Part shown: positions 1-64,000 of the stretch, piece after piece
Numbering within the stretch: position 1 is the stretch's first letter
Layout of the letters: each line of letters starts with the position of its first letter
Assembly (NCBI RefSeq): GCF_018603515.1
Contig: NZ_JACATN010000005.1
Coordinates: 62,001-126,000, forward strand
Reading direction: 5' to 3'
Origin: Zobellia barbeyronii
GTDB taxonomy: Bacteria > Bacteroidota > Bacteroidia > Flavobacteriales > Flavobacteriaceae
DNA length: 64,000 bases
The notes under the pieces: generated by a model
Databases searched by the model: none
Seen by the model: the letters and a program-made list of their open reading frames with translations, nothing else
What the model was told of the DNA's origin: nothing
Program-made: the position numbers and the translations under genes

Positions 1-1007
1 GACCATTGCAATACATAAGCGGTTCCTTTAGAATTTACACGTGCCGTTCTACCATTACGGTGTGTAAACTCTTCAACAGCTCTAGGAAGTTCATAATGAA
101 TAATATATTTCATCTCTGGAATATCTATCCCCCTAGCAGCTAAATCTGTTGCAATCAATACTTGACAAGTACCGTTTCTAAATTTAATTAAAGAACGTTC
201 TCTATCTTTTTGCTCCATTCCACCGGAGAAACAAGCATAATTGATTCCGTTTCTATCCAAATACGAACTTACCTTCTCAATACTATCCTTGTAATTACAA
301 AAGATAATACCCGGCTGATTACCAATATGGCGAAGCAATTCCATAAGGGTTTTCAACTTTTCCTTGTCAGTGGCAATTACCGTTTTAATCGTCAGTTTAG
401 ATTCCTTTTTGGTATCTAGGTAATTAATAATCGTAGGCTTATCTAACCGTACAAAACCAGGAATCTCAACACCCTGTGTAGCCGAGGTAAGTATACGTTT
501 ATTAATATGTGGTAATTGCTGAATGATATCAATCATTTCACCTTCAAAACCAGTTTCCAACGACTTATCAAATTCATCTAAAACCAACGTTTTGATATTC
601 GTTCTTGAAAAACGGTCACTACTAAAGTGATCCGCGATTCTACCTGGTGTACCTATTAAAATAGCAGGTGTATGCTTTAATTCAATTTTATCCTTAGACA
701 TGGATCTACCGCCGTACACGGCATTCACTTTAAAACCAGAGCCCATATCACGAACTACTTGTTCTATTTGTATAGCCAGTTCCCGGGAAGGCACTAAAAT
801 CAATGCTTGCACTTCTGCACATTCTGGATCTAGAGTATCTATAAGTGGTAACAGAAAAGCCAAAGTTTTACCTGTACCCGTAGGAGAAAGAAGAACCGTG
901 TTGGTTGTTTTTGGAATAACCTCCAAGGCTTCTTCTTGCATTGGGTTCAATGCAAAAATCTTTAATTTATCTAAAATATCTTGCTGATTACGTATCGTGT
1001 TAGCCAT
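1..1007 (-). CDS. DEAD-box RNA helicase (C-terminus outside window)
   Basis: ATP-dependent RNA helicase of the DEAD-box family, expected to remodel RNA in the cytoplasm. The reading frame starts at ATG 1007 and stays open to the window edge, so the last residues are missing. Visible motifs in order are SPTGTGKT (Walker A), PSRELA, a DEFD Walker B in place of DEAD, SAT, and HRNGRTAR near the edge. The start lies 3 bases after the stop of the helicase gene upstream (1011-2342), so the two are almost certainly co-transcribed. The family is clear; the target RNA cannot be told from sequence. Confidence 0.9.
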   Translation of the reverse strand, partial: MANTIRNQQDILDKLKIFALNPMQEEALEVIPKTTNTVLLSPTGTGKTLAFLLPLIDTLDPECAEVQALILVPSRELAIQIEQVVRDMGSGFKVNAVYGGRSMSKDKIELKHTPAILIGTPGRIADHFSSDRFSRTNIKTLVLDEFDKSLETGFEGEMIDIIQQLPHINKRILTSATQGVEIPGFVRLDKPTIINYLDTKKESKLTIKTVIATDKEKLKTLMELLRHIGNQPGIIFCNYKDSIEKVSSYLDRNGINYACFSGGMEQKDRERSLIKFRNGTCQVLIATDLAARGIDIPEMKYIIHYELPRAVEEFTHRNGRTARVNSKGTAYVLQW

Positions 1008-1010
1008 GGC

Positions 1011-2342
1011 TTAGTTCTTTTGAGGTACGTCTATTTTTGGAGTAGCCGCAGTGTTGTGCATCAAATGATCGGCCAGTACTTTTTCTATCAATTCTTCTTT
1101 CGTTAAATGATGGAAAATAGTTTTAATTTTTTCTTTTGTTTCGTCAGAAACGGTACGATTAGGTTTGGTCTTGAATATTTTCTTTGCCCAAAGCACCAAA
1201 TTAGTTTCTTCCCTATCTTGGGCATCTTGCTTTTTAACCTCATGGAAAACCAATCCCAATTCTTTTTCAAACTCAGGAATATCTGCACGTTCATCTTCTT
1301 GAATGATAGTCAAAGATAGTCCCTTTGCTCCTGCCCTAGCCGTACGACCACTACGGTGTACATAGGCTTCATAGGTGTCTGGAAGGTGATAGTTAACGAC
1401 ATAGGAAATCTCCTTTACGTCAATACCACGAGCTGCTAAATCCGTAGCCACAAGAATATCTATAAACCCTTCTCTAAATTGCCCCATGATACGATCACGA
1501 ATACCTTGTGATAAACTACCGTGAATAGAACCTGAAGAGAATTTATTGATGGCTAATTTCTTCGCCAATTTATTAACTGCTGCTTTGGTCTTACAGAAAA
1601 TAATACCGCGTTCTCCTTCTTTTGTATTTAAAAAGTGAAGTAAAACTTCTAGCTTTTCAATAGGATCAACAACAATGTATTTATGGTCAATACCTTGGTG
1701 TCCCATTTGGGCCATATCTGCCTCTATATGCACCACATGCTTGGACATGTAATTCTGTACAAGTTGCTTTACAGTTCCCGGCATAGTAGCCGTAAACAAT
1801 AAAGTCCGTCTAGATTTTGGCATCTCATCTGCTAACGTATCTAAATCGGTTTTTAAAGCCGTTACCATCTCATCTGCCTCATCCAACACCAAAAACTTCA
1901 ATTTTTTAATGCTGACAGCCTTACGCTGAATCAAATCTATTAAACGTCCTGGTGTAGCTACCATAATATGTGTAGGCTCTTTTAAACGTTCTATTTGAGG
2001 TTTTATAGGAATACCACCACAAACGGAAGCAATAGAAATAGCAGGGCTATGCGCAGCAAAAGAAACTAAGTTGGCATAAATCTGTTGTCCTAATTCTCGT
2101 GTTGGAGATAAAATTACAGCTTGTACGTCTGTATTTTCCGTATTTACCAACTGAAGCAAAGGCAAACCAAAAGCGACTGTTTTACCAGTTCCCGTTTTTG
2201 CCAAGGCCACTACATCCTCTTTCTGCTTTAACAGAATAGGAATCGTTTTCTTTTGAATATCCGTGGGAACAGAAATCTTTAGATCTGCTAAACTTTGGAG
2301 CACTTGTTCGTTAATTCCTAAAGCGGAAAATGATTTAGACAT
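1011..2342 (-). CDS. DEAD-box RNA helicase
   Basis: ATP-dependent RNA helicase, 443 residues. Both RecA-like domains are present: AKTGTGKT at residues 48-55, PTREL at 80-84, DEAD at 154-157, TAT (usually SAT) at 184-186 and HRSGRTAR at 329-336. The C-terminal tail is about 100 residues, lysine-rich, and has no recognisable RNA-binding domain. It resembles the short RhlE/CshA-type enzymes used in ribosome assembly or RNA decay, but the subgroup is inference. A second DEAD-box gene follows after 3 bases, making a helicase pair in one transcript. Confidence 0.93.
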   Translation of the reverse strand: MSKSFSALGINEQVLQSLADLKISVPTDIQKKTIPILLKQKEDVVALAKTGTGKTVAFGLPLLQLVNTENTDVQAVILSPTRELGQQIYANLVSFAAHSPAISIASVCGGIPIKPQIERLKEPTHIMVATPGRLIDLIQRKAVSIKKLKFLVLDEADEMVTALKTDLDTLADEMPKSRRTLLFTATMPGTVKQLVQNYMSKHVVHIEADMAQMGHQGIDHKYIVVDPIEKLEVLLHFLNTKEGERGIIFCKTKAAVNKLAKKLAINKFSSGSIHGSLSQGIRDRIMGQFREGFIDILVATDLAARGIDVKEISYVVNYHLPDTYEAYVHRSGRTARAGAKGLSLTIIQEDERADIPEFEKELGLVFHEVKKQDAQDREETNLVLWAKKIFKTKPNRTVSDETKEKIKTIFHHLTKEELIEKVLADHLMHNTAATPKIDVPQKN

Positions 2343-2414
2343 AAAATAATTTTAAACAAAGATAGTCACACGTGGTAAGAGAATCGTGTAAAGTGATGTA
2401 CTATTTAAATGAAA

Positions 2415-2438
2415 AAGGGCTCTGAAAAACAAGCCCTT
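2415..2438 (-). terminator. Rho-independent terminator
   Basis: Inverted repeat aagggct/agccctt with a 10-base loop. On the minus strand the second arm runs into a T-rich tract. It lies 28 bases after the stop of the J-domain/KTSC gene (2466-2912) and separates it from the helicase pair. Confidence 0.65.
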
Positions 2439-2465
2439 ATAATGCAATCCTATAAAAAGTAACGT

Positions 2466-2912
2466 TTACGCTTCTTGAAGTATACGTTTAGATTTTCTGT
2501 AGGTATATTTTGGATAAATACTACGTTTGGCAAAACGGTTCAATTTGTTAGAATTGATCATTTTGATATAAATAGGTTTAGTAACACCAAAATACTCATA
2601 GGTAGCGCCGTCTACGAAAGTAATTTCTAGCAACATTCCTTTATGTATATAATCTGCTATACCAGAATTTGTGGTCTCTGTATACGCCTCTAAGTTGGCT
2701 TCAAGAGTTTCAGGAGCAATGCTCACTAAAAAATGATACCCGTCAATAATAGCACGGCTCTGTACTTCTGCTTCTTCACGCTTAGCGTCTCCTTCTTGAA
2801 ATTTATCTGGATGCCATTCTTTCACCAAATTACGGTAGGTTGACTTAAGTGACTTAAGTTCAATCTCCTTCTCAATTCCAAATAATTTCTTATACTGACT
2901 AATACGTTTCAT
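2466..2912 (-). CDS. J-domain protein with C-terminal KTSC domain
   Basis: Small co-chaperone-like protein of 148 residues. Residues about 5-65 form a J domain with the essential HPD tripeptide (in WHPDKF, about residues 33-38), which stimulates Hsp70/DnaK ATPase in known family members. Residues about 90-140 match the KTSC domain, named after the KTSC motif of lysyl-tRNA synthetase-associated proteins; its role is unknown. A terminator follows the gene. The ATG start gives a complete J domain. The partner and client are unknown; the two-domain reading is from motif recognition. Confidence 0.75.
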   Translation of the reverse strand: MKRISQYKKLFGIEKEIELKSLKSTYRNLVKEWHPDKFQEGDAKREEAEVQSRAIIDGYHFLVSIAPETLEANLEAYTETTNSGIADYIHKGMLLEITFVDGATYEYFGVTKPIYIKMINSNKLNRFAKRSIYPKYTYRKSKRILQEA

Positions 2913-3079
2913 ACACCCAATTTTTCAAGCCGCAAAACTACGCCTTTATTTTGAACGAGTTAGGTTATATTTTACGTTTTTTGCCAAAGGGGATATTAAC
3001 CTGATAATAAGGGGCTTTAAACGGTATTTTAATTCTTAAAATGGATTGGAAAATAGAATAAATTTCGTGGAATGTTACT

Positions 3080-3586
3080 CTATTTATCATAACGTACACC
3101 TACGATCTTAAATAAACGGTCTTCTTTTCCTATTTGGAGTACTGCCACATCATTAACTTTTTTTGAAATTAAGGCCCTAGCGATAGGAGAAAGAAACGAA
3201 ATTTTATTCTCAGAAATATTTGCCTCATCCACACCAACAATCTGAAACTCTTGTGGCGATTTTGCATTACCTATCATCAATGAAACTTGAGCTCCAAAAC
3301 GGACCTCATTTTTGGGCTGGTCTTCAAGATGTATTACCTTGGCAGATGTTATCCGCTCATTTAATAATTGAAGTTTAGAATTTATTAGGTTGATAGCTAT
3401 GCGTTGTTCTTTTTCGTTGTCCTGATGAGATAATTTCTTATCCGCTATTAATTTTTCTCTTTCGTTGAGTAGTTTCAACAATCCGTTTTCTGTTACATAA
3501 TTAGTTGCTCCCATTGGCAAATCTGCCCTTGGAGGTACCATTGGTATTTCTTCCTGATCTTCTTCTTTTACAAATCCTCTGCTCAT
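3080..3586 (-). CDS. GreA/GreB-family transcription factor, atypical
   Basis: Protein of 168 residues with the GreA/GreB layout: an N-terminal coiled coil (about 35-85) and a C-terminal FKBP-like domain (about 95-168) containing the usual GAQV and SPIARAL segments. Classical Gre factors insert the coiled coil into the RNA polymerase secondary channel and rescue backtracked complexes with an acidic tip (D-x-x-EN). That tip motif is not visible here; the region is lysine/glutamine-rich (KKLSHQDNEKEQ). It may bind polymerase without classical cleavage activity. Monocistronic by spacing. Confidence 0.8.
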   Translation of the reverse strand: MSRGFVKEEDQEEIPMVPPRADLPMGATNYVTENGLLKLLNEREKLIADKKLSHQDNEKEQRIAINLINSKLQLLNERITSAKVIHLEDQPKNEVRFGAQVSLMIGNAKSPQEFQIVGVDEANISENKISFLSPIARALISKKVNDVAVLQIGKEDRLFKIVGVRYDK

Positions 3587-3726
3587 CTAAATAATTTTAA
3601 AAACAATTTAGTAGAAATCACTATTTATAATTGATGATATTCAACACATCTTTGTCGCAATAAAGGAAGATGGATTACAATTGTAATGTGATGGATTGAT
3701 GAATGGACGGAAAGTAAACCTGCAAT

Positions 3727-4461
3727 TTAAGAATTGAGGGAATTATCATTAATGTACTCCAAGAATTTAGGTTTATACTGCTCGGAAACCGTAATACGCT
3801 GCTTATTGATGATAATCTGACTTCGTTCAATAATCTCAATGTTTTTTAAGGACACAATAAAGGAACGGTGTACTCGCATAAATTCCGTCTGGGGAAGTTC
3901 TTCTTCCAAAGACTTTAAACTCATAAGCGTTAAAATTGCTTTTGGGTTATCCTTCAACCATATTTTTATGTAATCTTTTAATCCCTCAAAATATAGCACG
4001 TCAGACAGTTTAATGCGCACTTGTTTGTATTCCGATTTTACAAAAAGAAATTCCTTTTTATCAGAAACCGAGGTTTGGCTATGTCCTTTAACCAATGTAA
4101 ACCATTCCAAAGCTTTGTTTGCTGCAAACAAAAATTCTGCATAATCAAAAGGTTTAAGTAAATAGTCCAAAGCCTCTACTTTAAAACCTTCTAAGGCATA
4201 CTCATCAAAAGCCGTCGTAAAAACAACACGCGTATGCTTTGGTAGCATTTTAGAAAACTCAAGTCCCGAAAGGTCCGGCATCTGAATATCCAAAAACAGG
4301 ACATCTACCGTTTCCGTTTTTATAAACTGAAGTGCTTCAATAGCACTACTACATTTCTTTTTCAGCTTTAGAAAAGGCGTTTTCTCCACATAGCTTTCTA
4401 CCAAATTAAGCGCCATGGGTTCATCGTCTACAATCATGCAGGTAAGTTCTATAACTTCCAT
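3727..4461 (-). CDS. LytTR-family response regulator
   Basis: Two-component response regulator of 244 residues. The receiver domain (about 6-120) has the acidic pocket VDDE at 11-14, phospho-acceptor D58 in LFLDIQMPD and the conserved lysine in LLKPFD near 107. The C-terminal LytTR DNA-binding domain spans about 140-240, with FVKSEYKQVRI at its start and the RVHRSFIV segment typical of the family. Its natural partner is probably the LytS-type kinase at 9475-10512, now about 5 kb upstream. The gene sits 42 bases after the lipoprotein gene and may be read through from it. Confidence 0.92.
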   Translation of the reverse strand: MEVIELTCMIVDDEPMALNLVESYVEKTPFLKLKKKCSSAIEALQFIKTETVDVLFLDIQMPDLSGLEFSKMLPKHTRVVFTTAFDEYALEGFKVEALDYLLKPFDYAEFLFAANKALEWFTLVKGHSQTSVSDKKEFLFVKSEYKQVRIKLSDVLYFEGLKDYIKIWLKDNPKAILTLMSLKSLEEELPQTEFMRVHRSFIVSLKNIEIIERSQIIINKQRITVSEQYKPKFLEYINDNSLNS

Positions 4462-4503
4462 TTGAGTTTCATGTTTAGGTGATCAAAAGGTTTTTTCTAA
4501 AAT

Positions 4504-5520
4504 TTACTCTACGGTGTATCTAACAAGTACTTCATTATCTAAAACTACATTGGTAGACCATATAAACTGAGCATCTGCTGCACTGTTATCAAAAACATCT
4601 ATAAAGTTAGTGTATGCTGGTTTATTATCCACACCTATGGTGTTATTTGTAAACTCGGTTGCTTTTGGCCATTCACTATCATCAAAATCTGCAGATTGCC
4701 AATTTGTTGGTTTTTTCCAATGCAAAGCGTAATATGATGTTCCGTCATTAGAATCCTCAGTACTGCACGTTTCACTTAACCTTAAAGTTCCTTCTTCTGA
4801 AGCACAAGATAAATCTCTTAAAGGTGCTGTGTAATATGTTTGGGCTTTCCAATTAGCATCTGTTGTCGCAATTATTTCTCCTTTAGCATCTTTAAAAACA
4901 GCTACCATACCTCCATCTCCAGGGTGAAATGCTTGCCCTCTATTAGCCTCAGAGCCTAATCCACTATTTTCTTCCCAGTCCACCAATTTCATAGCTATTG
5001 TAAAAGGTATTTTCACCTTAAAACGAACGATATTAGAGTTAAATTGAGTAAATGGTACATTGTCTTTGCCTACTGCAACACCATTAATGTACATTTCAAA
5101 ATAGTTATCGGCAAATACATATGCAGTAACAACCTCACCATCGGAATCAACCTCAATAATATCTGTTCCGTCTAAAGCTGCTAAAGCTTCATCAGCTGAT
5201 GCATATTCTACTTTTGTACAAGGATTAAACAAATCTGATGCAAAAGGAAAACTATCATCAGTAAAATTTACTTCTGCGGGGACGGTCCATTCACTACCAT
5301 CTGTTGCTGTAGATATTCCAATTGGTGCTTCTCTACCCCTATCACACTCAAAAATGTTTTCAGTAAGAACGGTTGCTGGCCCTTGAGTTACAGATGCTGT
5401 TCCTTTATAAATTTCTAAATTTTCGGGTGTCGTTTTTTTACTGTTTTGACCGTTTTTACAAGCTGTCATCGTTAAAGAAGCGAAAACAAAGAGTAGTAAA
5501 GTGTTCTTTAAGTATATCAT
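4504..5520 (-). CDS. Secreted lipoprotein with galactose-binding-like fold
   Basis: Protein of 338 residues with a lipoprotein signal (lipobox ending TAC, C20), so probably anchored in the outer membrane or periplasm. The C-terminal half resembles jelly-roll sugar-binding domains of glycosidases: a WKAQ segment, then W-x-x-x-DFDDSEWPKA and a final IWS strand. No catalytic motif is visible. It is the last of three genes for exported proteins (YHYH, PEBP-like, this one), 13 bases after the PEBP gene. Role unknown; it could bind carbohydrate or scaffold the other two. Confidence 0.6.
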   Translation of the reverse strand: MIYLKNTLLLFVFASLTMTACKNGQNSKKTTPENLEIYKGTASVTQGPATVLTENIFECDRGREAPIGISTATDGSEWTVPAEVNFTDDSFPFASDLFNPCTKVEYASADEALAALDGTDIIEVDSDGEVVTAYVFADNYFEMYINGVAVGKDNVPFTQFNSNIVRFKVKIPFTIAMKLVDWEENSGLGSEANRGQAFHPGDGGMVAVFKDAKGEIIATTDANWKAQTYYTAPLRDLSCASEEGTLRLSETCSTEDSNDGTSYYALHWKKPTNWQSADFDDSEWPKATEFTNNTIGVDNKPAYTNFIDVFDNSAADAQFIWSTNVVLDNEVLVRYTVE

Positions 5521-5533
5521 TTTATTGTTATTT

Positions 5534-6133
5534 TTAATTTGAGTCTATAAAGGTTAAAGTTGTTCTGTCTATAATTTCTACCGTTCCCAATGCATCCATA
5601 AACACATTATAATCTACATTTAAACTATGCTTTTGGGGTAAAGTAGTAGGTGTTTCTGATAAGGCGTAAAGTGCTATAGTGTATTCATGTTTCCCTTTCC
5701 CCCTAGAACAAGGAGATGTATACGATATGGCTGTACCATCTTTATTGGCTCCCATAAACCAATTTCCTTTAGAAGCCATTTTATATGATATTCCCGTGGT
5801 CTCAGGATCAATATCCCATAATAACAAATATGAATTGATTTCTGTCTTATCATCTTTCTTAGGATAATGATACATAACAATAGCTAGAGATTTAGTACCA
5901 TAAGGTACATTTTCCCATGAAAGAGGAATGGAGTTTTCAACATCATTGACCTTCTCTTCGCACTTATAAGCATCCAATAAAACACCATTGTCTATAGCAA
6001 TACTGGTTAGTTTGAAATCTGAATGTATGGTTTTGAAATTATCATGATTCACTTCTGTAGTTGCTTTTTTATTGTTTTTACAAGACATCAAACCAATAAA
6101 AAGTATGGGAACTATAAATTTTGAATATTTCAT
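5534..6133 (-). CDS. PEBP-like (YbhB/YbcL) lipoprotein
   Basis: Protein of 199 residues with lipoprotein signal (C18 after GLMS). It matches the phosphatidylethanolamine-binding protein / Raf-kinase-inhibitor-like family: PLSW-x-NVP-x-GTKSLAIVM near 50-70, and TSPCSRGKGKHEYT near 140, which corresponds to the family's C-terminal ligand-pocket motif. The DPDAP motif of the family centre is not conserved. Its start overlaps the stop of the YHYH gene by 4 bases (ATGA), so the two are translationally coupled. Ligand unknown. Confidence 0.75.
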   Translation of the reverse strand: MKYSKFIVPILFIGLMSCKNNKKATTEVNHDNFKTIHSDFKLTSIAIDNGVLLDAYKCEEKVNDVENSIPLSWENVPYGTKSLAIVMYHYPKKDDKTEINSYLLLWDIDPETTGISYKMASKGNWFMGANKDGTAISYTSPCSRGKGKHEYTIALYALSETPTTLPQKHSLNVDYNVFMDALGTVEIIDRTTLTFIDSN

Positions 6134-7452
6134 TTTTCTCTTGGTTTATAGGTTTCAACAGTTGATGTACCATCAGGATTTATAAATTGATAGCTATAAT
6201 TATCTTCGCTGTCCCACTTGTAATTTATAATATATTCTTCTGAATCTAAACTGTACGTTAACGCATATGAATTTTCTCCTAAAGTTTTAAATTCAACAAT
6301 CTCAGCACCTCGCAGTGGTCTTAATGCAGGTCGTAATTCTTGTGTTCTAGGTTGCGGAGACACTTGATTTTCTGGTGCTTCTGTTTTTGGGTCCAATATG
6401 ACTTCTCCTCTCATACCTGCTATTAAATAAGGATATTCTTTTATAGCATGGTATTCATAAGAACCATCTGCGTTTGTTTTTCCTAAATACTCATCTAATG
6501 TATCTGTGGTTTCTCCATAAACCGGAAATCCATCTACGGCATAAGCAACGGGATTTCCCGCACCAACTTGATCCTGCAAATGTAGAGGTGGTAAATGATA
6601 GTGATAATCATCTGCACGACCACAATGTCCGCCCCAATTGTCTAATTCACCAATAGCATTAGCATCTTCACCTCTATTGTTTAAAGGATTAAAAATGGGA
6701 ATTCCATTTACAGCAACAGCAATTGCCCCTTTTAGCAAATTAGTCTTTGTAGATAGCGGATTTTCTGCCATTTTTGGATGCGTAGGAATGGCCCAACTAT
6801 TGTCACCTGTATAATTTTGCTTAATAGGTACTTGTTGTTGCCAGTTTTTAATACCAACCATCATGTCATGATCTGGTAACCCATTTGATGAAATATATAG
6901 ATAGTTCTCATCTGAATGTGTTGTGACACCGTCAAATTTTTCAAAAAAGGTTTGCATCAGCGAAACATTACTTGATGGTGCTTGCGTAGTACTTGTTTTA
7001 GCGCTATTGGTATTCTTGCACGATACAATTAAAATAACCCCTAAACCAAGTACTCCGTGAGTTAAGTACACTGCTTTCTTTTGTTTTATCAGTTTAAAAA
7101 TAGAAAAGGACAAAAGAATAATACCTAAACCAATAAGAGCCCAATTAAAACTTGATACTGATTGGGGGGCAACTTTAATTGGTTCGCTACCATTTAAAGA
7201 ATGGATGAATTCACTTTTAGTTTTAATATACTTTTGGTCAGCTTCTACAAAGTCTGTAATTTGAAAAGTTTGAATAGTATGATTGCTATCCATAAGCCAA
7301 ACTTCACCGTTTTCATATTTAATAAAATCAGCCTGGATTATTTCGTTTGTAGTTAATTCCCATTGTTTGGATGGAGTTCCATGTCCGCCTTCATGTGCGG
7401 AGATAGCACCAAAAGATAAGACAACGAGGATAATTAAAATTGAATATTTCAT
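6130..7452 (-). CDS. Membrane-anchored YHYH-domain protein
   Basis: Protein of 440 residues in three parts. Residues 1-100: Sec signal, then a small beta-rich segment (W31 to about 82) resembling SHD1/Lsm-like secreted modules. Residues about 103-145: two hydrophobic helices; the second ends VSC (C145), reminiscent of a buried lipobox. Residues about 165-400: YHYH domain with GHCGRADDYHYHLPPLHL at 275-292. The domain is rich in H, D and E and looks metal-binding, but its activity is unknown. The arrangement looks like a fusion of a small exported protein with a YHYH lipoprotein. It is coupled to the PEBP gene. Confidence 0.75.
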   Translation of the reverse strand: MKYSILIILVVLSFGAISAHEGGHGTPSKQWELTTNEIIQADFIKYENGEVWLMDSNHTIQTFQITDFVEADQKYIKTKSEFIHSLNGSEPIKVAPQSVSSFNWALIGLGIILLSFSIFKLIKQKKAVYLTHGVLGLGVILIVSCKNTNSAKTSTTQAPSSNVSLMQTFFEKFDGVTTHSDENYLYISSNGLPDHDMMVGIKNWQQQVPIKQNYTGDNSWAIPTHPKMAENPLSTKTNLLKGAIAVAVNGIPIFNPLNNRGEDANAIGELDNWGGHCGRADDYHYHLPPLHLQDQVGAGNPVAYAVDGFPVYGETTDTLDEYLGKTNADGSYEYHAIKEYPYLIAGMRGEVILDPKTEAPENQVSPQPRTQELRPALRPLRGAEIVEFKTLGENSYALTYSLDSEEYIINYKWDSEDNYSYQFINPDGTSTVETYKPREK

Positions 7453-7504
7453 AGTCTTTCGTACTAAAATTTATATTTGTTTTTTTTTGAAAAAAATCAG
7501 AAAT

Positions 7505-9304
7505 TTATTCTTTTAAAGTGTTTTTAATTTTATCAATATTTAAGCTATTTGCCATTGCATTAAAAATTTTATAATAGGCACTCTCATTGTTATACAATGC
7601 CTCATGAGTACCTTGTTCTATTACTTTTCCTTTTTCTAAAACAATGACATTTTCAGCGTCAATTATTTGAGAAATACTGTGGGAAATAACGATTACTGTT
7701 CGCCCTTTTTTTATGGCGTCTAAACTTTTCTTGATTTCTTCAGTTGCTATGGCATCCAAACTCGCCGTGGGTTCATCAAGAAAAATAATAGGAGGATTTT
7801 TCAAAAATAATCGTGCTATAGAAACCCGCTGTTGTTGCCCACCAGATAGTAATGTTGCTTTTGAATTATAGCCCTCTGGCAATTGAATTATTTGCTCATG
7901 GATATAGGCTTGTTTTGCTGCCGCTACAACTTCTTCATCTGTAGCATTTTCTTTTCCGTAAAGGATGTTTTCTTTAATACTACCATTAAATATATGGTTC
8001 TTTTGTAATACCAACCCGATGTTATCTCTTAACCAATGTGTATCATACTCTTGCAAATCAACACCATCTAAAAGTATTTCGCCCGAGGTTGGTGCATAGA
8101 ATTTATCTAACAAATTAATCACTGTGCTTTTTCCTGCACCGCTTAAACCAACTAGAGCATTTATTGCATTGGGTTTAATAACCATGGAAACATCATAAAG
8201 GGCTTTAGTTCCATTAGGATATGCAAAATCTACATTTATAATTTCAAAAGTACCGGTGAATTTTTCAGGAATATAAGTGCCACTTAATTCCGTTTCTTCA
8301 TCGGCATCCATAATTTCAAAAAATGCATCCGAATATATTATAGCATCCTGTACTTCATCATATATGCGATGTAATTGTTGTATAGGTGCCGATACATTGT
8401 TAAATAGTAAAATATGAAACATTATAGCACCAATAGTCATGCTACCATTTAAAACAAAATAAGCGGTTAATATGATAATGATAACGGCTCCAAATTGTTC
8501 TGTGAATTTTTTTAGTGCGTCAAATAAGAAACTTAATTTTCTTGTTTGTAATAGATTTTCAGTCATGTCTAACTGAATGGCTTCGTGCTTTTTACTTTCA
8601 AAATTTTCTCTTGTAAAAGATTTTATAACAGTAATAGAATTTATTAACCCGATAATGCCATTATTTTTTGTTTCTCTATATTTCCTCATGGTACGTCTAA
8701 AACCTTTCAGTTTTTTAGCTTGTAGACTGCTTATGTAGAAGAAAAGTGGAATAATTGAAAGACTCACTAACCCTACATATACGTTGGCGTTAAACATGAT
8801 AATTAAAGCGACAAAAGCATTAAAGAATAAAGGTAATATGTCAATAAAAAAGTTTTTTATCAACTGCGTAAGGCTTGTAACGCCTAAATCTATTCTAGTT
8901 TGTAATTTGCCACTTTCATTAGTTGGAGAACTGTAAAAAGCCATTTTGTAAGTCAATATGCGTTCTACAATGTTTTGCGCAAAGTCTTTTGAAATATAAA
9001 TTTTCATTTTTTCTCCATAGAACTTTTGACCAAATTGTACTAGTGCATAAAAACCTTCTTTTAAAAGCAGAATAATGCTAATTATGGCTAATAGCGAAAA
9101 CCCTTCTTTTACGGTTTTATTAGCGTCACTTAAGGTTGTTAATTCATCAACGGTGTAGCGTAACACTAATGCGTTAACCTGCGCCAATAATGCGCCAATT
9201 ATGGTTAGGATTAAAGACGCAATCACCAATTTTTTATAGGGTTTTACGTAATCCCAAAGTTTTTTAAAAAGCGCTACAAGCGTTTGCTTAGAGGCATCTT
9301 TCAT
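7505..9304 (-). CDS. ABC exporter (fused permease and ATPase)
   Basis: Half-transporter of 599 residues of the MsbA/MdlB type: six-helix membrane domain in about residues 1-310 and an ATPase in about 340-580. The ATPase has Walker A GLSGAGKST, signature LSGGQQQR and Walker B IIFLDEPTASLD with the switch histidine in ISHS. It would act as a homodimer in the inner membrane. It begins the block that lies between the kinase and regulator genes and ends 52 bases before the YHYH gene, so co-transcription is likely. Substrate unknown (lipid, peptide or drug). Confidence 0.88.
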   Translation of the reverse strand: MKDASKQTLVALFKKLWDYVKPYKKLVIASLILTIIGALLAQVNALVLRYTVDELTTLSDANKTVKEGFSLLAIISIILLLKEGFYALVQFGQKFYGEKMKIYISKDFAQNIVERILTYKMAFYSSPTNESGKLQTRIDLGVTSLTQLIKNFFIDILPLFFNAFVALIIMFNANVYVGLVSLSIIPLFFYISSLQAKKLKGFRRTMRKYRETKNNGIIGLINSITVIKSFTRENFESKKHEAIQLDMTENLLQTRKLSFLFDALKKFTEQFGAVIIIILTAYFVLNGSMTIGAIMFHILLFNNVSAPIQQLHRIYDEVQDAIIYSDAFFEIMDADEETELSGTYIPEKFTGTFEIINVDFAYPNGTKALYDVSMVIKPNAINALVGLSGAGKSTVINLLDKFYAPTSGEILLDGVDLQEYDTHWLRDNIGLVLQKNHIFNGSIKENILYGKENATDEEVVAAAKQAYIHEQIIQLPEGYNSKATLLSGGQQQRVSIARLFLKNPPIIFLDEPTASLDAIATEEIKKSLDAIKKGRTVIVISHSISQIIDAENVIVLEKGKVIEQGTHEALYNNESAYYKIFNAMANSLNIDKIKNTLKE

Positions 9305-9474
9305 ATATTAAAGTTTGAACGAATTGTGTTTATGAAATAAGATAACTTGAGTAACGATATTGCACTTATTTAATAACACTAAGAAATATTATTCCACAAC
9401 ATAGTTATAATTGAATTAGAGTATTTGGTTTATCACTTTCAATACTATTCAAAAAAATATGAGCCCTATGATGC

Positions 9475-10512
9475 TTAGTTAGTTTCTATTTTTAAATTAA
9501 CTCTATAGACACCAGCTTTGAGTTCCTTTTCAAAAGTGTGTTTATTTGGATATAATAACTGCAGGCGCTTTTCTAGATTAGCCAAACCAATTCCAGAACC
9601 ACTTTTATCATTATCCTGTTTAGGAAAATTATGATTTTCAATTGTGAAATCCACTATGTTCCCCTTAATGGTCATATCAATAGAAATGATGCTATTTTTG
9701 TTGGCAGAAACCCCATGTTTAAAAGCATTTTCAATCAGTGATATAAATAATAGAGGTGCAATTTGAATTCCATTTTGACTAACAGGAAAACTAGACTCAA
9801 TTTCTGTTTTATCCGTCAAGCGCAGCTTCATTAAATCTATATACTTCCGCATGAATTCTATTTCCTTAGAAAGTGGTACAAACTCCGTATTAGTTTCATA
9901 CAATAGGTACCTCATAAGTTTCCCTAAACTATGAATTGTAGATTTTGCCTTTTCTGGGGAAATATCCACAAGAGAATAGATATTATTCAACGAATTAAAA
10001 AAGAAATGCGGCTGCAGCTGGTAACGTAAATGCTGCAATTCCGTTTGTAATTTAAAATTATCGGCTTCCTTTTTCTCTGCTTCAGTTTTAACCCATCTTT
10101 TAGTGGTCTTAATGGCTATTGAGAAAAGTAAAGGAGCAGCATAGGATAACATTTGTACATATAAGAACAATTTAAATCGAGGTCCTTCCCTATTATCCTC
10201 CGGCGGACGTTTCTTTATGAGTTCTGCAAAATAATTATCCTCAATAAATTCTTTCATCAAAATGAAAAAACCGATAATCACTAAATTGATAAGAATAAAT
10301 ACCACCGTTTTATTCGAGAAAAGGAATTTATCAATTAGTATGAGAAAATTCAGATAAAATATGATTGCATAGAATAGCATTGGTATCAAGAAATGCGCAA
10401 TTAACCTATTGCTATCCAAATCTTGACCGTACGTTAAAACAAACGGAATGCTGAACAGCACCAACCAAATAAGAAGGTGCTGTATAATTATTATTTTTTT
10501 ATTCTTGTACAT
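9475..10512 (-). CDS. LytS/YehU-type sensor histidine kinase
   Basis: Kinase of 345 residues. Four membrane helices lie in about 8-135, then a HisKA_7TM-less His_kinase domain with phospho-acceptor H169 in LQPHFFFNSLNNIYSL, an N-box in LIENAFKHG and a G-box in GSGIGLANLEKRL. It starts 6 bases after the MacB-like permease gene and closes the tolC-macA-macB-permease operon. Such kinases normally sit directly next to a LytTR regulator; here the only one is at 3727-4461, beyond the ABC/YHYH/PEBP block. It probably senses envelope stress or the exported compound. Confidence 0.92.
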   Translation of the reverse strand: MYKNKKIIIIQHLLIWLVLFSIPFVLTYGQDLDSNRLIAHFLIPMLFYAIIFYLNFLILIDKFLFSNKTVVFILINLVIIGFFILMKEFIEDNYFAELIKKRPPEDNREGPRFKLFLYVQMLSYAAPLLFSIAIKTTKRWVKTEAEKKEADNFKLQTELQHLRYQLQPHFFFNSLNNIYSLVDISPEKAKSTIHSLGKLMRYLLYETNTEFVPLSKEIEFMRKYIDLMKLRLTDKTEIESSFPVSQNGIQIAPLLFISLIENAFKHGVSANKNSIISIDMTIKGNIVDFTIENHNFPKQDNDKSGSGIGLANLEKRLQLLYPNKHTFEKELKAGVYRVNLKIETN

Positions 10513-10518
10513 AATTAC

Positions 10519-11739
10519 TTATTCATAACGTAAAGCTGTGATAGGATCTAGAGATGACGCTTTTCTTGCAGGATACCAGCCAAAGAAAATACCTGTTACC
10601 GCACAGACCGCAAATGATATTAATATTGAATACAACGTTACACTCGTAGGCCAATGTAAGAACTTTTCAATAAAAACGGTAGCACTTAGTCCTATGAATA
10701 CCCCAAGGAGTCCACCGGTAATACTAATTAATATTGCTTCAATAAGAAATTGCATTAAAATATCTGAGCCTTTGCCGCCTACTGCCATACGAAGTCCTAT
10801 TTCTTTTGTTCGTTCTTTTACCGATACGTACATGATATTCATAATACCTATACCGCCTATCAATAATGAAATACTTGAAACTGCAACTAAAAGAATAGTA
10901 AGCATATCGCTGGTAGAACTAAAGGTAGAAATTAACTCTTCCATAGACCGAACTGTAAAATCATCATCTTCGGTATCCATTAATTTATGTTCTGCGCGTA
11001 GAATATCCGTCACTTCTATAACAGCATCGGCTGCATCATCTTCACTAATAGCAGAAGCCATGATTTGATTTAAATAATCAATAGCCAAAATCCGTTTTTG
11101 TACCGTGGTATAAGGAGCAATAACCACATCGTCTTGATCTTGCCCAAATGTGTTTTCTCCTTTTTCTTCTAAAACTCCTATTACTTTAAACGGAATATTA
11201 TCAAAGCGAATCATTTGACCTACAGGGTCTTGACCATCAGGAAATACATTCTCTACAACAGTTTGTCCAAGAACAACAACTTTAGAAGCGGATTTTACTT
11301 CGGCATCGGTAAACATACTCCCGCTTTGAAGCCCCACAACTTTAATCTCCAAATATTCTGGGTTAACACCATAAATGGTACTTGGCCAGTTATTGGCACC
11401 GTTTATTACTTGTCCGCCGCCATTTACAATAGGTGTTATATAACTTAGAAGTGTAGATTGATTTTTTATCGTTTCATAGTTAGCAAGCGTTAGAGTTTGC
11501 ACATCACCCCCACTACCCCTTGCAGGACCTCTATCATCTGCCCCAGGACGTATAGTAATCATATTAGAGCCCATACTTGAAATGGTACTTCTAATACTCT
11601 CTTTGGAACCTTCACCTATAGCCAACATGGCAATTACCGAAGCTACGCCAATGATAATCCCTAACATGGTCAACAAAGTTCTTGTTTTGTTAAGAATTAT
11701 AGCTTTGAAAGCGATTTTAAATAGATTTAATAGTCTCAT
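10519..11739 (-). CDS. MacB-type ABC transporter permease
   Basis: Permease of 406 residues with the MacB/FtsX layout: one N-terminal helix (about 10-40), a large periplasmic domain (about 45-275), then three C-terminal helices (about 280-395) in the FtsX domain. MLGIIIGVASVIAM and the GGIGIMNIMYVSVKERTKEIG segment are family hallmarks. It works with the ATPase encoded next to it (11742-12485) and the MacA and TolC homologues as a mechanotransmission efflux pump for antibiotics, lipids or peptides. The substrate is not deducible. Confidence 0.92.
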   Translation of the reverse strand: MRLLNLFKIAFKAIILNKTRTLLTMLGIIIGVASVIAMLAIGEGSKESIRSTISSMGSNMITIRPGADDRGPARGSGGDVQTLTLANYETIKNQSTLLSYITPIVNGGGQVINGANNWPSTIYGVNPEYLEIKVVGLQSGSMFTDAEVKSASKVVVLGQTVVENVFPDGQDPVGQMIRFDNIPFKVIGVLEEKGENTFGQDQDDVVIAPYTTVQKRILAIDYLNQIMASAISEDDAADAVIEVTDILRAEHKLMDTEDDDFTVRSMEELISTFSSTSDMLTILLVAVSSISLLIGGIGIMNIMYVSVKERTKEIGLRMAVGGKGSDILMQFLIEAILISITGGLLGVFIGLSATVFIEKFLHWPTSVTLYSILISFAVCAVTGIFFGWYPARKASSLDPITALRYE

Positions 11740-11741
11740 AA

Positions 11742-12485
11742 TTAATCGTCTTGTTTAGGTAATTTTGCTAATTCTTCTGCTGCAGATTGAATATTTTCAT
11801 TCTTATAATCTTGAATGATATTTCCATCTTTAAGCACAATTGTTCTATTGCTGAACGTAGCAATATCTGGTTCGTGCGTCACAAAAGTGATGGTAATACC
11901 CTGTTTGTTCAATTCCTGAAATAGAGACATAATTTCATAAGACGTACGAGTATCCAAGTTTCCCGTTGCCTCATCCGCAAGTATCATAACCGGATTGTTC
12001 ACCAAAGACCTTGCAATGGCCACACGTTGTTGCTGACCACCGGAAAGCTGAGATGGCGTATGATGTAATCTATCTCCCAACCCTACCATTTCTAAGGCTT
12101 TAATAGCACGTTCTCTTCGCTCCTCTGTAGATACCTTGCTGTTATATAACAATGGTAGCTCTACATTTTCTATTGCGGATGTTCTAGCTAGCAAATTATA
12201 TGATTGAAAAATAAATCCTATTTTCTCATTTCTGATGGTAGCCAATTCATTTCTACTTAAATCTTTCATGCTTACACCATCAATCTCATAAGTACCAGAT
12301 GTAGGTTGATCTAGGCAGCCCAATATATTAAGCATGGTACTTTTACCAGAACCACTAGATCCCATAATAGTTACAAACTCCCCTTCTTTTATAGAAAACG
12401 AAATACCTCTTAGCGCGTGAACCGTTTCGGTTCCCATGGTAAACTCACGTTTTAAATCTTCTATTTTTATGATTTCTTTACTCAT
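11742..12485 (-). CDS. MacB/LolD-type ABC transporter ATPase
   Basis: Stand-alone ATPase of 247 residues. It has Walker A GSSGSGKST at about 42-50, the Q-loop in FIFQSYNLL, signature LSGGQQQR, Walker B VMILADEATGNLD and the switch histidine in VTHE. In enterobacterial MacB this domain is fused to the permease; here, as in many Bacteroidota, it is a separate gene two bases from the permease. It powers the MacA-TolC efflux complex. Confidence 0.93.
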   Translation of the reverse strand: MSKEIIKIEDLKREFTMGTETVHALRGISFSIKEGEFVTIMGSSGSGKSTMLNILGCLDQPTSGTYEIDGVSMKDLSRNELATIRNEKIGFIFQSYNLLARTSAIENVELPLLYNSKVSTEERRERAIKALEMVGLGDRLHHTPSQLSGGQQQRVAIARSLVNNPVMILADEATGNLDTRTSYEIMSLFQELNKQGITITFVTHEPDIATFSNRTIVLKDGNIIQDYKNENIQSAAEELAKLPKQDD

Positions 12486-12487
12486 GG

Positions 12488-13711
12488 TTATTTCTTTTTA
12501 CCTCCTGGGCGTTGTGGCATAAATGGACTCTCTTCTGTGCCGCCTGCTGCAACACTAGACTGGGTAGTTTCAGATTTTAAACTATATACCAATTTGTCAC
12601 CTTCATTAATACCACTTAAAATTTGAACGTTTACTCCATCACTTGCACCTAGTTTCACTTCTTTTGGAGTAATAGCTCCATTAGATTCTAAAACCCAAAC
12701 TTTAGTAACTTCTTCTTTATCAGCTGTTCTTGGTCCATTATTGGGACGCTCTAGCGTTAACTTCTCCTGCTCGTTATATGCCATCATTTCTGGTTGTGTA
12801 GGCTTAAAATTGATAGCTTTTGCTTCTACTGATAACACATCTTTTAGTTCGAGGGTGTAAATCGAAATCGTTGCCGTAAGACCTGGCTTCAGTTGCAAGT
12901 CAGGGTTATCTGCCTTAATTACAACTGTATAGGTTACTACATTTGAAGTTACCGTTGGGTCTAATCTTACCTGTGTAACAATTCCTTCAAACACTTTGCC
13001 TTGATACGCATCTACCGTAAAACTTACGCGTTGCCCTTCTTTTACAACCCCTATATCCGCCTCATCTACATCTGCTTCAACCTGCATTTCTTTTAAATCC
13101 TGAGCAATCGTAAACAGAGTCGGTGTGCTATAACTAGCCGCAACCGTCTGTCCTTCATCAATATCCCTAGAAAGCACAACACCGTCTATTGGTGAATAAA
13201 TATTGGCATACCCCAAATTGGTTTTGGCTTCTTGTAAATCTGAGAAACGCTGTGTTACCGTACCTTTTGCTGTTTGATAGTTAAATGATGCATCGTCAAA
13301 ATCTGACTTACTAATTACCTGGTTATCAAATAGCGTTTTCTGCCTGTCGTATATAATTTTCATATAATCCCTTTGACTAACCGCATTGTCATATGCCGCT
13401 TGGGCCTGAGTTTTGGATGCCTTAAGATTGGTCTTGTCCAACTCCGCTATCAATTGCCCTTCGGTAACCGTACTATTATAGTCCACATAAATTTTTTCCA
13501 CAACCCCGGAAACCTGCGTACCTACCTCTACTTGGGTAATAGGTTCAATAGTACCCGTAGCCGTAACCATGGTGGTTACATCTCCTTTCTTTGCAGCAAT
13601 AGTTTTAGCTTCAATTATAACTTCGTCACCTCCGTTTATAAAACTGTATGCTACAATGGCGAGTATAACTATGGCTATACCACCGATTATTATGTTTCTT
13701 TTATTTTTCAT
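12488..13711 (-). CDS. MacA-type periplasmic adaptor (HlyD family)
   Basis: Membrane-fusion protein of 407 residues: one N-terminal helix (about 7-26), a biotinyl-lipoyl-like domain split around an alpha-hairpin (about 55-200), a beta-barrel domain (about 210-290) and a C-terminal membrane-proximal domain. TQVSGVVEKIYVDYNS and YANIYSPIDGVVL are the two lipoyl half-motifs. It bridges the MacB-type transporter and the TolC-type channel. It sits 2 bases before the ATPase and 5 bases after the TolC gene. The C-terminus is proline/glycine/lysine-rich. Confidence 0.93.
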   Translation of the reverse strand: MKNKRNIIIGGIAIVILAIVAYSFINGGDEVIIEAKTIAAKKGDVTTMVTATGTIEPITQVEVGTQVSGVVEKIYVDYNSTVTEGQLIAELDKTNLKASKTQAQAAYDNAVSQRDYMKIIYDRQKTLFDNQVISKSDFDDASFNYQTAKGTVTQRFSDLQEAKTNLGYANIYSPIDGVVLSRDIDEGQTVAASYSTPTLFTIAQDLKEMQVEADVDEADIGVVKEGQRVSFTVDAYQGKVFEGIVTQVRLDPTVTSNVVTYTVVIKADNPDLQLKPGLTATISIYTLELKDVLSVEAKAINFKPTQPEMMAYNEQEKLTLERPNNGPRTADKEEVTKVWVLESNGAITPKEVKLGASDGVNVQILSGINEGDKLVYSLKSETTQSSVAAGGTEESPFMPQRPGGKKK

Positions 13712-13716
13712 TTTGA

Positions 13717-15048
13717 CTAAAGTTTAATTTCGTTTCCTTGATAGAATTGTAATAGTTGATGATATAAAATGTTTAAGTATTTAGCTTGTAAATAGTTCTG
13801 TTGGGCATTGGTATACGTGTTCTGGCTAATCACCAAATCCGTTGTGCTTAAAGCACCCAATTCGTATTTTTTCTGTGCTAGATTATAAGATTGCTCTGCA
13901 GCATCTTGCGATGCTTGGGCTGCCAAAATTTGCTCTTGAGATGATAGTGCGTTTTGATAGGCGGTTTCTACCTTTTTAATCACTTCCTTTTCTACACTTT
14001 GCTTTTGTATGTTCGCTTTTTCAATATTTATAGTTGCCGTCTGTACCGCTGCTTTTGTTTGGTTTCTATTGAAAATAGGAATGCTTAAGCTTAGGCCTAG
14101 TTTTTGATTAAAGTTGACATCCAACTGGTCTCCAAAGGTGTTATCGTTTATACTGGTGTAACCTGAACCAAGACTACCAATTAATGATAATGTAGGTAGG
14201 TAGCCCCCTTTTGCAATATTCAGATCCTTTTCATTAACAGCTATGTTGGTATTGCTTGCCTCTACCTCTGGCAGATATTCCAAGGCATTGGTATAAATGG
14301 CCTCCTTGTTTAGTTCCAGATTTACCAAATCCATATTATCATCAATAGTCTCTATTTCTAAATTTTCTAAAGGCGATAATTCCAATAGTTGTTTTAAGGT
14401 GATGATGTTTAGAGCGTACTCATTTTTAGCAGTAATTACATTGAATTTGTTAGTAGCTGCTTGACTCTGTGCCTCCGTATAATCACTCAGGGCAATTGAG
14501 CCAGCATCTAATCTAGATTTTGCACGTAAAACTTCTTGTTCCGATGCAGTCAGATTATTTTCTGCAATAGCAATCCCTTCTTTACTATAAAGGGTCTGTA
14601 AATAAGTTTCTAAAATGCTGATGACAATGCTGTTCTTAGCTTCTTCTTCTAATAAAGTGCTTTGTTCCAGAAGTAATTTATTCTGCTTAATTTGATTACT
14701 CAACTGATTCCCTTTAAATAGCGTCATGGAGCTATTGATACCCAAATTGGTATTATGAATCTGATCGGATACATAATCGCCTGTAATAGGGTCAATGGTA
14801 TTACCGCTGGAAAAACCTTGAGAAGCACTACCAAACAAATCTGGTAATCGAGCAGATTTAGCTTTGCTATAATCCACTTCAGAACTATTCTTGTTTAAAG
14901 TGGCATCCTTTACAGTAATATTATTTTCTATAGCGTAGGTAATACAGTCTTCCAAAGACCATACTTTTGATGCCGAGTTAGCATCGGACTCTTGCCCGAA
15001 AGAAATCTGAGCAATTAAAAAGCTTGCTAGGATTATATATAATTTCAT
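13717..15048 (-). CDS. TolC-family outer membrane efflux protein
   Basis: Outer-membrane channel of 443 residues with signal peptide (cleavage near SFGQ, residue 18). Two long coiled-coil repeats, rich in A, Q, N and S, are typical of the TolC fold; each repeat carries helical stretches such as QSQAATNKFN and QASQDAAEQSYNLAQKKYELG. First gene of the five-gene tolC-macA-macB-permease-kinase operon running to 9475. No terminator separates it from macA. Confidence 0.92.
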   Translation of the reverse strand: MKLYIILASFLIAQISFGQESDANSASKVWSLEDCITYAIENNITVKDATLNKNSSEVDYSKAKSARLPDLFGSASQGFSSGNTIDPITGDYVSDQIHNTNLGINSSMTLFKGNQLSNQIKQNKLLLEQSTLLEEEAKNSIVISILETYLQTLYSKEGIAIAENNLTASEQEVLRAKSRLDAGSIALSDYTEAQSQAATNKFNVITAKNEYALNIITLKQLLELSPLENLEIETIDDNMDLVNLELNKEAIYTNALEYLPEVEASNTNIAVNEKDLNIAKGGYLPTLSLIGSLGSGYTSINDNTFGDQLDVNFNQKLGLSLSIPIFNRNQTKAAVQTATINIEKANIQKQSVEKEVIKKVETAYQNALSSQEQILAAQASQDAAEQSYNLAQKKYELGALSTTDLVISQNTYTNAQQNYLQAKYLNILYHQLLQFYQGNEIKL

Positions 15049-15242
15049 TTGATAGGTGTTTTTATTTTACACTTCAAAAGTGAAACATTACTACCACCTA
15101 TTAAAGAGCAATAGAAGTCTACCCCGATTGACTATACAAACACCCCTATTCTATCGACGGGATTTTTACGATTAGTAACGTTTTTGGTTTAACAGATAAT
15201 TGTTCATTACCATTGCTTCTTAGATTCTAAAATTTAAAACAT

Positions 15243-15277
15243 AAAAAATCCGGTTACCAATGGCAACCGGATTTTTT
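15243..15277 (-). terminator. Rho-independent terminator of the CotH gene
   Basis: Perfect 13-base inverted repeat (aaaaaatccggtt / aaccggatttttt) with a 9-base loop and T-runs on both sides. It lies 43 bases after the CotH stop and before the tolC gene, separating the two minus-strand transcription units. Confidence 0.85.
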
Positions 15278-15319
15278 CTCCAATTTAACTCCTACATCAT
15301 CACGCTACATAAAAACTCA

Positions 15320-16819
15320 CTAATTCAAATAATTACTAACTGCCGCTGCTCTTTCAGATACATGACTGTTCAACTCGCTTATAGCTGCCTGGAAGTCTGC
15401 GCTAGAATTCAAGAATGTATAACCCTCAACTTCTGCTGTTGCATAAGGCTCTACCAATGAAGAATAAGCAGCATATTCAGCTTGCATTCCGCTCACTGTA
15501 AAAACGTTATTCGCAAATTCCTGCACATAGCTATCATATTTTGCTTTGTAGGTTGCATCTTCATACAAGTATCCTATGAGAGGCCACTCTGTATCATTTA
15601 AGTCTGAGAAATCTAAAGCTAGAGACCCTTCTTGATTACCACGTTGTAAGGCTTCGTTATTATCCCAAGGTATCCATGACAATGTTTCTGTATCTGGATT
15701 GTTGTAAAGAAAATAGTTGTGTGTCATTCTACCATACGTATCCCAGTTTTGGATAACCGTGTTCACTGCTAAATAGTTCAAGAATGTTTCCGTATCAAAT
15801 ACAGTTTCTAAATTGGCACGCCAAGCTTCAGGATCAGTTGTACGATTATCTGCATGTAAAGCAGCAAAAAGACTTTCTATATCAGAATAATCAGCTTCGT
15901 CCTCATTAGTTTTCTTAACGAATACATCTTCAGAAAAAGAACCATCTGCGAAGCTAGCACCATCACCATCAGGCTTATACAAATTACCATCATTATCAGA
16001 GAATTGGGTGTCAATTACCGTATCATCTACTTCTTCAATCAAAGTATATACACCAAAATACTCAGGCCCATCACCATGGTCTACATAAACCTCATAAATT
16101 GAAGCATGAGAACTAGCCAAACCTGCTTCTCTGAACAAATCTGTAGCCACTTTTTCACGTAGCATAGACTTGTCATTATAGTTGTTTTTAAGACTTAGTT
16201 TTTTGAAACCATAAAAACGCTGATTGTCAATTTGTGGATATTCATCTTCAAATTCATCAAAATCTAGTTTAAAGGATAATTTCAAGATACCAGCAGACCA
16301 ACTAGACTGTAAGCTAGAATTCCCTTTGAAACGTAAACCTACACGATACCATTCTTTGTCTTCAAAGAAAACTTCACCTGGAACAAAAATTGGATCTTCA
16401 TCAATTTCTACAAGTCCACCGCCACCTTGGCCACCAGCTGGAGGACCACCTGCTCCAGGTCCTGCACCTGCTCCAGTACCGCCAAATTCACCGTATAATG
16501 ATGTCATATCATCTAACATACTCTGCCATCTGTCTTCTGTAATTACAAGATCAAGACGTTTTACCGTATTGTCCTCAAAAACTACATCAAAATTAGGATC
16601 AGCAGATTTGGTATGGGTTAAGTCTGTCCAATCTGTTGCGTCAAAATCGCTATCAGCATATGTCTCTACATAGTCCGCATCATCGTCATCGGTTTCTTCA
16701 ACTACCTCTTCCGTGGTTTCTACATCGTCCACAACAGCATCAGCTACATCATCATCTGAGCAAGAAGTTAAAAATGTGAAGTGCATTGCCAATAAGAGCA
16801 ATAGGCTTACTTTTTTCAT
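15320..16819 (-). CDS. CotH-kinase-family lipoprotein
   Basis: Protein of 499 residues with lipobox TSC (C20), followed by a very acidic linker (residues 21-60, mostly D, E, V). From about 75 to 440 it matches the CotH family, atypical protein kinases first known from Bacillus spore coat. Recognisable parts are RVGLRFKGNSS, KLSFKLDFDEF, LSLKNNYNDKSMLREKVATD and SWIPWDNNEAL. A glycine/proline-rich insert lies at 113-135. Surface location is inferred from the lipoprotein signal and acidic linker. Substrate unknown; a terminator follows. Confidence 0.82.
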   Translation of the reverse strand: MKKVSLLLLLAMHFTFLTSCSDDDVADAVVDDVETTEEVVEETDDDDADYVETYADSDFDATDWTDLTHTKSADPNFDVVFEDNTVKRLDLVITEDRWQSMLDDMTSLYGEFGGTGAGAGPGAGGPPAGGQGGGGLVEIDEDPIFVPGEVFFEDKEWYRVGLRFKGNSSLQSSWSAGILKLSFKLDFDEFEDEYPQIDNQRFYGFKKLSLKNNYNDKSMLREKVATDLFREAGLASSHASIYEVYVDHGDGPEYFGVYTLIEEVDDTVIDTQFSDNDGNLYKPDGDGASFADGSFSEDVFVKKTNEDEADYSDIESLFAALHADNRTTDPEAWRANLETVFDTETFLNYLAVNTVIQNWDTYGRMTHNYFLYNNPDTETLSWIPWDNNEALQRGNQEGSLALDFSDLNDTEWPLIGYLYEDATYKAKYDSYVQEFANNVFTVSGMQAEYAAYSSLVEPYATAEVEGYTFLNSSADFQAAISELNSHVSERAAAVSNYLN

Positions 16820-17124
16820 TATGAATCTATTTTTAGGTTATTATATTGAATCCAAAGATGCCTATTAAAACAATGTCGATTTTTCAGAATCTGTGAACGA
16901 CTGATTGTTTTCAGTGAATGTTCAAATACAATCTGTTAACCATTTTTGATTATCGCAGTATGCTATAAATAACACTAATTACTCCTTCGATTTAAACACC
17001 AAGCAATCATAGTCAACCTCTGTCTTTTACTGGGTATGTGCAGTCCATCGAAAAAGTCTAATGACATATACTATTCGATTTAAAATTGAGTTTGATTTTA
17101 TACCCAAAACTTAAATCGTTTCAA
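16820..17124. other. Divergent intergenic region, no gene seen
   Basis: About 305 AT-rich bases between the divergent CotH and beta-helix lipoprotein genes. It should hold both promoters. A near-match to the Bacteroidota -7 element (CATCTTTG on the minus strand, 16853-16860) lies 34 bases before the CotH start. No open frame of interest or clear hairpin was seen. Confidence 0.4.
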
Positions 17125-18516
17125 ATGAAAAACATATCGTTCTACCTACTAGTTGCAGTTATGATCTCTATGACGTCTTGTAAAAAGGATGTTTTGAATT
17201 TAAATTCAGGTGAAGATACTTTTGAAGCTGACCAAGAAAATTTAGATGGACAGGGGTTGCCAAAGATGGAATTTAAAGCACAAGCCCCTAGCATACCAGG
17301 CGGCCAAGAGTATACTATAGATTTAGAACAATGGGATATTCCTAATGACGGCACCGATGTCATTAAAACCACCGCTAATTTACAGGCTGCGATTGATTGG
17401 GCCCATGATGAAGCATATAGTCAAGTGATACTTCCAGAAGGGAATTATTTAGTGGGTGAAGATGTAAATGAAATTTACCAAGGCGGAATAGAGGTGCATG
17501 ACAATACCGAGTTTATTTTTAGTGAAGGAGCCATTTTAGAAATAGATACTAATGATAAATGGAATTACTGTGTAATTAGTTTAGACGGCGATAATATAAT
17601 TATTAGAGACGGTATTATACAGGGTGATAGAGAAACCCATGTTTTTACGCCCCGTGAAAGTGATGGAAATACATCTCACGATGAAGGTCATGGTATTTGT
17701 GTTTGGAACGATAGTAATGTGGTTCTTATAGATAATATGATTATCAGAAACACAACAGGCGATGGTTCTTTGGTCTTAGAAGCTACGGATGTTACGTTTA
17801 CCAATAATGACATTTACAACAACAGAAGACAAGGAATTTCTATTGTGGGTGGCACACGCATAACAATTACTGACAATGAAATTCACCATATAAACGGTAC
17901 GAGTCCGCAATTCGGAATTGATATTGAAGGTGCTGGGCGTGTAGATGAAGATATCCTGATTCAGAACAATTATTTTCACCATAACATAGGCGGAGACATT
18001 GTAAACACCAGTGGAAAGAATGTTTACATTTTAGATAATATTCTGGAACAAGGAGAAGGCAACACGTATATAGATGGACCTTTAGTCTCTTGGCATAAAA
18101 CACATAATGTTATTGCCAGAAATACGATTACTATGGATACCGGTTCCGTAAATGGCCGGTTGGGTTATATTCAGTATTCTGGAGGAGGTGACAAAGGACA
18201 TAACCGTGCCACCTATGTACACGATAATGTTTGTAATAATTGCGGAATGTACATGTACAAAAGTTCTGATGCAGATGTACGCCGTAATAAGTTCTACGGT
18301 TACTTTATGGCTTTTTCAGATTTTGAAAACGTAACAATGATAGACAATCTAGTAACTTATTCTGAAGAGTTTACTAACCTAAGGTACTGCTGGTCTTACC
18401 GTTTTAAAGATGCAACAGGTACCGCTACAGGAAATTATTTAGGTGATGAACTCCAAGACCTACCGTTAACAGAAATAGAACCGTATACCATGCAATGTGT
18501 GCTGGATGGTTGGTAG
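17125..18516 (+). CDS. Right-handed parallel beta-helix lipoprotein
   Basis: Protein of 463 residues. The ATG at 17125 is chosen because it begins a clean lipoprotein signal (lipobox TSC, C19); the frame opens 39 bases earlier but without a signal. From about 75 onward there are repeated NxxI/V-xI-x-DN-xI coils typical of pectate-lyase-like parallel beta-helices (for example VVLIDNMIIRNTTGDG, ITDNEIHHI, VYILDNILEQG). Such proteins usually bind or cleave polysaccharide, but no catalytic residues can be assigned. Divergent from the CotH gene. Confidence 0.78.
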   Translation: MKNISFYLLVAVMISMTSCKKDVLNLNSGEDTFEADQENLDGQGLPKMEFKAQAPSIPGGQEYTIDLEQWDIPNDGTDVIKTTANLQAAIDWAHDEAYSQVILPEGNYLVGEDVNEIYQGGIEVHDNTEFIFSEGAILEIDTNDKWNYCVISLDGDNIIIRDGIIQGDRETHVFTPRESDGNTSHDEGHGICVWNDSNVVLIDNMIIRNTTGDGSLVLEATDVTFTNNDIYNNRRQGISIVGGTRITITDNEIHHINGTSPQFGIDIEGAGRVDEDILIQNNYFHHNIGGDIVNTSGKNVYILDNILEQGEGNTYIDGPLVSWHKTHNVIARNTITMDTGSVNGRLGYIQYSGGGDKGHNRATYVHDNVCNNCGMYMYKSSDADVRRNKFYGYFMAFSDFENVTMIDNLVTYSEEFTNLRYCWSYRFKDATGTATGNYLGDELQDLPLTEIEPYTMQCVLDGW

Positions 18517-18525
18517 CAAATAAAA

Positions 18526-18561
18526 AAGAGAAGGTCAGAACATATAGTTCTACCTTCTCTT
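18526..18561 (-). terminator. Hairpin terminator between convergent genes
   Basis: Ten-base inverted repeat aagagaaggt / accttctctt, extended by agaac / gttct with one bulged base. On the minus strand it is followed by a run of Ts, so it best fits termination of the amidohydrolase operon (18641 upward); it may also stop the beta-helix transcript. Confidence 0.7.
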
Positions 18562-18640
18562 GGGGACTACTAAGTAGGTTGTTTATGAAGAGGTATTCTT
18601 TATAAAAGATACTGCTCCTAACCTATTTTCTTACTAAAAA

Positions 18641-19960
18641 CTACTGTACTACCACACCTCTCTTAAAAACATATTTAATGTCTTGGGTGTTACTGATATT
18701 TTCTAAGGGGTCCGTATTTAGAATTACCAAGTTTGCTATTTTACCTTTTTCTATAGTTCCAATGTTCTTCTCTTGGCCTAAGCCTTCTGCGTTAACAATA
18801 GTTGCTGCTCTTATTGCATCTATATTAGATAAGCCTGCTGCAGTTAAAAGTTTAATTTCTGTATGGAGATTTATAGTGCCGTCTTCGGAAATCATATGAT
18901 CAGACCCTGCTCCTATTTTGACTCCTTGCTCGTAAGCAATGGTAACCGCTCTAAAAGCATCAACTTGACCCAAGGCTTCATCCGACATATTTTTAATATC
19001 TTCTTTGAAATAGTAATACACGAACAGCGTAGCGTCTAAAATGCTGTTGTTATTTTTCATCGCATCAAAAAGCTGAATTACTTCTGGCGTATTTTTATCC
19101 CATTTTATGGCGTCTAGTTTAGCTTTCCATTCAGCAGCTTTTTCTCTAGACTCAAAATCATGTCTTCCCTTTATTTCCCCTTTCGCCATTTGGTATTGCA
19201 AAAGCGAACCGGCATGAGACATAACGTCTGCACCTCCGTTTGTAATATCCAATGGTTTTGTGGGAGGCACTACCCCATGTGCCCAGACCTTTAAGTTTTG
19301 TCTCTTGGCTTCTGTTGCAACTTTTTTAAATAAGTTTTTATCAACGTTTAGATATACCTTAATCGCGGTCGCCCCTAAACCTTTGGCTTCTGCTACGGCT
19401 TGTCTCAAATCCGTAGTGTCGGTAATGGCTTTTTGCCAAGAAACTTCACCCGCTTTTGCACCTTTGGCAACTTCTTGTGGGCGTGGGTCACTCGCAAAAA
19501 ATTCAGGTCCTGCAATTATGGTCGAAAAGAAAACATCAGATCCAATGTCTTCTCCTATTTTCATATTCTTCTTCAACAATGTGAGCATCCTGCCATCACC
19601 TCCCATGTCACGCACACCGGTTACCCCAGATTTTAAAGCTGTGTTTAGCTGATTCTGGGCCTCTTTTAACGTACCATGAGTAATATGAACATGCGCATCA
19701 ATTAAACCGGGAATGATATACTTTCCTTTCAAATCATAAACAATAGCCCCTTCTGGAGATGTTGTAGCGCCGTCATAAGAAACTGTTTCTATTCTATCAT
19801 CCTTTATCAGCAGACTTCCCGTTTTTCCCGTATCAGAAACCGCATCAATTATAGTTGCATTTTTTAAAACGACATAGGTAGGACTAGCTTTATCTGCTTC
19901 TTGTGACTGGGCGGTCGTGTATAATAGAAGTGCAGCAAATAATAAAGTGATTTTTTTCAT
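18641..19960 (-). CDS. Secreted metal-dependent amidohydrolase
   Basis: Protein of 439 residues with signal peptide (cleavage near TAQSQ, residue 20). It belongs to the amidohydrolase superfamily, imidazolonepropionase/prolidase-like branch: PGLIDAHVHITHG carries metal ligands H90 and H92; further expected ligands lie in KVWAHG and GAGSDHM. Homologues hydrolyse C-N bonds in dipeptides (Xaa-Pro) or cyclic amides. It is the last gene of the MarR/OCD/M19 operon, 17 bases after the M19 gene, so it may act on the same dipeptide-like substrates in the periplasm. Confidence 0.85.
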   Translation of the reverse strand: MKKITLLFAALLLYTTAQSQEADKASPTYVVLKNATIIDAVSDTGKTGSLLIKDDRIETVSYDGATTSPEGAIVYDLKGKYIIPGLIDAHVHITHGTLKEAQNQLNTALKSGVTGVRDMGGDGRMLTLLKKNMKIGEDIGSDVFFSTIIAGPEFFASDPRPQEVAKGAKAGEVSWQKAITDTTDLRQAVAEAKGLGATAIKVYLNVDKNLFKKVATEAKRQNLKVWAHGVVPPTKPLDITNGGADVMSHAGSLLQYQMAKGEIKGRHDFESREKAAEWKAKLDAIKWDKNTPEVIQLFDAMKNNNSILDATLFVYYYFKEDIKNMSDEALGQVDAFRAVTIAYEQGVKIGAGSDHMISEDGTINLHTEIKLLTAAGLSNIDAIRAATIVNAEGLGQEKNIGTIEKGKIANLVILNTDPLENISNTQDIKYVFKRGVVVQ

Positions 19961-19977
19961 TTTAAGAGAGGTTAAGT

Positions 19978-21183
19978 TTACTGTTTAAATATTTTACTGA
20001 GTGCACGTTTGAAATTATCTCCCAGCACCATTTTTATGTGTTCGTCCTTGTAGCCTTTTTTGATTAAACCTTCGGCAATGTCGTATACCCTGAATGGGTG
20101 ATTCAGTTTTTCTATGGTCAACAAATACTCCTCATTGGTATGGCATTGGTATTTTGCCGGTGCATTTTCTAAAGTGTCTTTTCGTAACTGTAAATCGGCA
20201 TAATCTTCAGTGTATAGTCCTTGGTCACTACCTATCCCTACATGGTCAATACCTACCAACTGTGCAACGTAATCTATATGGTTCAAGAAATTTTCTATAT
20301 AAACAGGTTCTTTTTCACTTACCATAAATCGTAAAATAGGAATCCCGATAACGCCACCAGTTTTTGCCATTGCTTTTATGGCTTCATCCGTTTTTGACCT
20401 CGCCAACCCTTTGGCTATGGTACGGCAACCACCATGGGTAATAAGTGCGGGTACACCTTCGCAAGCTTCAATGCCACCAAGAGTGGTCATATCACCACAA
20501 TGCGATACATCAACACCCATACCCACTTCATTCATTCTACGAACTATTTGTTTCCCAAATTCGGTAATACCACTGTCCACATCTTCAAAAGCGCCACAAC
20601 CCAATCTGTTTTTACCGTTATAAGTTAATTGGGATACGCGTTGTCCTAAACTATAAAATAGATTCACATCATCTACTGTTCTAAAATGACTGCTTTCCTG
20701 ATTGGTCATTAGCATGCCTATCTTCTTTGAAGACGATAAATTTTCAAGTTTAGACTTACTATCAATACGCTCAAAATACTGAGGATTTGAAGCGATTATT
20801 CCATTTTGAACGGCCATAAACTTAAGCATGTCGTCATAAGCAGGAATCATATTTCCCCAACCAAAAACGTTCATTCCAGCGTCTCGTACAAACTCATAAT
20901 CTTCTTTAGTAAATGATCCTGGAACCGTCTCCCAAAACTCTGTAAGCGATTTGCCGTCTCTTCTATGATAATCATCTCCAAACGTGCTAAGCATATCTAT
21001 ACAAGCCGTTTCATTAATCAATTGTTTGGCCTTGGCGGAATACTTCCTTAGCTCTTTTTTTTCCTTTAGCGTATTCTTGCTTTTCTGTACATCGGGTTCA
21101 TGATTAGCACTGAGCGGCATAACCGATATACCGGCTACTGTAGCCCCCAATTTTTTTATAAAACTTCTTCGTTTTGATGTCAT
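19978..21183 (-). CDS. M19 membrane-dipeptidase-like protein, exported
   Basis: Protein of 401 residues. It begins with a Tat-like signal (KRRSFIKKLGA, residues 4-14). The rest matches peptidase family M19 (renal dipeptidase): VDVSHCGD and ALITHGGCR carry the later zinc histidines, and HVGIGSDQG is the conserved final segment. The first metal motif, D-x-H-x-D, is not present; the corresponding stretch reads CIDMLSTFGDD (from residue 61). It may use one metal or be catalytically changed. Its start overlaps the stop of the upstream membrane-protein gene by 4 bases. Confidence 0.82.
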   Translation of the reverse strand: MTSKRRSFIKKLGATVAGISVMPLSANHEPDVQKSKNTLKEKKELRKYSAKAKQLINETACIDMLSTFGDDYHRRDGKSLTEFWETVPGSFTKEDYEFVRDAGMNVFGWGNMIPAYDDMLKFMAVQNGIIASNPQYFERIDSKSKLENLSSSKKIGMLMTNQESSHFRTVDDVNLFYSLGQRVSQLTYNGKNRLGCGAFEDVDSGITEFGKQIVRRMNEVGMGVDVSHCGDMTTLGGIEACEGVPALITHGGCRTIAKGLARSKTDEAIKAMAKTGGVIGIPILRFMVSEKEPVYIENFLNHIDYVAQLVGIDHVGIGSDQGLYTEDYADLQLRKDTLENAPAKYQCHTNEEYLLTIEKLNHPFRVYDIAEGLIKKGYKDEHIKMVLGDNFKRALSKIFKQ

Positions 21184-21734
21184 TCCTTATTCTTTTGAGA
21201 TTGTACAGCAAAGTAGCCCAGCATGATACCTAAGGCAATATTCCATAAGGACAGTAAACCTATTTGTAAATGTTTGGGTAGGATGAATACGGTTGTCATG
21301 GCCGGAATCCAAAACCAAACAAGGGACCACCATGCTTTGGTAAGGCTATTCCAATCCATTTCCTTGCCTTCTATTTTATTATCCGTAAACCTGTGAAAGG
21401 TCACGAATACAGGACCATAAATAATGTTGGAAAAAAAGGAAACCGATAGCGCATAAAAGAAACTGCCCTTTGCCACATTAAACCACCAGCCTTTAGCAAT
21501 TATAGCATCTATATAAGCAAAGAAACCTGTAAAGGCATATTTAAAAGTGATACCAAGAAAGGCCCACACCAGCATTTTCAAAAATAGCTTAACAGGACCT
21601 GGACCAAAAAAATACCATCTTTTCAACCGTATACGGACTGCAATAAGTTCTCCTATAGTACCCAGAATACCAATTTGTACTGCACTGGACAGAAGTGGAT
21701 ATTCTTTTACAAAATTTAGATAGCTTTCAATCAT
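21180..21734 (-). CDS. Integral membrane protein of unknown function
   Basis: Protein of 184 residues from ATG 21734; a TTG 21 bases earlier (21755) is also in frame. Four or five hydrophobic segments are visible. The C-terminal part (W-SLVWFWIPAMTTVFILP, then LW-ALG) faintly recalls the Mpv17/PMP22 family, but I would not assign it. It sits between the ornithine-cyclodeaminase-family gene (40 bases upstream) and the M19 gene (4-base overlap), so it probably serves the same pathway, perhaps as a channel or an anchor. Confidence 0.65.
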   Translation of the reverse strand: MIESYLNFVKEYPLLSSAVQIGILGTIGELIAVRIRLKRWYFFGPGPVKLFLKMLVWAFLGITFKYAFTGFFAYIDAIIAKGWWFNVAKGSFFYALSVSFFSNIIYGPVFVTFHRFTDNKIEGKEMDWNSLTKAWWSLVWFWIPAMTTVFILPKHLQIGLLSLWNIALGIMLGYFAVQSQKNKE

Positions 21735-21773
21735 ATTATTAGTTGTTAAATGCAACTATTTATAAAAAGACTG

Positions 21774-22721
21774 TTACGTCTTTGATTTGGTATAACAATA
21801 AAGTCCGGCTGCAATATCTTCGCAAGCCACACCTAAAGACTTAAACACCGTCTTTTTTGATGCATCATATAAGCTTGAATCCTTCAACATTTCTGAAATA
21901 TCCGCTTTAATAAAATCTAAGGCATCATGACCATTTTCTTTAGCAGGAATCAATAATTCCCCCGCCTCATTAGCTGCTGACAACCTGTTATCAACATATA
22001 CATCTGAACTATTAATAATAGCCGACGCTAATTCTCTTGTGCTAGCCGTACAAGCTCCTACAGCGTTAATATGAACATGACTTTTTAGATACTCATTATC
22101 TAATATGGGTTCTGTAGCCGCTGTAACGGTACAGATAATATCTGCATCCTTCGCAGCCGCTTCTATAGTATCGCAGACTATGAACTCAATACCTTCAAAC
22201 TTCTCCATATCTGTGGCCAGTCGTTCGGCACTACTCCTATTTAAACTCCAGAGGGTAACTGTTTTAATATCCCTAACCTCTAACATGGCTTCAATATGTT
22301 TTCTAGCCTGTACACCGCTACCAAGGATACATAAATTCTTAGCTTCGGGAATTGCCAAAAGACTAGTAACCAGTCCGCTTACTGCAGCAGTTCTTATTCC
22401 CGTTATACCATCGGCATCTAAGCTGGTCATCAATTGCCCGGTAACAGTTTCATACAGATGAATAATACCTTGGTGTGAGCTAAGCCCTTGTTTGTAGTTA
22501 TCAGGAAAAATACTCAAAATCTTAATTCCCATTACTTCATAAGGCCTAATATAAGCTGGCATCATTCCCATAATTCCCTTTGTGGCATTTTGCAAAGGCA
22601 TGGTAGCACGAAGCGGGTTTACAATATCCTTTTCGGCATCAAGTAAAAATAATTCCTTCATTACCTGAATACATTCAGACATGGGTAACAAGGATTCTAT
22701 TTGGTCATTATCTAAAAACAT
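21774..22721 (-). CDS. Ornithine cyclodeaminase / mu-crystallin family enzyme
   Basis: Protein of 315 residues with the OCD fold: substrate-domain segments at both ends and a Rossmann NAD(P)-binding motif LCILGSGVQARKHIEA near 135-150. DADGITGIRTAAVSGL and the DNRLSAANEAGEL segment are family hallmarks. Members include ornithine cyclodeaminase, alanine dehydrogenase and delta1-pyrroline/piperideine-2-carboxylate reductases; the context (dipeptidase, amidohydrolase) is compatible with imino-acid or proline-type metabolism. It starts directly after the MarR stop. Confidence 0.85.
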   Translation of the reverse strand: MFLDNDQIESLLPMSECIQVMKELFLLDAEKDIVNPLRATMPLQNATKGIMGMMPAYIRPYEVMGIKILSIFPDNYKQGLSSHQGIIHLYETVTGQLMTSLDADGITGIRTAAVSGLVTSLLAIPEAKNLCILGSGVQARKHIEAMLEVRDIKTVTLWSLNRSSAERLATDMEKFEGIEFIVCDTIEAAAKDADIICTVTAATEPILDNEYLKSHVHINAVGACTASTRELASAIINSSDVYVDNRLSAANEAGELLIPAKENGHDALDFIKADISEMLKDSSLYDASKKTVFKSLGVACEDIAAGLYCYTKSKT

Positions 22722-23084
22722 CTATTCTAAATTCTCTATAATCTTTTGCAAAACAGTTTTGAATATGGCTAAGTCAGCTGATTTTATATCAGTTTCTGAT
22801 TTTTGTGTTATTCCATTAGCCACTTGTAAAGCTTCCTTTTCAAGCGCTTGCCCCTGTTTTGTCAAAAATATTTGTTTGTTTCTTTTGTCTTCGTCCAAGC
22901 AACGTCTTATGAGTAAACCTTTCTTCTCTAAAGTATCTATTTGCCTGGTCATCGTGCTCTTTTCTTTCTTAGCACGTTTAGCTAATTCTTGTTGATTAAT
23001 GCCATCCTCTCTCCATAAATAAAATAAAATACGCCATTGTTCAATAGTGATATCTATACCATTTTCTTGAAATGCCAGTTGCAA
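22722..23084 (-). CDS. MarR-family transcriptional regulator, start uncertain
   Basis: Winged-helix regulator. The core has INQQELAKRAKKEKSTMTRQIDTLEKKGL, the DNA-reading helix and wing. The only ordinary start codon is TTG at 23084, which gives 120 residues and lacks the first family helix. The frame stays open upstream to a TAA and encodes YNSSSRLISATERVLTAHL, which looks like the missing MarR helix 1, but this stretch contains no ATG, GTG or TTG; ATT codons at 23156 and 23153 are the likeliest starts. It leads the operon to 18641 and probably represses it. Confidence 0.8.
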   Translation of the reverse strand: MQLAFQENGIDITIEQWRILFYLWREDGINQQELAKRAKKEKSTMTRQIDTLEKKGLLIRRCLDEDKRNKQIFLTKQGQALEKEALQVANGITQKSETDIKSADLAIFKTVLQKIIENLE

Positions 23085-23247
23085 ATGCGCCGTTAAGACA
23101 CGCTCTGTAGCACTTATGAGTCGCGATGAGGAATTGTATTGTTCGGCCTTAATAATATTCGCTTTAAATTAATTGCAACATACAACTAATTTTTCAAAAT
23201 ATAGAAATTTTATGACTATTGATTCTTCTAAAACAGACCCAATTACT

Positions 23248-23973
23248 CTAAAAAGTTTTAGAAAAATATAAACCTACAGCGCCATCTGTATAGCGAGGGA
23301 TTAGTGCAATGTTCTTTGATTTTATAAAGGGATTCCATTTGAAAAGATAATCAAAATGATACACCAGTTTGGTGACCAAGATGCCTATACCAGCACCTAC
23401 CAAAATATCTGAGATATAGTGTTTGTTGTTGAACAATCGTAAACCACCTGTAACTGCTGCAAAGCCATAACCGCTATATGCCACGTAGGGATTGGTATCT
23501 TTATATTCCTCAAAAACAGCAGAACCAGATGCGAATGCAATGGATGTGTGCCCAGAAGGAAATGCATTGTCATTAGAGCCATCTGGCCTAACTTTATAGA
23601 CAGAGTTTTTTATAGCTCTAGTAAAAACATCTGTAAGTATCATAGATACCGCCAAATTTTTAGTTTGGTCAAACCAATGATTTTTGGCCTTTACCCCAAT
23701 AACATTAGCAATAAATAAAGTTGCTACAGGTGCATACCTTGTGTAATCATCAATATGAGTTCGAAAATCGTTGCCTACCCAACCTTGGGCTGTTTCATGA
23801 AGGGATGATTCAAACCCGCTATCCGATAGTAGTATTCCTGTGGTAATCAAAGAAAGAGGTAAAATAGTCTTCTTGAATAACTTCTTTTTTGGTTTCACTT
23901 CTATACTATCAGTTTGAGCGCATAGGTTTCCTAAAGTGAAAAATACTAGGAGAAGGGCAATGTTTTTTCTCAT
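23248..23973 (-). CDS. PAP2-superfamily phosphatase
   Basis: Protein of 241 residues with signal peptide (cleavage near LCAQ, residue 20) and several hydrophobic segments. All three acid-phosphatase motifs are visible: K122-x6-R129-P130, PSGH at 139-142, and R179-x5-H185-x3-D189 (with GLR in place of the usual SR). Known relatives dephosphorylate lipid phosphates such as undecaprenyl pyrophosphate or phosphatidate at the membrane. Monocistronic by spacing. Confidence 0.88.
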   Translation of the reverse strand: MRKNIALLLVFFTLGNLCAQTDSIEVKPKKKLFKKTILPLSLITTGILLSDSGFESSLHETAQGWVGNDFRTHIDDYTRYAPVATLFIANVIGVKAKNHWFDQTKNLAVSMILTDVFTRAIKNSVYKVRPDGSNDNAFPSGHTSIAFASGSAVFEEYKDTNPYVAYSGYGFAAVTGGLRLFNNKHYISDILVGAGIGILVTKLVYHFDYLFKWNPFIKSKNIALIPRYTDGAVGLYFSKTF

Positions 23974-24119
23974 ATTCAGATGTTGTCAAGAACTGTATTA
24001 TCACCTGAAAACTAAAGTATGTGTGAGTTCAAGTGCTTGAATTCTTTCCCAATTTACAAAATGTTTTGAAAAATGGAATTTTAAATGTTGTGCCCCTAAA
24101 TCTTTAACGAAAAAAAACA

Positions 24120-26006
24120 CTACTCTTTAGCATCTTCTAAAAAAGCCCTAATCTGCTCGCCATCCCAATGACTGTCAAAACCAACAACACCTCTTTCAAA
24201 ATCTCTCTCTAGTAGCTTTTCTTGCTGTTCCAACTCTTTACGAGCTTTAAAAATATAGTTTTCATCACCAATTTTCTTCTCTTTTGCCAAGCGTCTTAAA
24301 CTGTCCTCGTCATACTTTATGAAATTCTGTACTTGGCGCTGTAACGTATACCTTCTAAAACCCATCTGACTAAGAACTTCACTGGCTAATTTTAAAGATG
24401 TTTCTAGAGATTCTCTATAAATATGGTCTATATCCATATTTAAAAACTCATAGGCAGCATATCTGTTTTTGGCACGTACCATTAGTTTTACCTTTGGGTA
24501 TTTACTTTTTACTGTTTTGGCTAATTTCTTTACGACTTCAGGATTATCCATTGCGCAGATTAAAATATTAGCCTCTGCAATACCTGCAGATTCCAATAAA
24601 TCCGTTCTTGTTGCATCACCATAATACACCTCAAAACCCATCTTACGAAGAAAATCTACACGGTTTGCATCATGATCTAAAATTGTGGCTTCCACTCCGT
24701 GAGTTCGCAGAAAACGACCAATTGTACTACCAAAATGACCAAAACCGACTAGAATTACTTTTTGCGATTTTGCAATATGATCCATAGGTCTTTTTATAGA
24801 TTCCTTTGTTCCCAAACGTGGTAATAAAACCCGTTCGTTTATTATTCCAATAACAGGTGTAACGGTCATGGTTAAAGCGGTAACTACTAACATAATATCC
24901 ATCTGGTCCTGCTCAATTATATTTAGAGAAAAAGCAAAGGACAAGAGTACAAAGGCAAACTCCCCAATTTGAGCCAAACTACAGGTCAATAATAATTTCT
25001 GATTTAATTTGAGCTTAAATGCGGAGCCTGTAATAAACAGAACCAGACCTTTTAAGAAAATAACAGCAACCAAAATACCCCCAACAATTAAGGGACTTTT
25101 TGCTATAACGATAAAGTTTATAGAAGCACCAACGGCCATGAAAAACAAGCCTAACAATAGGTTCTTAAATGGCTCCAGAGTACTTTCCAGCTCGTGTTTA
25201 AACTCACTATTAGATAATACCACACCACCTAAAAATGCCCCTAAAGCAGGGCTTAAGCCTACTAGTTCCATCAAAAATGAAATTCCAAAAACTATAAGTA
25301 AAGCTGCGGCTATTAGTAGTTCCCGAACTCCGGTTTTAGCTACTTTTCGTAATAAGGGCACTATTAAATAACGCCCCGCAACAATTATAGTTACTACGGA
25401 AACCAAAATAGCTAAAGTCTGCAGCCCTAAGGGTAAGTTCTGAAGTAAATTAGCGTGCTCACCACTATTTTCTACAGCCGGTTTATCTGTGTTAGCTAAT
25501 AACGGCAAAGCACCAAGCATGAAAATAACGATGATATCCTGAAACAACAATATGGAAAATGAAGATGCACCAAAGGTGGTATTCAACAATCCTTTTTCTT
25601 TTATAGTTTGCAGTGCTATTGCGGTAGATGACAAAGCTACGGCCATTGAAAATGTCAATGCTACCTTCCAGTCAAAACCGACCAGTATGAACAAAAAGTA
25701 GGAAAGTAACATGGTACCTGCCACTTGAATGCCTCCCATTCCTAAAATGGTTTTCCGCATTTTCCAGAAGTTCTTTGGCTCTATTTCTAGACCAATTAAG
25801 AACAACATCATAACCACACCAAATTCCGCAAAGTGAAGAATATCTTCTCCTTCTTTACCAATAAAACCTAATACGTATGGCCCTATTAACACACCCGCAA
25901 TTAAATACCCCAATACAGAGCTCAGCCCTAAACGTTTGGCAATAGAAACACAAATAATAGCGCCTAATAAAAAGACTATGGCTTCAAAAAGAATACTACC
26001 TGTCAT
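24120..26006 (-). CDS. Kef-type K+/H+ antiporter (CPA2) with TrkA-N domain
   Basis: Protein of 628 residues. Twelve or thirteen membrane helices cover about 1-390 (Na+/H+ exchanger fold, with FGVVMMLFLIGLEIEP and LSPALGAFLGGVVLS). A RCK/TrkA-N domain follows from about 413, with a GxGxxG-like GFGHFGSTIG and Asp-containing strand ILDHDA. The C-terminal tail is charged. In E. coli, KefB/KefC efflux K+ to acidify the cytoplasm during electrophile stress. The flavodoxin-like partner gene is 2 bases upstream, matching the kefF-kefC or kefG-kefB pairing. Confidence 0.92.
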   Translation of the reverse strand: MTGSILFEAIVFLLGAIICVSIAKRLGLSSVLGYLIAGVLIGPYVLGFIGKEGEDILHFAEFGVVMMLFLIGLEIEPKNFWKMRKTILGMGGIQVAGTMLLSYFLFILVGFDWKVALTFSMAVALSSTAIALQTIKEKGLLNTTFGASSFSILLFQDIIVIFMLGALPLLANTDKPAVENSGEHANLLQNLPLGLQTLAILVSVVTIIVAGRYLIVPLLRKVAKTGVRELLIAAALLIVFGISFLMELVGLSPALGAFLGGVVLSNSEFKHELESTLEPFKNLLLGLFFMAVGASINFIVIAKSPLIVGGILVAVIFLKGLVLFITGSAFKLKLNQKLLLTCSLAQIGEFAFVLLSFAFSLNIIEQDQMDIMLVVTALTMTVTPVIGIINERVLLPRLGTKESIKRPMDHIAKSQKVILVGFGHFGSTIGRFLRTHGVEATILDHDANRVDFLRKMGFEVYYGDATRTDLLESAGIAEANILICAMDNPEVVKKLAKTVKSKYPKVKLMVRAKNRYAAYEFLNMDIDHIYRESLETSLKLASEVLSQMGFRRYTLQRQVQNFIKYDEDSLRRLAKEKKIGDENYIFKARKELEQQEKLLERDFERGVVGFDSHWDGEQIRAFLEDAKE

Positions 26007-26008
26007 AT

Positions 26009-26602
26009 CTATCTGTTTAGTTGTGGAATGTCATTAAAAAAAGAAAACTCGCTTACCTCAGGAAGGGCTATGTCTTGGTGCAGCAAATCAATCAATTTAT
26101 CATATTGATTGGCAAAATCATGTAATTGTTGGTCCTCTATTTTATGGGTTCCCATTACCGCAAAAGGAGGGAAATATTGCATGCCGCACAGATTTGCAGT
26201 TTGCTGAAAAGGACGTAAGAAATCGTTTATGGAATAGCAGTTAATTCCATTTTCGCAATACATGGCTTTAGAACCACCTGTGGTGATAACGTTCAAGCAT
26301 TTTTTGCCCTGTAAAGCTCTTCCATTTGGTCCGTAGGCCCAACCAAACTCCAACACCATATCTATCCACTGTTTCATTAAAGGTGGACAACTGTACCAAT
26401 AAAACGGATGATGAAAAATGATAATATCGTGCGCACTCATCAGCGCTTTTTCGGCATCTACATCTATATTAAAATCGGGGTAACGTTCATATAAGTCATG
26501 AAACGTAACCCCGTTTTTATCTTTAATTTTATCAACTAAAATGGCATTCGCCCTAGATTTTTCAAACTTAGGGTGAGAAAATAAAACCAATATATTTTTC
26601 AT
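26009..26602 (-). CDS. KefF/KefG-type NAD(P)H oxidoreductase
   Basis: Flavodoxin-fold quinone reductase of 197 residues. Family features: FSHPKFEKSRAN phosphate-binding loop, HPFYWYSCPPLMKQWID, and GPNGRALQGKK with the ITTGG loop binding FMN. E. coli homologues are ancillary proteins required for full KefB/KefC activity and also reduce quinones. The antiporter gene starts 2 bases downstream, so both functions are produced together. Confidence 0.9.
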   Translation of the reverse strand: MKNILVLFSHPKFEKSRANAILVDKIKDKNGVTFHDLYERYPDFNIDVDAEKALMSAHDIIIFHHPFYWYSCPPLMKQWIDMVLEFGWAYGPNGRALQGKKCLNVITTGGSKAMYCENGINCYSINDFLRPFQQTANLCGMQYFPPFAVMGTHKIEDQQLHDFANQYDKLIDLLHQDIALPEVSEFSFFNDIPQLNR

Positions 26603-26682
26603 ATTGCGAATTTAGTTGAAAGTACTCAGCAAAAATTCGATCTTATTTTCTTTTTATCAAAAACATATACTCATAACTTATT

Positions 26683-27474
26683 CTAACGTAATACGATATT
26701 GCTACTCAATGCAACCAACTCTTCAATTTTAGCATTATCATAAGCATCTGGGTGTGCTTGTGCATAATTGCCTTTATCATTATCAAAATACTTACCTGTT
26801 TCAGCTGAATCCGTCATAGCTAAATCGTACAAAATATCTACACCTTTCTCCGCTGGAGACCAATGTTGACCGTACGCTTCTTTTGCCATTTTAGTATCTA
26901 GAAGCGAACCAGGATTTACTGCTACAACAGAAATTGATGGTTCTTGTTTTGCTAAATAAAAACTCCACATCGTTAAGGCTAGCTTGCTTTGTGCATAAGC
27001 ATCATTAGCTCCTAAGCTAATACCGCCTTGTAATGCATTTAAAGAAACTGGAGATTGGGCTGCAGAACTAAGATTTACTATTCTAGGTGCATCTGCTTTT
27101 TTCAATAGCGGTAATACCGCATTTGTAAATTGATACGGCGCTAAATAATTCACTACTAAACGAACATCTACTCCATTCGTAGCAGTATCAATTTTAGCTT
27201 TAAAAATACCTGCATTGTTGACCAAAACATCAATTTTAGGCATTTTCTCGATGACTTCTTTTGCCATCATTCTTACGTCTGACAAGTTTGAGTAATCGGC
27301 TAAAAAACCTACCACATTATCATTCTTTGATTCTGCTTTGATTTCTGTTACGGTGGCATTTAACTTAGCTTCAGTTCTACCATGAACGCCAACGAAATGA
27401 CCTTCTTTCGCCAAACGAAGTGCTAATAATTTTCCTATTCCGTCAGTACTTCCTGTAATTAATATATGTTTCAT
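26683..27474 (-). CDS. SDR-family oxidoreductase
   Basis: Classical short-chain dehydrogenase/reductase of 263 residues. It has the NAD(P)-binding TGSTDGIGK (residues 7-15), NNAG, the catalytic serine strand NLSSAAQ and Y-x-x-x-K (YAQSK). A VNPG segment follows. The alcohol/ketone substrate is unknown; similarity to retinol-dehydrogenase-like SDRs is inference. It lies 116 bases after the 2OG-oxygenase gene, separated by a short tandem duplication. Confidence 0.87.
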   Translation of the reverse strand: MKHILITGSTDGIGKLLALRLAKEGHFVGVHGRTEAKLNATVTEIKAESKNDNVVGFLADYSNLSDVRMMAKEVIEKMPKIDVLVNNAGIFKAKIDTATNGVDVRLVVNYLAPYQFTNAVLPLLKKADAPRIVNLSSAAQSPVSLNALQGGISLGANDAYAQSKLALTMWSFYLAKQEPSISVVAVNPGSLLDTKMAKEAYGQHWSPAEKGVDILYDLAMTDSAETGKYFDNDKGNYAQAHPDAYDNAKIEELVALSSNIVLR

Positions 27475-27543
27475 TTTTGCTTTTTAATGTTGATGAAATA
27501 TGAGCAAAACCTTCTCTGCTATTTTCTCTAAAGTTGTATCTAT

Positions 27544-27605
27544 TTTACCTGTGGTCTTTTTAAAAAGGTGCAAATTTACCTGTGGTCTTTTTAAAAAGGT
27601 GCAAA
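27544..27605. repeat. 31-bp perfect tandem duplication
   Basis: Two identical adjacent 31-base copies (27544-27574 and 27575-27605), each containing ctttttaaaaag and ending gtgcaaa. The second copy contains the last five codons and stop of the 2OG-oxygenase gene, so the gene's end has been duplicated just beyond its stop. It is a plain duplication rather than a CRISPR or site-specific repeat. Confidence 0.95.
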
Positions 27606-28544
27606 GGTGTCTTTAGGACTGTTTGGTACACTCCAACGCTCACGAGCACTTATACTTTCTGTTGTAACAACTTTAGATGCTGAGTTATTTGCACTACCAT
27701 AGCTACTTACACTGCCTCTTGGAATTTGCATGTGGTCTCCGTACAACCAAACTACCAAATTACTGCGTTGCCCACTGGTTATTGGGTGCGTAGCGTGTGC
27801 AACATCGCCTCTGTGAATTATTGCTTTCCCTGATTCAAACGTAGTTTGCACTGTTTTTCCTGTGGTTTTATCGTAAAAATCAACTTGCGAACCTGTAAAT
27901 GCTTCATCGGGTAAGTTAATGTTGATATTCAAAGTAGCAGCAGAAGCATCCGTATGCCCATTTAAATCCTTGTCTTTATCGGGATTGTACTGAATAGAAA
28001 AACCAAATGTTTGGTTGTCATAACCATAAGTCCCCAATAACAAACGTGCAATCGGACGCATATAGCGGTCCATAATGTCGTTGTAAAATGCTTGAAAATT
28101 AGGTGCTGCAAGATATCCTTCTGAACGTGGATCAAGCATAATCCCATAACGATTCAATTGTATTCCATACGGTGCTCGTTTCGGAATTTGTGAATTTACT
28201 ACAGCTTCTAAATAATTACGGAATTCAGCTAAACGTTCAGGGTTAAAAAACTGCGCAACAAAAACACCAGGAATAATTTCTTCCCATAAATCAGCAACAG
28301 CATTCTCTTTTTCTGGATTTTCCCAAGCGTCTTTAATTGCCTTTTGCAAGCGTGGGTCCAGCAGTGTTTCATCAGGAACTAGTAAATTATCCTTGTTTTC
28401 AATTTCCCATTCTGCCCATGCATTTTCGAGTAAATTTCGGTTACTGTTCCAAAAATGAGAAACAGAGGCTTCACGATTTAGCGAGGCTTCCCGAGAAGGT
28501 AATGTAAGTGTACGAGCTTGCTCGAGTATATTTTTATTTTTCAT
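27591..28544 (-). CDS. 2-oxoglutarate/Fe(II)-dependent oxygenase
   Basis: Protein of 317 residues with a C-terminal double-stranded beta-helix oxygenase domain. The iron triad is visible as H197-x-D199 in NGHTDAS and a distal histidine, H250 in DVAHATH; R260 in SGQR fits the 2-oxoglutarate-binding arginine. The N-terminal 100 residues are helical and charged. Substrate unknown. A -7 promoter motif lies about 120 bases upstream (28664-28671). The stop codon lies in the 31-bp duplication. Confidence 0.78.
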   Translation of the reverse strand: MKNKNILEQARTLTLPSREASLNREASVSHFWNSNRNLLENAWAEWEIENKDNLLVPDETLLDPRLQKAIKDAWENPEKENAVADLWEEIIPGVFVAQFFNPERLAEFRNYLEAVVNSQIPKRAPYGIQLNRYGIMLDPRSEGYLAAPNFQAFYNDIMDRYMRPIARLLLGTYGYDNQTFGFSIQYNPDKDKDLNGHTDASAATLNININLPDEAFTGSQVDFYDKTTGKTVQTTFESGKAIIHRGDVAHATHPITSGQRSNLVVWLYGDHMQIPRGSVSSYGSANNSASKVVTTESISARERWSVPNSPKDTFAPF

Positions 28545-28663
28545 TGTATTTATTTTTTTGCCAAAATCTACCTCAATAAGATATTTTGGTTTACTAAACC
28601 TAGTTGTTTGTTTTTCTATTATTTGATCGGCTTATGTAAAATTTAAGGACAATTAATCTGGTA

Positions 28664-28671
28664 CAAAGGTA
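28664..28671 (-). promoter_or_regulatory. Bacteroidota -7 promoter motif
   Basis: Minus-strand TACCTTTG, a perfect match to TAnnTTTG, upstream of the 2OG-oxygenase gene. No convincing TTG at -33 spacing was seen. Confidence 0.5.
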
Positions 28672-28745
28672 GTCTTAGACAGTAGTAATTTTTTGGTAGT
28701 AAAAATGGTTGTTTAGGTATATTTCAAGGTTTTGTTTCATTAAAA

Positions 28746-29096
28746 TTATTTAACAAATCCGCCGTAACGACTCATAATGCTAGTTGCACCAGCTACTGCG
28801 CTTTTTAATTCTGGAGTTACATTACCATAAACATTAAAAGTATCCATTGTTGCACCTTCTAAAAACAAAGCTGCAAACTGAGACCATACATTTAAATGTG
28901 CCAAAGCAGCATCGGAGTCTTGGTATCGTTCATAAATATGGATGCTTTCTTGATCTTCTGCAACATACCACTCGTGATTAAGCGAACCTTCTTCATTAAA
29001 AGTAGCTGTAGTTATTTTTTTCATGGCTTCATTGTATTTGGCTTTGTTAATTATTTTGCCATCTACCGTCCAAGCTATGTTCTTATTGAGTTTCAT
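28746..29096 (-). CDS. ABM-type (antibiotic biosynthesis monooxygenase-like) protein
   Basis: Small ferredoxin-like-fold protein of 116 residues. The pattern NHEWYVAEDQESIHIYERYQD followed by AALAHLN-like helix (SDAALAHLNVWSQF) is typical of the ABM family of dimeric alpha/beta-barrel proteins, which include quinol monooxygenases. No cofactor site is expected. It lies 60 bases after the SnoaL-like gene but beyond a terminator. Confidence 0.7.
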   Translation of the reverse strand: MKLNKNIAWTVDGKIINKAKYNEAMKKITTATFNEEGSLNHEWYVAEDQESIHIYERYQDSDAALAHLNVWSQFAALFLEGATMDTFNVYGNVTPELKSAVAGATSIMSRYGGFVK

Positions 29097-29117
29097 ACAG
29101 CGATATTAAATTAAAAA

Positions 29118-29143
29118 GAATGCCTCCTATACAAGAGGCATTC
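29118..29143 (-). terminator. Hairpin terminator after SnoaL-like gene
   Basis: Nine-base inverted repeat gaatgcctc / gaggcattc with an 8-base loop. On the minus strand the outgoing arm is followed by TTTTTAATTT. It lies 13 bases after the SnoaL-like stop and before the ABM gene. Confidence 0.7.
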
Positions 29144-29156
29144 ATTCTAGATTTTA

Positions 29157-29558
29157 TTAATCTACAAATATGGATTTTACGTGTAGCGTATCCATATATT
29201 CTTTTATATACACGATTTTACCTTCAGAAAACTGAAACAAAAAGTGGTATGGATTGTTGTAAATTCTACCGTTAGTTAATTCTCCGTAAGAAATAAACTC
29301 TGCCGCTACCCTATCGCCTTCGGCTGTCCAGCCTACTGGAGTTAATTCTAATCCTTTTGGTATGGCAGTTTTCACCATTTTTATAAGGTCTGCTATTCCA
29401 TTTTTATCCATTTTACCAGAAACAGGAGGATCTCCTTTAATTCCCATAGATTGCCAAATAACATCTTCACCTAAATAAGTAAGTGCATTTGTTGCATCGC
29501 CAGCTGAAAAACGTTCAAAAAAGTTAAGAACCGTTTGTTTATTTTGTTGTGTGCTCAT
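29157..29558 (-). CDS. SnoaL-like / NTF2-fold protein
   Basis: Protein of 133 residues with the cone-shaped NTF2/SnoaL fold pattern: VLNFFERFSAGDATNALTYLGEDVIWQ at the start and NPYHFLFQFSEGKIVYIKEYMDT at the end. Relatives include ketosteroid isomerase, SnoaL cyclases and many proteins without known activity. It starts 20 bases after the crotonase stop and probably shares its transcript. Confidence 0.78.
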   Translation of the reverse strand: MSTQQNKQTVLNFFERFSAGDATNALTYLGEDVIWQSMGIKGDPPVSGKMDKNGIADLIKMVKTAIPKGLELTPVGWTAEGDRVAAEFISYGELTNGRIYNNPYHFLFQFSEGKIVYIKEYMDTLHVKSIFVD

Positions 29559-29578
29559 AATTCTAATTCTTAAAATTT

Positions 29579-30424
29579 TTAGTTAACGCCTTGTAATCCC
29601 ATTAATAGTGTTTCAAAATTTCTTTGATTCTCTATATCATTCTGAAAACCAGTATCATCTGCTAACGTAAAACGCTTAATTGCGGGAGATTTGCTTGTTG
29701 CTTGGTACAACCAATATGCCTCTTCTTTTAAAGCTTCTTCAATTGGTAAATCTATAGACGCATAAATTGTACGTTTAGCAGCTTCAATAGCATCTGAGTT
29801 AAACTGCGACATTCTATTGACTAAATCTTCAACAAAAGCACCAATTTTATCCGCATCTAAAGCTCTATTTATTAGTCCGTATGCCTCTGCCTGATCTGCA
29901 TCAAAATCTTTTGCAGATAAAATAACTTCCAAAGCTCTACCTAAACCAATTTGACGCGCCATACGAGAAGAGCCACCGCCACAAGGTAAAATTCCCATAC
30001 CCACTTCCATTTGCATAAATACTGCCTTACCACGTGCTGCAAAACGCATATCTGTTGCCAAAGCAAACTCGTGTCCGCCTCCTCTTGCATACCCTTCTAT
30101 TTTAGAAACTGTTATTTGTGGTAATTTGCTAATACGTTGCAACACTTTTTGTAAGTCTAACAACGCTATATCTTCTCTAGCAACTGCTTTTGTAGACATC
30201 TCTTTTAAGAAGTTGGTGTCTGCATGTGCTATAAAAATTTCTGGATGGGCAGATTGAAAAACTACTACCTTAATGGTACGGTCATTCTCTAAATCTTCAG
30301 CTAGAATATTTAGCTCGTTGATCATTGGAATGTCCTGAATATTTACTGGTGGATTATCAAAAGTCACCCAGGCTTGTCCTTCTTTTTCTTCTACTCTAAA
30401 TGTTTTAAATACCTTGTTTTTCAT
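29579..30424 (-). CDS. Enoyl-CoA hydratase/isomerase (crotonase) family protein
   Basis: Protein of 281 residues with the crotonase fold: oxyanion-hole segments in HADTNFL and KIEGYARGGGHEFALATDMRFAA, and QMEVGMGILPCGGGSSRMARQIG. The acid/base residue of hydratases is suggested by the E in MEVGMG, but activity on a CoA ester is not proven. A perfect TAnnTTTG motif (30471-30478) lies 47 bases before the ATG. Confidence 0.85.
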   Translation of the reverse strand: MKNKVFKTFRVEEKEGQAWVTFDNPPVNIQDIPMINELNILAEDLENDRTIKVVVFQSAHPEIFIAHADTNFLKEMSTKAVAREDIALLDLQKVLQRISKLPQITVSKIEGYARGGGHEFALATDMRFAARGKAVFMQMEVGMGILPCGGGSSRMARQIGLGRALEVILSAKDFDADQAEAYGLINRALDADKIGAFVEDLVNRMSQFNSDAIEAAKRTIYASIDLPIEEALKEEAYWLYQATSKSPAIKRFTLADDTGFQNDIENQRNFETLLMGLQGVN

Positions 30425-30470
30425 GTCTAGTTATTTATAAATTTGTATCTGTTGTGTTTTAATTACAGTA

Positions 30471-30478
30471 CAAATTTA
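30471..30478 (-). promoter_or_regulatory. Bacteroidota -7 promoter motif
   Basis: Minus-strand TAAATTTG, a perfect TAnnTTTG, 47 bases upstream of the crotonase ATG and just after the AraC gene. It suggests the crotonase/SnoaL pair has its own promoter that the AraC protein could control. Confidence 0.5.
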
Positions 30479-30550
30479 CTTTAGACACCTACCTTTAAAT
30501 TGGTACAAAACAATGTGTTATAGGTAAAAAATAAGGTTACTTGTATTTTT

Positions 30551-31414
30551 TTAGGACAAACTGGCTTTGTAGGCGCCAATAGTTACCCCTTTATAGGTTT
30601 GAAAGGTTTTGTTAAGGTGGCTAGAATCTGTAAAGCCCAATTCCATTGCTATTTCAGAAAACTGCAAATCGGTATATTTTAGCCTAGTTTCTACTAGCTT
30701 TAATTTGTAGTTAAGTATGTATTTTTTTAAGGATACATCCGTATGTTTTTTAAAGTACTCGCTAATGTAATTGTCTGCCATATGAAACTCATCTGCTAAA
30801 CTTTTAGTAGATAGCACATCTGAGTTATAAATGTTAGTATGTATATAATTTATGATTTGCTGAATTTTTGAAGACTCCACTACTTTGGTAGTCATATCTG
30901 CATTTAAAAACTGAATGTTTCTAGCAATAAGATGAAGAATTACGGAAAGTGAATTTTGAATGATAAAAATATCAAAAGATTGCTTTTTTTCATTCTCTGT
31001 AGCTACCATATTTATCAAAGAAGTTAAATGCGATTTATCAGAATTGTTCTCAAATTGCATTTCACGTAGCTGATGACTTTCACTATTTAAAACACCTTCA
31101 ATCTTACGGAACCAATCGTTCACCGGAAGATTAGCATTTTGTGAAACATCACCTCTAAAAAAACTTTTTAAGAATTTAATAGTTGTAACGGTACTAGCAG
31201 TATCGGCTTCAACAATGTAAATATCATCGGGTACAAATACAAAAATGCTATTGGGAGTATAGCTTACTATTTTACCATTAATACGTATTACGCCACTTCC
31301 TTTTTCAAAATATAAAATCTCAAAAAAACGGATGGTAGTGTATTTACAAAACGTAAAATACGATTGATCTTTGTACTGCTCAATTACAATATTCTCTATT
31401 ATAGTCCTTGCCAT
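30551..31414 (-). CDS. AraC-family transcriptional regulator
   Basis: Protein of 287 residues: N-terminal cupin-like sensory domain (about 10-110), a helical linker, and a C-terminal double HTH (about 190-285) with EIAMELGFTDSSHLNKTFQTYKG, the second-helix signature. It is clearly paralogous to the regulator at 41063-41959, both in the DNA-binding domain and in the linker. It probably regulates the adjoining crotonase/SnoaL transcript or the surrounding oxidoreductases. Confidence 0.92.
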   Translation of the reverse strand: MARTIIENIVIEQYKDQSYFTFCKYTTIRFFEILYFEKGSGVIRINGKIVSYTPNSIFVFVPDDIYIVEADTASTVTTIKFLKSFFRGDVSQNANLPVNDWFRKIEGVLNSESHQLREMQFENNSDKSHLTSLINMVATENEKKQSFDIFIIQNSLSVILHLIARNIQFLNADMTTKVVESSKIQQIINYIHTNIYNSDVLSTKSLADEFHMADNYISEYFKKHTDVSLKKYILNYKLKLVETRLKYTDLQFSEIAMELGFTDSSHLNKTFQTYKGVTIGAYKASLS

Positions 31415-31543
31415 AATTGTTTTTTACAATGTATTGATATCCCCATTTGTTTAGTTTTAACTATCACTATTTAGGTATACCTATAATTCTAATAGCGTTA
31501 GAAAAACCAAAAAACAATCTAATTTCAAGAAAATAAGACTCAA

Positions 31544-33175
31544 TTAATCTTCTGGTGGATGACCATGAATTTGTTCAAAAACGGTATCAAAATTTTCTCG
31601 AAGATAGGCATTAAGCTTTTTTTGATAATCCAGTTTTAGCCAGTTAATAAAATTATAGGTGCTTTTACTTATACACTTGCCATATACTTGTATTCTATTA
31701 TCAATGTCATCTTTAAGTAATTTTGCCAACGCAAGGGCATCATACACATCTTCACTATTTTCTACACAGATATAGGCATGTTGTTCAATTGATTTTTCCA
31801 ATACAACTTTAGAGGATTCACCTGAAAAGGTGGTGTCTTTGTATAAAGCAGTAATATCCAAATAAGTGTCCTTGGATTTTGAAAACTCCGACCGAATGTC
31901 ATCAGCCAACTCATGTTTAAAGGTACTTTCTATATCTTCATCGTCCTTAATACGGTCTATGTAGAAATTAGGAGATTTAAAAATGGCTTCCCAGTTTAAA
32001 TCGGCTCCCCAAGGACCAAAACGATAGATATTATTTCCAAGATCTATAACGGTAAATTTAGATTTGTTGTTCAACACCCTAGAACCCCTACCAATCATTT
32101 GGTAGTACAAGGTCAATGACTTTGTGGCCCTGTTTAGAATAATGGTATCTATAGTAGGTTCATCAAAACCAGTTGTTAGAATACTTACAGATGTTAGTAT
32201 CGCGTCCGGAGTTTCATGAAACCACTTTAAAATTTGTTTTCGTTGTTTCTTGGTAGCGGTATTGTCCAAATGCATAATTGGCAACCCTGCACTGTTAAAG
32301 GTATGGTATACCTGAATTGAGGTTTCTATACCATTATTGAATATCAATGTTTTCTTTCCTTTAGAATGTAGTGTATAAGCTTCCAGTAATTTATTTAACA
32401 TAGACGGACTCGTATACAAGTCCGAAGAAGATTTAACTGTATAATCTCCATTGGAACCTATTTCCAAAGAAGTCAGTCCCATATCATACTGGTACGTTTC
32501 GGCTCTAGCCAGAAAGTCGTTTTCAATTAAATTCTCTATAGATTCACCAGGAATCAATTCATCATAGTTGCTATTCATTGGCAGCTCCTTATTGGAACTT
32601 AATGGTGTAGCCGTAACCCCAAGAATAAAGGAGTTTTCGAAAAATTTGAAAATTTTTGTAAAGGAATTATAATGGGCCTCATCTACAATAACCAGACCAA
32701 CGTCCGAGATATCCAAAATACCATCGTTAAGCCTATTATTTAATGTTTCTACCATGGCCACATAACAATTGTAGCGTTCATGATCATCTAAATTAGCTTT
32801 ACTGTTGACTACTTTATTGACGACTCCAAAACTAGTGAGCATTTTAGATGTCTGATTACAAAGCTCTACACGGTGTGTCATTACCAAAACCTTTTTTGAG
32901 TGGTTTTTGAGGTATTGACGGACCATTTCTGAGAAAATTACGGTCTTTCCACCACCAGTAGGTAATTGATATAACAGATGGTAATCATCTCTTTCATTAT
33001 CGAACTTTTCAAATATTTGATTAATAGCACCTTGCTGGTAGCTATAAAGTTCTTTGTCCGTCTTCTTTTCCTGAATTTCAAATAGGGGCTCTTGCATGAT
33101 ATCTTTTTCTGGTGCCTGCAAAGGTAAAACCTTCAATATGTAATTACTAATATATTGACAGGCTTTCCGGAACAA
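31544..33175 (-). CDS. DEAD/DEAH-box superfamily II helicase, N-terminus uncertain
   Basis: Helicase of 543 residues from TTG 33175, or 517 from ATG 33097. It has Q-motif-like YSYQQGAI, Walker A LPTGGGKT, DEAH Walker B, GVTATP motif III and QMIGRGSR motif VI. The 180 C-terminal residues have no domain I recognise. The frame remains open upstream of 33175 and encodes DEHLIIDIIYKNGDELF, which looks coding but has no ATG, GTG or TTG and runs into the racemase pseudogene; the 5' end may be rearranged. It resembles type III restriction-like or DNA-repair helicases without a nuclease. Confidence 0.82.
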   Translation of the reverse strand: MFRKACQYISNYILKVLPLQAPEKDIMQEPLFEIQEKKTDKELYSYQQGAINQIFEKFDNERDDYHLLYQLPTGGGKTVIFSEMVRQYLKNHSKKVLVMTHRVELCNQTSKMLTSFGVVNKVVNSKANLDDHERYNCYVAMVETLNNRLNDGILDISDVGLVIVDEAHYNSFTKIFKFFENSFILGVTATPLSSNKELPMNSNYDELIPGESIENLIENDFLARAETYQYDMGLTSLEIGSNGDYTVKSSSDLYTSPSMLNKLLEAYTLHSKGKKTLIFNNGIETSIQVYHTFNSAGLPIMHLDNTATKKQRKQILKWFHETPDAILTSVSILTTGFDEPTIDTIILNRATKSLTLYYQMIGRGSRVLNNKSKFTVIDLGNNIYRFGPWGADLNWEAIFKSPNFYIDRIKDDEDIESTFKHELADDIRSEFSKSKDTYLDITALYKDTTFSGESSKVVLEKSIEQHAYICVENSEDVYDALALAKLLKDDIDNRIQVYGKCISKSTYNFINWLKLDYQKKLNAYLRENFDTVFEQIHGHPPED

Positions 33176-33207
33176 CTCATCGCCGTTTTTATAAATGATA
33201 TCGATTA

Positions 33208-33685
33208 TTAGATGTTCATCGTAACAATACTACAAACACCCGATGCAAAATCAGACGTCTGACCAGCATCACCAAAATTCGAAACATTAAACGGAATATC
33301 TTCTGATGGTTGAATGACCTCAATATTATATTTGGCAATTACTTCGTAGTATACTTTCTCTAAAATAGTTCCTGTTGTACCCAATACTCATACTCTGGTA
33401 ATTTCCGGATGCTTTTCAGAAATGTACACTCCTACTTCTTCAATAAGGTTAACCAAAACACAGGGGTCAGGCATGCTTTTTTCAATTAAGCTCAAAATAG
33501 ATTTTCCATCAGCTGTGTTACGGGGTATACCAATAATACTAAAACCACTGGCGATTAAGGAAGCTATAATTTCTAATTCAACCTTCTTTTAGCATTGAAT
33601 AGAGTCGGTTTTTTAGCTCACAAAAAGAAACCCTTTGCTCAATACCATATGGGTCAATAGTTGAATTGATGTAGTCAAAAAACTT
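33208..33685 (-). pseudogene. Aspartate/glutamate racemase family pseudogene
   Basis: No intact frame, but translating the minus strand gives fragments of a racemase: DYINSTIDPYGIEQR and LKNRLYSMLKEG, a frameshift near 33590, then ELEIIASLIASGFSIIGIPRNTADGKS, HPEITRV, an in-frame TGA near 33389, and VLGTTGTILEKVYYEVIAKYNIEVIQ. The catalytic cysteine of the CNTAH motif is changed to arginine (PRNTAD), and the N-terminal MxxxGxxGGMG part is absent. These are independent lesions, so the gene is dead. It directly abuts the helicase gene. Confidence 0.85.
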
Positions 33686-33728
33686 TTAAAGCTACTGCTA
33701 TCTTAACATTGAATTAAAAATTAACACT

Positions 33729-34469
33729 ATGAAATTAGAAGATAAAGTACTCATAATAACTGGTGCATCTAGCGGTATAGGTAGAGCAACAGCAATCAAA
33801 TTAGCCGAAAACGGAGCAAAAGTAGTTTTAATGGCTAGAAGTGAAGACGAACTTAATGACCTTAAATCTGACATTAATAAAAAAGGTGGAGAAGCTTTAG
33901 TGGTGACAGGCGATGTAACTAAAAAAAGTGATTTCGAAAAAGTAGTGTCAAAAACAAAACGTGAATTCGGTAAAATAACCGGTTTGGTAAATAATGCCGG
34001 ATTAATGCCTTTATCATTTGTTGAAAATCTGAAAACCGATGAGTGGGATAAAATGGTAGATGTTAATATAAAAGGTGTATTAAATGGTGTGGCTGCAGTC
34101 TTACCTGAATTAATAGAAAATAAAGGTGGTAACATTATCAATGTTTCTTCTATGGCTGCACATCGATACTATCCTGGTGGTGCAGTGTATTGCGCTACAA
34201 AATCGGCAGTGAAAATGTTTTCTGAGGGGCTACGTCAAGAATTAGCACCTAAATATGGAATCAACATTACCTCAATAGAACCAGGTAACGTAAGTACCAA
34301 TCTTCTGAGCACAATTACTGACGAGGATGTCAAAGAAAAGATGAAAGAAATGCCGCAAGTTGAACCGCTCAAAGCTGAAGATATTGCTAACGCCATTTAC
34401 TATGCCATATCACAACCAGACAGAGTCAACATCAACGATGTCTATATTTTGCCAAGTGAACAACAGTAA
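33729..34469 (+). CDS. SDR-family oxidoreductase (YdfG-like)
   Basis: Classical SDR of 246 residues: TGASSGIG at residues 11-18, DVTKKS, NNAG, INVSSMAA with the catalytic serine, and Y-x-x-x-K in YCATK; the EPG segment follows. Similar proteins reduce 3-hydroxy acids or small aldehydes, though the substrate here is unknown. It is the first gene of a two-gene plus-strand unit with the truncated aldehyde dehydrogenase, 19 bases downstream. Confidence 0.88.
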   Translation: MKLEDKVLIITGASSGIGRATAIKLAENGAKVVLMARSEDELNDLKSDINKKGGEALVVTGDVTKKSDFEKVVSKTKREFGKITGLVNNAGLMPLSFVENLKTDEWDKMVDVNIKGVLNGVAAVLPELIENKGGNIINVSSMAAHRYYPGGAVYCATKSAVKMFSEGLRQELAPKYGINITSIEPGNVSTNLLSTITDEDVKEKMKEMPQVEPLKAEDIANAIYYAISQPDRVNINDVYILPSEQQ

Positions 34470-34488
34470 TAAGAACTATAAAAAAGCT

Positions 34489-34833
34489 ATGTCAACGACA
34501 ACAAAACAAGATACTTTCAAAACAATAAATCCTACTACGGGTAAAGAAATTACATCTCATACTTATATGACAGATGACCAAGTAGAGGAAAGCATACAAC
34601 AGTCTCACAAGGCGTTTCTGAAATGGAAAATGAAATCTATTGAAGAGCGTGGCGAGATTATTAAATCTATCGGTAAAGAGCTTCAGAATTATAAGAAAGA
34701 ACTAGCAGAGTTAATGACCGATGAAATGGGTAAACTTTTATCGCAGTCATCTCAAAAAGTAGACTTATTTATGTTTTCTAAATATCTCTTGCTAATGGAT
34801 ACTAAAAAGCCACTTAAGAAAGTGGCTTTTTAA
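34489..34833 (+). pseudogene. Truncated NAD(P)-dependent aldehyde dehydrogenase
   Basis: Only 114 codons from ATG 34489 against about 455 for the succinate-semialdehyde dehydrogenase family. The first 90 residues match the family N-terminus (TINPTTGKEI, KAFLKWKMKSIEERGEII, ELAELMTDEMGKLLSQS), then similarity stops abruptly at about SQKVDL. The remaining codons (FSKYLLLMDTKKPLKKVAF) do not match and lie partly over a terminator hairpin. The cofactor domain and catalytic cysteine are missing, so this is a deletion remnant. The ATG at 34489 is supported by spacing to the SDR stop. Confidence 0.85.
34804..34831 (+). terminator. Rho-independent terminator inside the ALDH remnant
   Basis: Perfect 11-base inverted repeat aaaaagccact / agtggcttttt with a 6-base loop and T-run. 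It encodes the last codons of the truncated aldehyde dehydrogenase frame and separates it from the convergent gene at 34861. Confidence 0.85.
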
Positions 34834-34860
34834 AATTGTTATTAAGAATTTATCTAAGCC

Positions 34861-35967
34861 TTATCTAAAAGATACGCCTTCTACTAAAGGTTTAAATCTG
34901 AAAATATAAAAAGGTTTAGTCGCAATGCTTTTGCCATTGTTAAAAGCAGCACCTCTGTTCACCTGTGCTGCAGACACATACATATATCCATCTACATGGT
35001 TGTAACTTACACCATCTGGCCAGACCAATTTATCATCTTTTATCATAGTGTGAACACTTTGGTCTTTTGCTAGAACTACAGCAACACTCTTCGTTTCCAA
35101 AGCCGTTAAATATAGATTGCCCTCTTTATCAATAGACATTCCGCCATTGTTGGGTTTTTCTGAATAGGTTTCAATTTTGCTATCCAACAATGCCTCGGTC
35201 AAAGTCTCGTCTACAAGGTCTAATGTTTTAACTCGGTAAATTTTGGTGCCGTTTAATGGACCATAATAAATATATTCAAAACTAGCATCAGCAGTAATTC
35301 CGTCATTCCCAATCAATAAATCTTTACCGTTTACAGCCAAATGCTTTCCGTCAATTACCGTTGGTGTATTTTCTGGTAAGGTGGTACGTGTACCTTCTAA
35401 AACACGACGTGTTTTACCAGTTTTCATATCCACAATAATAAAAGCTGCTTTACTACCATCACCTCCATTACCAATACCTTCATCTGCTATAATAAAATAA
35501 CCATTTTTGGTATCTACCACCATATCATTAGGTTGTGAGATTGCCGGCACTACTGATTTTGGTAAGTAATAAATACGTTCTAAAGAATTAGTATGAGTGT
35601 TCCAACCCACCATTTTTGGTGTTACGTTATCACGTTGTGCCATGTCTAGCATCCAGATAATTCCGTTTTCATCATTACGAATACCTAGAACATTACTCAA
35701 ATAATTATCATCTGTAGTTCTTGGTGTATTCCATTCCAAATTTGGAAAAGGTGTGGTTGTATTTGTTTTTTTATTAAACTTGACCACTCTAATTTCTGGA
35801 CCAAAAAATGGATGATGACTGTATACCAAATCGCCATCATTGGTGAAAGCAATATTCCCCACAGCTTGGTCTACAGTTGCAAAAACTTCTGCTTTGGCTA
35901 ATGTTTTCTGAGCATTTGCAGTCATAACAGAGAGTAGTATACTTAGTGTAATTAGTTGTTTTTTCAT
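34861..35967 (-). CDS. Major royal jelly / L-dopachrome tautomerase-related secreted protein
   Basis: Protein of 368 residues with signal peptide (MTANAQ, cleavage near 20). A six-bladed beta-propeller of the MRJP/yellow family is indicated by LAKAEVFATVDQAVGNIAFTNDGDLVYSHHPFFGPEIRVVKF, LGIRNDENGIIWMLDMAQRD and DGVSYNHVDGYMYVSAAQ. Bacterial members are secreted and of unknown activity. It is the last gene of the nitroreductase/alcohol dehydrogenase/cupin unit and starts one base after the cupin gene. Confidence 0.82.
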   Translation of the reverse strand: MKKQLITLSILLSVMTANAQKTLAKAEVFATVDQAVGNIAFTNDGDLVYSHHPFFGPEIRVVKFNKKTNTTTPFPNLEWNTPRTTDDNYLSNVLGIRNDENGIIWMLDMAQRDNVTPKMVGWNTHTNSLERIYYLPKSVVPAISQPNDMVVDTKNGYFIIADEGIGNGGDGSKAAFIIVDMKTGKTRRVLEGTRTTLPENTPTVIDGKHLAVNGKDLLIGNDGITADASFEYIYYGPLNGTKIYRVKTLDLVDETLTEALLDSKIETYSEKPNNGGMSIDKEGNLYLTALETKSVAVVLAKDQSVHTMIKDDKLVWPDGVSYNHVDGYMYVSAAQVNRGAAFNNGKSIATKPFYIFRFKPLVEGVSFR

Positions 35968-35968
35968 G

Positions 35969-36436
35969 TTATTCGCTCTTCTTTAAATAATCTGGCAATT
36001 CTTTAGATAACCAATCTTCGCGCACAGGCACGTGCACATCTAAATCTACCGTTTTTTCTAAAGCCCAAAATTCGTGAGGAACATTCTCTGGAAAAACAAT
36101 GACTTCACCACCTGAAACAATTACAAATTCCTCTTTTCCATCAATAATAGTCTTGATTTTAACCTTACCGGACATGATATAGGTAATCTGCTCATTAGGA
36201 TGTTGATGCCAAGGAATATGTGCCCCTTTCTCCAAATTGAAGATGGTCATTTGACCTTTTTCTCCATGAAACCATTTACGCTGAATACCTTCGCCAATAG
36301 TTTCTGATTCCATTTCATCAAAATTAAAATGCTGCACTTTTGAAGTCGCCACGGAATCAATCGTATTAACCTGTGCATTTGCCGTAGTACCAGCAAAAAT
36401 TGCTGCTATAAGAAATATTTTAAGTGTAGTTTTCAT
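35969..36436 (-). CDS. Secreted cupin-domain protein
   Basis: Protein of 155 residues with signal peptide (TTANAQ, cleavage near 22). A single cupin_2 barrel follows, with metal-site histidines in HIPWHQHPNEQITYIMSG and the second motif FPENVPHEFWA. Substrate unknown. It follows the alcohol dehydrogenase gene by 30 bases and precedes the MRJP-like gene by one base, so an exported pair is made from the same operon. Confidence 0.85.
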   Translation of the reverse strand: MKTTLKIFLIAAIFAGTTANAQVNTIDSVATSKVQHFNFDEMESETIGEGIQRKWFHGEKGQMTIFNLEKGAHIPWHQHPNEQITYIMSGKVKIKTIIDGKEEFVIVSGGEVIVFPENVPHEFWALEKTVDLDVHVPVREDWLSKELPDYLKKSE

Positions 36437-36466
36437 TTTCTATTTAAATTATTTGACTTATTGCGT

Positions 36467-37474
36467 CTAAAATCCTTCTAAAACAATTTTCCCTTTTGCT
36501 TTTCCTGTCTCTAAGAAAGCATGGGCTTTACGCATATTTTCTGCGTTAATGGTTCCGAAGTTTTCTCCTAAAGTAGTTTTAATTGTTCCGTTGTCTATCA
36601 ACTTAGAAACCTCGTTTAATATGTTGTGCTGCTCAATCATATCTTCCGTCTGGAACATAGAACGAGTAAACATCAATTCAATATGAGTAGACACAGCCTT
36701 ACCTTTAAAAGGCATGACATTAAATGACTTAGGGTCATCAATAAAACCAAATTTACCTTGTGGTTTTATCACTTTTACAATCTCGTCTGCATGCTGCTCG
36801 GTAGCATTTAAACTCACAATATAATCAGGAGCAGGTAGCTTATATTTTTCAAATTCCTCACTCAATTTATTTCTATGGTTAATAACCGAGTCTGCACCCA
36901 ATTCTTTTAACCAATCTGTAGTTTCTTCGCGGGAAGCCGTTCCAATAATGTTCAGTTTTGTAAGTTTCTTGGCTAATTGTACCAAAATAGAACCAACACC
37001 ACCTGCAGCACCAATTACAAGAATAGATTTATTAGCATCATCGGTTGCAACTTCTAATCTATCAAACAACATTTCCCAAGCCGTAAGAGAAGTTAACGGT
37101 AATGCGGCTGCTTCTGCATAAGATAAGCTAGATGGTTTCTTACCCACAATACGCTCATCTACCACTTGATACTGCGCATAACTTCCTTGTCTCGTGAAAT
37201 CGCCCGCATACCAAACTTCGTCACCAACATTAAATAACGTAACATCATCCCCAACTTCTTTTACAATCCCAGTAGCATCCCAACCAATGATTTTCCAATC
37301 ATCGCCTTCAACAGGCATACCTGCTCTTACTTTATAATCTGCTGGGTTTACAGAAATTGCTTTTATCTCAACTAGAATATCGCTTCCTTTTGCTTTTGGA
37401 GTATCTATTTCGATGTCTTGTAGAGATTTTACATCCTCTATTGGGAGGTTCTCTTTGTATCCTATTGCTTTCAT
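36467..37474 (-). CDS. Zinc-type alcohol dehydrogenase / quinone reductase (MDR)
   Basis: Protein of 335 residues in the medium-chain dehydrogenase/reductase family. It has a GroES-like domain at 1-120 and a Rossmann domain with IGAAGGVGS near 155-165. The zinc-binding cysteines of true alcohol dehydrogenases are absent; together with AAALPLTSLTAWEMLF this points to a zinc-free quinone or enone reductase. It starts 15 bases after the nitroreductase stop. Confidence 0.88.
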   Translation of the reverse strand: MKAIGYKENLPIEDVKSLQDIEIDTPKAKGSDILVEIKAISVNPADYKVRAGMPVEGDDWKIIGWDATGIVKEVGDDVTLFNVGDEVWYAGDFTRQGSYAQYQVVDERIVGKKPSSLSYAEAAALPLTSLTAWEMLFDRLEVATDDANKSILVIGAAGGVGSILVQLAKKLTKLNIIGTASREETTDWLKELGADSVINHRNKLSEEFEKYKLPAPDYIVSLNATEQHADEIVKVIKPQGKFGFIDDPKSFNVMPFKGKAVSTHIELMFTRSMFQTEDMIEQHNILNEVSKLIDNGTIKTTLGENFGTINAENMRKAHAFLETGKAKGKIVLEGF

Positions 37475-37489
37475 ATTAGCTTCGTATTA

Positions 37490-38149
37490 TTATATTACCG
37501 TGAAAATTTCACTTTCTGGCAATCTAGATTTTGGAGTTTTTTCAGTTGAATTAAAATCAGATTCAGCTCTATATCCTAAAGAAACAGCTACTAAAGAAGT
37601 GTATCCTTTTTCTCTTAAACCGAATTCTTCATCTAAAGCTTTTACATCAATACCTTCCATTGGTGTAGCATCAATTCCTAAACTTGCAACTCCCAATAAA
37701 AAGTTTCCAATGTTAAGATATACTTGCTTTTCCATCCAATGTTGAAGATCTTTTAAATCGTATTTATGAATACCTGTAAAAGCTTTTACAGCACCTAAAA
37801 ATCCGTTTTTAATATCTTGGTTAGGGAATCTTCCGCTTTCATCTTCTGTATCTGCAATATGCTGATAGTAGGCATCATCTGCATCAATTTTTGAACAAAA
37901 TAAAACAACAGCTGAAGCATTAGTTACTTTTGGCTCGTTAAAACTAAAAAAACCTTGAGTCCCCTTAGCAATGCGTGCTTTACCTTCTGTAGTTTCAGCA
38001 ACTATAAAATGCCAAGGTTGTAGGTTTACACTTGAAGGACTCATTCTTAACAAGTTTTTGACTTCTGCCATATCTGCATCAGAAATTTTCTTGGTGGTGT
38101 CGTATTCCTTTGTTGTGTATCTCCAGTTTAATGTTTCGTGTAAATTCAT
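37490..38149 (-). CDS. NfsB-like nitroreductase
   Basis: FMN-dependent nitroreductase of 219 residues: RYTTKEYD near the start (FMN phosphate contact), SSVNLQPWHFIVAET, and GIDATPMEGIDVKALDE near 165-185. Reduces quinones and nitroaromatics in known relatives. It is paralogous to the nitroreductase at 47688-48320. First gene of the four-gene unit to 34861; TAnnTTTG lies 39 bases upstream. Confidence 0.9.
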   Translation of the reverse strand: MNLHETLNWRYTTKEYDTTKKISDADMAEVKNLLRMSPSSVNLQPWHFIVAETTEGKARIAKGTQGFFSFNEPKVTNASAVVLFCSKIDADDAYYQHIADTEDESGRFPNQDIKNGFLGAVKAFTGIHKYDLKDLQHWMEKQVYLNIGNFLLGVASLGIDATPMEGIDVKALDEEFGLREKGYTSLVAVSLGYRAESDFNSTEKTPKSRLPESEIFTVI

Positions 38150-38187
38150 TTTTATATGTTTTAATAAGGTTAATCCTATTTATATGG

Positions 38188-38195
38188 CAAAGGTA
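38188..38195 (-). promoter_or_regulatory. Bacteroidota -7 promoter motif
   Basis: Minus-strand TACCTTTG, a perfect TAnnTTTG, 39 bases upstream of the nitroreductase ATG. The -33 TTG is not apparent. Confidence 0.5.
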
Positions 38196-38365
38196 AATAG
38201 GAAATAAATTTTTTATAATGTATAAAAAAAGGAGAAGATGGTATAAATAGAGGTTTTTAAGAGGATTTTTATAGAAATATGACTAAAAAGAGGATTGTAC
38301 CCGAATTTGAAACGGACATTAAGCCCTTAAAAATTGATTTATCCTTTAATAATACCAATAAAAAT

Positions 38366-38995
38366 TTATCCAACCCATCTAAAAGTCAAGTTGATTCTAG
38401 GCTGAATTTCCTGTGCAGTTTTTGGTATTTTATGCTTCCAGTTATCTTGGGTAGCGCCTTTCATAATAAGCAGGCTTCCGTGAGCTAAAGGAATATCTAC
38501 ACGTTTTAAATCTTTTCGGGTAGTATGTTTTAATTGAAAAGGTCTGGTCTCTCCAAAAGTTACCGAAGCAATAACTGTGTTTTTACGTTGGTCTCCTTTA
38601 TAGTCTTGGTGCCAATCTACACTGTCTTTACCATCTCTATAATAATTAAGCAAACAGCGTGTAAATTTTATGTTGACCTCCTGCTCTATTCGCTCTTTAA
38701 TAAAAAGTAAATCTGCATTCCATAAATGCATTTTACTTTTTGTATTCGTGTATTTTATATCCTTGGTAACATCTCCATACCAAGCGGTTAATCTAGGATA
38801 GTCTACATTTTTACCGTGAATGGTAATTTGCTCTTGTTGCCAAGGCGTATTTTTAATTAAGCTAGTATACAACCTATTGCTTTCTTCTAAACTGAAGGAA
38901 TTTTCGAATAAAGTAACATCAGCTCCTGGTAAATCAAATTCTATTTTACGGACTTCGTTTGTTGAAAATAAGTCCGCGTGATTAAATAAATCCAT
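38366..38995 (-). CDS. AlkB-family Fe(II)/2-oxoglutarate dioxygenase
   Basis: Protein of 209 residues. AlkB hallmarks: YPRLTAWYGD, iron ligands H129-x-D131 in WHQDYKGD, H188 in NWKHKIPK, and R200-x5-R206 binding 2-oxoglutarate in QPRINLTFRW. Relatives repair N1-methyladenine and N3-methylcytosine in DNA or RNA by oxidative demethylation. It follows the SDR gene by 78 bases in the same direction, so it may share the AraC-associated operon. Confidence 0.9.
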   Translation of the reverse strand: MDLFNHADLFSTNEVRKIEFDLPGADVTLFENSFSLEESNRLYTSLIKNTPWQQEQITIHGKNVDYPRLTAWYGDVTKDIKYTNTKSKMHLWNADLLFIKERIEQEVNIKFTRCLLNYYRDGKDSVDWHQDYKGDQRKNTVIASVTFGETRPFQLKHTTRKDLKRVDIPLAHGSLLIMKGATQDNWKHKIPKTAQEIQPRINLTFRWVG

Positions 38996-39073
38996 CTCTT
39001 TTCTCTCTTAATCATTAGTATTTAAATCGGACCAAAACTCAAATCACCAGCAGCTTTTATGTTACCGAATACT

Positions 39074-39868
39074 TTATAAAATAGAACGAATCAATCCGCC
39101 ATCCACTCTAATAGCCGCACCGTTTGTAGCCGATGCTAATTCACTAGAATAATATACTATGGTATTCGCCACTTCATCAACCGAAGCAAAACGTTCGATT
39201 AACGATGTTGGGCGCATGTTTTTAAAGAAATTCTCTTCAACAACTTCCTCAGAAACATTATCGGCTTTAGCCAAATCTTGAATAAAACCACTTACACCTT
39301 TTGATTTTGTTGGTCCAGGCAGAATAGAATTGACGGTAACATTAGTGCCTTTAGTTAATTCTGCCAATCCTCTACTAACCGCTAATTGCGCTGTTTTAGT
39401 CATCCCGTAATGAATCATTTCATCCGGAATAAATACTGCGGATTCACTGGAAATAAAAATTATGCGTCCCCAGTTTTTCTTTAGCATTTTTGGAAAATAA
39501 TGTCGCGCCAAACGGATTCCGCTCATGACATTAACTTCAAAAAAGCGAAACCAATCCTCATCTGGAATATCAACAAAAGCTTTGGGTTCAAAAATACCGG
39601 TGTTATTTACTAAAATATCTACTTCTGGAACTTCTTTAAGTAATCGGTTAATATCCTCTACTTTGGAAAAATCAGCAGCTATACCAGAAACATTCTCGTT
39701 TTTGGTACTTGCTTTTAGCTTCGCGACAGCAGCACTTACACTTTCTTCTGTTCTGCCATTTATAATAACCTTAGTACCTTCGTTTAAAAAACGTTCTGCA
39801 GTGGCGTAACCAATGCCAGCAGTAGAACCGCTAACAAAGGCGGTCTTATCTTTAATTCTTAAATCCAT
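39074..39868 (-). CDS. SDR-family oxidoreductase
   Basis: Short-chain dehydrogenase of 264 residues: VSGSTAGIGYATA with GxxxGxG near 12-18, NNTG in place of the usual NNAG, FISSESA with the catalytic serine, and YGMTK (Y-x-x-x-K). The ending GAAIRVDGG is typical of FabG-like SDRs. Encoded 19 bases after the aldo/keto reductase stop, so co-transcribed with it. Substrate unknown. Confidence 0.88.
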   Translation of the reverse strand: MDLRIKDKTAFVSGSTAGIGYATAERFLNEGTKVIINGRTEESVSAAVAKLKASTKNENVSGIAADFSKVEDINRLLKEVPEVDILVNNTGIFEPKAFVDIPDEDWFRFFEVNVMSGIRLARHYFPKMLKKNWGRIIFISSESAVFIPDEMIHYGMTKTAQLAVSRGLAELTKGTNVTVNSILPGPTKSKGVSGFIQDLAKADNVSEEVVEENFFKNMRPTSLIERFASVDEVANTIVYYSSELASATNGAAIRVDGGLIRSIL

Positions 39869-39887
39869 GTTTTGTTTCTTTTAAAAA

Positions 39888-40832
39888 TTACTTACTAGCT
39901 ATTTCTAATAATTCTAAATCCTCTCTATCTAAATTCAACTTTGGAGCATCAAACAAAGTTTGTAATTGACTTTTACTAGTAGCACTAACAATTGGTGCTG
40001 CAATGTGTGGTTTAGCCATTAACCAAGCTAAAGATACCGTTGCCGGTTTGCTGTTATATTTTTCCGAAATGGTATCCAAAGCCTTAATTATATTCAAACC
40101 TTTCTCGTTCAAATATTTTCTTACGCCTTCTCCACGTACACTTTTATTCAAATCGTCCTCAGAACGGTATTTACCTGTTAGAAATCCACTTGCAAGTGAA
40201 TAATATGGCATAACACTTAAACCGTGGTTATCTACCAAATCCGCATATTGAGACTCATAATTACCACGTTCAACCAAATTATAATGCGGTTGTAATGCTA
40301 CATATTTAGGAAGATTGTTTTCTTCAGAAATTCTAAATGATTCCAGCAACCTTTCTGGCGATAAGTTTGACGCAGCAATGTGGCGCACCTTACCCGCTTT
40401 AATAATTTCATCATAAGCAGATAATGTTTCTTCTACAGGTGTAACATTATCGTCAAAATGAGTGTAATACAAATCTATATGGTCTGTTTGTAATCGTTGC
40501 AACGACTCATCTACGGACTTTAAAATATGCTTTTTGCTAATATCATTTGGGTGCTCCTTAGTTTCAGAACCCACTTTGGTAGCAACAACCAATTGATTTC
40601 TGTTGCTTCGTGATTTCATCCATTTACCAATTATAGCTTCAGACTGTCCACCTACACCATTAACCCACCAACTATAGGTATCTGCCGTATCCAAAAAGTT
40701 AAAACCTGCATCTACAAATGCATCTAGGATTTCAAAAGACTGTTTTTCGTCTAATGTCCATCCAAATACATTTCCACCAAAATTGATTCTAGCTACTTCT
40801 AAATCGGTATCTCCTATGTTTACTTTTTTCAT
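39888..40832 (-). CDS. Aldo/keto reductase
   Basis: NADPH-dependent reductase of 314 residues. The TIM barrel has the tetrad in DTADTYSWW (D, Y), ATKVGSE (K) and YYTHFDD (H). GVRKYLNEKG and the SATSKSQLQ loop bind NADPH. It is the first gene of a unit reaching 38366 and is divergent from the AraC gene at 41063. A plausible -33/-7 promoter (TTG, 20 bases, GACCTTTG; 40930-40960) precedes it. Confidence 0.9.
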   Translation of the reverse strand: MKKVNIGDTDLEVARINFGGNVFGWTLDEKQSFEILDAFVDAGFNFLDTADTYSWWVNGVGGQSEAIIGKWMKSRSNRNQLVVATKVGSETKEHPNDISKKHILKSVDESLQRLQTDHIDLYYTHFDDNVTPVEETLSAYDEIIKAGKVRHIAASNLSPERLLESFRISEENNLPKYVALQPHYNLVERGNYESQYADLVDNHGLSVMPYYSLASGFLTGKYRSEDDLNKSVRGEGVRKYLNEKGLNIIKALDTISEKYNSKPATVSLAWLMAKPHIAAPIVSATSKSQLQTLFDAPKLNLDREDLELLEIASK

Positions 40833-40929
40833 TTTCTAAGTTTTTTTTAGGTTCCTTTTCACCTTAAAAAAGTTCTCCAATAATCTATATTCAAAATATA
40901 TTGAATGAATAAATACTTCTAAGGCTTTA

Positions 40930-40960
40930 CAAAGGTCTGAACAAAACACTACACAAACAA
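40930..40960 (-). promoter_or_regulatory. Putative promoter of the aldo/keto reductase operon
   Basis: On the minus strand a TTG (40960-40958), a 20-base spacer and GACCTTTG (40937-40930). This differs by one base from the Bacteroidota consensus TTTG-N19/20-TAnnTTTG. Located 98 bases before the ATG. Confidence 0.4.
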
Positions 40961-41020
40961 GGTAGATTAAAAGGATATAATTGTATTTAACAAGGTTTTA
41001 AGGACTATAAAAAACTACCG

Positions 41021-41044
41021 TGTGCGCACAATGTTGTACTTTTG
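41021..41044 (+). promoter_or_regulatory. AraC-gene promoter with palindromic operator candidate
   Basis: TACTTTTG at 41037-41044 fits the TAnnTTTG -7 element, and a perfect 10-base palindrome TGTGCGCACA at 41021-41030 lies immediately upstream of it. A -7 box here places transcription start near 41050 and rules out the TTG start at 41042, favouring ATG 41063. The palindrome could be an operator shared with the divergent reductase operon. Confidence 0.5.
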
Positions 41045-41062
41045 TTTAATAAACAGCATGTT

Positions 41063-41959
41063 ATGCAGATATTAGAAGCCTACAAACCTTTTGAAATACA
41101 AGAATTAGAGTTAACGGATTGGAAACAACGCCCGGTTAAGAACAATTTTTTTGAGTTGGTTTTGATTCAGGACGGTGAGGGTACTCAGTGCATAAATTAT
41201 AATCACCACAGTTATAGCAGAGGCAGTATGTTTTTACTTCCTCCGTTACAATGCCATTCCTTTACCATAGAAAAGGCTACAAAATTTGTGTTTCTGAAAT
41301 TCACGGATTCATTTTTCAAGAATCAAGGCCGAGTCACAATTGAAAAAAACGAGTGGTTTAAAGAAGCGTCTTATATTCTATCTAATTACAACCAATTGCC
41401 GGGTGATATCATTAAAAACGATACAGACCGAAAGCATTTATCTAGTTTGATTTCAATGATTTCTCAAGAATCTAAAAATTACGGCAACGAATCTATTATT
41501 CTCATAAAAGGCCTAATGACTTGTATTATGGAAATTCTTGTAAGAAATATAAAAAAAGGAAGTTTTTACGAATTGCCCGTAAATAACACAGATGATAGAA
41601 TTACAAAAATGCTAACCTATATTAATGAAAATATAGACAAACCAAATCTGTTGAAAGTAGAAAATTTAGCAGAAGTTTTTATGATGTCACCAACCTATGT
41701 AAGCGAGTTTTTCAAAAAACAAGTAAACATGTCCCTAAGAGAATATATCATTAAAGGGAAATTGAAACTTGTAGAAATCAGATTATTGAATTCCGATTTC
41801 ACCCTTACTCAAATAGCCGATGACTTAGGTTTTACTGATGTTAGTCACCTTTCAAAAACATTTAAACGCTATGCTGGTACTTCTATACGAGAGTTTAAAA
41901 ACAATGGAGAATATATGTTATTGAAACGAAATTCTTGCGCTACAGCTGTACAAGCTTAG
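41063..41959 (+). CDS. AraC-family transcriptional regulator
   Basis: Protein of 298 residues from ATG 41063; the longer frame begins with TTG 41042 inside the -7 promoter box. N-terminal cupin-like domain (about 25-100), linker, then double HTH near 185-285 with QIADDLGFTDVSHLSKTFKRYAG. Clear paralogue of the regulator at 30551-31414. Divergent from the aldo/keto reductase/SDR/AlkB unit, which it probably regulates. Confidence 0.92.
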   Translation: MQILEAYKPFEIQELELTDWKQRPVKNNFFELVLIQDGEGTQCINYNHHSYSRGSMFLLPPLQCHSFTIEKATKFVFLKFTDSFFKNQGRVTIEKNEWFKEASYILSNYNQLPGDIIKNDTDRKHLSSLISMISQESKNYGNESIILIKGLMTCIMEILVRNIKKGSFYELPVNNTDDRITKMLTYINENIDKPNLLKVENLAEVFMMSPTYVSEFFKKQVNMSLREYIIKGKLKLVEIRLLNSDFTLTQIADDLGFTDVSHLSKTFKRYAGTSIREFKNNGEYMLLKRNSCATAVQA

Positions 41960-41962
41960 TCC

Positions 41963-42550
41963 TCAGAAAAACATATCAATATTATTTCTAGATACTCCAC
42001 GTTTCCAAGCGATACTTGAACCCATACTAGGATATTGATTAGGACTAACTTCTTTACCCTCCATTATTGCATCTAATGCAGTATAGAGATCCTCTCCGGT
42101 TGCTGGTTGAATACCAGGTCTGGTCATATCAAAACGACCCGTATAGACACACTCCAGATTACCATCAAAAACAAATAGATCAGGATTACTTTCTGCACCA
42201 TAGTCTAATGCTACATCTTGATATTCATCATAAAGATAAGGGAAGGGGTATTTATTATATTTTGCCATTTGAGCCATAAAAAACGGGTCATCTTGAGGGA
42301 ATTTTTTAATATCATTACTACTAATTGCAATGAACTGCATTCCTAAAGGCTGATACTCATTTGCCAATTCAACCAGTTTAGAATTTATATGTTGTACAAA
42401 CATACAGTGGTTACAAAGAAACAAGACCACTGTAGCTATATCAGACTTTAATTGAGATAACGTTACTACCTCACCAGATACCGTATCGGGAAGTTTAAAG
42501 TTAGGGGCTTTTTTCCCCAATTCCATCATGCTAGACAATACAAACGTCAT
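41963..42550 (-). CDS. Thioredoxin-like (AhpC/TSA-type) protein with CxxC
   Basis: Protein of 195 residues with a thioredoxin/peroxiredoxin fold: LGKKAPNFKLPDTVSGEVVTL, then the redox site CNHC (about 46-49) in VVLFLCNHCMFVQH, FIAISSNDIKKFPQDDP and PDLFVFDGN. It probably reduces peroxides or disulfides; the family is often annotated as redoxin of unknown partner. It is convergent with the AraC gene. The ATG at 42550 lies in one copy of a 29-base tandem repeat (see that entry). Confidence 0.85.
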   Translation of the reverse strand: MTFVLSSMMELGKKAPNFKLPDTVSGEVVTLSQLKSDIATVVLFLCNHCMFVQHINSKLVELANEYQPLGMQFIAISSNDIKKFPQDDPFFMAQMAKYNKYPFPYLYDEYQDVALDYGAESNPDLFVFDGNLECVYTGRFDMTRPGIQPATGEDLYTALDAIMEGKEVSPNQYPSMGSSIAWKRGVSRNNIDMFF

Positions 42551-42591
42551 GATTTAATTTTTCGGGAACTAAACGTCCTGGTTTAATTTTT
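42542..42591. repeat. Imperfect tandem repeat over a start codon
   Basis: Two 21-base copies, aaacgtcatgatttaattttt (42542-42562) and aaacgtcctggtttaattttt (42571-42591), differ at two positions and are spaced by a period of 29. The first holds the ATG of the thioredoxin-like gene on the minus strand; in the second the ATG has become AGG. It looks like a duplication of the translation start region. Confidence 0.85.
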
Positions 42592-43050
42592 TAGCTATAT
42601 ATCCTATGGCTATCTTTTTGAAATTTTTAATTTTCAACACAACTTAACAAGTTGCAAATCCTCAATTTTTAAGTTAAGAATAATTAGAGTGAATTTATGT
42701 ACAAATAAAGGTTTTTTAAATGATTTTCTGTATGCTATGCTATTTCACAGCCTGTTTTTACCCCAAAATTGTACATTTTTTGAGGATTTAATAGTAAAAC
42801 CCTCAATATTTTCCTTTTTTAATACCTAAAGCTTTAATTTTTATCAAAATATACCTGATATTTTTTAAACTGAAACCCCCAAAAAACGATAATTAGGGCA
42901 CATTATTAAGTCATATTCGTGCAACAATACGATATTTTAACATTTTAAAAGGCAGTTTTAAACAATAGTTTCTAAAATTTTACAATTTTTTGCGCTAATT
43001 TATTGAAGATAAAATCATGAATAAACCTAGCTCATCAATACGGCAAATAA
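42592..43050. other. AT-rich intergenic region, no gene seen
   Basis: About 460 very AT-rich bases between the thioredoxin-like start and the LysR stop. Short repeated phrases such as cctcaa plus T runs occur, but I find no convincing open frame, RNA gene or strong hairpin. It must contain the promoter of the thioredoxin-like gene. Confidence 0.35.
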
Positions 43051-43926
43051 TTAACTCATTGTATGTAAAAGGCCAAATAATTTTGGGTGTTCAGTTTCTA
43101 ATTTTGGATTCCAAATCATAGTCAGCTGAGCTTTTTGGGGAGTGTCTTTTAATTCATAAAAATCGATAGGTAAATTTAAGCCTCGTATAGATGAAATAGG
43201 TTCTAAAGATACTCCCATTCCAGCTTCTATTAACCGAATACTAGTACTAACAGAATCGGTCTCGTGCACCACATTAGGTATAAAACCAGCACCCGTACAA
43301 ATAGATTCTATGATGTTCACATAATTGGGCCCATCTGTTTTAGATGGAAAAATAAAGGGTTCTTTTGTAAACGTAGCAAAACCATCTTTATCCATTCTAC
43401 TCATATCAAAACCCTTGGGAACCAACACCGCATAATTGTCTATGTGCAAAACTTTGCTCTTTAGTCCTACGGGTACTAATGGGTTTGTTGCAAAACCAAT
43501 ATCCAATTCACCAGATTGCAGACGTATATATTGATCACGATTGTTAAGTTCCTTCAAAATAGTTTTAATATTTGGCAGATTTTGACGGATATCAATTAGA
43601 ATTTCTGGTAGAATAGATTGCATTACAGAATGTGTAAACCCAATTTTCAACTCCCCTGCTTCCCCTTTATGGATTTGATTGGTTCTTTTTAAAATAAAAT
43701 CATATTGCAAGAGCAGCTTTTCCATTTCATCAACAAAATATGTTCCAGCATGAGTCAACTCCACATTACGCTTGGTTCTTATAAAAAGTGGTGAGTCTAT
43801 AGCTTCTTCCAGCTGTTTTATTTTACGGCTTAGTGCGGGTTGCACAATATGTAAAGCTTCCGCCGTTTTAGTGAAATTGAGTTTTTTGGAAAGGAGTACT
43901 GCGCTGCGTATATGTTGTAAATCCAT
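43051..43926 (-). CDS. LysR-family transcriptional regulator
   Basis: Protein of 291 residues. N-terminal winged helix with NFTKTAEALHIVQPALSRKIKQLEEAIDSPLFIRTKRNVELTHAG (residues 17-61) and a periplasmic-binding-like effector domain (about 90-291). Divergent from the PLP decarboxylase gene across a 113-base intergenic region, the usual arrangement for a LysR regulator of that neighbour. Confidence 0.92.
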   Translation of the reverse strand: MDLQHIRSAVLLSKKLNFTKTAEALHIVQPALSRKIKQLEEAIDSPLFIRTKRNVELTHAGTYFVDEMEKLLLQYDFILKRTNQIHKGEAGELKIGFTHSVMQSILPEILIDIRQNLPNIKTILKELNNRDQYIRLQSGELDIGFATNPLVPVGLKSKVLHIDNYAVLVPKGFDMSRMDKDGFATFTKEPFIFPSKTDGPNYVNIIESICTGAGFIPNVVHETDSVSTSIRLIEAGMGVSLEPISSIRGLNLPIDFYELKDTPQKAQLTMIWNPKLETEHPKLFGLLHTMS

Positions 43927-43992
43927 TTCAGTAATACATATTTGTTATTAGTTTATCAAAATTAAGCATTTATTTATATAACTGAGGTTGAC

Positions 43993-44000
43993 TAGCTTTG
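43993..44000 (+). promoter_or_regulatory. Bacteroidota -7 promoter motif
   Basis: TAGCTTTG, a perfect TAnnTTTG, 40 bases upstream of the decarboxylase ATG and within the region shared with the divergent LysR gene. It supports a start at 44040 rather than the TTG at 43998, which overlaps it. Confidence 0.5.
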
Positions 44001-44039
44001 TCAGGAATAGGAAAATGTTCAACTCAAAATATATTCATT

Positions 44040-45500
44040 ATGACCACAGGCCAAAGCTTAGCAGAAGTATACGATGCGGAACAATTTAGAGCTATAGGTA
44101 AAGAATTGATAGATGTGCTTGCTGATCATTTAAATGATTTACAGCATAAAGAAGGAAAGAAGGTCTATCCAAACCATGCGCCAGAAGACGAGCTCCAGTT
44201 CTGGGAAGATGATTTGAAACAAGAGTCTACTCCTATTCAAACCTTAACAACGCTTTTGAACCGGTCTCAGCAAACGCAGCACCCAAAATATATGGGGCAC
44301 CAAACGGCAGTTCCTGCTCCTATTTCTGCACTGACCGGAATGGTTACTAGCTTAGTAAATAATAGCACAGGGGTTTTTGAAATGGGGCCAGCCTCAAATG
44401 CCATGGAACGTGTAGTTACTGATTTCACTGCAAAAAAAGTAGGTTACAACTCATCTGCTTCAGGAATTATGACCTCTGGCGGAAGTCTAGCAAATTTAAC
44501 GGCATTATTGGCCGCCAGAAAAGATAAAGCACCACATAACGTATGGGAAGAAGGTCATAATGAAAAATTAGCGGTTCTTGTTTCCGAAGAGGCCCACTAT
44601 TGTATTGATCGGGCTGCCAGGATTTTAGGACTTGGAGATAAAGGAATTATTAAAATTCCTGTTGACCATAATTTTAAAATACGAACAGACCTTTTACCAC
44701 AATACCTAGATAAAGCCAAGGCTGACGGTCTTCATGTCTTCTGTGTTATTGGTTGCGCCGGTTCTACCGCTACCGGTTCCTATGATGATTTAGATGTATT
44801 GGCAGAGTTTTGCGAAGCTTATAACCTTTGGCTACATGTAGATGGTGCACACGGCGGTGCTGTGGTGTTTTCTGAGAAATATAAAGATCTTACAAAGGGG
44901 GTTGAAAAAGCAGATTCAGTTGCCATAGACTTTCATAAAATGCTAATGACTCCGGTTCTTAGTACGGCATTGATGTTCAAAGAAGGAAACAAAATTTACA
45001 GAACGTTTGCCCAGAGAGCTCAGTATCTATGGGATTCTCCTGAAACGGAAGAATGGTACAATTCTGCTAAAAGAACTTTTGAGTGCAGCAAACCATTTTT
45101 ATCTGCACAGGTGTATCTTATTCTTAAAACTCACGGTATGGATATTTTTGAGAAAAATGTAAATCAGCTTTATGATTCCGCCAAACTGTTGTCTAACCTC
45201 ATTACAGCCAAGCCGGAATTTGATTTGGTACACCAACCAGAATCTAACATTGTCAATTTTAGATTTGTTCCGAATAAAAAAATGAACATCAACGAATTGA
45301 ATGCCTTAAATACGGACATTAGAAAACGATTGGTAGCCTCTGGGAATTTCTATATAGTACAAACAACTATTGCAAACCAACGAACTTTAAGATGTACCGT
45401 AATGAATCCGTTAACTTCAGAAGCGGACTTTGTAGAGTTGTTGAATGAAATTGAAAAAGAGGCCACTTCTATTTTAGGCGCGCAAATTGCTTACGTTTAA
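44040..45500 (+). CDS. PLP-dependent group II decarboxylase (DABA/aromatic type)
   Basis: Protein of 486 residues from ATG 44040. It belongs to the glutamate/diaminobutyrate/aromatic amino-acid decarboxylase family: MTSGGSLANLTALLAAR (144-160, PLP phosphate binding), H186 stacking histidine, HVDGAHGG with D268, and the PLP-binding lysine K300 in DFHKML. It lacks the features that separate diaminobutyrate from aromatic substrates, so the substrate is open. Probably controlled by the divergent LysR regulator; a hairpin follows. Confidence 0.88.
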   Translation: MTTGQSLAEVYDAEQFRAIGKELIDVLADHLNDLQHKEGKKVYPNHAPEDELQFWEDDLKQESTPIQTLTTLLNRSQQTQHPKYMGHQTAVPAPISALTGMVTSLVNNSTGVFEMGPASNAMERVVTDFTAKKVGYNSSASGIMTSGGSLANLTALLAARKDKAPHNVWEEGHNEKLAVLVSEEAHYCIDRAARILGLGDKGIIKIPVDHNFKIRTDLLPQYLDKAKADGLHVFCVIGCAGSTATGSYDDLDVLAEFCEAYNLWLHVDGAHGGAVVFSEKYKDLTKGVEKADSVAIDFHKMLMTPVLSTALMFKEGNKIYRTFAQRAQYLWDSPETEEWYNSAKRTFECSKPFLSAQVYLILKTHGMDIFEKNVNQLYDSAKLLSNLITAKPEFDLVHQPESNIVNFRFVPNKKMNINELNALNTDIRKRLVASGNFYIVQTTIANQRTLRCTVMNPLTSEADFVELLNEIEKEATSILGAQIAYV

Positions 45501-45552
45501 TAATCTAATTTTTTGTATCAATTTTCAGGATAATACTATTTAAAAAGTATGC

Positions 45553-45580
45553 GAGGTTAATTTGTAAATAAATTGACCTC
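45553..45580 (+). terminator. Hairpin terminator after decarboxylase gene
   Basis: Eleven-base inverted repeat gaggttaattt / aaattgacctc with one G-T pair and 6-base loop, followed by a weak T-rich tract, 53 bases after the decarboxylase stop. Confidence 0.5.
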
Positions 45581-45609
45581 CTTTATATTCAGTTTCAATT
45601 AGAATATAA

Positions 45610-45617
45610 TAGTTTTG
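45610..45617 (+). promoter_or_regulatory. Bacteroidota -7 promoter motif
   Basis: TAGTTTTG, a perfect TAnnTTTG, 25 bases before the DUF481-like ATG (45642). It excludes the in-frame TTG at 45615. Confidence 0.45.
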
Positions 45618-45641
45618 CAGCTTGACAAAATCGATTGCCGC

Positions 45642-46403
45642 ATGAAATTTTTATTATCCATAGGGTTTACCATCCTATTCTTTTATAACGCCAACGCTCA
45701 GTTGGTAAACATTGAGTCCAAACGCATGCAAAAGGACTCCGTTCGTTTTGCTTTAAAAAGTGATTTACTCTTTAACTATACGGATAACAATGGTGCCTAT
45801 ATTCTTGCAATTGGGTCAAATATTACAGCACAGGTAAAATCAAAAGACCTCAAGAAAATTCTATTTTTTATTGGCAATTATAATCTTATCCGAAGTAAGG
45901 ATGAAGATTTTCAGAACTCCTATTTTTTCCATTTACGATACAACCACAAAATAACAGATTTCCTTAGACTGGAAGGTTTTATACAAAACCAAAACAACAC
46001 CTTACTCACTATATCTAACCGAAACCTGGCGGGCGCAGGTGTACGCCTAAAGTTAGTTTCAGAAGAAAATACAAGAGTATATTTTGGTAACGCCTACATG
46101 TATGAAATTGAAACACTAGAGGATACTGGTGAGCGATTATATAACCATAGGAATAGTAGTTACCTCTCGGCTACGTATGCATTTCCTAAAACAAGATTGG
46201 ATTTTACCGGTACCGTATATTTCCAACCTCTATACCGTTATATTGCCAACCACCGAGTGCTGAGTCAGTTGAAAGCAGAAATGCCTTTAACGGGACACCT
46301 GAGTATTTCAGCTTTGTATAATTATTCCTATAGCAGTTTTTCAACCACTTCAGAAAGTGATCGTTCATCTAATCTAAAACTGGGACTTACGTTTTCTTTA
46401 TAA
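45642..46403 (+). CDS. DUF481-like outer-membrane beta-barrel protein
   Basis: Protein of 253 residues from ATG 45642, chosen because it begins the signal peptide (cleavage near NANAQ, residue 20) and a -7 box overlaps the earlier TTG. Alternating strands with aromatic ends run from about 40 to the end, which is LGLTFSL, a C-terminal beta-signal. This is typical of DUF481/outer-membrane barrels of unknown function. Monocistronic. Confidence 0.7.
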   Translation: MKFLLSIGFTILFFYNANAQLVNIESKRMQKDSVRFALKSDLLFNYTDNNGAYILAIGSNITAQVKSKDLKKILFFIGNYNLIRSKDEDFQNSYFFHLRYNHKITDFLRLEGFIQNQNNTLLTISNRNLAGAGVRLKLVSEENTRVYFGNAYMYEIETLEDTGERLYNHRNSSYLSATYAFPKTRLDFTGTVYFQPLYRYIANHRVLSQLKAEMPLTGHLSISALYNYSYSSFSTTSESDRSSNLKLGLTFSL

Positions 46404-46415
46404 AAAAGAAGAAAA

Positions 46416-46892
46416 TTAGGCTAATAAAGCTTTACTCATCTCCTCACCAATTTTAAGAAGGCTATTACGCTCGTCTTCTGTAAAATCATAAGGTACTGGT
46501 TTAGCTATTCCCAAAGTTCCATATAACTTTCCGTTAAGCAACATAGGTACGGCAATAGAACCTTCTACCTTAGTTTCTTTGGCAGCAGGGCGTGCTACGC
46601 CAGAATCATCTGTTTGGAGGTTACACATCTCTACGGCTTCTTTACGCTCAGCGGCAATACCTGCCATTCCTTTACCTATAGGAATAGTAGACAACTTTGG
46701 TATTAGAAAAGGAGGAATTCCTTTATGAGCTTGTATCTGTAACAGCTCTGTTCCTTGGTCTAAAAAATGAATGGTTCCCGTAGTACAATCAAAAGCGCTA
46801 ATTACATTTTCCAATACTTGTTGCCATTCTATATTAGATTGTTTTAAATTCGTTAAAATAGCATCTACGGTTAATCCTTGCTTATCACTCAT
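46416..46892 (-). CDS. GAF-domain protein
   Basis: Protein of 158 residues consisting mainly of one GAF domain (about 20-155): TGTIHFLDQGTELLQIQAHKG, GKGMAGIAAERKEAVEMCNLQTD, and IAVPMLLNGKLYGTLGIAKP. Similar single-domain proteins include free methionine-(R)-sulfoxide reductases, but the reactive cysteines of that family are not convincingly placed, so a ligand sensor is equally possible. A -7 box (46962-46969) lies upstream. Confidence 0.8.
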   Translation of the reverse strand: MSDKQGLTVDAILTNLKQSNIEWQQVLENVISAFDCTTGTIHFLDQGTELLQIQAHKGIPPFLIPKLSTIPIGKGMAGIAAERKEAVEMCNLQTDDSGVARPAAKETKVEGSIAVPMLLNGKLYGTLGIAKPVPYDFTEDERNSLLKIGEEMSKALLA

Positions 46893-46961
46893 AATCTTGA
46901 TATTTACTAAATGGGTTGTTTGTACATCTAAAGACTTCCGTGTTTACAGTTGTCCTCTATA

Positions 46962-46969
46962 CAAATTTA
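46962..46969 (-). promoter_or_regulatory. Bacteroidota -7 promoter motif
   Basis: Minus-strand TAAATTTG, a perfect TAnnTTTG, 69 bases upstream of the GAF-protein ATG. Confidence 0.45.
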
Positions 46970-47033
46970 CTAAAGTAATCCGTAGATACTCCCTCTCTAT
47001 TCAAATGGAAAAATTAAACATTTGTTAAAAAAG

Positions 47034-47063
47034 AATGAACGTTCATTTTTGTTGTTATCTTTG
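47034..47063 (+). promoter_or_regulatory. TetR operator candidate and promoter
   Basis: Perfect 14-base palindrome aatgaacgttcatt (47034-47047), of the kind bound by TetR-family repressors, followed 8 bases later by TATCTTTG (47056-47063), a perfect TAnnTTTG -7 element. Together they lie just before the TetR ATG at 47081. Bound repressor would overlap the -33/-7 region, so autoregulation of the whole operon is likely. Confidence 0.75.
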
Positions 47064-47080
47064 TACCAGAATTAGAAATC

Positions 47081-47659
47081 ATGGCAGAATTAACAAAAGG
47101 CGAAATTAAAAGAAATGCATTGGTGAAAGCCACAATAGAGCTAGTGAACAACAGTGGCTTTCATGCAGCTCCTATGTCTAAGATTGCCAAAATGGCTAAC
47201 GTATCTCCTGCTACTATATATCTTTATTTTGAGAACAAGCAGGATTTAGTTAACCAGGTATATATAGAAGTGAAAGCTGCTTTTACAGAATATGCGTTTG
47301 AAAGCTTTGATCCAAAAATGGAAGTTGAGGAAGGTTTTGAAATCATCTGGAAACGTATCGCAGATTTTAAACTTAAGGAATGCGAAGAAGCAATGTTCCT
47401 AGCACAGTGTGATAACACACCTATGATAGACGAACCCAGTAGACAACAAGGTATCAAACACCTACAACCTTTACTGGATTTATGGGAACGGGGTAAAAAT
47501 GAAGGCAAAATTAAACCCCTTTCAGATTACATATTGTATGCATACGCCATTAACCCATTATCCTTTTTAATGATAGCTCAAAAAAGAGGAGGTTTTCAAT
47601 TGAATGAAGACCATTTAGAAGAAGCATATCAATCTGCATGGAGCAGTATAAAAAAATAA
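47081..47659 (+). CDS. TetR-family repressor
   Basis: Protein of 192 residues. N-terminal HTH: KGEIKRNALVKATIELVNNSGFHAAPMSKIAKMANVSPATIYLYFENKQDLVNQVY (residues 5-60). C-terminal helical ligand domain is divergent. First gene of the operon to 51228 with the four downstream reductases/protective enzymes, and it carries a palindromic operator in its own promoter. The inducer is probably an electrophile or aldehyde, by context. Confidence 0.93.
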   Translation: MAELTKGEIKRNALVKATIELVNNSGFHAAPMSKIAKMANVSPATIYLYFENKQDLVNQVYIEVKAAFTEYAFESFDPKMEVEEGFEIIWKRIADFKLKECEEAMFLAQCDNTPMIDEPSRQQGIKHLQPLLDLWERGKNEGKIKPLSDYILYAYAINPLSFLMIAQKRGGFQLNEDHLEEAYQSAWSSIKK

Positions 47660-47687
47660 ATTCAATCATCTTAAACAACAAATAGAA

Positions 47688-48320
47688 ATGGAATTACTTG
47701 ATAAATTAAAATGGAGATACGCTACTAAAGCAATGAACGGTAAAACTGTACCACAAGAAAAAGTGGACATTATTTTAGAAGCCGCTCGCCTTGCCCCTAC
47801 TTCTAGTGGATTGCAGCCTTTTGAAATTATGGTTGTAACCAATCAAGAATTAAAGGAAAAAATTAAGCCTGTAGCTTGGAACCAGTCTGTAGTAACAGAT
47901 TCTTCTCATTTATTGGTTTTCGCTGCTTGGGATAATTATACTGAAGAGCGTATTAATAAAATGTTTGACCTAACTAACGAAATCCGTGGTTTCAAAAATG
48001 AAGGTTGGGAAAACTATAGACAACAATTATTGGGTATGTACCCACAGCGTGATCCAGAGGTAAATTTTCAACACGCCGCTAGACAAGCATATATTGCATT
48101 TGCAGAAGCTCTTACCGCTGCTGCTTTTGAAGGCGTAGATTCTACACCAATGGAAGGGTTTGATCCAGATGCTGTAGATGAAATTCTTGGTCTAAGAGCA
48201 AAAGGTTTACGTAGCTGTGTATTGTTACCAATTGGCTACAGAAAAACAGAAGAAGATTGGTTGGCAAATTTAGTTAAAGTGAGAAAAAGCACTGAAGACT
48301 TGGTAACCGTAATGGACTAA
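47688..48320 (+). CDS. NfsB-like nitroreductase
   Basis: FMN-dependent nitroreductase of 210 residues: RYATKAMN, APTSSGLQPFEIMVVT, and GVDSTPMEGFDPDAVDE. Known relatives reduce quinones and nitro compounds. Paralogue of the gene at 37490-38149. It starts 28 bases after the TetR stop. Confidence 0.92.
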   Translation: MELLDKLKWRYATKAMNGKTVPQEKVDIILEAARLAPTSSGLQPFEIMVVTNQELKEKIKPVAWNQSVVTDSSHLLVFAAWDNYTEERINKMFDLTNEIRGFKNEGWENYRQQLLGMYPQRDPEVNFQHAARQAYIAFAEALTAAAFEGVDSTPMEGFDPDAVDEILGLRAKGLRSCVLLPIGYRKTEEDWLANLVKVRKSTEDLVTVMD

Positions 48321-48339
48321 TTACAAAAAGAATAATACT

Positions 48340-49335
48340 ATGAAAACTATATTATTAAAAAATAGACCTAAAGGAAGACCTTCGGTCTCTGATTTCGAAT
48401 TTGTAGAAAATGATTCTCCTTTAGAAATTAAAGATGGTGAATTGCTTTTGGAAACGGCTTACGTTTCTGTTGATCCTTATTTAAGAGGAAAGATGAACGA
48501 TACCAAATCGTACACACCTCCTTTTGAATTAGACAAACCTGTCCACTCTATGATTGTGGCAAAAGTTATCGCATCTAAGCACAAAAAATATAACAACGGC
48601 GACTACCTTGCGGGAATGCTTGATTGGAAAACTCAACAGATTTCCGACGGAGAAGGTCTTACAAAAGTTGATAGTGAAAAAGCGCCTTTAAGTAGCTACT
48701 TGGGAATTTTGGGCTTAACTGGCTTAACTGCTTATTTAGGTCTTACAGAAATTGGAAAACCTAAAAAAGGAGAAACTCTAGTAGTTTCTGGTGCCGCTGG
48801 TGCTGTAGGTAGTGTGGTTGGCCAAATTGGTAAAATACTTGGACTTAGGGTTATAGGTATTGCTGGTAGTGATGAAAAGGTAGAATTGTTAAAATCTAAA
48901 TTTGGTTTTGACGAAGGTATCAATTACAATACTACAGAAGATATGAAGGCTGCAATTGCGAAAGCTGCGCCAAACGGAGTTGATATTTATTTTGATAACG
49001 TTGGTGGCCCTATTTCTGATGCGGTGTTGTTCAACATTAACCAATTTGCGCGATTTGTTGTTTGTGGAGCCATTTCGGTTTACAACAATACTGAGCTACC
49101 AAAGAGTGTTAGTGTTCAACCATTTCTAGTAAGAAATAGTGCTTTAATGCAAGGTTTTATCATTTTTAACTATCAGGCAAAATACCCTGAGGCTTTAAAA
49201 CAACTATCAGCTTGGTTGGCTGAAGGTAAGTTAACCCATAGTGAAACCGTTGTTGAAGGATTTGATAATATCCCTCAAGCTTTTATCGATTTATTCGATG
49301 GTAAAAACAAAGGAAAAATGGTCGTTAAAATTTAA
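48340..49335 (+). CDS. CurA/PTGR-type NADP-dependent enone reductase
   Basis: MDR-family protein of 331 residues without structural zinc. LKNRPKGRPSVSDFEF and AYVSVDPYLRGKMND are leukotriene-B4 dehydrogenase/CurA hallmarks; the Rossmann motif is VSGAAGAVGSVVGQIGK and DVYFDNVGG-like DIYFDNVGGP follows. Relatives reduce alpha,beta-unsaturated ketones and aldehydes. It starts 19 bases after the nitroreductase stop. Confidence 0.92.
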   Translation: MKTILLKNRPKGRPSVSDFEFVENDSPLEIKDGELLLETAYVSVDPYLRGKMNDTKSYTPPFELDKPVHSMIVAKVIASKHKKYNNGDYLAGMLDWKTQQISDGEGLTKVDSEKAPLSSYLGILGLTGLTAYLGLTEIGKPKKGETLVVSGAAGAVGSVVGQIGKILGLRVIGIAGSDEKVELLKSKFGFDEGINYNTTEDMKAAIAKAAPNGVDIYFDNVGGPISDAVLFNINQFARFVVCGAISVYNNTELPKSVSVQPFLVRNSALMQGFIIFNYQAKYPEALKQLSAWLAEGKLTHSETVVEGFDNIPQAFIDLFDGKNKGKMVVKI

Positions 49336-49365
49336 TGATCAAAATAAAACAAAAGAGAAGGAACT

Positions 49366-50526
49366 ATGACGAATTTTGAATTTAAGAATCCTACCAAAAT
49401 TATATTTGGGAAAGATACAATCAAGAAAATAACAGAAGAAATACCTTCTGACGCTAAAGTATTAATGCTTTATGGCGGTGGAAGTATTAAAAAGAATGGT
49501 GTATACGACCAAGTAAAAGCAGCTTTAGCAAATGCTAATGTAGTTGAGTTTGGTGGAATACCTGCCAACCCGGAATATGCTGTTCTTATGGATGCCCTAA
49601 AGGTTATTAAAGAAGAGAATATTACATACCTACTAGCAGTTGGTGGTGGTTCGGTTATTGACGGAACTAAATTTTTATCTGCTGCTGCAGTGTATGAAGG
49701 TGATGAGCCATGGGATTTTGTTCAAAAAAGAGAGCCTATTAAAAAAGGAATGGCTTTTGGAACAGTTTTAACTTTACCGGCAACAGGTTCAGAAATGAAC
49801 TCGGGAACGGTTATCTCTAGAAAAGAAACTCAAGAGAAGTTAGCTTTTGGAGGTCCTGCCCTATTCCCACAGTTTTCGGTATTAGACCCTCAAGTAATTA
49901 CCTCTATTCCAGAAAGACAATTGGTAAATGGAATTACTGATGCGTTTACACACGTTCTTGAACAATACATGACATACCCTGCAGGCGGACTTTTACAAGA
50001 CCGTTTTGCCGAAGGTATTCTACAGACCCTTATTGAGATTGCTCCTAGAGTAATTAAGGACCCTAGTGATTATGAAGCTGCAGCCAACTTTATGTGGAGC
50101 TGTACTATGGCACTAAACGGACTTATTCAACAAGGTGTTCCTGGGGATTGGGCTGTACACATGATGGGCCACGAGCTTACGGCAATGTACGGAATTGATC
50201 ACGCAAGAACTTTAGCAGTAGTGGCACCAAGTCATTACAAATATAACTTTGAGACGAAGAAAGAAAAATTGGCTCAATATGGCGAACGTGTTTGGAATAT
50301 TACCGAAGGTAGTGTTGATGATAAAGCGTATGCTGCTATTGAAAGAACTGAAGCTTTCTTTAAGGAGTTAGGTATTGATACCAAACTTTCTGACTACACT
50401 TCTGATTATGAAGGTACGGCTGAAAAAATTGCACAACGTTTTACCGATCGTGGTTGGAAAGGTCTTGGCGAGCGCCAAGCCTTAACACCTCAGGATGCTG
50501 AGAAGATTGTGAAAATGGCTTATTAA
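49366..50526 (+). CDS. YqhD-type iron/zinc-dependent alcohol dehydrogenase
   Basis: Protein of 386 residues of the iron-containing alcohol dehydrogenase family, close to YqhD. NADPH-binding GGGSVIDGTKF near 96-106; the metal site is carried by DAFTHVLEQY (D, H) and the later MGHELTAMYGIDHARTLA (two H). YqhD reduces toxic aldehydes (methylglyoxal, glyoxal, acrolein) in E. coli. Placement in this operon fits that role. Confidence 0.92.
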   Translation: MTNFEFKNPTKIIFGKDTIKKITEEIPSDAKVLMLYGGGSIKKNGVYDQVKAALANANVVEFGGIPANPEYAVLMDALKVIKEENITYLLAVGGGSVIDGTKFLSAAAVYEGDEPWDFVQKREPIKKGMAFGTVLTLPATGSEMNSGTVISRKETQEKLAFGGPALFPQFSVLDPQVITSIPERQLVNGITDAFTHVLEQYMTYPAGGLLQDRFAEGILQTLIEIAPRVIKDPSDYEAAANFMWSCTMALNGLIQQGVPGDWAVHMMGHELTAMYGIDHARTLAVVAPSHYKYNFETKKEKLAQYGERVWNITEGSVDDKAYAAIERTEAFFKELGIDTKLSDYTSDYEGTAEKIAQRFTDRGWKGLGERQALTPQDAEKIVKMAY

Positions 50527-50550
50527 TAATAATTTAAAAAACTTAAAAAG

Positions 50551-51228
50551 ATGAAAATATTATTCGTTTTAACCTCTCATGATAAATTGGGAGATACAGG
50601 TAAAAAAACTGGATTTTGGGTAGAAGAATTCGCTAATCCATATTATACATTATTGGACAAAGGTGCTGATATTACTTTGGCAACTCCAAAAGGTGGCGCT
50701 GCCCCAATAGATCCTAGTAGTAACACTCCAGATGCAAGTACTGCAGATACAGAGCGTTTTGAAAAAGATGCTGTAGCGCAGGAAAAAATCAAAAACACCA
50801 AAGTATTGGCCGATATGAATGCTGATGATTTTGATGCGGTTTTCTATCCTGGTGGTCACGGGCCATTATGGGATTTAGCAACTGATGCCAATTCTATAGC
50901 ATTGATAGAAAAATTCAATGAACAGAAAAAACCTATTGCTTTTGTATGTCACGCTCCTGCTGCTTTAAAAAGCGTAAAAGGACAAGACGGAGAATTTTTG
51001 GTGAAAGGTAAAAAAGTAACCGGATTTACAAATACAGAAGAAGATGCTGTTCAACTTACGGATGTAGTTCCTTTCTTAGTTGAGAATGCATTGAAAGAAA
51101 ATGGAGGTATCTACTCCAAAGGTGAAGATTGGGCTGCCTACGCTTTACAAGATGGTAACTTAATTACAGGACAAAATCCTGCATCATCAGAATTAGTAGC
51201 TGAAAAACTTTTGGCTAGTTTAAACTAA
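50551..51228 (+). CDS. DJ-1/PfpI-family protein (Hsp31/glyoxalase III-like)
   Basis: Protein of 225 residues with the class I glutamine-amidotransferase fold. The nucleophile elbow is FVCHAPAALKS with the reactive cysteine, and YPGGHGPLWDLATD precedes it. The long N-terminal loop with GFWVEEFANPYYTL is typical of HchA/Hsp31-type deglycases and glyoxalase III enzymes, which handle methylglyoxal. Last gene of the TetR operon; a strong terminator follows. Confidence 0.88.
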   Translation: MKILFVLTSHDKLGDTGKKTGFWVEEFANPYYTLLDKGADITLATPKGGAAPIDPSSNTPDASTADTERFEKDAVAQEKIKNTKVLADMNADDFDAVFYPGGHGPLWDLATDANSIALIEKFNEQKKPIAFVCHAPAALKSVKGQDGEFLVKGKKVTGFTNTEEDAVQLTDVVPFLVENALKENGGIYSKGEDWAAYALQDGNLITGQNPASSELVAEKLLASLN

Positions 51229-51251
51229 TTGAATACCCCCCAATTAGTAAG

Positions 51252-51282
51252 AAAGCTTACCGGTATCCGGTAAGCTTTTTTT
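51252..51282 (+). terminator. Rho-independent terminator of the TetR operon
   Basis: Perfect 12-base inverted repeat aaagcttaccgg / ccggtaagcttt with a 3-base loop and run of Ts, 23 bases after the DJ-1/PfpI stop. Confidence 0.95.
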
Positions 51283-51694
51283 GTTTCTATTTGTCCCGTC
51301 CTGAAATAGGTTGACTAAAAAAACAATCATTTTTAGCAATCTATTGAGAAACAAACAAGACCTCCCTGCCTAAATAAACAGTACATAAAAGAAGGCTTAG
51401 AACTAAAATTATTCATCATATACCAAAATTTACAACGGACAGATTTCTGTAAAATAGACCGCCAAAAAATATAAGGTCTCTAGAAATTCTATTCAATACT
51501 GGATAAATACATTTTGCCCACTCTATTTTTTTGAATAGTATAACAATAATGATTAAGAAAAATAGTTTTCAACTAACGTCATCACCAGTTATATTCAAGG
51601 AGAAAGACTTTTTGTTGGCAAAATCGCATTTGCATCTCTCGTTGCCTTATTAACAATTACCACATATTCATTGTAGTACATAAAACCCATAATC
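51283..51694. other. Intergenic region with possible IS-end remnant
   Basis: About 410 bases without a credible gene. It begins with tgtcccgtcctgaaataggttgac (within 51291-51315 region), a phrase resembling an insertion-sequence terminal repeat of flavobacteria as I recall it, but no transposase or second end is seen. The rest is AT-rich. Confidence 0.3.
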
Positions 51695-52693
51695 ATGATA
51701 AATTTACTTAACCTAAAACGTCTTTTTATTGTACCAATAGTAATACTTTCTACTTCTTGTTCTTCGGAGTCAGATACTATTCTACCTGATGATAATGAAT
51801 CAAATGAACTATCTAGTGAATCAGTTGAACTGTCAAGTGCAGAGAACATTCAGGTTTTTCCATCAAATCACCCATTAAACAAAGAGGTTACCAATAGCCC
51901 TGTAGATTCACATTCAGATATCATACTAGAGAATATAGGTTTAAATTCTGGGCTTTTTCCTGATTTTGGTAGTGGTCTATACAATGATGCTCCCATTGGT
52001 ATACCTTATATTGTAGTTGATGGTAGCCAACAAAATGTGCCTATTTCTTTTAGTGAAAACGGTTATCCTTCAGAAAGTGATAAGGGTCCTTTTCCTATTC
52101 CCCTAGATGCACCAATTGAAGGTAATGGAAAAGGAGATAGTCATGTTATTTCTGTAGATATAGAAAACGGTATGTTGTATGAATTATTCAATTCAAAGCA
52201 AGTTGGTGCTGGTTTTGAAGTATTTAGTGCTGCTGTATTTGATTTAAATGAAAATACATTTAGGCCAGATGGATGGACATCAGCAGATGCGGCAGGTTTA
52301 CCAATTTTCCCATTACTTGTTAGGTATAGTGAAATTGAAAAAGGAGAAATAGACCATCCCATTAGGTTCACCATTCCTAGATCTAAAATCTATGAGGGGT
52401 ATATACATCCGGCACGTCATTTAGTTTCTGGTAATACAAATGATCAATTATTACCTTTTGGTGCTGTCTTAAGACTTAAATCGACATTCGATACCAGTGA
52501 TTTTTCTGAAACAAATAAAATAATTCTTCAAGCCATGAAAAAATATGGGTTAATACTAGCAGATGTTGGGTCAAACATGTTCATATCCGGTGCACCAGAT
52601 GAAAACTGGGATAATGACGACCTTAGAGCATTAAGAAATGTCACCCTAAATAATTTTGAAGTCATCCAAATGGGCGAAATAACAACGAAGTAA
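51695..52693 (+). CDS. Secreted lipoprotein of unknown enzyme-like family
   Basis: Protein of 332 residues with lipobox STSC (C22), followed by a serine/glutamate-rich linker. The globular part contains PIGIPYIVVDG, FPIPLDAPIEG, GDSHVISVD, RPDGWTSADAAGLPIFPLLVRYSEIEKGEIDHPIRFTIPRS and a final ILADVGSNMFISG. I recognise this pattern from conserved secreted proteins in actinobacteria and fungi but not its function. Surface-anchored. Monocistronic; a REP-like hairpin pair and terminator follow. Confidence 0.7.
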   Translation: MINLLNLKRLFIVPIVILSTSCSSESDTILPDDNESNELSSESVELSSAENIQVFPSNHPLNKEVTNSPVDSHSDIILENIGLNSGLFPDFGSGLYNDAPIGIPYIVVDGSQQNVPISFSENGYPSESDKGPFPIPLDAPIEGNGKGDSHVISVDIENGMLYELFNSKQVGAGFEVFSAAVFDLNENTFRPDGWTSADAAGLPIFPLLVRYSEIEKGEIDHPIRFTIPRSKIYEGYIHPARHLVSGNTNDQLLPFGAVLRLKSTFDTSDFSETNKIILQAMKKYGLILADVGSNMFISGAPDENWDNDDLRALRNVTLNNFEVIQMGEITTK

Positions 52694-52695
52694 AC

Positions 52696-52768
52696 TACCT
52701 GGGGGCAAGCCCACGAGGTATTAAAAGGAATACACTTTGATTTCGAGGCAAGCCTCGGAGTATTTAAT
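52696..52768. repeat. REP-like double hairpin
   Basis: Two related units separated by about 20 bases: gggggcaagcccacgaggtatta (52701-52723) and cgaggcaagcctcggagtattta (from 52744). Both centre on GGCAAGCC with short stem and a trailing tatt(t)aa. The second unit contains the perfect inverted repeat cgaggc/gcctcg. This resembles a dimeric REP/BIME-like intergenic element. Confidence 0.6.
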
Positions 52769-52801
52769 ATCGATAATCGAGTAAAACTTTGGAGTGTTTA
52801 C

Positions 52802-52842
52802 AATTAAACCACCTTACATTTCTAGTGTAAGGTGGTTTAATT
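52802..52842. terminator. Bidirectional terminator between convergent genes
   Basis: Perfect 17-base inverted repeat aattaaaccaccttaca / tgtaaggtggtttaatt with a 7-base loop, A-rich and T-rich flanks. Lies between the convergent secreted lipoprotein and PhzF genes. Confidence 0.9.
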
Positions 52843-52843
52843 A

Positions 52844-53728
52844 TTAAATATCAATCTCTATTTCACGTTGAAGCAAGCCTACTCCACCAGCCATCAAACC
52901 CTTTATCTTGTCTTTTTCAATCTGTAGAATTACGACAATTAAGCTGGGCGAAGGTACTTTCATATATTTTCCTTGTTGGATTTTGAAACTGTTCTGTTCC
53001 ATTTTCAAAACGTCAAACAGATAACTGGCAAGCGGTCCTGCAGCCATTCCTGTTCCCGCTTCTTCTTCAATTCCATAACTAGGTGCGAACATTCTTGACG
53101 TAGCATCGTATGCTGTACTTTCTGTGTCGGTAGAAAAAACGTAATACCCAATCAAATCAAATTCCTTGCTGACTTCTGTTATCCGGTTTAAATTTGGAAC
53201 TATGCTTTTTAGTATGGCTTTGTTTTTTACAGGGACTAATATAAATGAGTTTCCCGTGTTCACTAATTGTATTGGAGCATTCGCCAAAAGGTCAGCCTTA
53301 CTTAATCCTAGGGATTTTAAAATAATACCTTCCCTATGACTAACATCTGTGTATTTTGGAGCCAACTGTTCCATAAAAGCTAAGTCGCCGATCAGCTCTA
53401 TTTTTCGTTTACCATCAATGGTTTCTTTAGAAGAACTACTGCTCTTTAACGCGCCTATCTGTTTTAAATAGGAAAACGTTGCTACAGTGGCGTGCCCACA
53501 ATGGGCTATTTGCTTGTTAGGCGTAAAGAAGTCCAACTTAAAGTCTGCTGTTTTAGATTTTGAAACAAATGCAGTTTCTGATAAACCTACTTTTCTAGCT
53601 ATTTCTAATTTGTTCTCTGCAGTAAGCGCATCGGTATTTAGCACTACTCCTGCCGGGTTTCCTCCTTTTCCGTTTTCGGCAAAGGCATTAAGAATCTGTA
53701 CGGTTATTTTCTTTTTTGAAGTTTCCAT
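52844..53728 (-). CDS. PhzF-family isomerase-like protein
   Basis: Protein of 294 residues with the diaminopimelate-epimerase-like two-lobe fold: NAFAENGKGGNPAGVV, the catalytic glutamate in LSETAFVSK, PNKQIAHCGHATVA and EEAGTGMAAGPLA. Known members isomerise aryl or amino acid derivatives (PhzF in phenazine synthesis); most, including this one, have unknown substrates. Its stop is within two bases of the bidirectional terminator. Confidence 0.9.
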   Translation of the reverse strand: METSKKKITVQILNAFAENGKGGNPAGVVLNTDALTAENKLEIARKVGLSETAFVSKSKTADFKLDFFTPNKQIAHCGHATVATFSYLKQIGALKSSSSSKETIDGKRKIELIGDLAFMEQLAPKYTDVSHREGIILKSLGLSKADLLANAPIQLVNTGNSFILVPVKNKAILKSIVPNLNRITEVSKEFDLIGYYVFSTDTESTAYDATSRMFAPSYGIEEEAGTGMAAGPLASYLFDVLKMEQNSFKIQQGKYMKVPSPSLIVVILQIEKDKIKGLMAGGVGLLQREIEIDI

Positions 53729-53784
53729 TGTATCTATTTATTAGGTTACAACTTATAGACGTAATGAAATGGAAAAAGACGTAG

Positions 53785-54321
53785 CTAATCTTCGTTATTT
53801 TCAAAATCGATTATTTTTCCAGAACTATCAGACGCTACATTGGGGCAGTCTAAAATATTATCTTTCAAAATTTCTCGGGCTTTTTGAACTCTAGATTTTG
53901 TTCCTGAATAAGAGATTTTTAGATGTTGGGCAAGCTCCTTTTGAGAATAATTTTTAAAGGAAGTTAAAACAATTGCTTCCTTATGTTCTGCAGAAAGACT
54001 ATGTATTTTTGAATTGATGCAGTTAGTTAAATTCGCATATTCAAAATTGTTGCTTTCTGTTTCGGGAATATCTAAATCACCTATGGCTACATTTTGATTT
54101 TTTGCTTTGCGGAAGTAATCAATGATGGTGTTTCTTGTAATTTGATATACCCAAGAGGTAATCTTAGAAGTGTGTTTAAGCTGATGAATATTAGTTTGAA
54201 TCTTGATAAAAACCTCTTGATGAATATCTTTAGCTAGATGCTCATCTTTAATCTTCCCTGAAATAAATTTATAAAGCTCTACATTGAGGTCTTCCCAAAT
54301 GATATTGATTTCAGTTTTCAA
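53785..54321 (-). CDS. SigZ-type ECF sigma factor, TTG start
   Basis: Sigma-70 family factor of 178 residues: region 2 with AKDIHQEVFIKIQ and TSWVYQITRNTIIDYFRK, region 4 with ALKHEAIVLTSFKNYSQKELAQHLKISYSGTKSRVQKARE. The tail NILDCPNVASDSSGKII resembles SigZ homologues. The start is TTG 54321; the frame closes upstream (TAA) with no ATG. No anti-sigma gene is adjacent. Downstream target unknown. Confidence 0.88.
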   Translation of the reverse strand: MKTEINIIWEDLNVELYKFISGKIKDEHLAKDIHQEVFIKIQTNIHQLKHTSKITSWVYQITRNTIIDYFRKAKNQNVAIGDLDIPETESNNFEYANLTNCINSKIHSLSAEHKEAIVLTSFKNYSQKELAQHLKISYSGTKSRVQKAREILKDNILDCPNVASDSSGKIIDFENNED

Positions 54322-54360
54322 GATTTCGTTTTTTTACTGAGATGGAAATACCAACACCAG

Positions 54361-55161
54361 TTATTCCTTATAATTTACACTTTTCAAAATAAAGTCTACT
54401 ATGGGTGTAGGATCCTCCAAACTATGAGGATGGTGACCCACTCCTTCTTTTCCGATGAGCTCTATGGTGCCTCCCGCTTTTTCAAAGTTTTCTTTGAGTA
54501 ATGCCGTATTTTCTTCAAAAGGAACAACTACATCTGAATCTCCATAAACATGGATTACAGGAATACCTGCTTTAGCGACTTTTACACTCGTATTGATAGG
54601 AATACCCTCAAAGCTTTTAACCGAAACGGAGTCCAACCCATACGCCGCTAAACAAAGTTCCCAAGCCTTGGGACTTCCCTCTCCGCTGAACATTCCTCCT
54701 GGCCAACTCTTAATATCACATACAGGCGCATCGGCATATATACTGAAAACCTTATCCGTGTTTTGTGACGCCCAATTATAAATAATTAATCCGCCACGGC
54801 TCAATCCTTCCAATACTACTTTCTGATTAAGTCCATATTCCGAAATACAAAATTTATAAAAGTCATTCCATAGTTGTACTGCCTCATCGTTCCCGAATAA
54901 GTTGGCAACGTCTACATACACCACATGAAATCCTTTTTCTAAAAGAGCTTTATCTACTTGTGGCTCAGTACCCCAAAAGCGCGCTCTCCAAATCCAATAG
55001 GTGTTGGCGTTCGCTTTGCTCGGAAAAACTACCTTGGCATCATGTCCTTGAAATACAAATTCTTTTACCTCGTATTCAGGAAAAACGGAATCCTGTGCAA
55101 AGGCAGAAATAGAAATGAAAAGGGTTAACAAAATAAGAATGTGGTTTGCACTTTGTTTCAT
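54361..55161 (-). CDS. Secreted alpha/beta-hydrolase
   Basis: Protein of 266 residues with signal peptide (SAFAQ, cleavage near 23). The alpha/beta-hydrolase core has the nucleophile elbow GLSRGG (S121), an acidic residue near YGDSDVVVP and the histidine in GVGHHPHS. Similar proteins are esterases or peptidases acting on polysaccharide esters, but the substrate is not deducible. It lies 39 bases upstream of the sigma factor gene in the same direction. Confidence 0.82.
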   Translation of the reverse strand: MKQSANHILILLTLFISISAFAQDSVFPEYEVKEFVFQGHDAKVVFPSKANANTYWIWRARFWGTEPQVDKALLEKGFHVVYVDVANLFGNDEAVQLWNDFYKFCISEYGLNQKVVLEGLSRGGLIIYNWASQNTDKVFSIYADAPVCDIKSWPGGMFSGEGSPKAWELCLAAYGLDSVSVKSFEGIPINTSVKVAKAGIPVIHVYGDSDVVVPFEENTALLKENFEKAGGTIELIGKEGVGHHPHSLEDPTPIVDFILKSVNYKE

Positions 55162-55210
55162 TTGGTTTAGTTTGATGGATAAATCTACTGGTATGTATTA
55201 CTCTTTTGTT

Positions 55211-55723
55211 TTATTTTAAATTGATTTCAAAAAAGGACACATCTGCGTTATGATAATGAGATGGCAAATCTGAAGTGTTTTTTAATTTCTTCATTCCCAA
55301 GAAATCAAAACCACAGCTTTTATAATGATTGATTAGTTTATCATTCTTGCCACAAGTATCCATTCTAATGTACTGTTTGTTTTCCTTTGCGGCGAAGTCT
55401 TTAGACCAGGCTACAATGGCTTGCACAAAGTTCTTACCTCTAAATTCGGGATTTGTAGCAATACGGTGAATATAGATAGATGAGTCATTATCTTTCTCTT
55501 CCCAAATTTGAGGGTCACTATAGGTTATGGCCCAAACACAAGCTATTTTATCGTCAATTAAGAGCTTAAATTGTCGGTTTTCAATAACTTCCGTTGTTAT
55601 AAAGTCTTTTTTAAATTCAGGCCATTGGTTGTCAGGGAATTTTATTTTCTGAAATTCAGTAGCTAATTTATACAGCCTAAATATTTCAGGAATATCATTG
55701 AGAGTGCTTGTAGTTATTTTCAT
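55211..55723 (-). CDS. GNAT-family N-acetyltransferase
   Basis: Protein of 170 residues. Acetyl-CoA-binding segment IHRIATNPEFRGKNFVQAIVAW matches the RxxGxG/A loop pattern in altered form, followed by IRMDTCGKNDKLINHYKSCGFDFLG typical of GNAT motif B. Substrate unknown. Monocistronic by spacing. Confidence 0.85.
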   Translation of the reverse strand: MKITTSTLNDIPEIFRLYKLATEFQKIKFPDNQWPEFKKDFITTEVIENRQFKLLIDDKIACVWAITYSDPQIWEEKDNDSSIYIHRIATNPEFRGKNFVQAIVAWSKDFAAKENKQYIRMDTCGKNDKLINHYKSCGFDFLGMKKLKNTSDLPSHYHNADVSFFEINLK

Positions 55724-55807
55724 ATTTGAATGGGATTTTAGCTTACAGGCTGTATGAAGATGTTAACTTTTAGCAGTGAGTCTTTCCCTATTATTTCAAA
55801 CCATTTT

Positions 55808-56308
55808 CTAAACATTTTTTTCCCTTAACTTTTTTAGTTTTCTCTTAATTCTATTGTCACTATTGAGCTTAACAGTTACTCCGGAATTTTCTAGAAAAAA
55901 CAACATTTTTGAAATTTCCATAAAACTATTATCCAGAAGCACGTTGTATTTTTTTCCAGAATTGGTGAAGATTTTCATACTAGTCAACAGCTTACGCCCT
56001 TGTAAAAAGTCAACTTCTCTTATTTCTCCATAATTAATTTTCCTTCGACTATTTTTATCCAGTCCAAAAGGTTTGCTGATCTCAACAATATTTTCGTAGA
56101 GTATTAGCTCCCATGAAAATATACGTTGTAAAAAGTGGAAGACAAGTACAACCAATGGGATTCCAATAAAAATAAACTTAATCACAAGAGGTACCTCCAA
56201 CTCATAAGTGAATATTATAAATCCAAATATAATAGCTGACACAAAAACCAGTAACCCAATGGGAAACAATAAATTTTGCTTTACTATATGTTTTGGATTA
56301 CTTTTCAA
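55808..56308 (-). CDS. Membrane protein, PH-like, TTG start
   Basis: Protein of 166 residues beginning at TTG 56308 (upstream stop TAA, no ATG). Two hydrophobic helices (about 15-35 and 42-62), then a soluble part with alternating strands (YENIVEISKPFG, KINYGEIREVDFLQ, MKIFTNSGKKYNVLLD) that resembles a bacterial PH-like domain. Lysine-rich end. Function unknown. Confidence 0.7.
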   Translation of the reverse strand: MKSNPKHIVKQNLLFPIGLLVFVSAIIFGFIIFTYELEVPLVIKFIFIGIPLVVLVFHFLQRIFSWELILYENIVEISKPFGLDKNSRRKINYGEIREVDFLQGRKLLTSMKIFTNSGKKYNVLLDNSFMEISKMLFFLENSGVTVKLNSDNRIKRKLKKLREKNV

Positions 56309-56364
56309 ATCAATTAGAATTGTTGAGCTATATTAGCACGTACAATAAACTTTTAATTAACCAC

Positions 56365-57567
56365 CTACTCCACACTAGCCACTTGGCTACTTCCATCGTC
56401 ATAACTGACACGATAAATTGCATCACCAAAATCATCAGAAATTAAAAGCGAGCCGTCTTTAAGTAGCAATATATCTACTGGTCTACCAAAAGCTTCTTGG
56501 CTTTCCTGATCTAACCAACCTTCTATAAAAGTTTCATAAGACACAGCTTCATTATCCTCTATTTTCACCAAAGAAATTTTATATCCAGACTTTTTAGAAC
56601 GGTTCCAAGAACCATGTTCTGCTATAAAGGCATACTGCTTATATTTTTCTGGAAACATATCTCCTGTATAAAACTTCATTCCCAAAGGAGCCACATGCGC
56701 ATCTAAGGTTTGAACAGGCGCTACAAAATCTGAACAAGGACGTTGGTCACCAAATTCCGGGTCTGGAATGGTCCCGCCATGGCAAAATGGAAAACCAAAA
56801 TGTTGGCCAGCTTCCGTAACTCGGTTTAACTCACAAGGAGGAATATCATCACCCATCATATCTCTACCGTTATCCGTAAAATACATTTCTTTGGTCTCTG
56901 GGTGCCAATCAAAACCTACGGTATTACGAACTCCCCTTGCATAAATCTCACGATTGCTTCCGTCTGGGTCCATACGGGAAATAGTAGCAAAACGCTCATC
57001 TACTGCCGTAGAATCGCAAATATTACAAGGTGCGCCAACGGGTACATATAATTTATCATCAGGACCAAAAGCAATGTATTTCCATCCATGGTGAAACGGC
57101 TCTGGAAAATCATCATAAATTACTGTTCGCTCTGGTACGCTATCTAAATTAGCTTCAATATTATCATATCTAAAAAGCTTGCTTACATCTGCCACATACA
57201 GCGAACCATTTCTGAAAGCTAAACCGTTTGGCGACTCTAATGTGGTATCAAGTTCAATTACTCTATCCGCTTTAAAATCTTTGTCACGATCCTGAATGGC
57301 ATAAATTTTCTTTTCATTTCGAGTTCCCACGAACAAAGTTCCATCGTCACCCATAGCCATGGAACGTGCGCCATCTATACTATCCGCAAAAACCTCAATT
57401 TTAAATCCGTTTGGTAATTTCAGTCCTTTAATGGGTAATTTAGATTCTGGTTCATCATAGGTAACCATCGGTTCCTTTTCTTCAACCTTTTGCTTCTTTT
57501 CATTACAGGCGGTAAAACCCACAAGCGTCATTGCAATCAAAAATGTTTTTAGTGTATAGTTTTTCAT
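56365..57567 (-). CDS. PQQ-type sugar (sorbosone-like) dehydrogenase lipoprotein
   Basis: Protein of 400 residues with lipobox TAC (C21). Beta-propeller of the soluble glucose/sorbosone dehydrogenase family: LPNGFKIEVFADSIDGARSMAMGDDGTLFVG, FHHGWKYIAFGPDDKLYV, GVRNTVGFDWHPETKEMYFTDNGRDMMGDDIPPCELN and AEHGSWNRSKKSGYKI. PQQ and Ca2+ binding are inferred from family. Next to the isomerase gene (12-base gap), it suggests periplasmic sugar oxidation. Confidence 0.88.
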   Translation of the reverse strand: MKNYTLKTFLIAMTLVGFTACNEKKQKVEEKEPMVTYDEPESKLPIKGLKLPNGFKIEVFADSIDGARSMAMGDDGTLFVGTRNEKKIYAIQDRDKDFKADRVIELDTTLESPNGLAFRNGSLYVADVSKLFRYDNIEANLDSVPERTVIYDDFPEPFHHGWKYIAFGPDDKLYVPVGAPCNICDSTAVDERFATISRMDPDGSNREIYARGVRNTVGFDWHPETKEMYFTDNGRDMMGDDIPPCELNRVTEAGQHFGFPFCHGGTIPDPEFGDQRPCSDFVAPVQTLDAHVAPLGMKFYTGDMFPEKYKQYAFIAEHGSWNRSKKSGYKISLVKIEDNEAVSYETFIEGWLDQESQEAFGRPVDILLLKDGSLLISDDFGDAIYRVSYDDGSSQVASVE

Positions 57568-57579
57568 GTGTTTGTTTTG

Positions 57580-58473
57580 TTAGAGATATTGTCTTAAATT
57601 TTTCTTGAAGAATTCTGCGCTATCCGCTATACTTTTCATGGAATCCAGGGCAAAATTACTTCCTTGTTCTATATAATAATACTGCAGAGCATCCGTATCT
57701 ATTTGAGAAAGCATTTCTGCATAATTTATTGAACCGTTACCTAGTTCCGTATAATCACGGGTAACCTTATCCATATCCTTTATATGCCACATCACGTAGC
57801 GTCCGGGCTGATCGGCAATAAGTTCCTGTGGTGTCTTTTTTGAGGAGTGCATCACCCAATACATATCCATCTGCAGCTTTACCAACTCCGGATTGGTTTC
57901 TTTTAAAATGATATCATAACCAATTTGACCGTTATGGTCCGTGAATTCAAAATCATGATTGTGATATGCAAAACCAAATCCAGCGGAATTTACCTGCTCC
58001 GCCATCCAATTCAGTTTTTCGCTAAGCACTTTATAATTTTCAATAGTACGGAATTCAGGAGCTAACCAAGGCCAAGTAATATAAGGTTTGTTCAGCATGT
58101 GAGCTCCTTCTATACAAGCGTCCAAGTATTTTTTAAGCTCTTCATCTGGCTTATCAAAATAAGACGAGAAATCATAATGGCCACTGCTAGTCGTAAGATT
58201 AAGGTCATCTAAAATCAGTTTGAATTCTTTTGCCTTGTATCCGTAATATCCGATGTTCTCAGGGTCAAAACCATAAATTTCTAGGTCTTGATAACCCATT
58301 GCTTTTGCCTTTTTAAGGCTCCCCAACGGGTTTGCTTTCATGGCATCACGAATGGTAAAAAGCTGCAATCCCATTTTAAACTTCGGCTTCTTGTCTAAGG
58401 AAAAACCCGTAACTGGCAATAGGGTTGCTGCCGAAGCCATACTACTCTGTTTTATAAAATCTCTTCTATGCAT
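57580..58473 (-). CDS. Sugar phosphate isomerase/epimerase-like, Tat-exported
   Basis: Protein of 297 residues with a Tat-like signal (RRDFIKQSSMASAA). The rest is a xylose-isomerase-like TIM barrel: KMGLQLFTIRDAM, AYHNHDFEF, KLQMDMYWVMHSSKK and WHIKDMDKV, with the usual E, D and H metal ligands plausible. Homologues act on 3-keto sugars or inosose. It is 12 bases upstream of the PQQ-type dehydrogenase gene in the same transcript. Confidence 0.85.
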   Translation of the reverse strand: MHRRDFIKQSSMASAATLLPVTGFSLDKKPKFKMGLQLFTIRDAMKANPLGSLKKAKAMGYQDLEIYGFDPENIGYYGYKAKEFKLILDDLNLTTSSGHYDFSSYFDKPDEELKKYLDACIEGAHMLNKPYITWPWLAPEFRTIENYKVLSEKLNWMAEQVNSAGFGFAYHNHDFEFTDHNGQIGYDIILKETNPELVKLQMDMYWVMHSSKKTPQELIADQPGRYVMWHIKDMDKVTRDYTELGNGSINYAEMLSQIDTDALQYYYIEQGSNFALDSMKSIADSAEFFKKNLRQYL

Positions 58474-58510
58474 ATATCCTAACGGAAGTTTCTAAAATTG
58501 GACAAAAAAA

Positions 58511-58534
58511 AGGGCTTGCTTAAAAGCAAACCCT
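58511..58534 (-). terminator. Rho-independent terminator
   Basis: Eleven-base inverted repeat agggcttgctt / aagcaaaccct with one mismatch (G-U on the transcript) and a 2-base loop; eight Ts follow on the minus strand. It ends the NAD(P)-binding protein gene upstream of the isomerase. Confidence 0.8.
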
Positions 58535-58576
58535 AATATATTACAATCTTTTGGTACGAACGAAAATATCTACAAT

Positions 58577-59206
58577 TTATGAAACTGAATCAATAGCCTC
58601 ACCAATTAAAGTTTCCCCTTCCAAAATCTCAAAAGTGGTGTTTTTTACGGCATCATCATGCAAAGCGCGTACTAAAGTCTGGGCTACATCATCTCTACTG
58701 ATAGAACCTGATTTCTCTAAACTAGATGCTGCTTTAATTTTCCCTGCTCCCTTATCATTCGTTAAAGAACCTGGACGCACTATGGCGTAGGTTAGATTAC
58801 TATCTTTTAGATAGACATCTGCATTATGTTTGGCCTTCAAGTAATCCTTTAAGTCACTAGCCTGTTCTGGGTTGTCAGCTCCCATAGAGCTTAACATTAC
58901 AAATTTCTTTAAATGACCAGCTTTAGCTGCATCTACCATTCTTTTGGCTCCTTCTTGATCTACTTCTTTTACTTTTTTTCCGCCAGAACCTGCTGCAAAA
59001 ATTACTTTATCTATATTTTTTACGGTGTGCGATATATCTTCTTCCAAATCACCCATAACTGTAGTGATATTATCTTTCTCAAATTGCTCTTTCTGAGATT
59101 CTTTACGAACCATTGCTATAGGATTGAAATATTGAGATTGATTTAAAAGTGTTACTATTTTTTTTCCTGTGGTACCATTGGCACCAGCTACTAATACATT
59201 TTCCAT
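58577..59206 (-). CDS. NAD(P)-binding SDR-like protein (YwnB/HSCARG type)
   Basis: Atypical SDR of 209 residues with the Rossmann motif VAGANGTTGKKI near 5-16, MVRKESQKEQFE and the late IVRPGSLTNDKGAGKI segment. Relatives bind NAD(P)H as redox sensors or reduce flavins; no catalytic pair of classical SDRs is seen. Monocistronic, followed by a terminator. Confidence 0.85.
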   Translation of the reverse strand: MENVLVAGANGTTGKKIVTLLNQSQYFNPIAMVRKESQKEQFEKDNITTVMGDLEEDISHTVKNIDKVIFAAGSGGKKVKEVDQEGAKRMVDAAKAGHLKKFVMLSSMGADNPEQASDLKDYLKAKHNADVYLKDSNLTYAIVRPGSLTNDKGAGKIKAASSLEKSGSISRDDVAQTLVRALHDDAVKNTTFEILEGETLIGEAIDSVS

Positions 59207-59327
59207 TTCATCATTTTTTAGTTACAACAAATTTAGATGATTGCCCCTTTATAACTTGATGCAGAATGATTCATTTTTGACTCAGAAGCATTGTTGGTGA
59301 ATGCAAACTCTATCCAAGGTATTGACT

Positions 59328-59335
59328 TACCTTTG
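59328..59335 (+). promoter_or_regulatory. Bacteroidota -7 promoter motif
   Basis: TACCTTTG, a perfect TAnnTTTG, 18 bases before the ATG of the pseudouridine synthase gene. Confidence 0.5.
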
Positions 59336-59352
59336 TGGCATAATTTTTTTGA

Positions 59353-59946
59353 ATGGCCCATCAACATTTTAAAATTTACAAACCCTTTGGATTCATAAGT
59401 CAAATGGGTTCCAATAATATAAAGGAAAAACGTTCCAAGCGTTTTATAAGTGAGTTACATCCTTTTAAGGATGATGTTATGGCAATAGGACGATTGGATT
59501 TAAAATCCGAAGGGCTCCTTTTAATGACTACCGATGGAAAACTAAGCGATACGGTTAACCGCTCGGGAATTGAAAAAGAATATTACGCCCAATTAGATGG
59601 TGTCATTACCCCCGAAGCCATAGAAAAATTACAAAAAGGAGTGGAAATTGGTATTGAAGGAAAAAAGTATTTGACCAAACCTTGCCAAGCTAAATTTATT
59701 AAGGAAGAACCGAATTTTCCGGAACCCCATCATTTATTACGGGTTGGTACACATAGACCAAATTCCTGGCTGTCCGTTACTTTAACAGAAGGTAAATTTA
59801 GACAAGTGAGAAAGATGACTGCTGTAGTAGGTTTTCCCACTTTGCGTTTGGTACGGGTTAGAATAGGAACGGTAACACTTGAAGGAATGAATCCGTCTGA
59901 CGTGATTGATTTCCCGAATTTACCTACAGAATTGAATTTGGAATAA
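59353..59946 (+). CDS. RluE/RsuA-type rRNA pseudouridine synthase
   Basis: Protein of 197 residues. It has the catalytic aspartate in GRLDLKSEGLLLMTTDG and the C-terminal EGKFRQVRKMTAVVGFPTLRLVRVRIG motif of the RsuA/RluB/E/F family. No N-terminal S4 domain is present, as in RluE (E. coli 23S rRNA position 2457). The ATG at 59353 is followed by HQHFKIYKPFG, the usual family beginning. Confidence 0.88.
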   Translation: MAHQHFKIYKPFGFISQMGSNNIKEKRSKRFISELHPFKDDVMAIGRLDLKSEGLLLMTTDGKLSDTVNRSGIEKEYYAQLDGVITPEAIEKLQKGVEIGIEGKKYLTKPCQAKFIKEEPNFPEPHHLLRVGTHRPNSWLSVTLTEGKFRQVRKMTAVVGFPTLRLVRVRIGTVTLEGMNPSDVIDFPNLPTELNLE

Positions 59947-59961
59947 TTTGGTAAACTGAAT

Positions 59962-60645
59962 TTACTCTGTTAGGTTACTAATAGGAAGAAGCTCTACTTT
60001 ACGAAACTCAACTTCAGAGCCTTCGGCCTGTAATGCAATTTGTCCTGTTTGAGCTGTAGCATCATAACCATGATTTACCAAGTCACCGTTTACCCAAACT
60101 TTAATTTCGTTTTTTAGACATTCAATAATCATGTGATTCCACTCACCTAAGGGTTTTTCAGAACCATCGGTTAGGTTAAGTATTCTGCGTTTTTTACCTT
60201 CAGTAATACCCCACTCTTCTTTAGGTCCACGACGTTCTACCATATCATCTACAGTAATATCCTCAACAATGCACCAAAAGTCCCCTGCATTTTCATGCAT
60301 CATTTGAACTTCAATAGATTTTGGAAACATCTTATATAATGAGCGAGGTGTAGAAGCAAAAACTAAAACACCACAATTACCGGGCTCACCGGCAAAACGG
60401 TATTCTACATCCAAACGAAAGTCTTCGTAGGAGGCATCAGTAATAATATGGCCTGCTGGTGTGCCTAAGCTAACCAACATGCCATTTCTTATAATAAAGG
60501 GATTTCTTGCATCTGTACTGTCCATTGCAGGAACATCTATATGCCAACCATTTAGGTCTTTGCCATTAAACAGGCTGTTGGCCGTTGGCTTACATGAGCA
60601 TAGGGCAATAAGTGCCACTGAAAAAACTAAAATGAATTTTTTCAT
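59962..60645 (-). CDS. DUF1080 (3-keto-disaccharide hydrolase-type) lipoprotein
   Basis: Protein of 227 residues with lipobox CSC (C18). DUF1080 concanavalin-like fold: SLFNGKDLNGWHID, ITDASYEDFRLDVEYRFAGEPGNCGVLVFASTP and QTGQIALQAEGSEVEFRKVELLP. Characterised members of this family cleave 3-keto-glycosides. It stands close to the PQQ-type dehydrogenase and sugar isomerase genes, though not in the same operon. Confidence 0.88.
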   Translation of the reverse strand: MKKFILVFSVALIALCSCKPTANSLFNGKDLNGWHIDVPAMDSTDARNPFIIRNGMLVSLGTPAGHIITDASYEDFRLDVEYRFAGEPGNCGVLVFASTPRSLYKMFPKSIEVQMMHENAGDFWCIVEDITVDDMVERRGPKEEWGITEGKKRRILNLTDGSEKPLGEWNHMIIECLKNEIKVWVNGDLVNHGYDATAQTGQIALQAEGSEVEFRKVELLPISNLTE

Positions 60646-60719
60646 AGATAAAGAAAACGGACAAATGCTATGTCCTATTTAATTAGATACAATTCGAAAA
60701 TTGAATAGTAGTAGTCTTA

Positions 60720-61175
60720 CTATATTTTCTTAACACGAACGGCATTCATGCCCTTCATACCTTTTTCTAGCTCAAAAGAAACTTTATCGTTCTCATTAAT
60801 TTCATCGATAAGGCCACTTACGTGAACAAAATATTTTTCCTGATTCTCAGAATCGATAATAAAACCGAAACCTTTAGAGAAATCAAAATAAGATACTTTA
60901 CCATTGCGAACTGGATCAAATTCTTCTTGGTCTCCTTCTTCTCTTTTAGGAATACCCAAAACAATATCTTCAGCATCTATCTTCACCTTCTGTGATGGAT
61001 CTGGCGGAGTGTCTACAAGGTTACCGTTAAAGTCAACATATGCGAAAGGAATCCCTTCGTCGTTTTCTTTTGAAGCGACTTTACGTGCATTTTTTTTCTT
61101 TTGTTTCTCTTCACGTTTTTTCAAACGTTTCTTCTCTTTTTCAGTCTTATTATAGGTTTGCTGCGATTTAGCCAT
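60720..61175 (-). CDS. Cold-shock-domain protein with lysine-rich N-terminus
   Basis: Protein of 151 residues. Residues 1-30 are very rich in K and E (coiled, probably nucleic-acid or ribosome contacting). Cold-shock domain at about 88-151, with GKVSYFDFSKGFGFI (RNP1-like KGFGFI) and KYFVHVSGL (RNP2-like FVHVS). Known CSD proteins act as RNA chaperones. Larger than the usual 65-70-residue Csp because of the extension. Confidence 0.88.
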   Translation of the reverse strand: MAKSQQTYNKTEKEKKRLKKREEKQKKKNARKVASKENDEGIPFAYVDFNGNLVDTPPDPSQKVKIDAEDIVLGIPKREEGDQEEFDPVRNGKVSYFDFSKGFGFIIDSENQEKYFVHVSGLIDEINENDKVSFELEKGMKGMNAVRVKKI

Positions 61176-61585
61176 GCGCTATTTTTCTTGTTTTAAAATT
61201 AGGAGGATAAGGTAAGAAATTATTTTGTTTTTATTTGCATTTTAAACGTTAGAAATTATAGAAATACAGAAGGTTAATATAAATTCGTTTTTTGCATATA
61301 AAAATATAACTGTCAGCGTTTTAGAAGGATTAATACAAAGCAAATACCATAACTTTTAACTCCTTTTTTCTGAGTAATTCCGTATCTCCTTTAAATAACG
61401 AGCTGAAAGATGTCATATTTTGAAAATGAAATATATAAATCTGCACGTTGATTAGTCCTCAAAAGCTAATTTTATGTTCTTATAACTTTCATTTTTTTGA
61501 TTGGTATAAATAACTTTAATCACCTTTATTACTATCTTTCGCCCGAGTCATATCGTTATCCTACAGACGAATAAAACTTTATATT
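61176..61585. other. Divergent intergenic region, no gene seen
   Basis: About 410 AT-rich bases between the cold-shock gene and the divergent cytochrome lipoprotein gene. A near-match to the -7 motif (TATCTTTC, 61533-61540) lies about 46 bases before the cytochrome TTG start. No RNA gene or riboswitch fold recognised; the long leader could hold cold-shock regulation. Confidence 0.35.
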
Positions 61586-63052
61586 TTGAAAAAACACTTA
61601 AACATTCTTGTGTTAATTGGCCTATTGTTTTTAGGTTATGCTTGTTCTAGTGATAGCAACGAATATGAATCTGTTCCCAATCCGGATGAAGAAACTCCTA
61701 CTCCACAGCCAGAACTAGCACCGGACGAAATTATAGAGGTTAATGCCATACCAGCATCTCCACAAAGACTTGGAGATGCCGAGAAAGGATACGAATTTCT
61801 GATTACCGGAAACTATATGAGTTCCGGCGTGCCTTACGATGCGTTTGTACAAGGTTCCGGAGGAGACAACACAAACTTACTACAACGTACCGGAGACAAT
61901 GCTAATATTGCTTATGAATATACAGCGGTTAACGCTGCAAATGGTGTTAGAATCGTATCTCCCAATTGCATGTCTTGCCATGCAAGCTTTATAAACGATG
62001 AGTTTGTAGTAGGGTTAGGCAATCACGCAGCAGATTTCACTATAAATAGAGCAGACAACATTGGTTTGGTCAGTGCAGGTGTTTCTTTGCTTTACGGGGG
62101 GCAAGAAAGTGATGAATGGGAAGCTTATGACCAGTTTAGAAAAAGTATAGAAGCCATTGGCCCTAAAACACTTACCGAAACCAGAGGAGCTAATCCTGCT
62201 GATAAAATCACACGGGTGTTAGCCGCTCACAGAGACAAGAATACGCTAGAATGGACGGACTCACCTTATGTAAATGTAAGTGATGAAGTTATTCCTACAG
62301 ATGTACCCGCATGGTGGTTGCTGAAGAAGAAAAATGCTTTGTTTTATCACGGAATAGGACGTAAAGATTTTTGTAAATCTTTCATAGGTTCTGCCCTATT
62401 AACATTGGACGACCAAACAAAAGCCGAAGAATTAGACCCAAAAATGCCAGACATACTTGCTTATATCTATAGCATAGAAGCGCCGGCCTATCCTTTTGAA
62501 ATTGATGCCGATTTAGCAGCTGAAGGTAAACCTGTTTTTGAAGAGAATTGTGTAAAATGTCATGGTTCTTATGGCGAGAATGAAGAATATCCAAACCTTC
62601 TTGTAGCACTTAAAACTATTGGTACGGATGCTGCGCTTTCGGACCTTTACACAACACCATCTGATGTTAACGATTATTTTCTAGACTGGTTTAATTCGGG
62701 CTGGTTTGGAACAGGAGCCGCTGGTTTAGAATTCAATGCCGAAGGCGGATATATCGCTCCTCCTCTAGATGGTGTATGGGCAACTGCACCTTACTTTCAT
62801 AATGGCTCGGTGGCTACTATAGCGGAAGTGTTGGATAGCTCAAAACGACCCACATACTGGAGCAGAAGTTTTAACAGTACCGATTATGACAAAGAAAATT
62901 TAGGGTGGAATTACACGGAAGAAACTTCTAAAATTGATAAAGAAACATACGATACCAGCTTAAAAGGATACGGTAATGGAGGACATACTTTTGGTGACAA
63001 ATTAACTGACCAACAACGTCTTGCTTTACTGGAGTACGTAAAAACACTTTAG
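61586..63052 (+). CDS. Di-haem cytochrome c lipoprotein, peroxidase/RoxA-like
   Basis: Protein of 488 residues with TTG start at 61586 giving a clean lipoprotein signal (lipobox AC, C20). Two haem c motifs: C128-MS-CH132 and C322-VK-CH326. The segment APPLDGVWATAPYFHNGSVATIAEVL matches the haem-peroxidase branch that includes MauG/CcpA-type and rubber oxygenase RoxA. Electron-transfer or peroxidatic function in the periplasm is likely; the substrate is open. Monocistronic, ending at a terminator. Confidence 0.85.
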   Translation: MKKHLNILVLIGLLFLGYACSSDSNEYESVPNPDEETPTPQPELAPDEIIEVNAIPASPQRLGDAEKGYEFLITGNYMSSGVPYDAFVQGSGGDNTNLLQRTGDNANIAYEYTAVNAANGVRIVSPNCMSCHASFINDEFVVGLGNHAADFTINRADNIGLVSAGVSLLYGGQESDEWEAYDQFRKSIEAIGPKTLTETRGANPADKITRVLAAHRDKNTLEWTDSPYVNVSDEVIPTDVPAWWLLKKKNALFYHGIGRKDFCKSFIGSALLTLDDQTKAEELDPKMPDILAYIYSIEAPAYPFEIDADLAAEGKPVFEENCVKCHGSYGENEEYPNLLVALKTIGTDAALSDLYTTPSDVNDYFLDWFNSGWFGTGAAGLEFNAEGGYIAPPLDGVWATAPYFHNGSVATIAEVLDSSKRPTYWSRSFNSTDYDKENLGWNYTEETSKIDKETYDTSLKGYGNGGHTFGDKLTDQQRLALLEYVKTL

Positions 63053-63076
63053 TTTTTCTCGCTCAATAGAACTCAT

Positions 63077-63117
63077 AAAAAAGAGCCCTTATCTTCTGAA
63101 GATAAGGGCTCTTTTTT
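63077..63117. terminator. Bidirectional terminator
   Basis: Perfect 19-base inverted repeat aaaaaagagcccttatctt / aagataagggctctttttt with a 3-base loop. It lies between the convergent cytochrome and lipoprotein genes, serving both. Confidence 0.95.
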
Positions 63118-63138
63118 ATAATAATTCTACTTCAGATA

Positions 63139-63942
63139 TTAATCTTTTAGAGTAATAGTTTCTGTGGTTCCATCAGGATAAACAAGCTCACCAAGGTCAT
63201 CACAAGTACCATCACCAAAATCAACATCTACCGTCAATCCGTTTTTAGAAAGTTCCATTAGACCTTTTCCTATATAATCACAACCAAACTGAGCCTGAAG
63301 GTCAGAGGTTACATTTACAGCATAGCTATCGTCATTTGCGTTCACTACCCATTCACCTCCAACAGAAAGTACACCGCTACCAAACTCCTCATCAAAGGCA
63401 ATGGTAAAAGATTTGTTTCCTTTTTCGGTAACAACAGAATCATCTTCCAATGTTAATGACATTTCTGTAACAACATCAAAAACTATAGAGTTCTCTTCTC
63501 CCGCTTTATAACTAAAGCTACGAGTACCATTCATTCCTATTCCATCAATATTCAAATCATTATACGTAACCGTGTAAGCAAATGAATCTGCTTGCTCATC
63601 ATAAACAACAGCCAGCGAGCCGTTAAGGACTTCACCTTCTTCCTCTACAGTACATTGGTCAAAAGAAACCGTAAATCCCGTGTCTGTATAATCTGCCGTA
63701 TAACACGCGTCATCTTTAGCGGATTTTCCTGATTCTCGGTTGTTAAAAAGACTTTGTACAATAGAATCTGCCGCACTGGACAATTCATCTGTCTCCAAAA
63801 TAGTCTTTACTTCAGATTGATCTAATTTTTGATCTTGTTCGTTTTCTAATACTTCTTCCGCATCACTAGTACAGCTAAAAGCTAAAAAAGCGGCTGCTCC
63901 AACAAGAGCGAACGTTCTAACATTTCCAAATAAGTGTCTCAT
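63139..63942 (-). CDS. Lipoprotein of unknown function
   Basis: Protein of 267 residues with lipobox FSC (C24), acidic linker and a beta-rich body containing several repeated strand patterns (TADYTDTGFTVSFDQCTVEEEGEVLNGSL, SFAYTVTYNDLNIDG, VVTEMSLTLEDDSVVTEKG). Conserved cysteines C81, C96 and later pairs could form disulfides. No family recognised. Located in the outer envelope by its signal. Confidence 0.6.
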   Translation of the reverse strand: MRHLFGNVRTFALVGAAAFLAFSCTSDAEEVLENEQDQKLDQSEVKTILETDELSSAADSIVQSLFNNRESGKSAKDDACYTADYTDTGFTVSFDQCTVEEEGEVLNGSLAVVYDEQADSFAYTVTYNDLNIDGIGMNGTRSFSYKAGEENSIVFDVVTEMSLTLEDDSVVTEKGNKSFTIAFDEEFGSGVLSVGGEWVVNANDDSYAVNVTSDLQAQFGCDYIGKGLMELSKNGLTVDVDFGDGTCDDLGELVYPDGTTETITLKD

Positions 63943-64000
63943 ATTTAATTTTTCGGGGTTATGCCCTTCAAACGATCAATTTTACATTTTAGTATATACA

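Follow-up and report, generated by a model that had tools for sequence, protein, structure and literature searches.

The YHYH domains of phage tails belong to Pfam family PF14240, as does the YHYH protein described here, and the conserved His/Asp set is common to both; in the available part of PMC7824862 the YHYH domain is predicted to bind Zn and to act as a hydrolase. Members of the PEBP/RKIP/YbhB family (PF01161) carry, according to the accessible portion of PMC8793217, a signature of five near-invariant charged residues (two D, two H and one R), and the same portion describes prokaryotic PEBPs as rarely placed in conserved operons, infrequently fused, and showing multiple signature replacements in just two groups. 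The sugar-binding module CBM67 of GH78 alpha-L-rhamnosidases is calcium-dependent (PMC4690510, available text), and for related lectins Ca binding by a consecutive Asp pair has been reported (PMC11512411, available text).

In the window, i.e., the whole stretch of 64,000 nucleotides of Zobellia barbeyronii DNA that was analysed, relatives of these proteins are encoded side by side. The YHYH protein found here differs from known PF14240 proteins in carrying an SHD1-like domain plus an internal lipobox and in its link with a PEBP and with a lectin-like protein. The SHD1-like domain resembles SHD1 of yeast Sla1 (2hbp) in predicted fold, whereas it is bacterial, periplasmic by prediction, and directly follows the signal peptide. 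The window PEBP differs from ordinary PEBP/RKIP/YbhB proteins in being a predicted lipoprotein, in the change of both signature Asp residues and the first His, and in its tie to YHYH. The third protein shares with CBM67 and the Pleurotus ostreatus lectin POL the jelly-roll fold, by prediction, and has a D-N pair of its own in the matched region, but is a stand-alone predicted lipoprotein with an extra N-terminal region, without a catalytic domain and below the Pfam cut-off. A whole-word literature search for YHYH, in which subscription journals lay mostly outside the searchable text, yielded, among the papers whose titles looked relevant, none joining YHYH with PEBP.

Three neighbouring genes and their predicted products

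The three ORFs all run in one direction, with the transcription order YHYH, PEBP, third gene:

6130..7452, minus strand: YHYH protein, 440 aa, with SHD1-like domain, two predicted TM helices, internal lipobox, YHYH core and C-terminal beta domain
5534..6133, minus strand: divergent PEBP lipoprotein (predicted), 199 aa, PF01161, with altered signature residues, on a branch of its own
4504..5520, minus strand: third lipoprotein (predicted), 338 aa, CBM67/POL-lectin-like by predicted structure

The ORF coordinates bear out the first-pass annotation, which had described a 4-base overlap of YHYH and PEBP (bases 6130-6133) and a 13-base gap between PEBP and the third gene (5521-5533). The family names it had given to the first two products hold as well, both profiles scoring over their cut-offs (53.1 bits versus 25 for PF14240, the sole Pfam listing for the 440-aa protein at E up to 1; 50.7 bits versus 24 for PF01161). 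Compared with three relatives, the three genes show dN/dS values of 0.09-0.17, and each is therefore under purifying selection. Rfam gave no match in positions 3000-16000 of the window, promoter and terminator scans returned no more than shuffles give, and no stable hairpin was found at the YHYH/PEBP junction. Judging from sequence, all three proteins are predicted to be exported, PEBP and the third protein as lipoproteins with lipoboxes at Cys18 and Cys21, respectively (judged by eye).

Within the YHYH gene the following parts were distinguished:

7393..7395, minus strand: His20, the N-terminal residue predicted for the mature protein, with A19 at -1 (signal peptidase I cleavage, judged by eye)
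7207..7377, minus strand: SHD1-like domain, residues 26-82, by structural match to 2hbp
7018..7152, minus strand: two hydrophobic helices of the model, residues 101-124 and 127-145, ending in the lipobox-like Cys145 (7018-7020)
6445..6798, minus strand: YHYH core, PF14240 match, residues 219-336
6139..6327, minus strand: C-terminal beta meander, residues 376-438, like half an FABP barrel (Z 5-7), a common arrangement

The dense H/D/E motif noticed earlier in the YHYH domain proved to be real, eight residues (E269, D271, H276, D281, D282, H284, H286 and D307) being invariant in 69/69 aligned relatives; the conserved Asp/His set of the core includes a D-x-Y-H-Y-H motif in all 69 rows. Since the loci were collected with patterns over residues about 197-212, invariance in that stretch is partly built in. 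At the His20 position, H is present in 65 of the 66 covering rows and is preceded by A, G or S in 65/65 of these. The YHYH half also has, by sequence, the hydrophobic stretch, small residue at -1 and Cys of an internal lipobox; Cys145 is kept in 63/65 covering rows, with A, S or G at -1 in 61/63, so that the pre-protein may be split into two pieces. The model of the SHD1-like domain aligns with 2hbp over 57 residues (Z 8.0, rmsd 2.0; Foldseek probability 1.00, E 1e-2), and Pfam contained no SHD1 profile match for it. For the YHYH core, searched as part of the whole protein, no known fold appeared among the Foldseek and VIA matches listed, and no sequence relative with a solved structure was found; nothing in a viral fold library matched the YHYH model at E 0.001 or better. 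A phage or viral origin was rejected because no YHYH relative was found in viral contigs or phages; viral contigs held no relative of the third protein either.

The third protein was folded alone for structure comparison. Its model matches 3w5n, a CBM67-bearing rhamnosidase, with Z 10.1 and POL with Z 9.3-9.8 (6t0q, 9.7), versus 5.8 for the next unrelated rows, and the jelly-roll alignments to CBM67/POL span 117-127 residues. The predicted structure thus agrees with the first impression of a jelly-roll-like protein and suggests a fold like that of the calcium-dependent module CBM67 and the POL lectin. In Foldseek, however, none of its matches reached E 0.001, its match to Bac_rhamnosid_N is sub-threshold (19 bits versus a cut-off of 25), and no relative with a solved structure was found by sequence, one search giving only E 0.095 or worse. 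The region matched to CBM67/POL contains an invariant pair:

5104..5109, minus strand: Asp138-Asn139, candidate Ca/sugar-binding pair, invariant in 31/31 rows

Linkage of the trio across genomes

Linkage was analysed for the best 80 of at least 528 YHYH relatives. PEBP and/or the third protein was adjacent or fused to YHYH in 68 of these 80 loci, PEBP being beside or fused to it in 49/80 and the third protein in 39/80, and 12/80 had neither. By comparison, none of 579 genes located more than 2.5 kb from YHYH matched PEBP or the third protein. The same 50 PEBP genes were recovered with an un-iterated profile. Among the best 80 loci the gene orders of YHYH, PEBP and the third gene are permuted, and single-ORF fusions were detected, namely YHYH-PEBP in 11/80 loci and third-YHYH in 2/80; in the fused loci L102, L106, L123 and L125, PEBP and YHYH each score over the Pfam cut-off. 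Fusions were found in distant groups, and the arrangement YHYH-PEBP-third is also carried on a Loktanella plasmid. The neighbourhood search proposed earlier as a check thus confirmed that YHYH and PEBP co-occur elsewhere, and linkage together with fusions in distant groups sustains the idea, put forward in the first pass, of one extracytoplasmic unit. An evolutionary bond among YHYH, the divergent PEBP and the CBM67-like protein is well supported.

A sample of the phylum comprising 8 genomes besides that of the window showed the third protein within 1.5 kb in 3 and PEBP in 0. The third protein occurs without the partners on two Vibrio plasmids, and in two Flavobacteriaceae genomes, L155 and L156, neither partner lies within 1.5 kb of it. 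A close YHYH relative was present in 16 of 397 genomes of the family, a patchy distribution. Both in this count and in the scan that gave L155 and L156, absences are not certain because the top 4 or 5 candidates per genome were scored.

The YHYH-linked PEBPs form a separate branch in the tree (99/98), with members in Bacteroidota, a Planctomycetota metagenome bin (L106) and an alphaproteobacterial plasmid (L143). The signature residues D1, D2 and H1 are replaced in 52/52 linked PEBPs and kept in 30/30 unlinked ones, and H2 is kept in 20/52 linked proteins, including that of the window, versus 30/30 unlinked. The signature R, kept in 1/52 linked PEBPs, does not discriminate between the two groups because only 9/30 unlinked PEBPs keep it. 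Since every linked protein has lost three of the five residues of the signature, ligand binding as in ordinary PEBPs is not simply transferable; of the earlier suggestion that this PEBP binds small anionic ligands, membership of PF01161 stands but the direct carry-over does not. By sequence, two weak relatives of the PEBP with solved structures were found.

It could be argued that the three genes share no function and sit together by chance, or because they hitchhike on one mobile stretch. The patchy distribution and the dS-based signs of transfer described below would be compatible with this, but adjacency in 68 of the best 80 loci versus no match among the distant genes, the permuted orders, the purifying selection on each gene and the tie of one PEBP branch to YHYH argue against it, and the two kinds of single-gene fusion contradict it. 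We regard this explanation as highly improbable.

Insertion site and neighbouring genes

Around the trio, the window contains the following genes:

3727..4461, minus strand: LytTR response regulator, on one side of the insertion
7505..9304, minus strand: MsbA-like ABC exporter, upstream
9475..10512, minus strand: sensor histidine kinase, on the other side of the insertion
10519..15048, minus strand: MacB-like permease, ABC ATPase, HlyD-type adaptor and OEP channel of the host operon

The window trio is inserted between the histidine kinase and its regulator: in three genomes of the same genus the kinase and regulator genes are adjacent and the site is empty. The dS values of the trio (0.46-0.79) compare with pS values of 0.71-0.86 for the regulator gene, whose dS was saturated twice and 2.1 once. 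For the kinase gene, two comparisons gave dS values of 0.79 and 1.13, a less clear signal of transfer than that of the regulator.

The ABC exporter gene ends 52 bases before the YHYH gene and thus directly precedes the trio, as had been stated in the first pass; its membership in the unit was nevertheless rejected, since a homologue lies upstream of YHYH in only 2 of the best 80 loci (L031, L056) and the Kriegella locus has none.

The insertion site might suggest that the trio is an accessory sensor, binding an envelope ligand and tuning MacAB-type efflux via the flanking kinase and regulator. Consistent with this, homologues of both flank the trio in 11 of 12 loci (L031-L041 and L056, the exception being L040), and a kinase-regulator pair is also close in L047 and L060; in L050 and L067 such a pair lies elsewhere in the stretch that was fetched. 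However, no homologue of the window kinase was found in the remaining loci of the best 80, where the trio is reordered or fused, and the three genomes with the empty site keep the pair without the trio. A sensory role of this kind appears quite improbable.

No neighbour family is universal among YHYH loci. For comparison, a near set (106 of 184 collected operon-like neighbours, from loci up to L088) was set against a far set (106 of 320 genes), which starts 3.5 kb from YHYH and is therefore no clean control; both leave out eighteen loci, all kinase-regulator ones among them. Neighbours of a glycan or phosphate type speak for the sugar-bearing substrate proposed below. Metallophosphoesterases make up 9/106 operon-like neighbours versus at most 1/106 distant genes. 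A sulfatase adjoins L104, and an alpha-L-fucosidase is located near L073. Lcl_C proteins occur near 15/92 loci (five examples by Pfam); with 2/106 in the near and 2/106 in the far set they were rejected as a core partner and kept as accessory. Lcl binds sulphated glycosaminoglycans, as stated in the available text of PMC11162425.

A redox-metal unit, most likely for copper, would have YHYH deliver or oxidise the metal, with lectin and PEBP as docking parts. We presume a likeness between the predicted mature N-terminal His of YHYH (HxxxH) and histidine-brace copper proteins, and the position of His20 directly after A, G or S in every row having the His fits such a unit. Raw counts of same-strand genes up to 4 kb away, among 92 loci, gave multicopper oxidase 4, SCO1 6, HupE 3, MbnP 1 and Spy-like plus ECF sigma factor 7, with examples assigned by Pfam. 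Two YHYH paralogs of the window's genome have an HMA gene of the copper-chaperone type nearby (L010). Multicopper oxidase, though, is found in only 4/92 loci, and SCO1, where present, is grouped with a short YHYH gene of its own standing (L067, L072, L077, L082, L110) and may therefore belong to that gene. On balance, we consider a copper unit rather unlikely.

Possible function of the trio

We tentatively favour a mobile envelope module in which a lectin, a putative metal-enzyme and a re-purposed PEBP act on a sugar-bearing substrate. The unit itself is well supported; its chemistry we infer. The trio would move horizontally as one module. Processing of the YHYH pre-protein may yield two products, an SHD1-TM piece in the membrane and a YHYH lipoprotein, and the third protein, as its predicted structure suggests, would bind sugar through a calcium site. 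The YHYH domain would be an enzyme that depends on a metal, probably a hydrolase, with the sugar-bearing molecule captured by the lectin as its substrate; the eight invariant acidic and His residues of the core and the Zn-hydrolase prediction of PMC7824862 speak for this. The PEBP, with its altered pocket residues, would present or modify a small polar group or product. The conservation of acidic and His residues in YHYH could instead be structural. The window copy would have entered a MacAB-type efflux operon between its kinase and regulator genes, and may be co-regulated with that operon.

A further reading, which we hold to be somewhat unlikely, sees in the trio an undescribed envelope enzyme system, composed of a double-processed YHYH metal-enzyme, a calcium lectin and a PEBP clade with a rebuilt pocket. 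Signal peptidase I would leave the N-terminal His, followed by lipoprotein maturation at the internal lipobox, and the pocket changes of the PEBP (D to H, D to P and H to Y) would create a new active or ligand site. If this were true, the fusions would reveal, for one context at least, the purpose of prokaryotic PEBPs.

YHYH proteins and prokaryotic PEBPs, the latter relatives of FT and RKIP, are two enigmatic families that now gain a shared, testable context. A PEBP clade tied to a single partner contrasts with the picture of rare conserved operons and infrequent fusions given in the accessible part of PMC8793217, and the question of PEBP function becomes a test on a defined trio.

Conserved linkage of YHYH, PEBP and the third gene

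The source genome (4.98 Mb) resembles those of Flavobacteriaceae, to judge by its relatives. In it, the three genes lie within a row of minus-strand genes, which in gene order comprises:

minus strand: MacAB-type efflux operon (OEP channel, HlyD-type adaptor, ABC ATPase, MacB permease)
9475-10512, minus strand: histidine kinase
7505-9304, minus strand: MsbA-like ABC exporter
6130-7452, minus strand: YHYH gene
5534-6133, minus strand: PEBP gene
4504-5520, minus strand: third gene
3727-4461, minus strand: LytTR regulator

The 4-base overlap and the 13-base gap among the trio genes were both found as given in the first-pass annotation. YHYH, PEBP and the third protein constitute an evolutionary unit. 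Genome contigs were searched with three YHYH proteins, yielding at least 528 relatives, the best 80 of which formed the locus set, and partner genes were called by PEBP and third-protein profiles built for these 80 loci. In this set (best 80 of at least 528), PEBP was fused in 11 loci and adjacent in 38, the third protein was fused in two and adjacent in 37, and either partner was present in 68, both in 20 and neither in 12. None of 579 distant genes (>2.5 kb off) matched either profile, supporting the coupling noted in the window. An un-iterated PEBP profile recovered the same 50 genes. The gene orders were YHYH-PEBP-third (13 loci), YHYH alone (12), fused YHYH-PEBP (11), PEBP-YHYH (11), YHYH-third (9), third-YHYH (8), YHYH-PEBP (7), third-PEBP-YHYH (5), fused third-YHYH (2) and other (2). 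Grouping the 80 loci at 70% identity left a partner in 37 of 46 groups (PEBP 26, third protein 18). Some groups, such as L042, L059 and L106, come solely from metagenome bins and could reflect mis-binning.

A close YHYH relative (E < 1e-40) was detected in 16 of 397 genomes of the family sample; 11 of the 16 carry PEBP adjacent or fused (one broken, one beside a truncated YHYH), three the third protein only, and two neither partner. The phylum sample yielded YHYH matches in 9/395 genomes including the source genome, the other eight having the third protein adjacent in three cases and PEBP in none. The third protein was matched in 13/397 family genomes, nine of which belong to the 16 with YHYH. 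At locus L154 other YHYH genes lie on either side of it, at L157 a fragment adjoins a short YHYH gene, and at L155 and L156 no YHYH was present within 1.5 kb. A Loktanella plasmid carries YHYH-PEBP-third followed by a further gene annotated YHYH, the plasmid of Rhodobacteraceae SC52 carries third-YHYH, and two Vibrio plasmids the third protein alone. Full-length homologues of the latter at L206 and L207 stand next to transfer or insertion-sequence genes on conjugative Vibrio plasmids.

Position between kinase and regulator

In three same-genus genomes (L158, L159, L160), which showed no close match to YHYH or the third protein, the kinase directly adjoins the regulator, and in Kriegella (G129/L039) the trio lies between the two with the exporter absent. 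Comparing the window with L031, L032 and L034 resulted in dS values of 0.46-0.79 for the trio genes, of 0.79, 1.13 and saturation for the kinase gene, and of saturation twice and 2.1 once for the regulator gene. Owing to the kinase-regulator adjacency elsewhere, the Kriegella arrangement and the trio dS being lower than that of the regulator, the trio most likely moved into this site. The ABC exporter, initially considered together with the trio, is a separate addition, as its gene shows a dS of 0.20 against L031, is present in only 2/80 loci and is missing in Kriegella. The Kriegella PEBP gene (L023:8654-9251, also L039) is broken by a frame change, which may be a sequencing error; its neighbouring genes are intact.

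Altered signature of YHYH-linked PEBPs

The source genome contains six YHYH genes (seven matches, two within one gene) and one PEBP gene; therefore, the other five YHYH genes have no adjoining PEBP. Some of them neighbour a DUF6702-like gene (below its cut-off) or MORN and SCO1 genes. A short YHYH gene with genes for a MORN-repeat protein and SCO1 (L012:5057-7099) represents a recurrent, different YHYH context.

PF01161 was found in 44/247 genomes of the class sample, and neither YHYH nor the third protein was detected in the fetched flanks of the best-scoring 30 PEBP loci, which leave out 19 further matches, the window's own among them. In the tree, a branch with 99/98 support separated 30 unlinked PEBPs from 30 linked ones, the latter comprising the window protein, the Loktanella protein and 28 of the 50 genes from the locus set. 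Signature columns were placed by alignment to unlinked relatives, at what we take to be the exact positions of the signature residues. D1 and D2 were retained in 0/52 linked versus 30/30 unlinked PEBPs, H1 was Tyr in 52/52 linked and His in 30/30 unlinked, H2 was retained in 20/52 and 30/30, and R in 1/52 and 9/30, respectively. The roles of these residues follow PMC8793217, which describes replacements as 'exceedingly rare', mentions multiple ones in just two groups and argues that PEBPs are enzymes. The linked PEBPs look like a third such group.

Public records give the name 'PEBP family protein' to two plasmid genes (L143:10622-11269, L144:8214-8855) that the PEBP profile does not detect but the third-protein profile does, at E 3e-53 and 2e-58. 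The former has no Pfam match, and the name looks wrong.

Predicted envelope proteins and possible function

All three proteins carry export signals as judged from their sequences, PEBP and the third protein having lipoprotein-type start signals, and C-K-N was seen by eye at the Cys in all three window proteins. The predicted YHYH model (mean pLDDT 89.6) resembles the Sla1 SHD1 domain over residues 26-82 (Z 8.0). Two hydrophobic helices end at a lipobox-like Cys145 (7018-7020; Cys in 63/65 covering rows), and the protein is possibly a pre-protein cut at this internal lipobox into two envelope proteins. A relative from a Chloroflexi bin, L101, has its YHYH domain behind an ordinary N-terminal lipobox, suggesting that an SHD1-TM gene and a gene for a YHYH lipoprotein were once fused to give the long form.

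Cleavage after A19 is predicted to leave an N-terminal His20 (7393-7395) with an HxxxH start; this position is H in 65/66 covering rows, each time after A, G or S. Such a start is reminiscent of copper histidine braces. Among the genes within 4 kb and on the same strand of 92 loci, SCO1 (6), multicopper oxidase (4) and MbnP (1) occur besides Lcl_C (15), metallophosphoesterase (13), ECF sigma factor (8), Spy-like (7), sulfatase (3) and HupE (3). Because of this histidine and these SCO1, multicopper oxidase and MbnP neighbours we retain the alternative that the trio handles a redox metal, most likely copper, although we regard it as rather unlikely. Nine metallophosphoesterases and six ECF sigma factors were observed among 106 operon-like neighbours scanned, compared to at most one each among 106 distant genes. 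At L171:2854-7532, genes for MbnP, an Lcl_C protein and a member of the YHYH subfamily stand in one row with that of a second YHYH protein, which has a type IX sorting tail.

The model of the third protein (mean pLDDT 84.1) predicts a lectin-type fold. Its residues 108-308 resemble 3w5n, a rhamnosidase that bears CBM67 (Z 10.1 with rmsd 3.2 over 127 residues), as well as POL (Z 9.3-9.8), followed by 2okx, another GH78 enzyme (Z 8.6), and the next rows at 5.8; Foldseek alone gave no match at E <= 0.001. D138 and N139 are invariant (31/31 rows), and the pair in SaRha78A is reportedly Asp-Asn. CBM67 is described as calcium-dependent (PMC4690510), and calcium of a POL-like lectin as bound by two consecutive aspartates (PMC11512411). 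The YHYH family is listed among diatom Pfams (PMC11992049) and predicted to be a Zn-dependent hydrolase (PMC7824862); conserved metal-site-like residues are present in the YHYH protein. As an envelope module, the trio would have a sugar-bearing substrate, on which YHYH may act catalytically and in whose handling PEBP would have its role.
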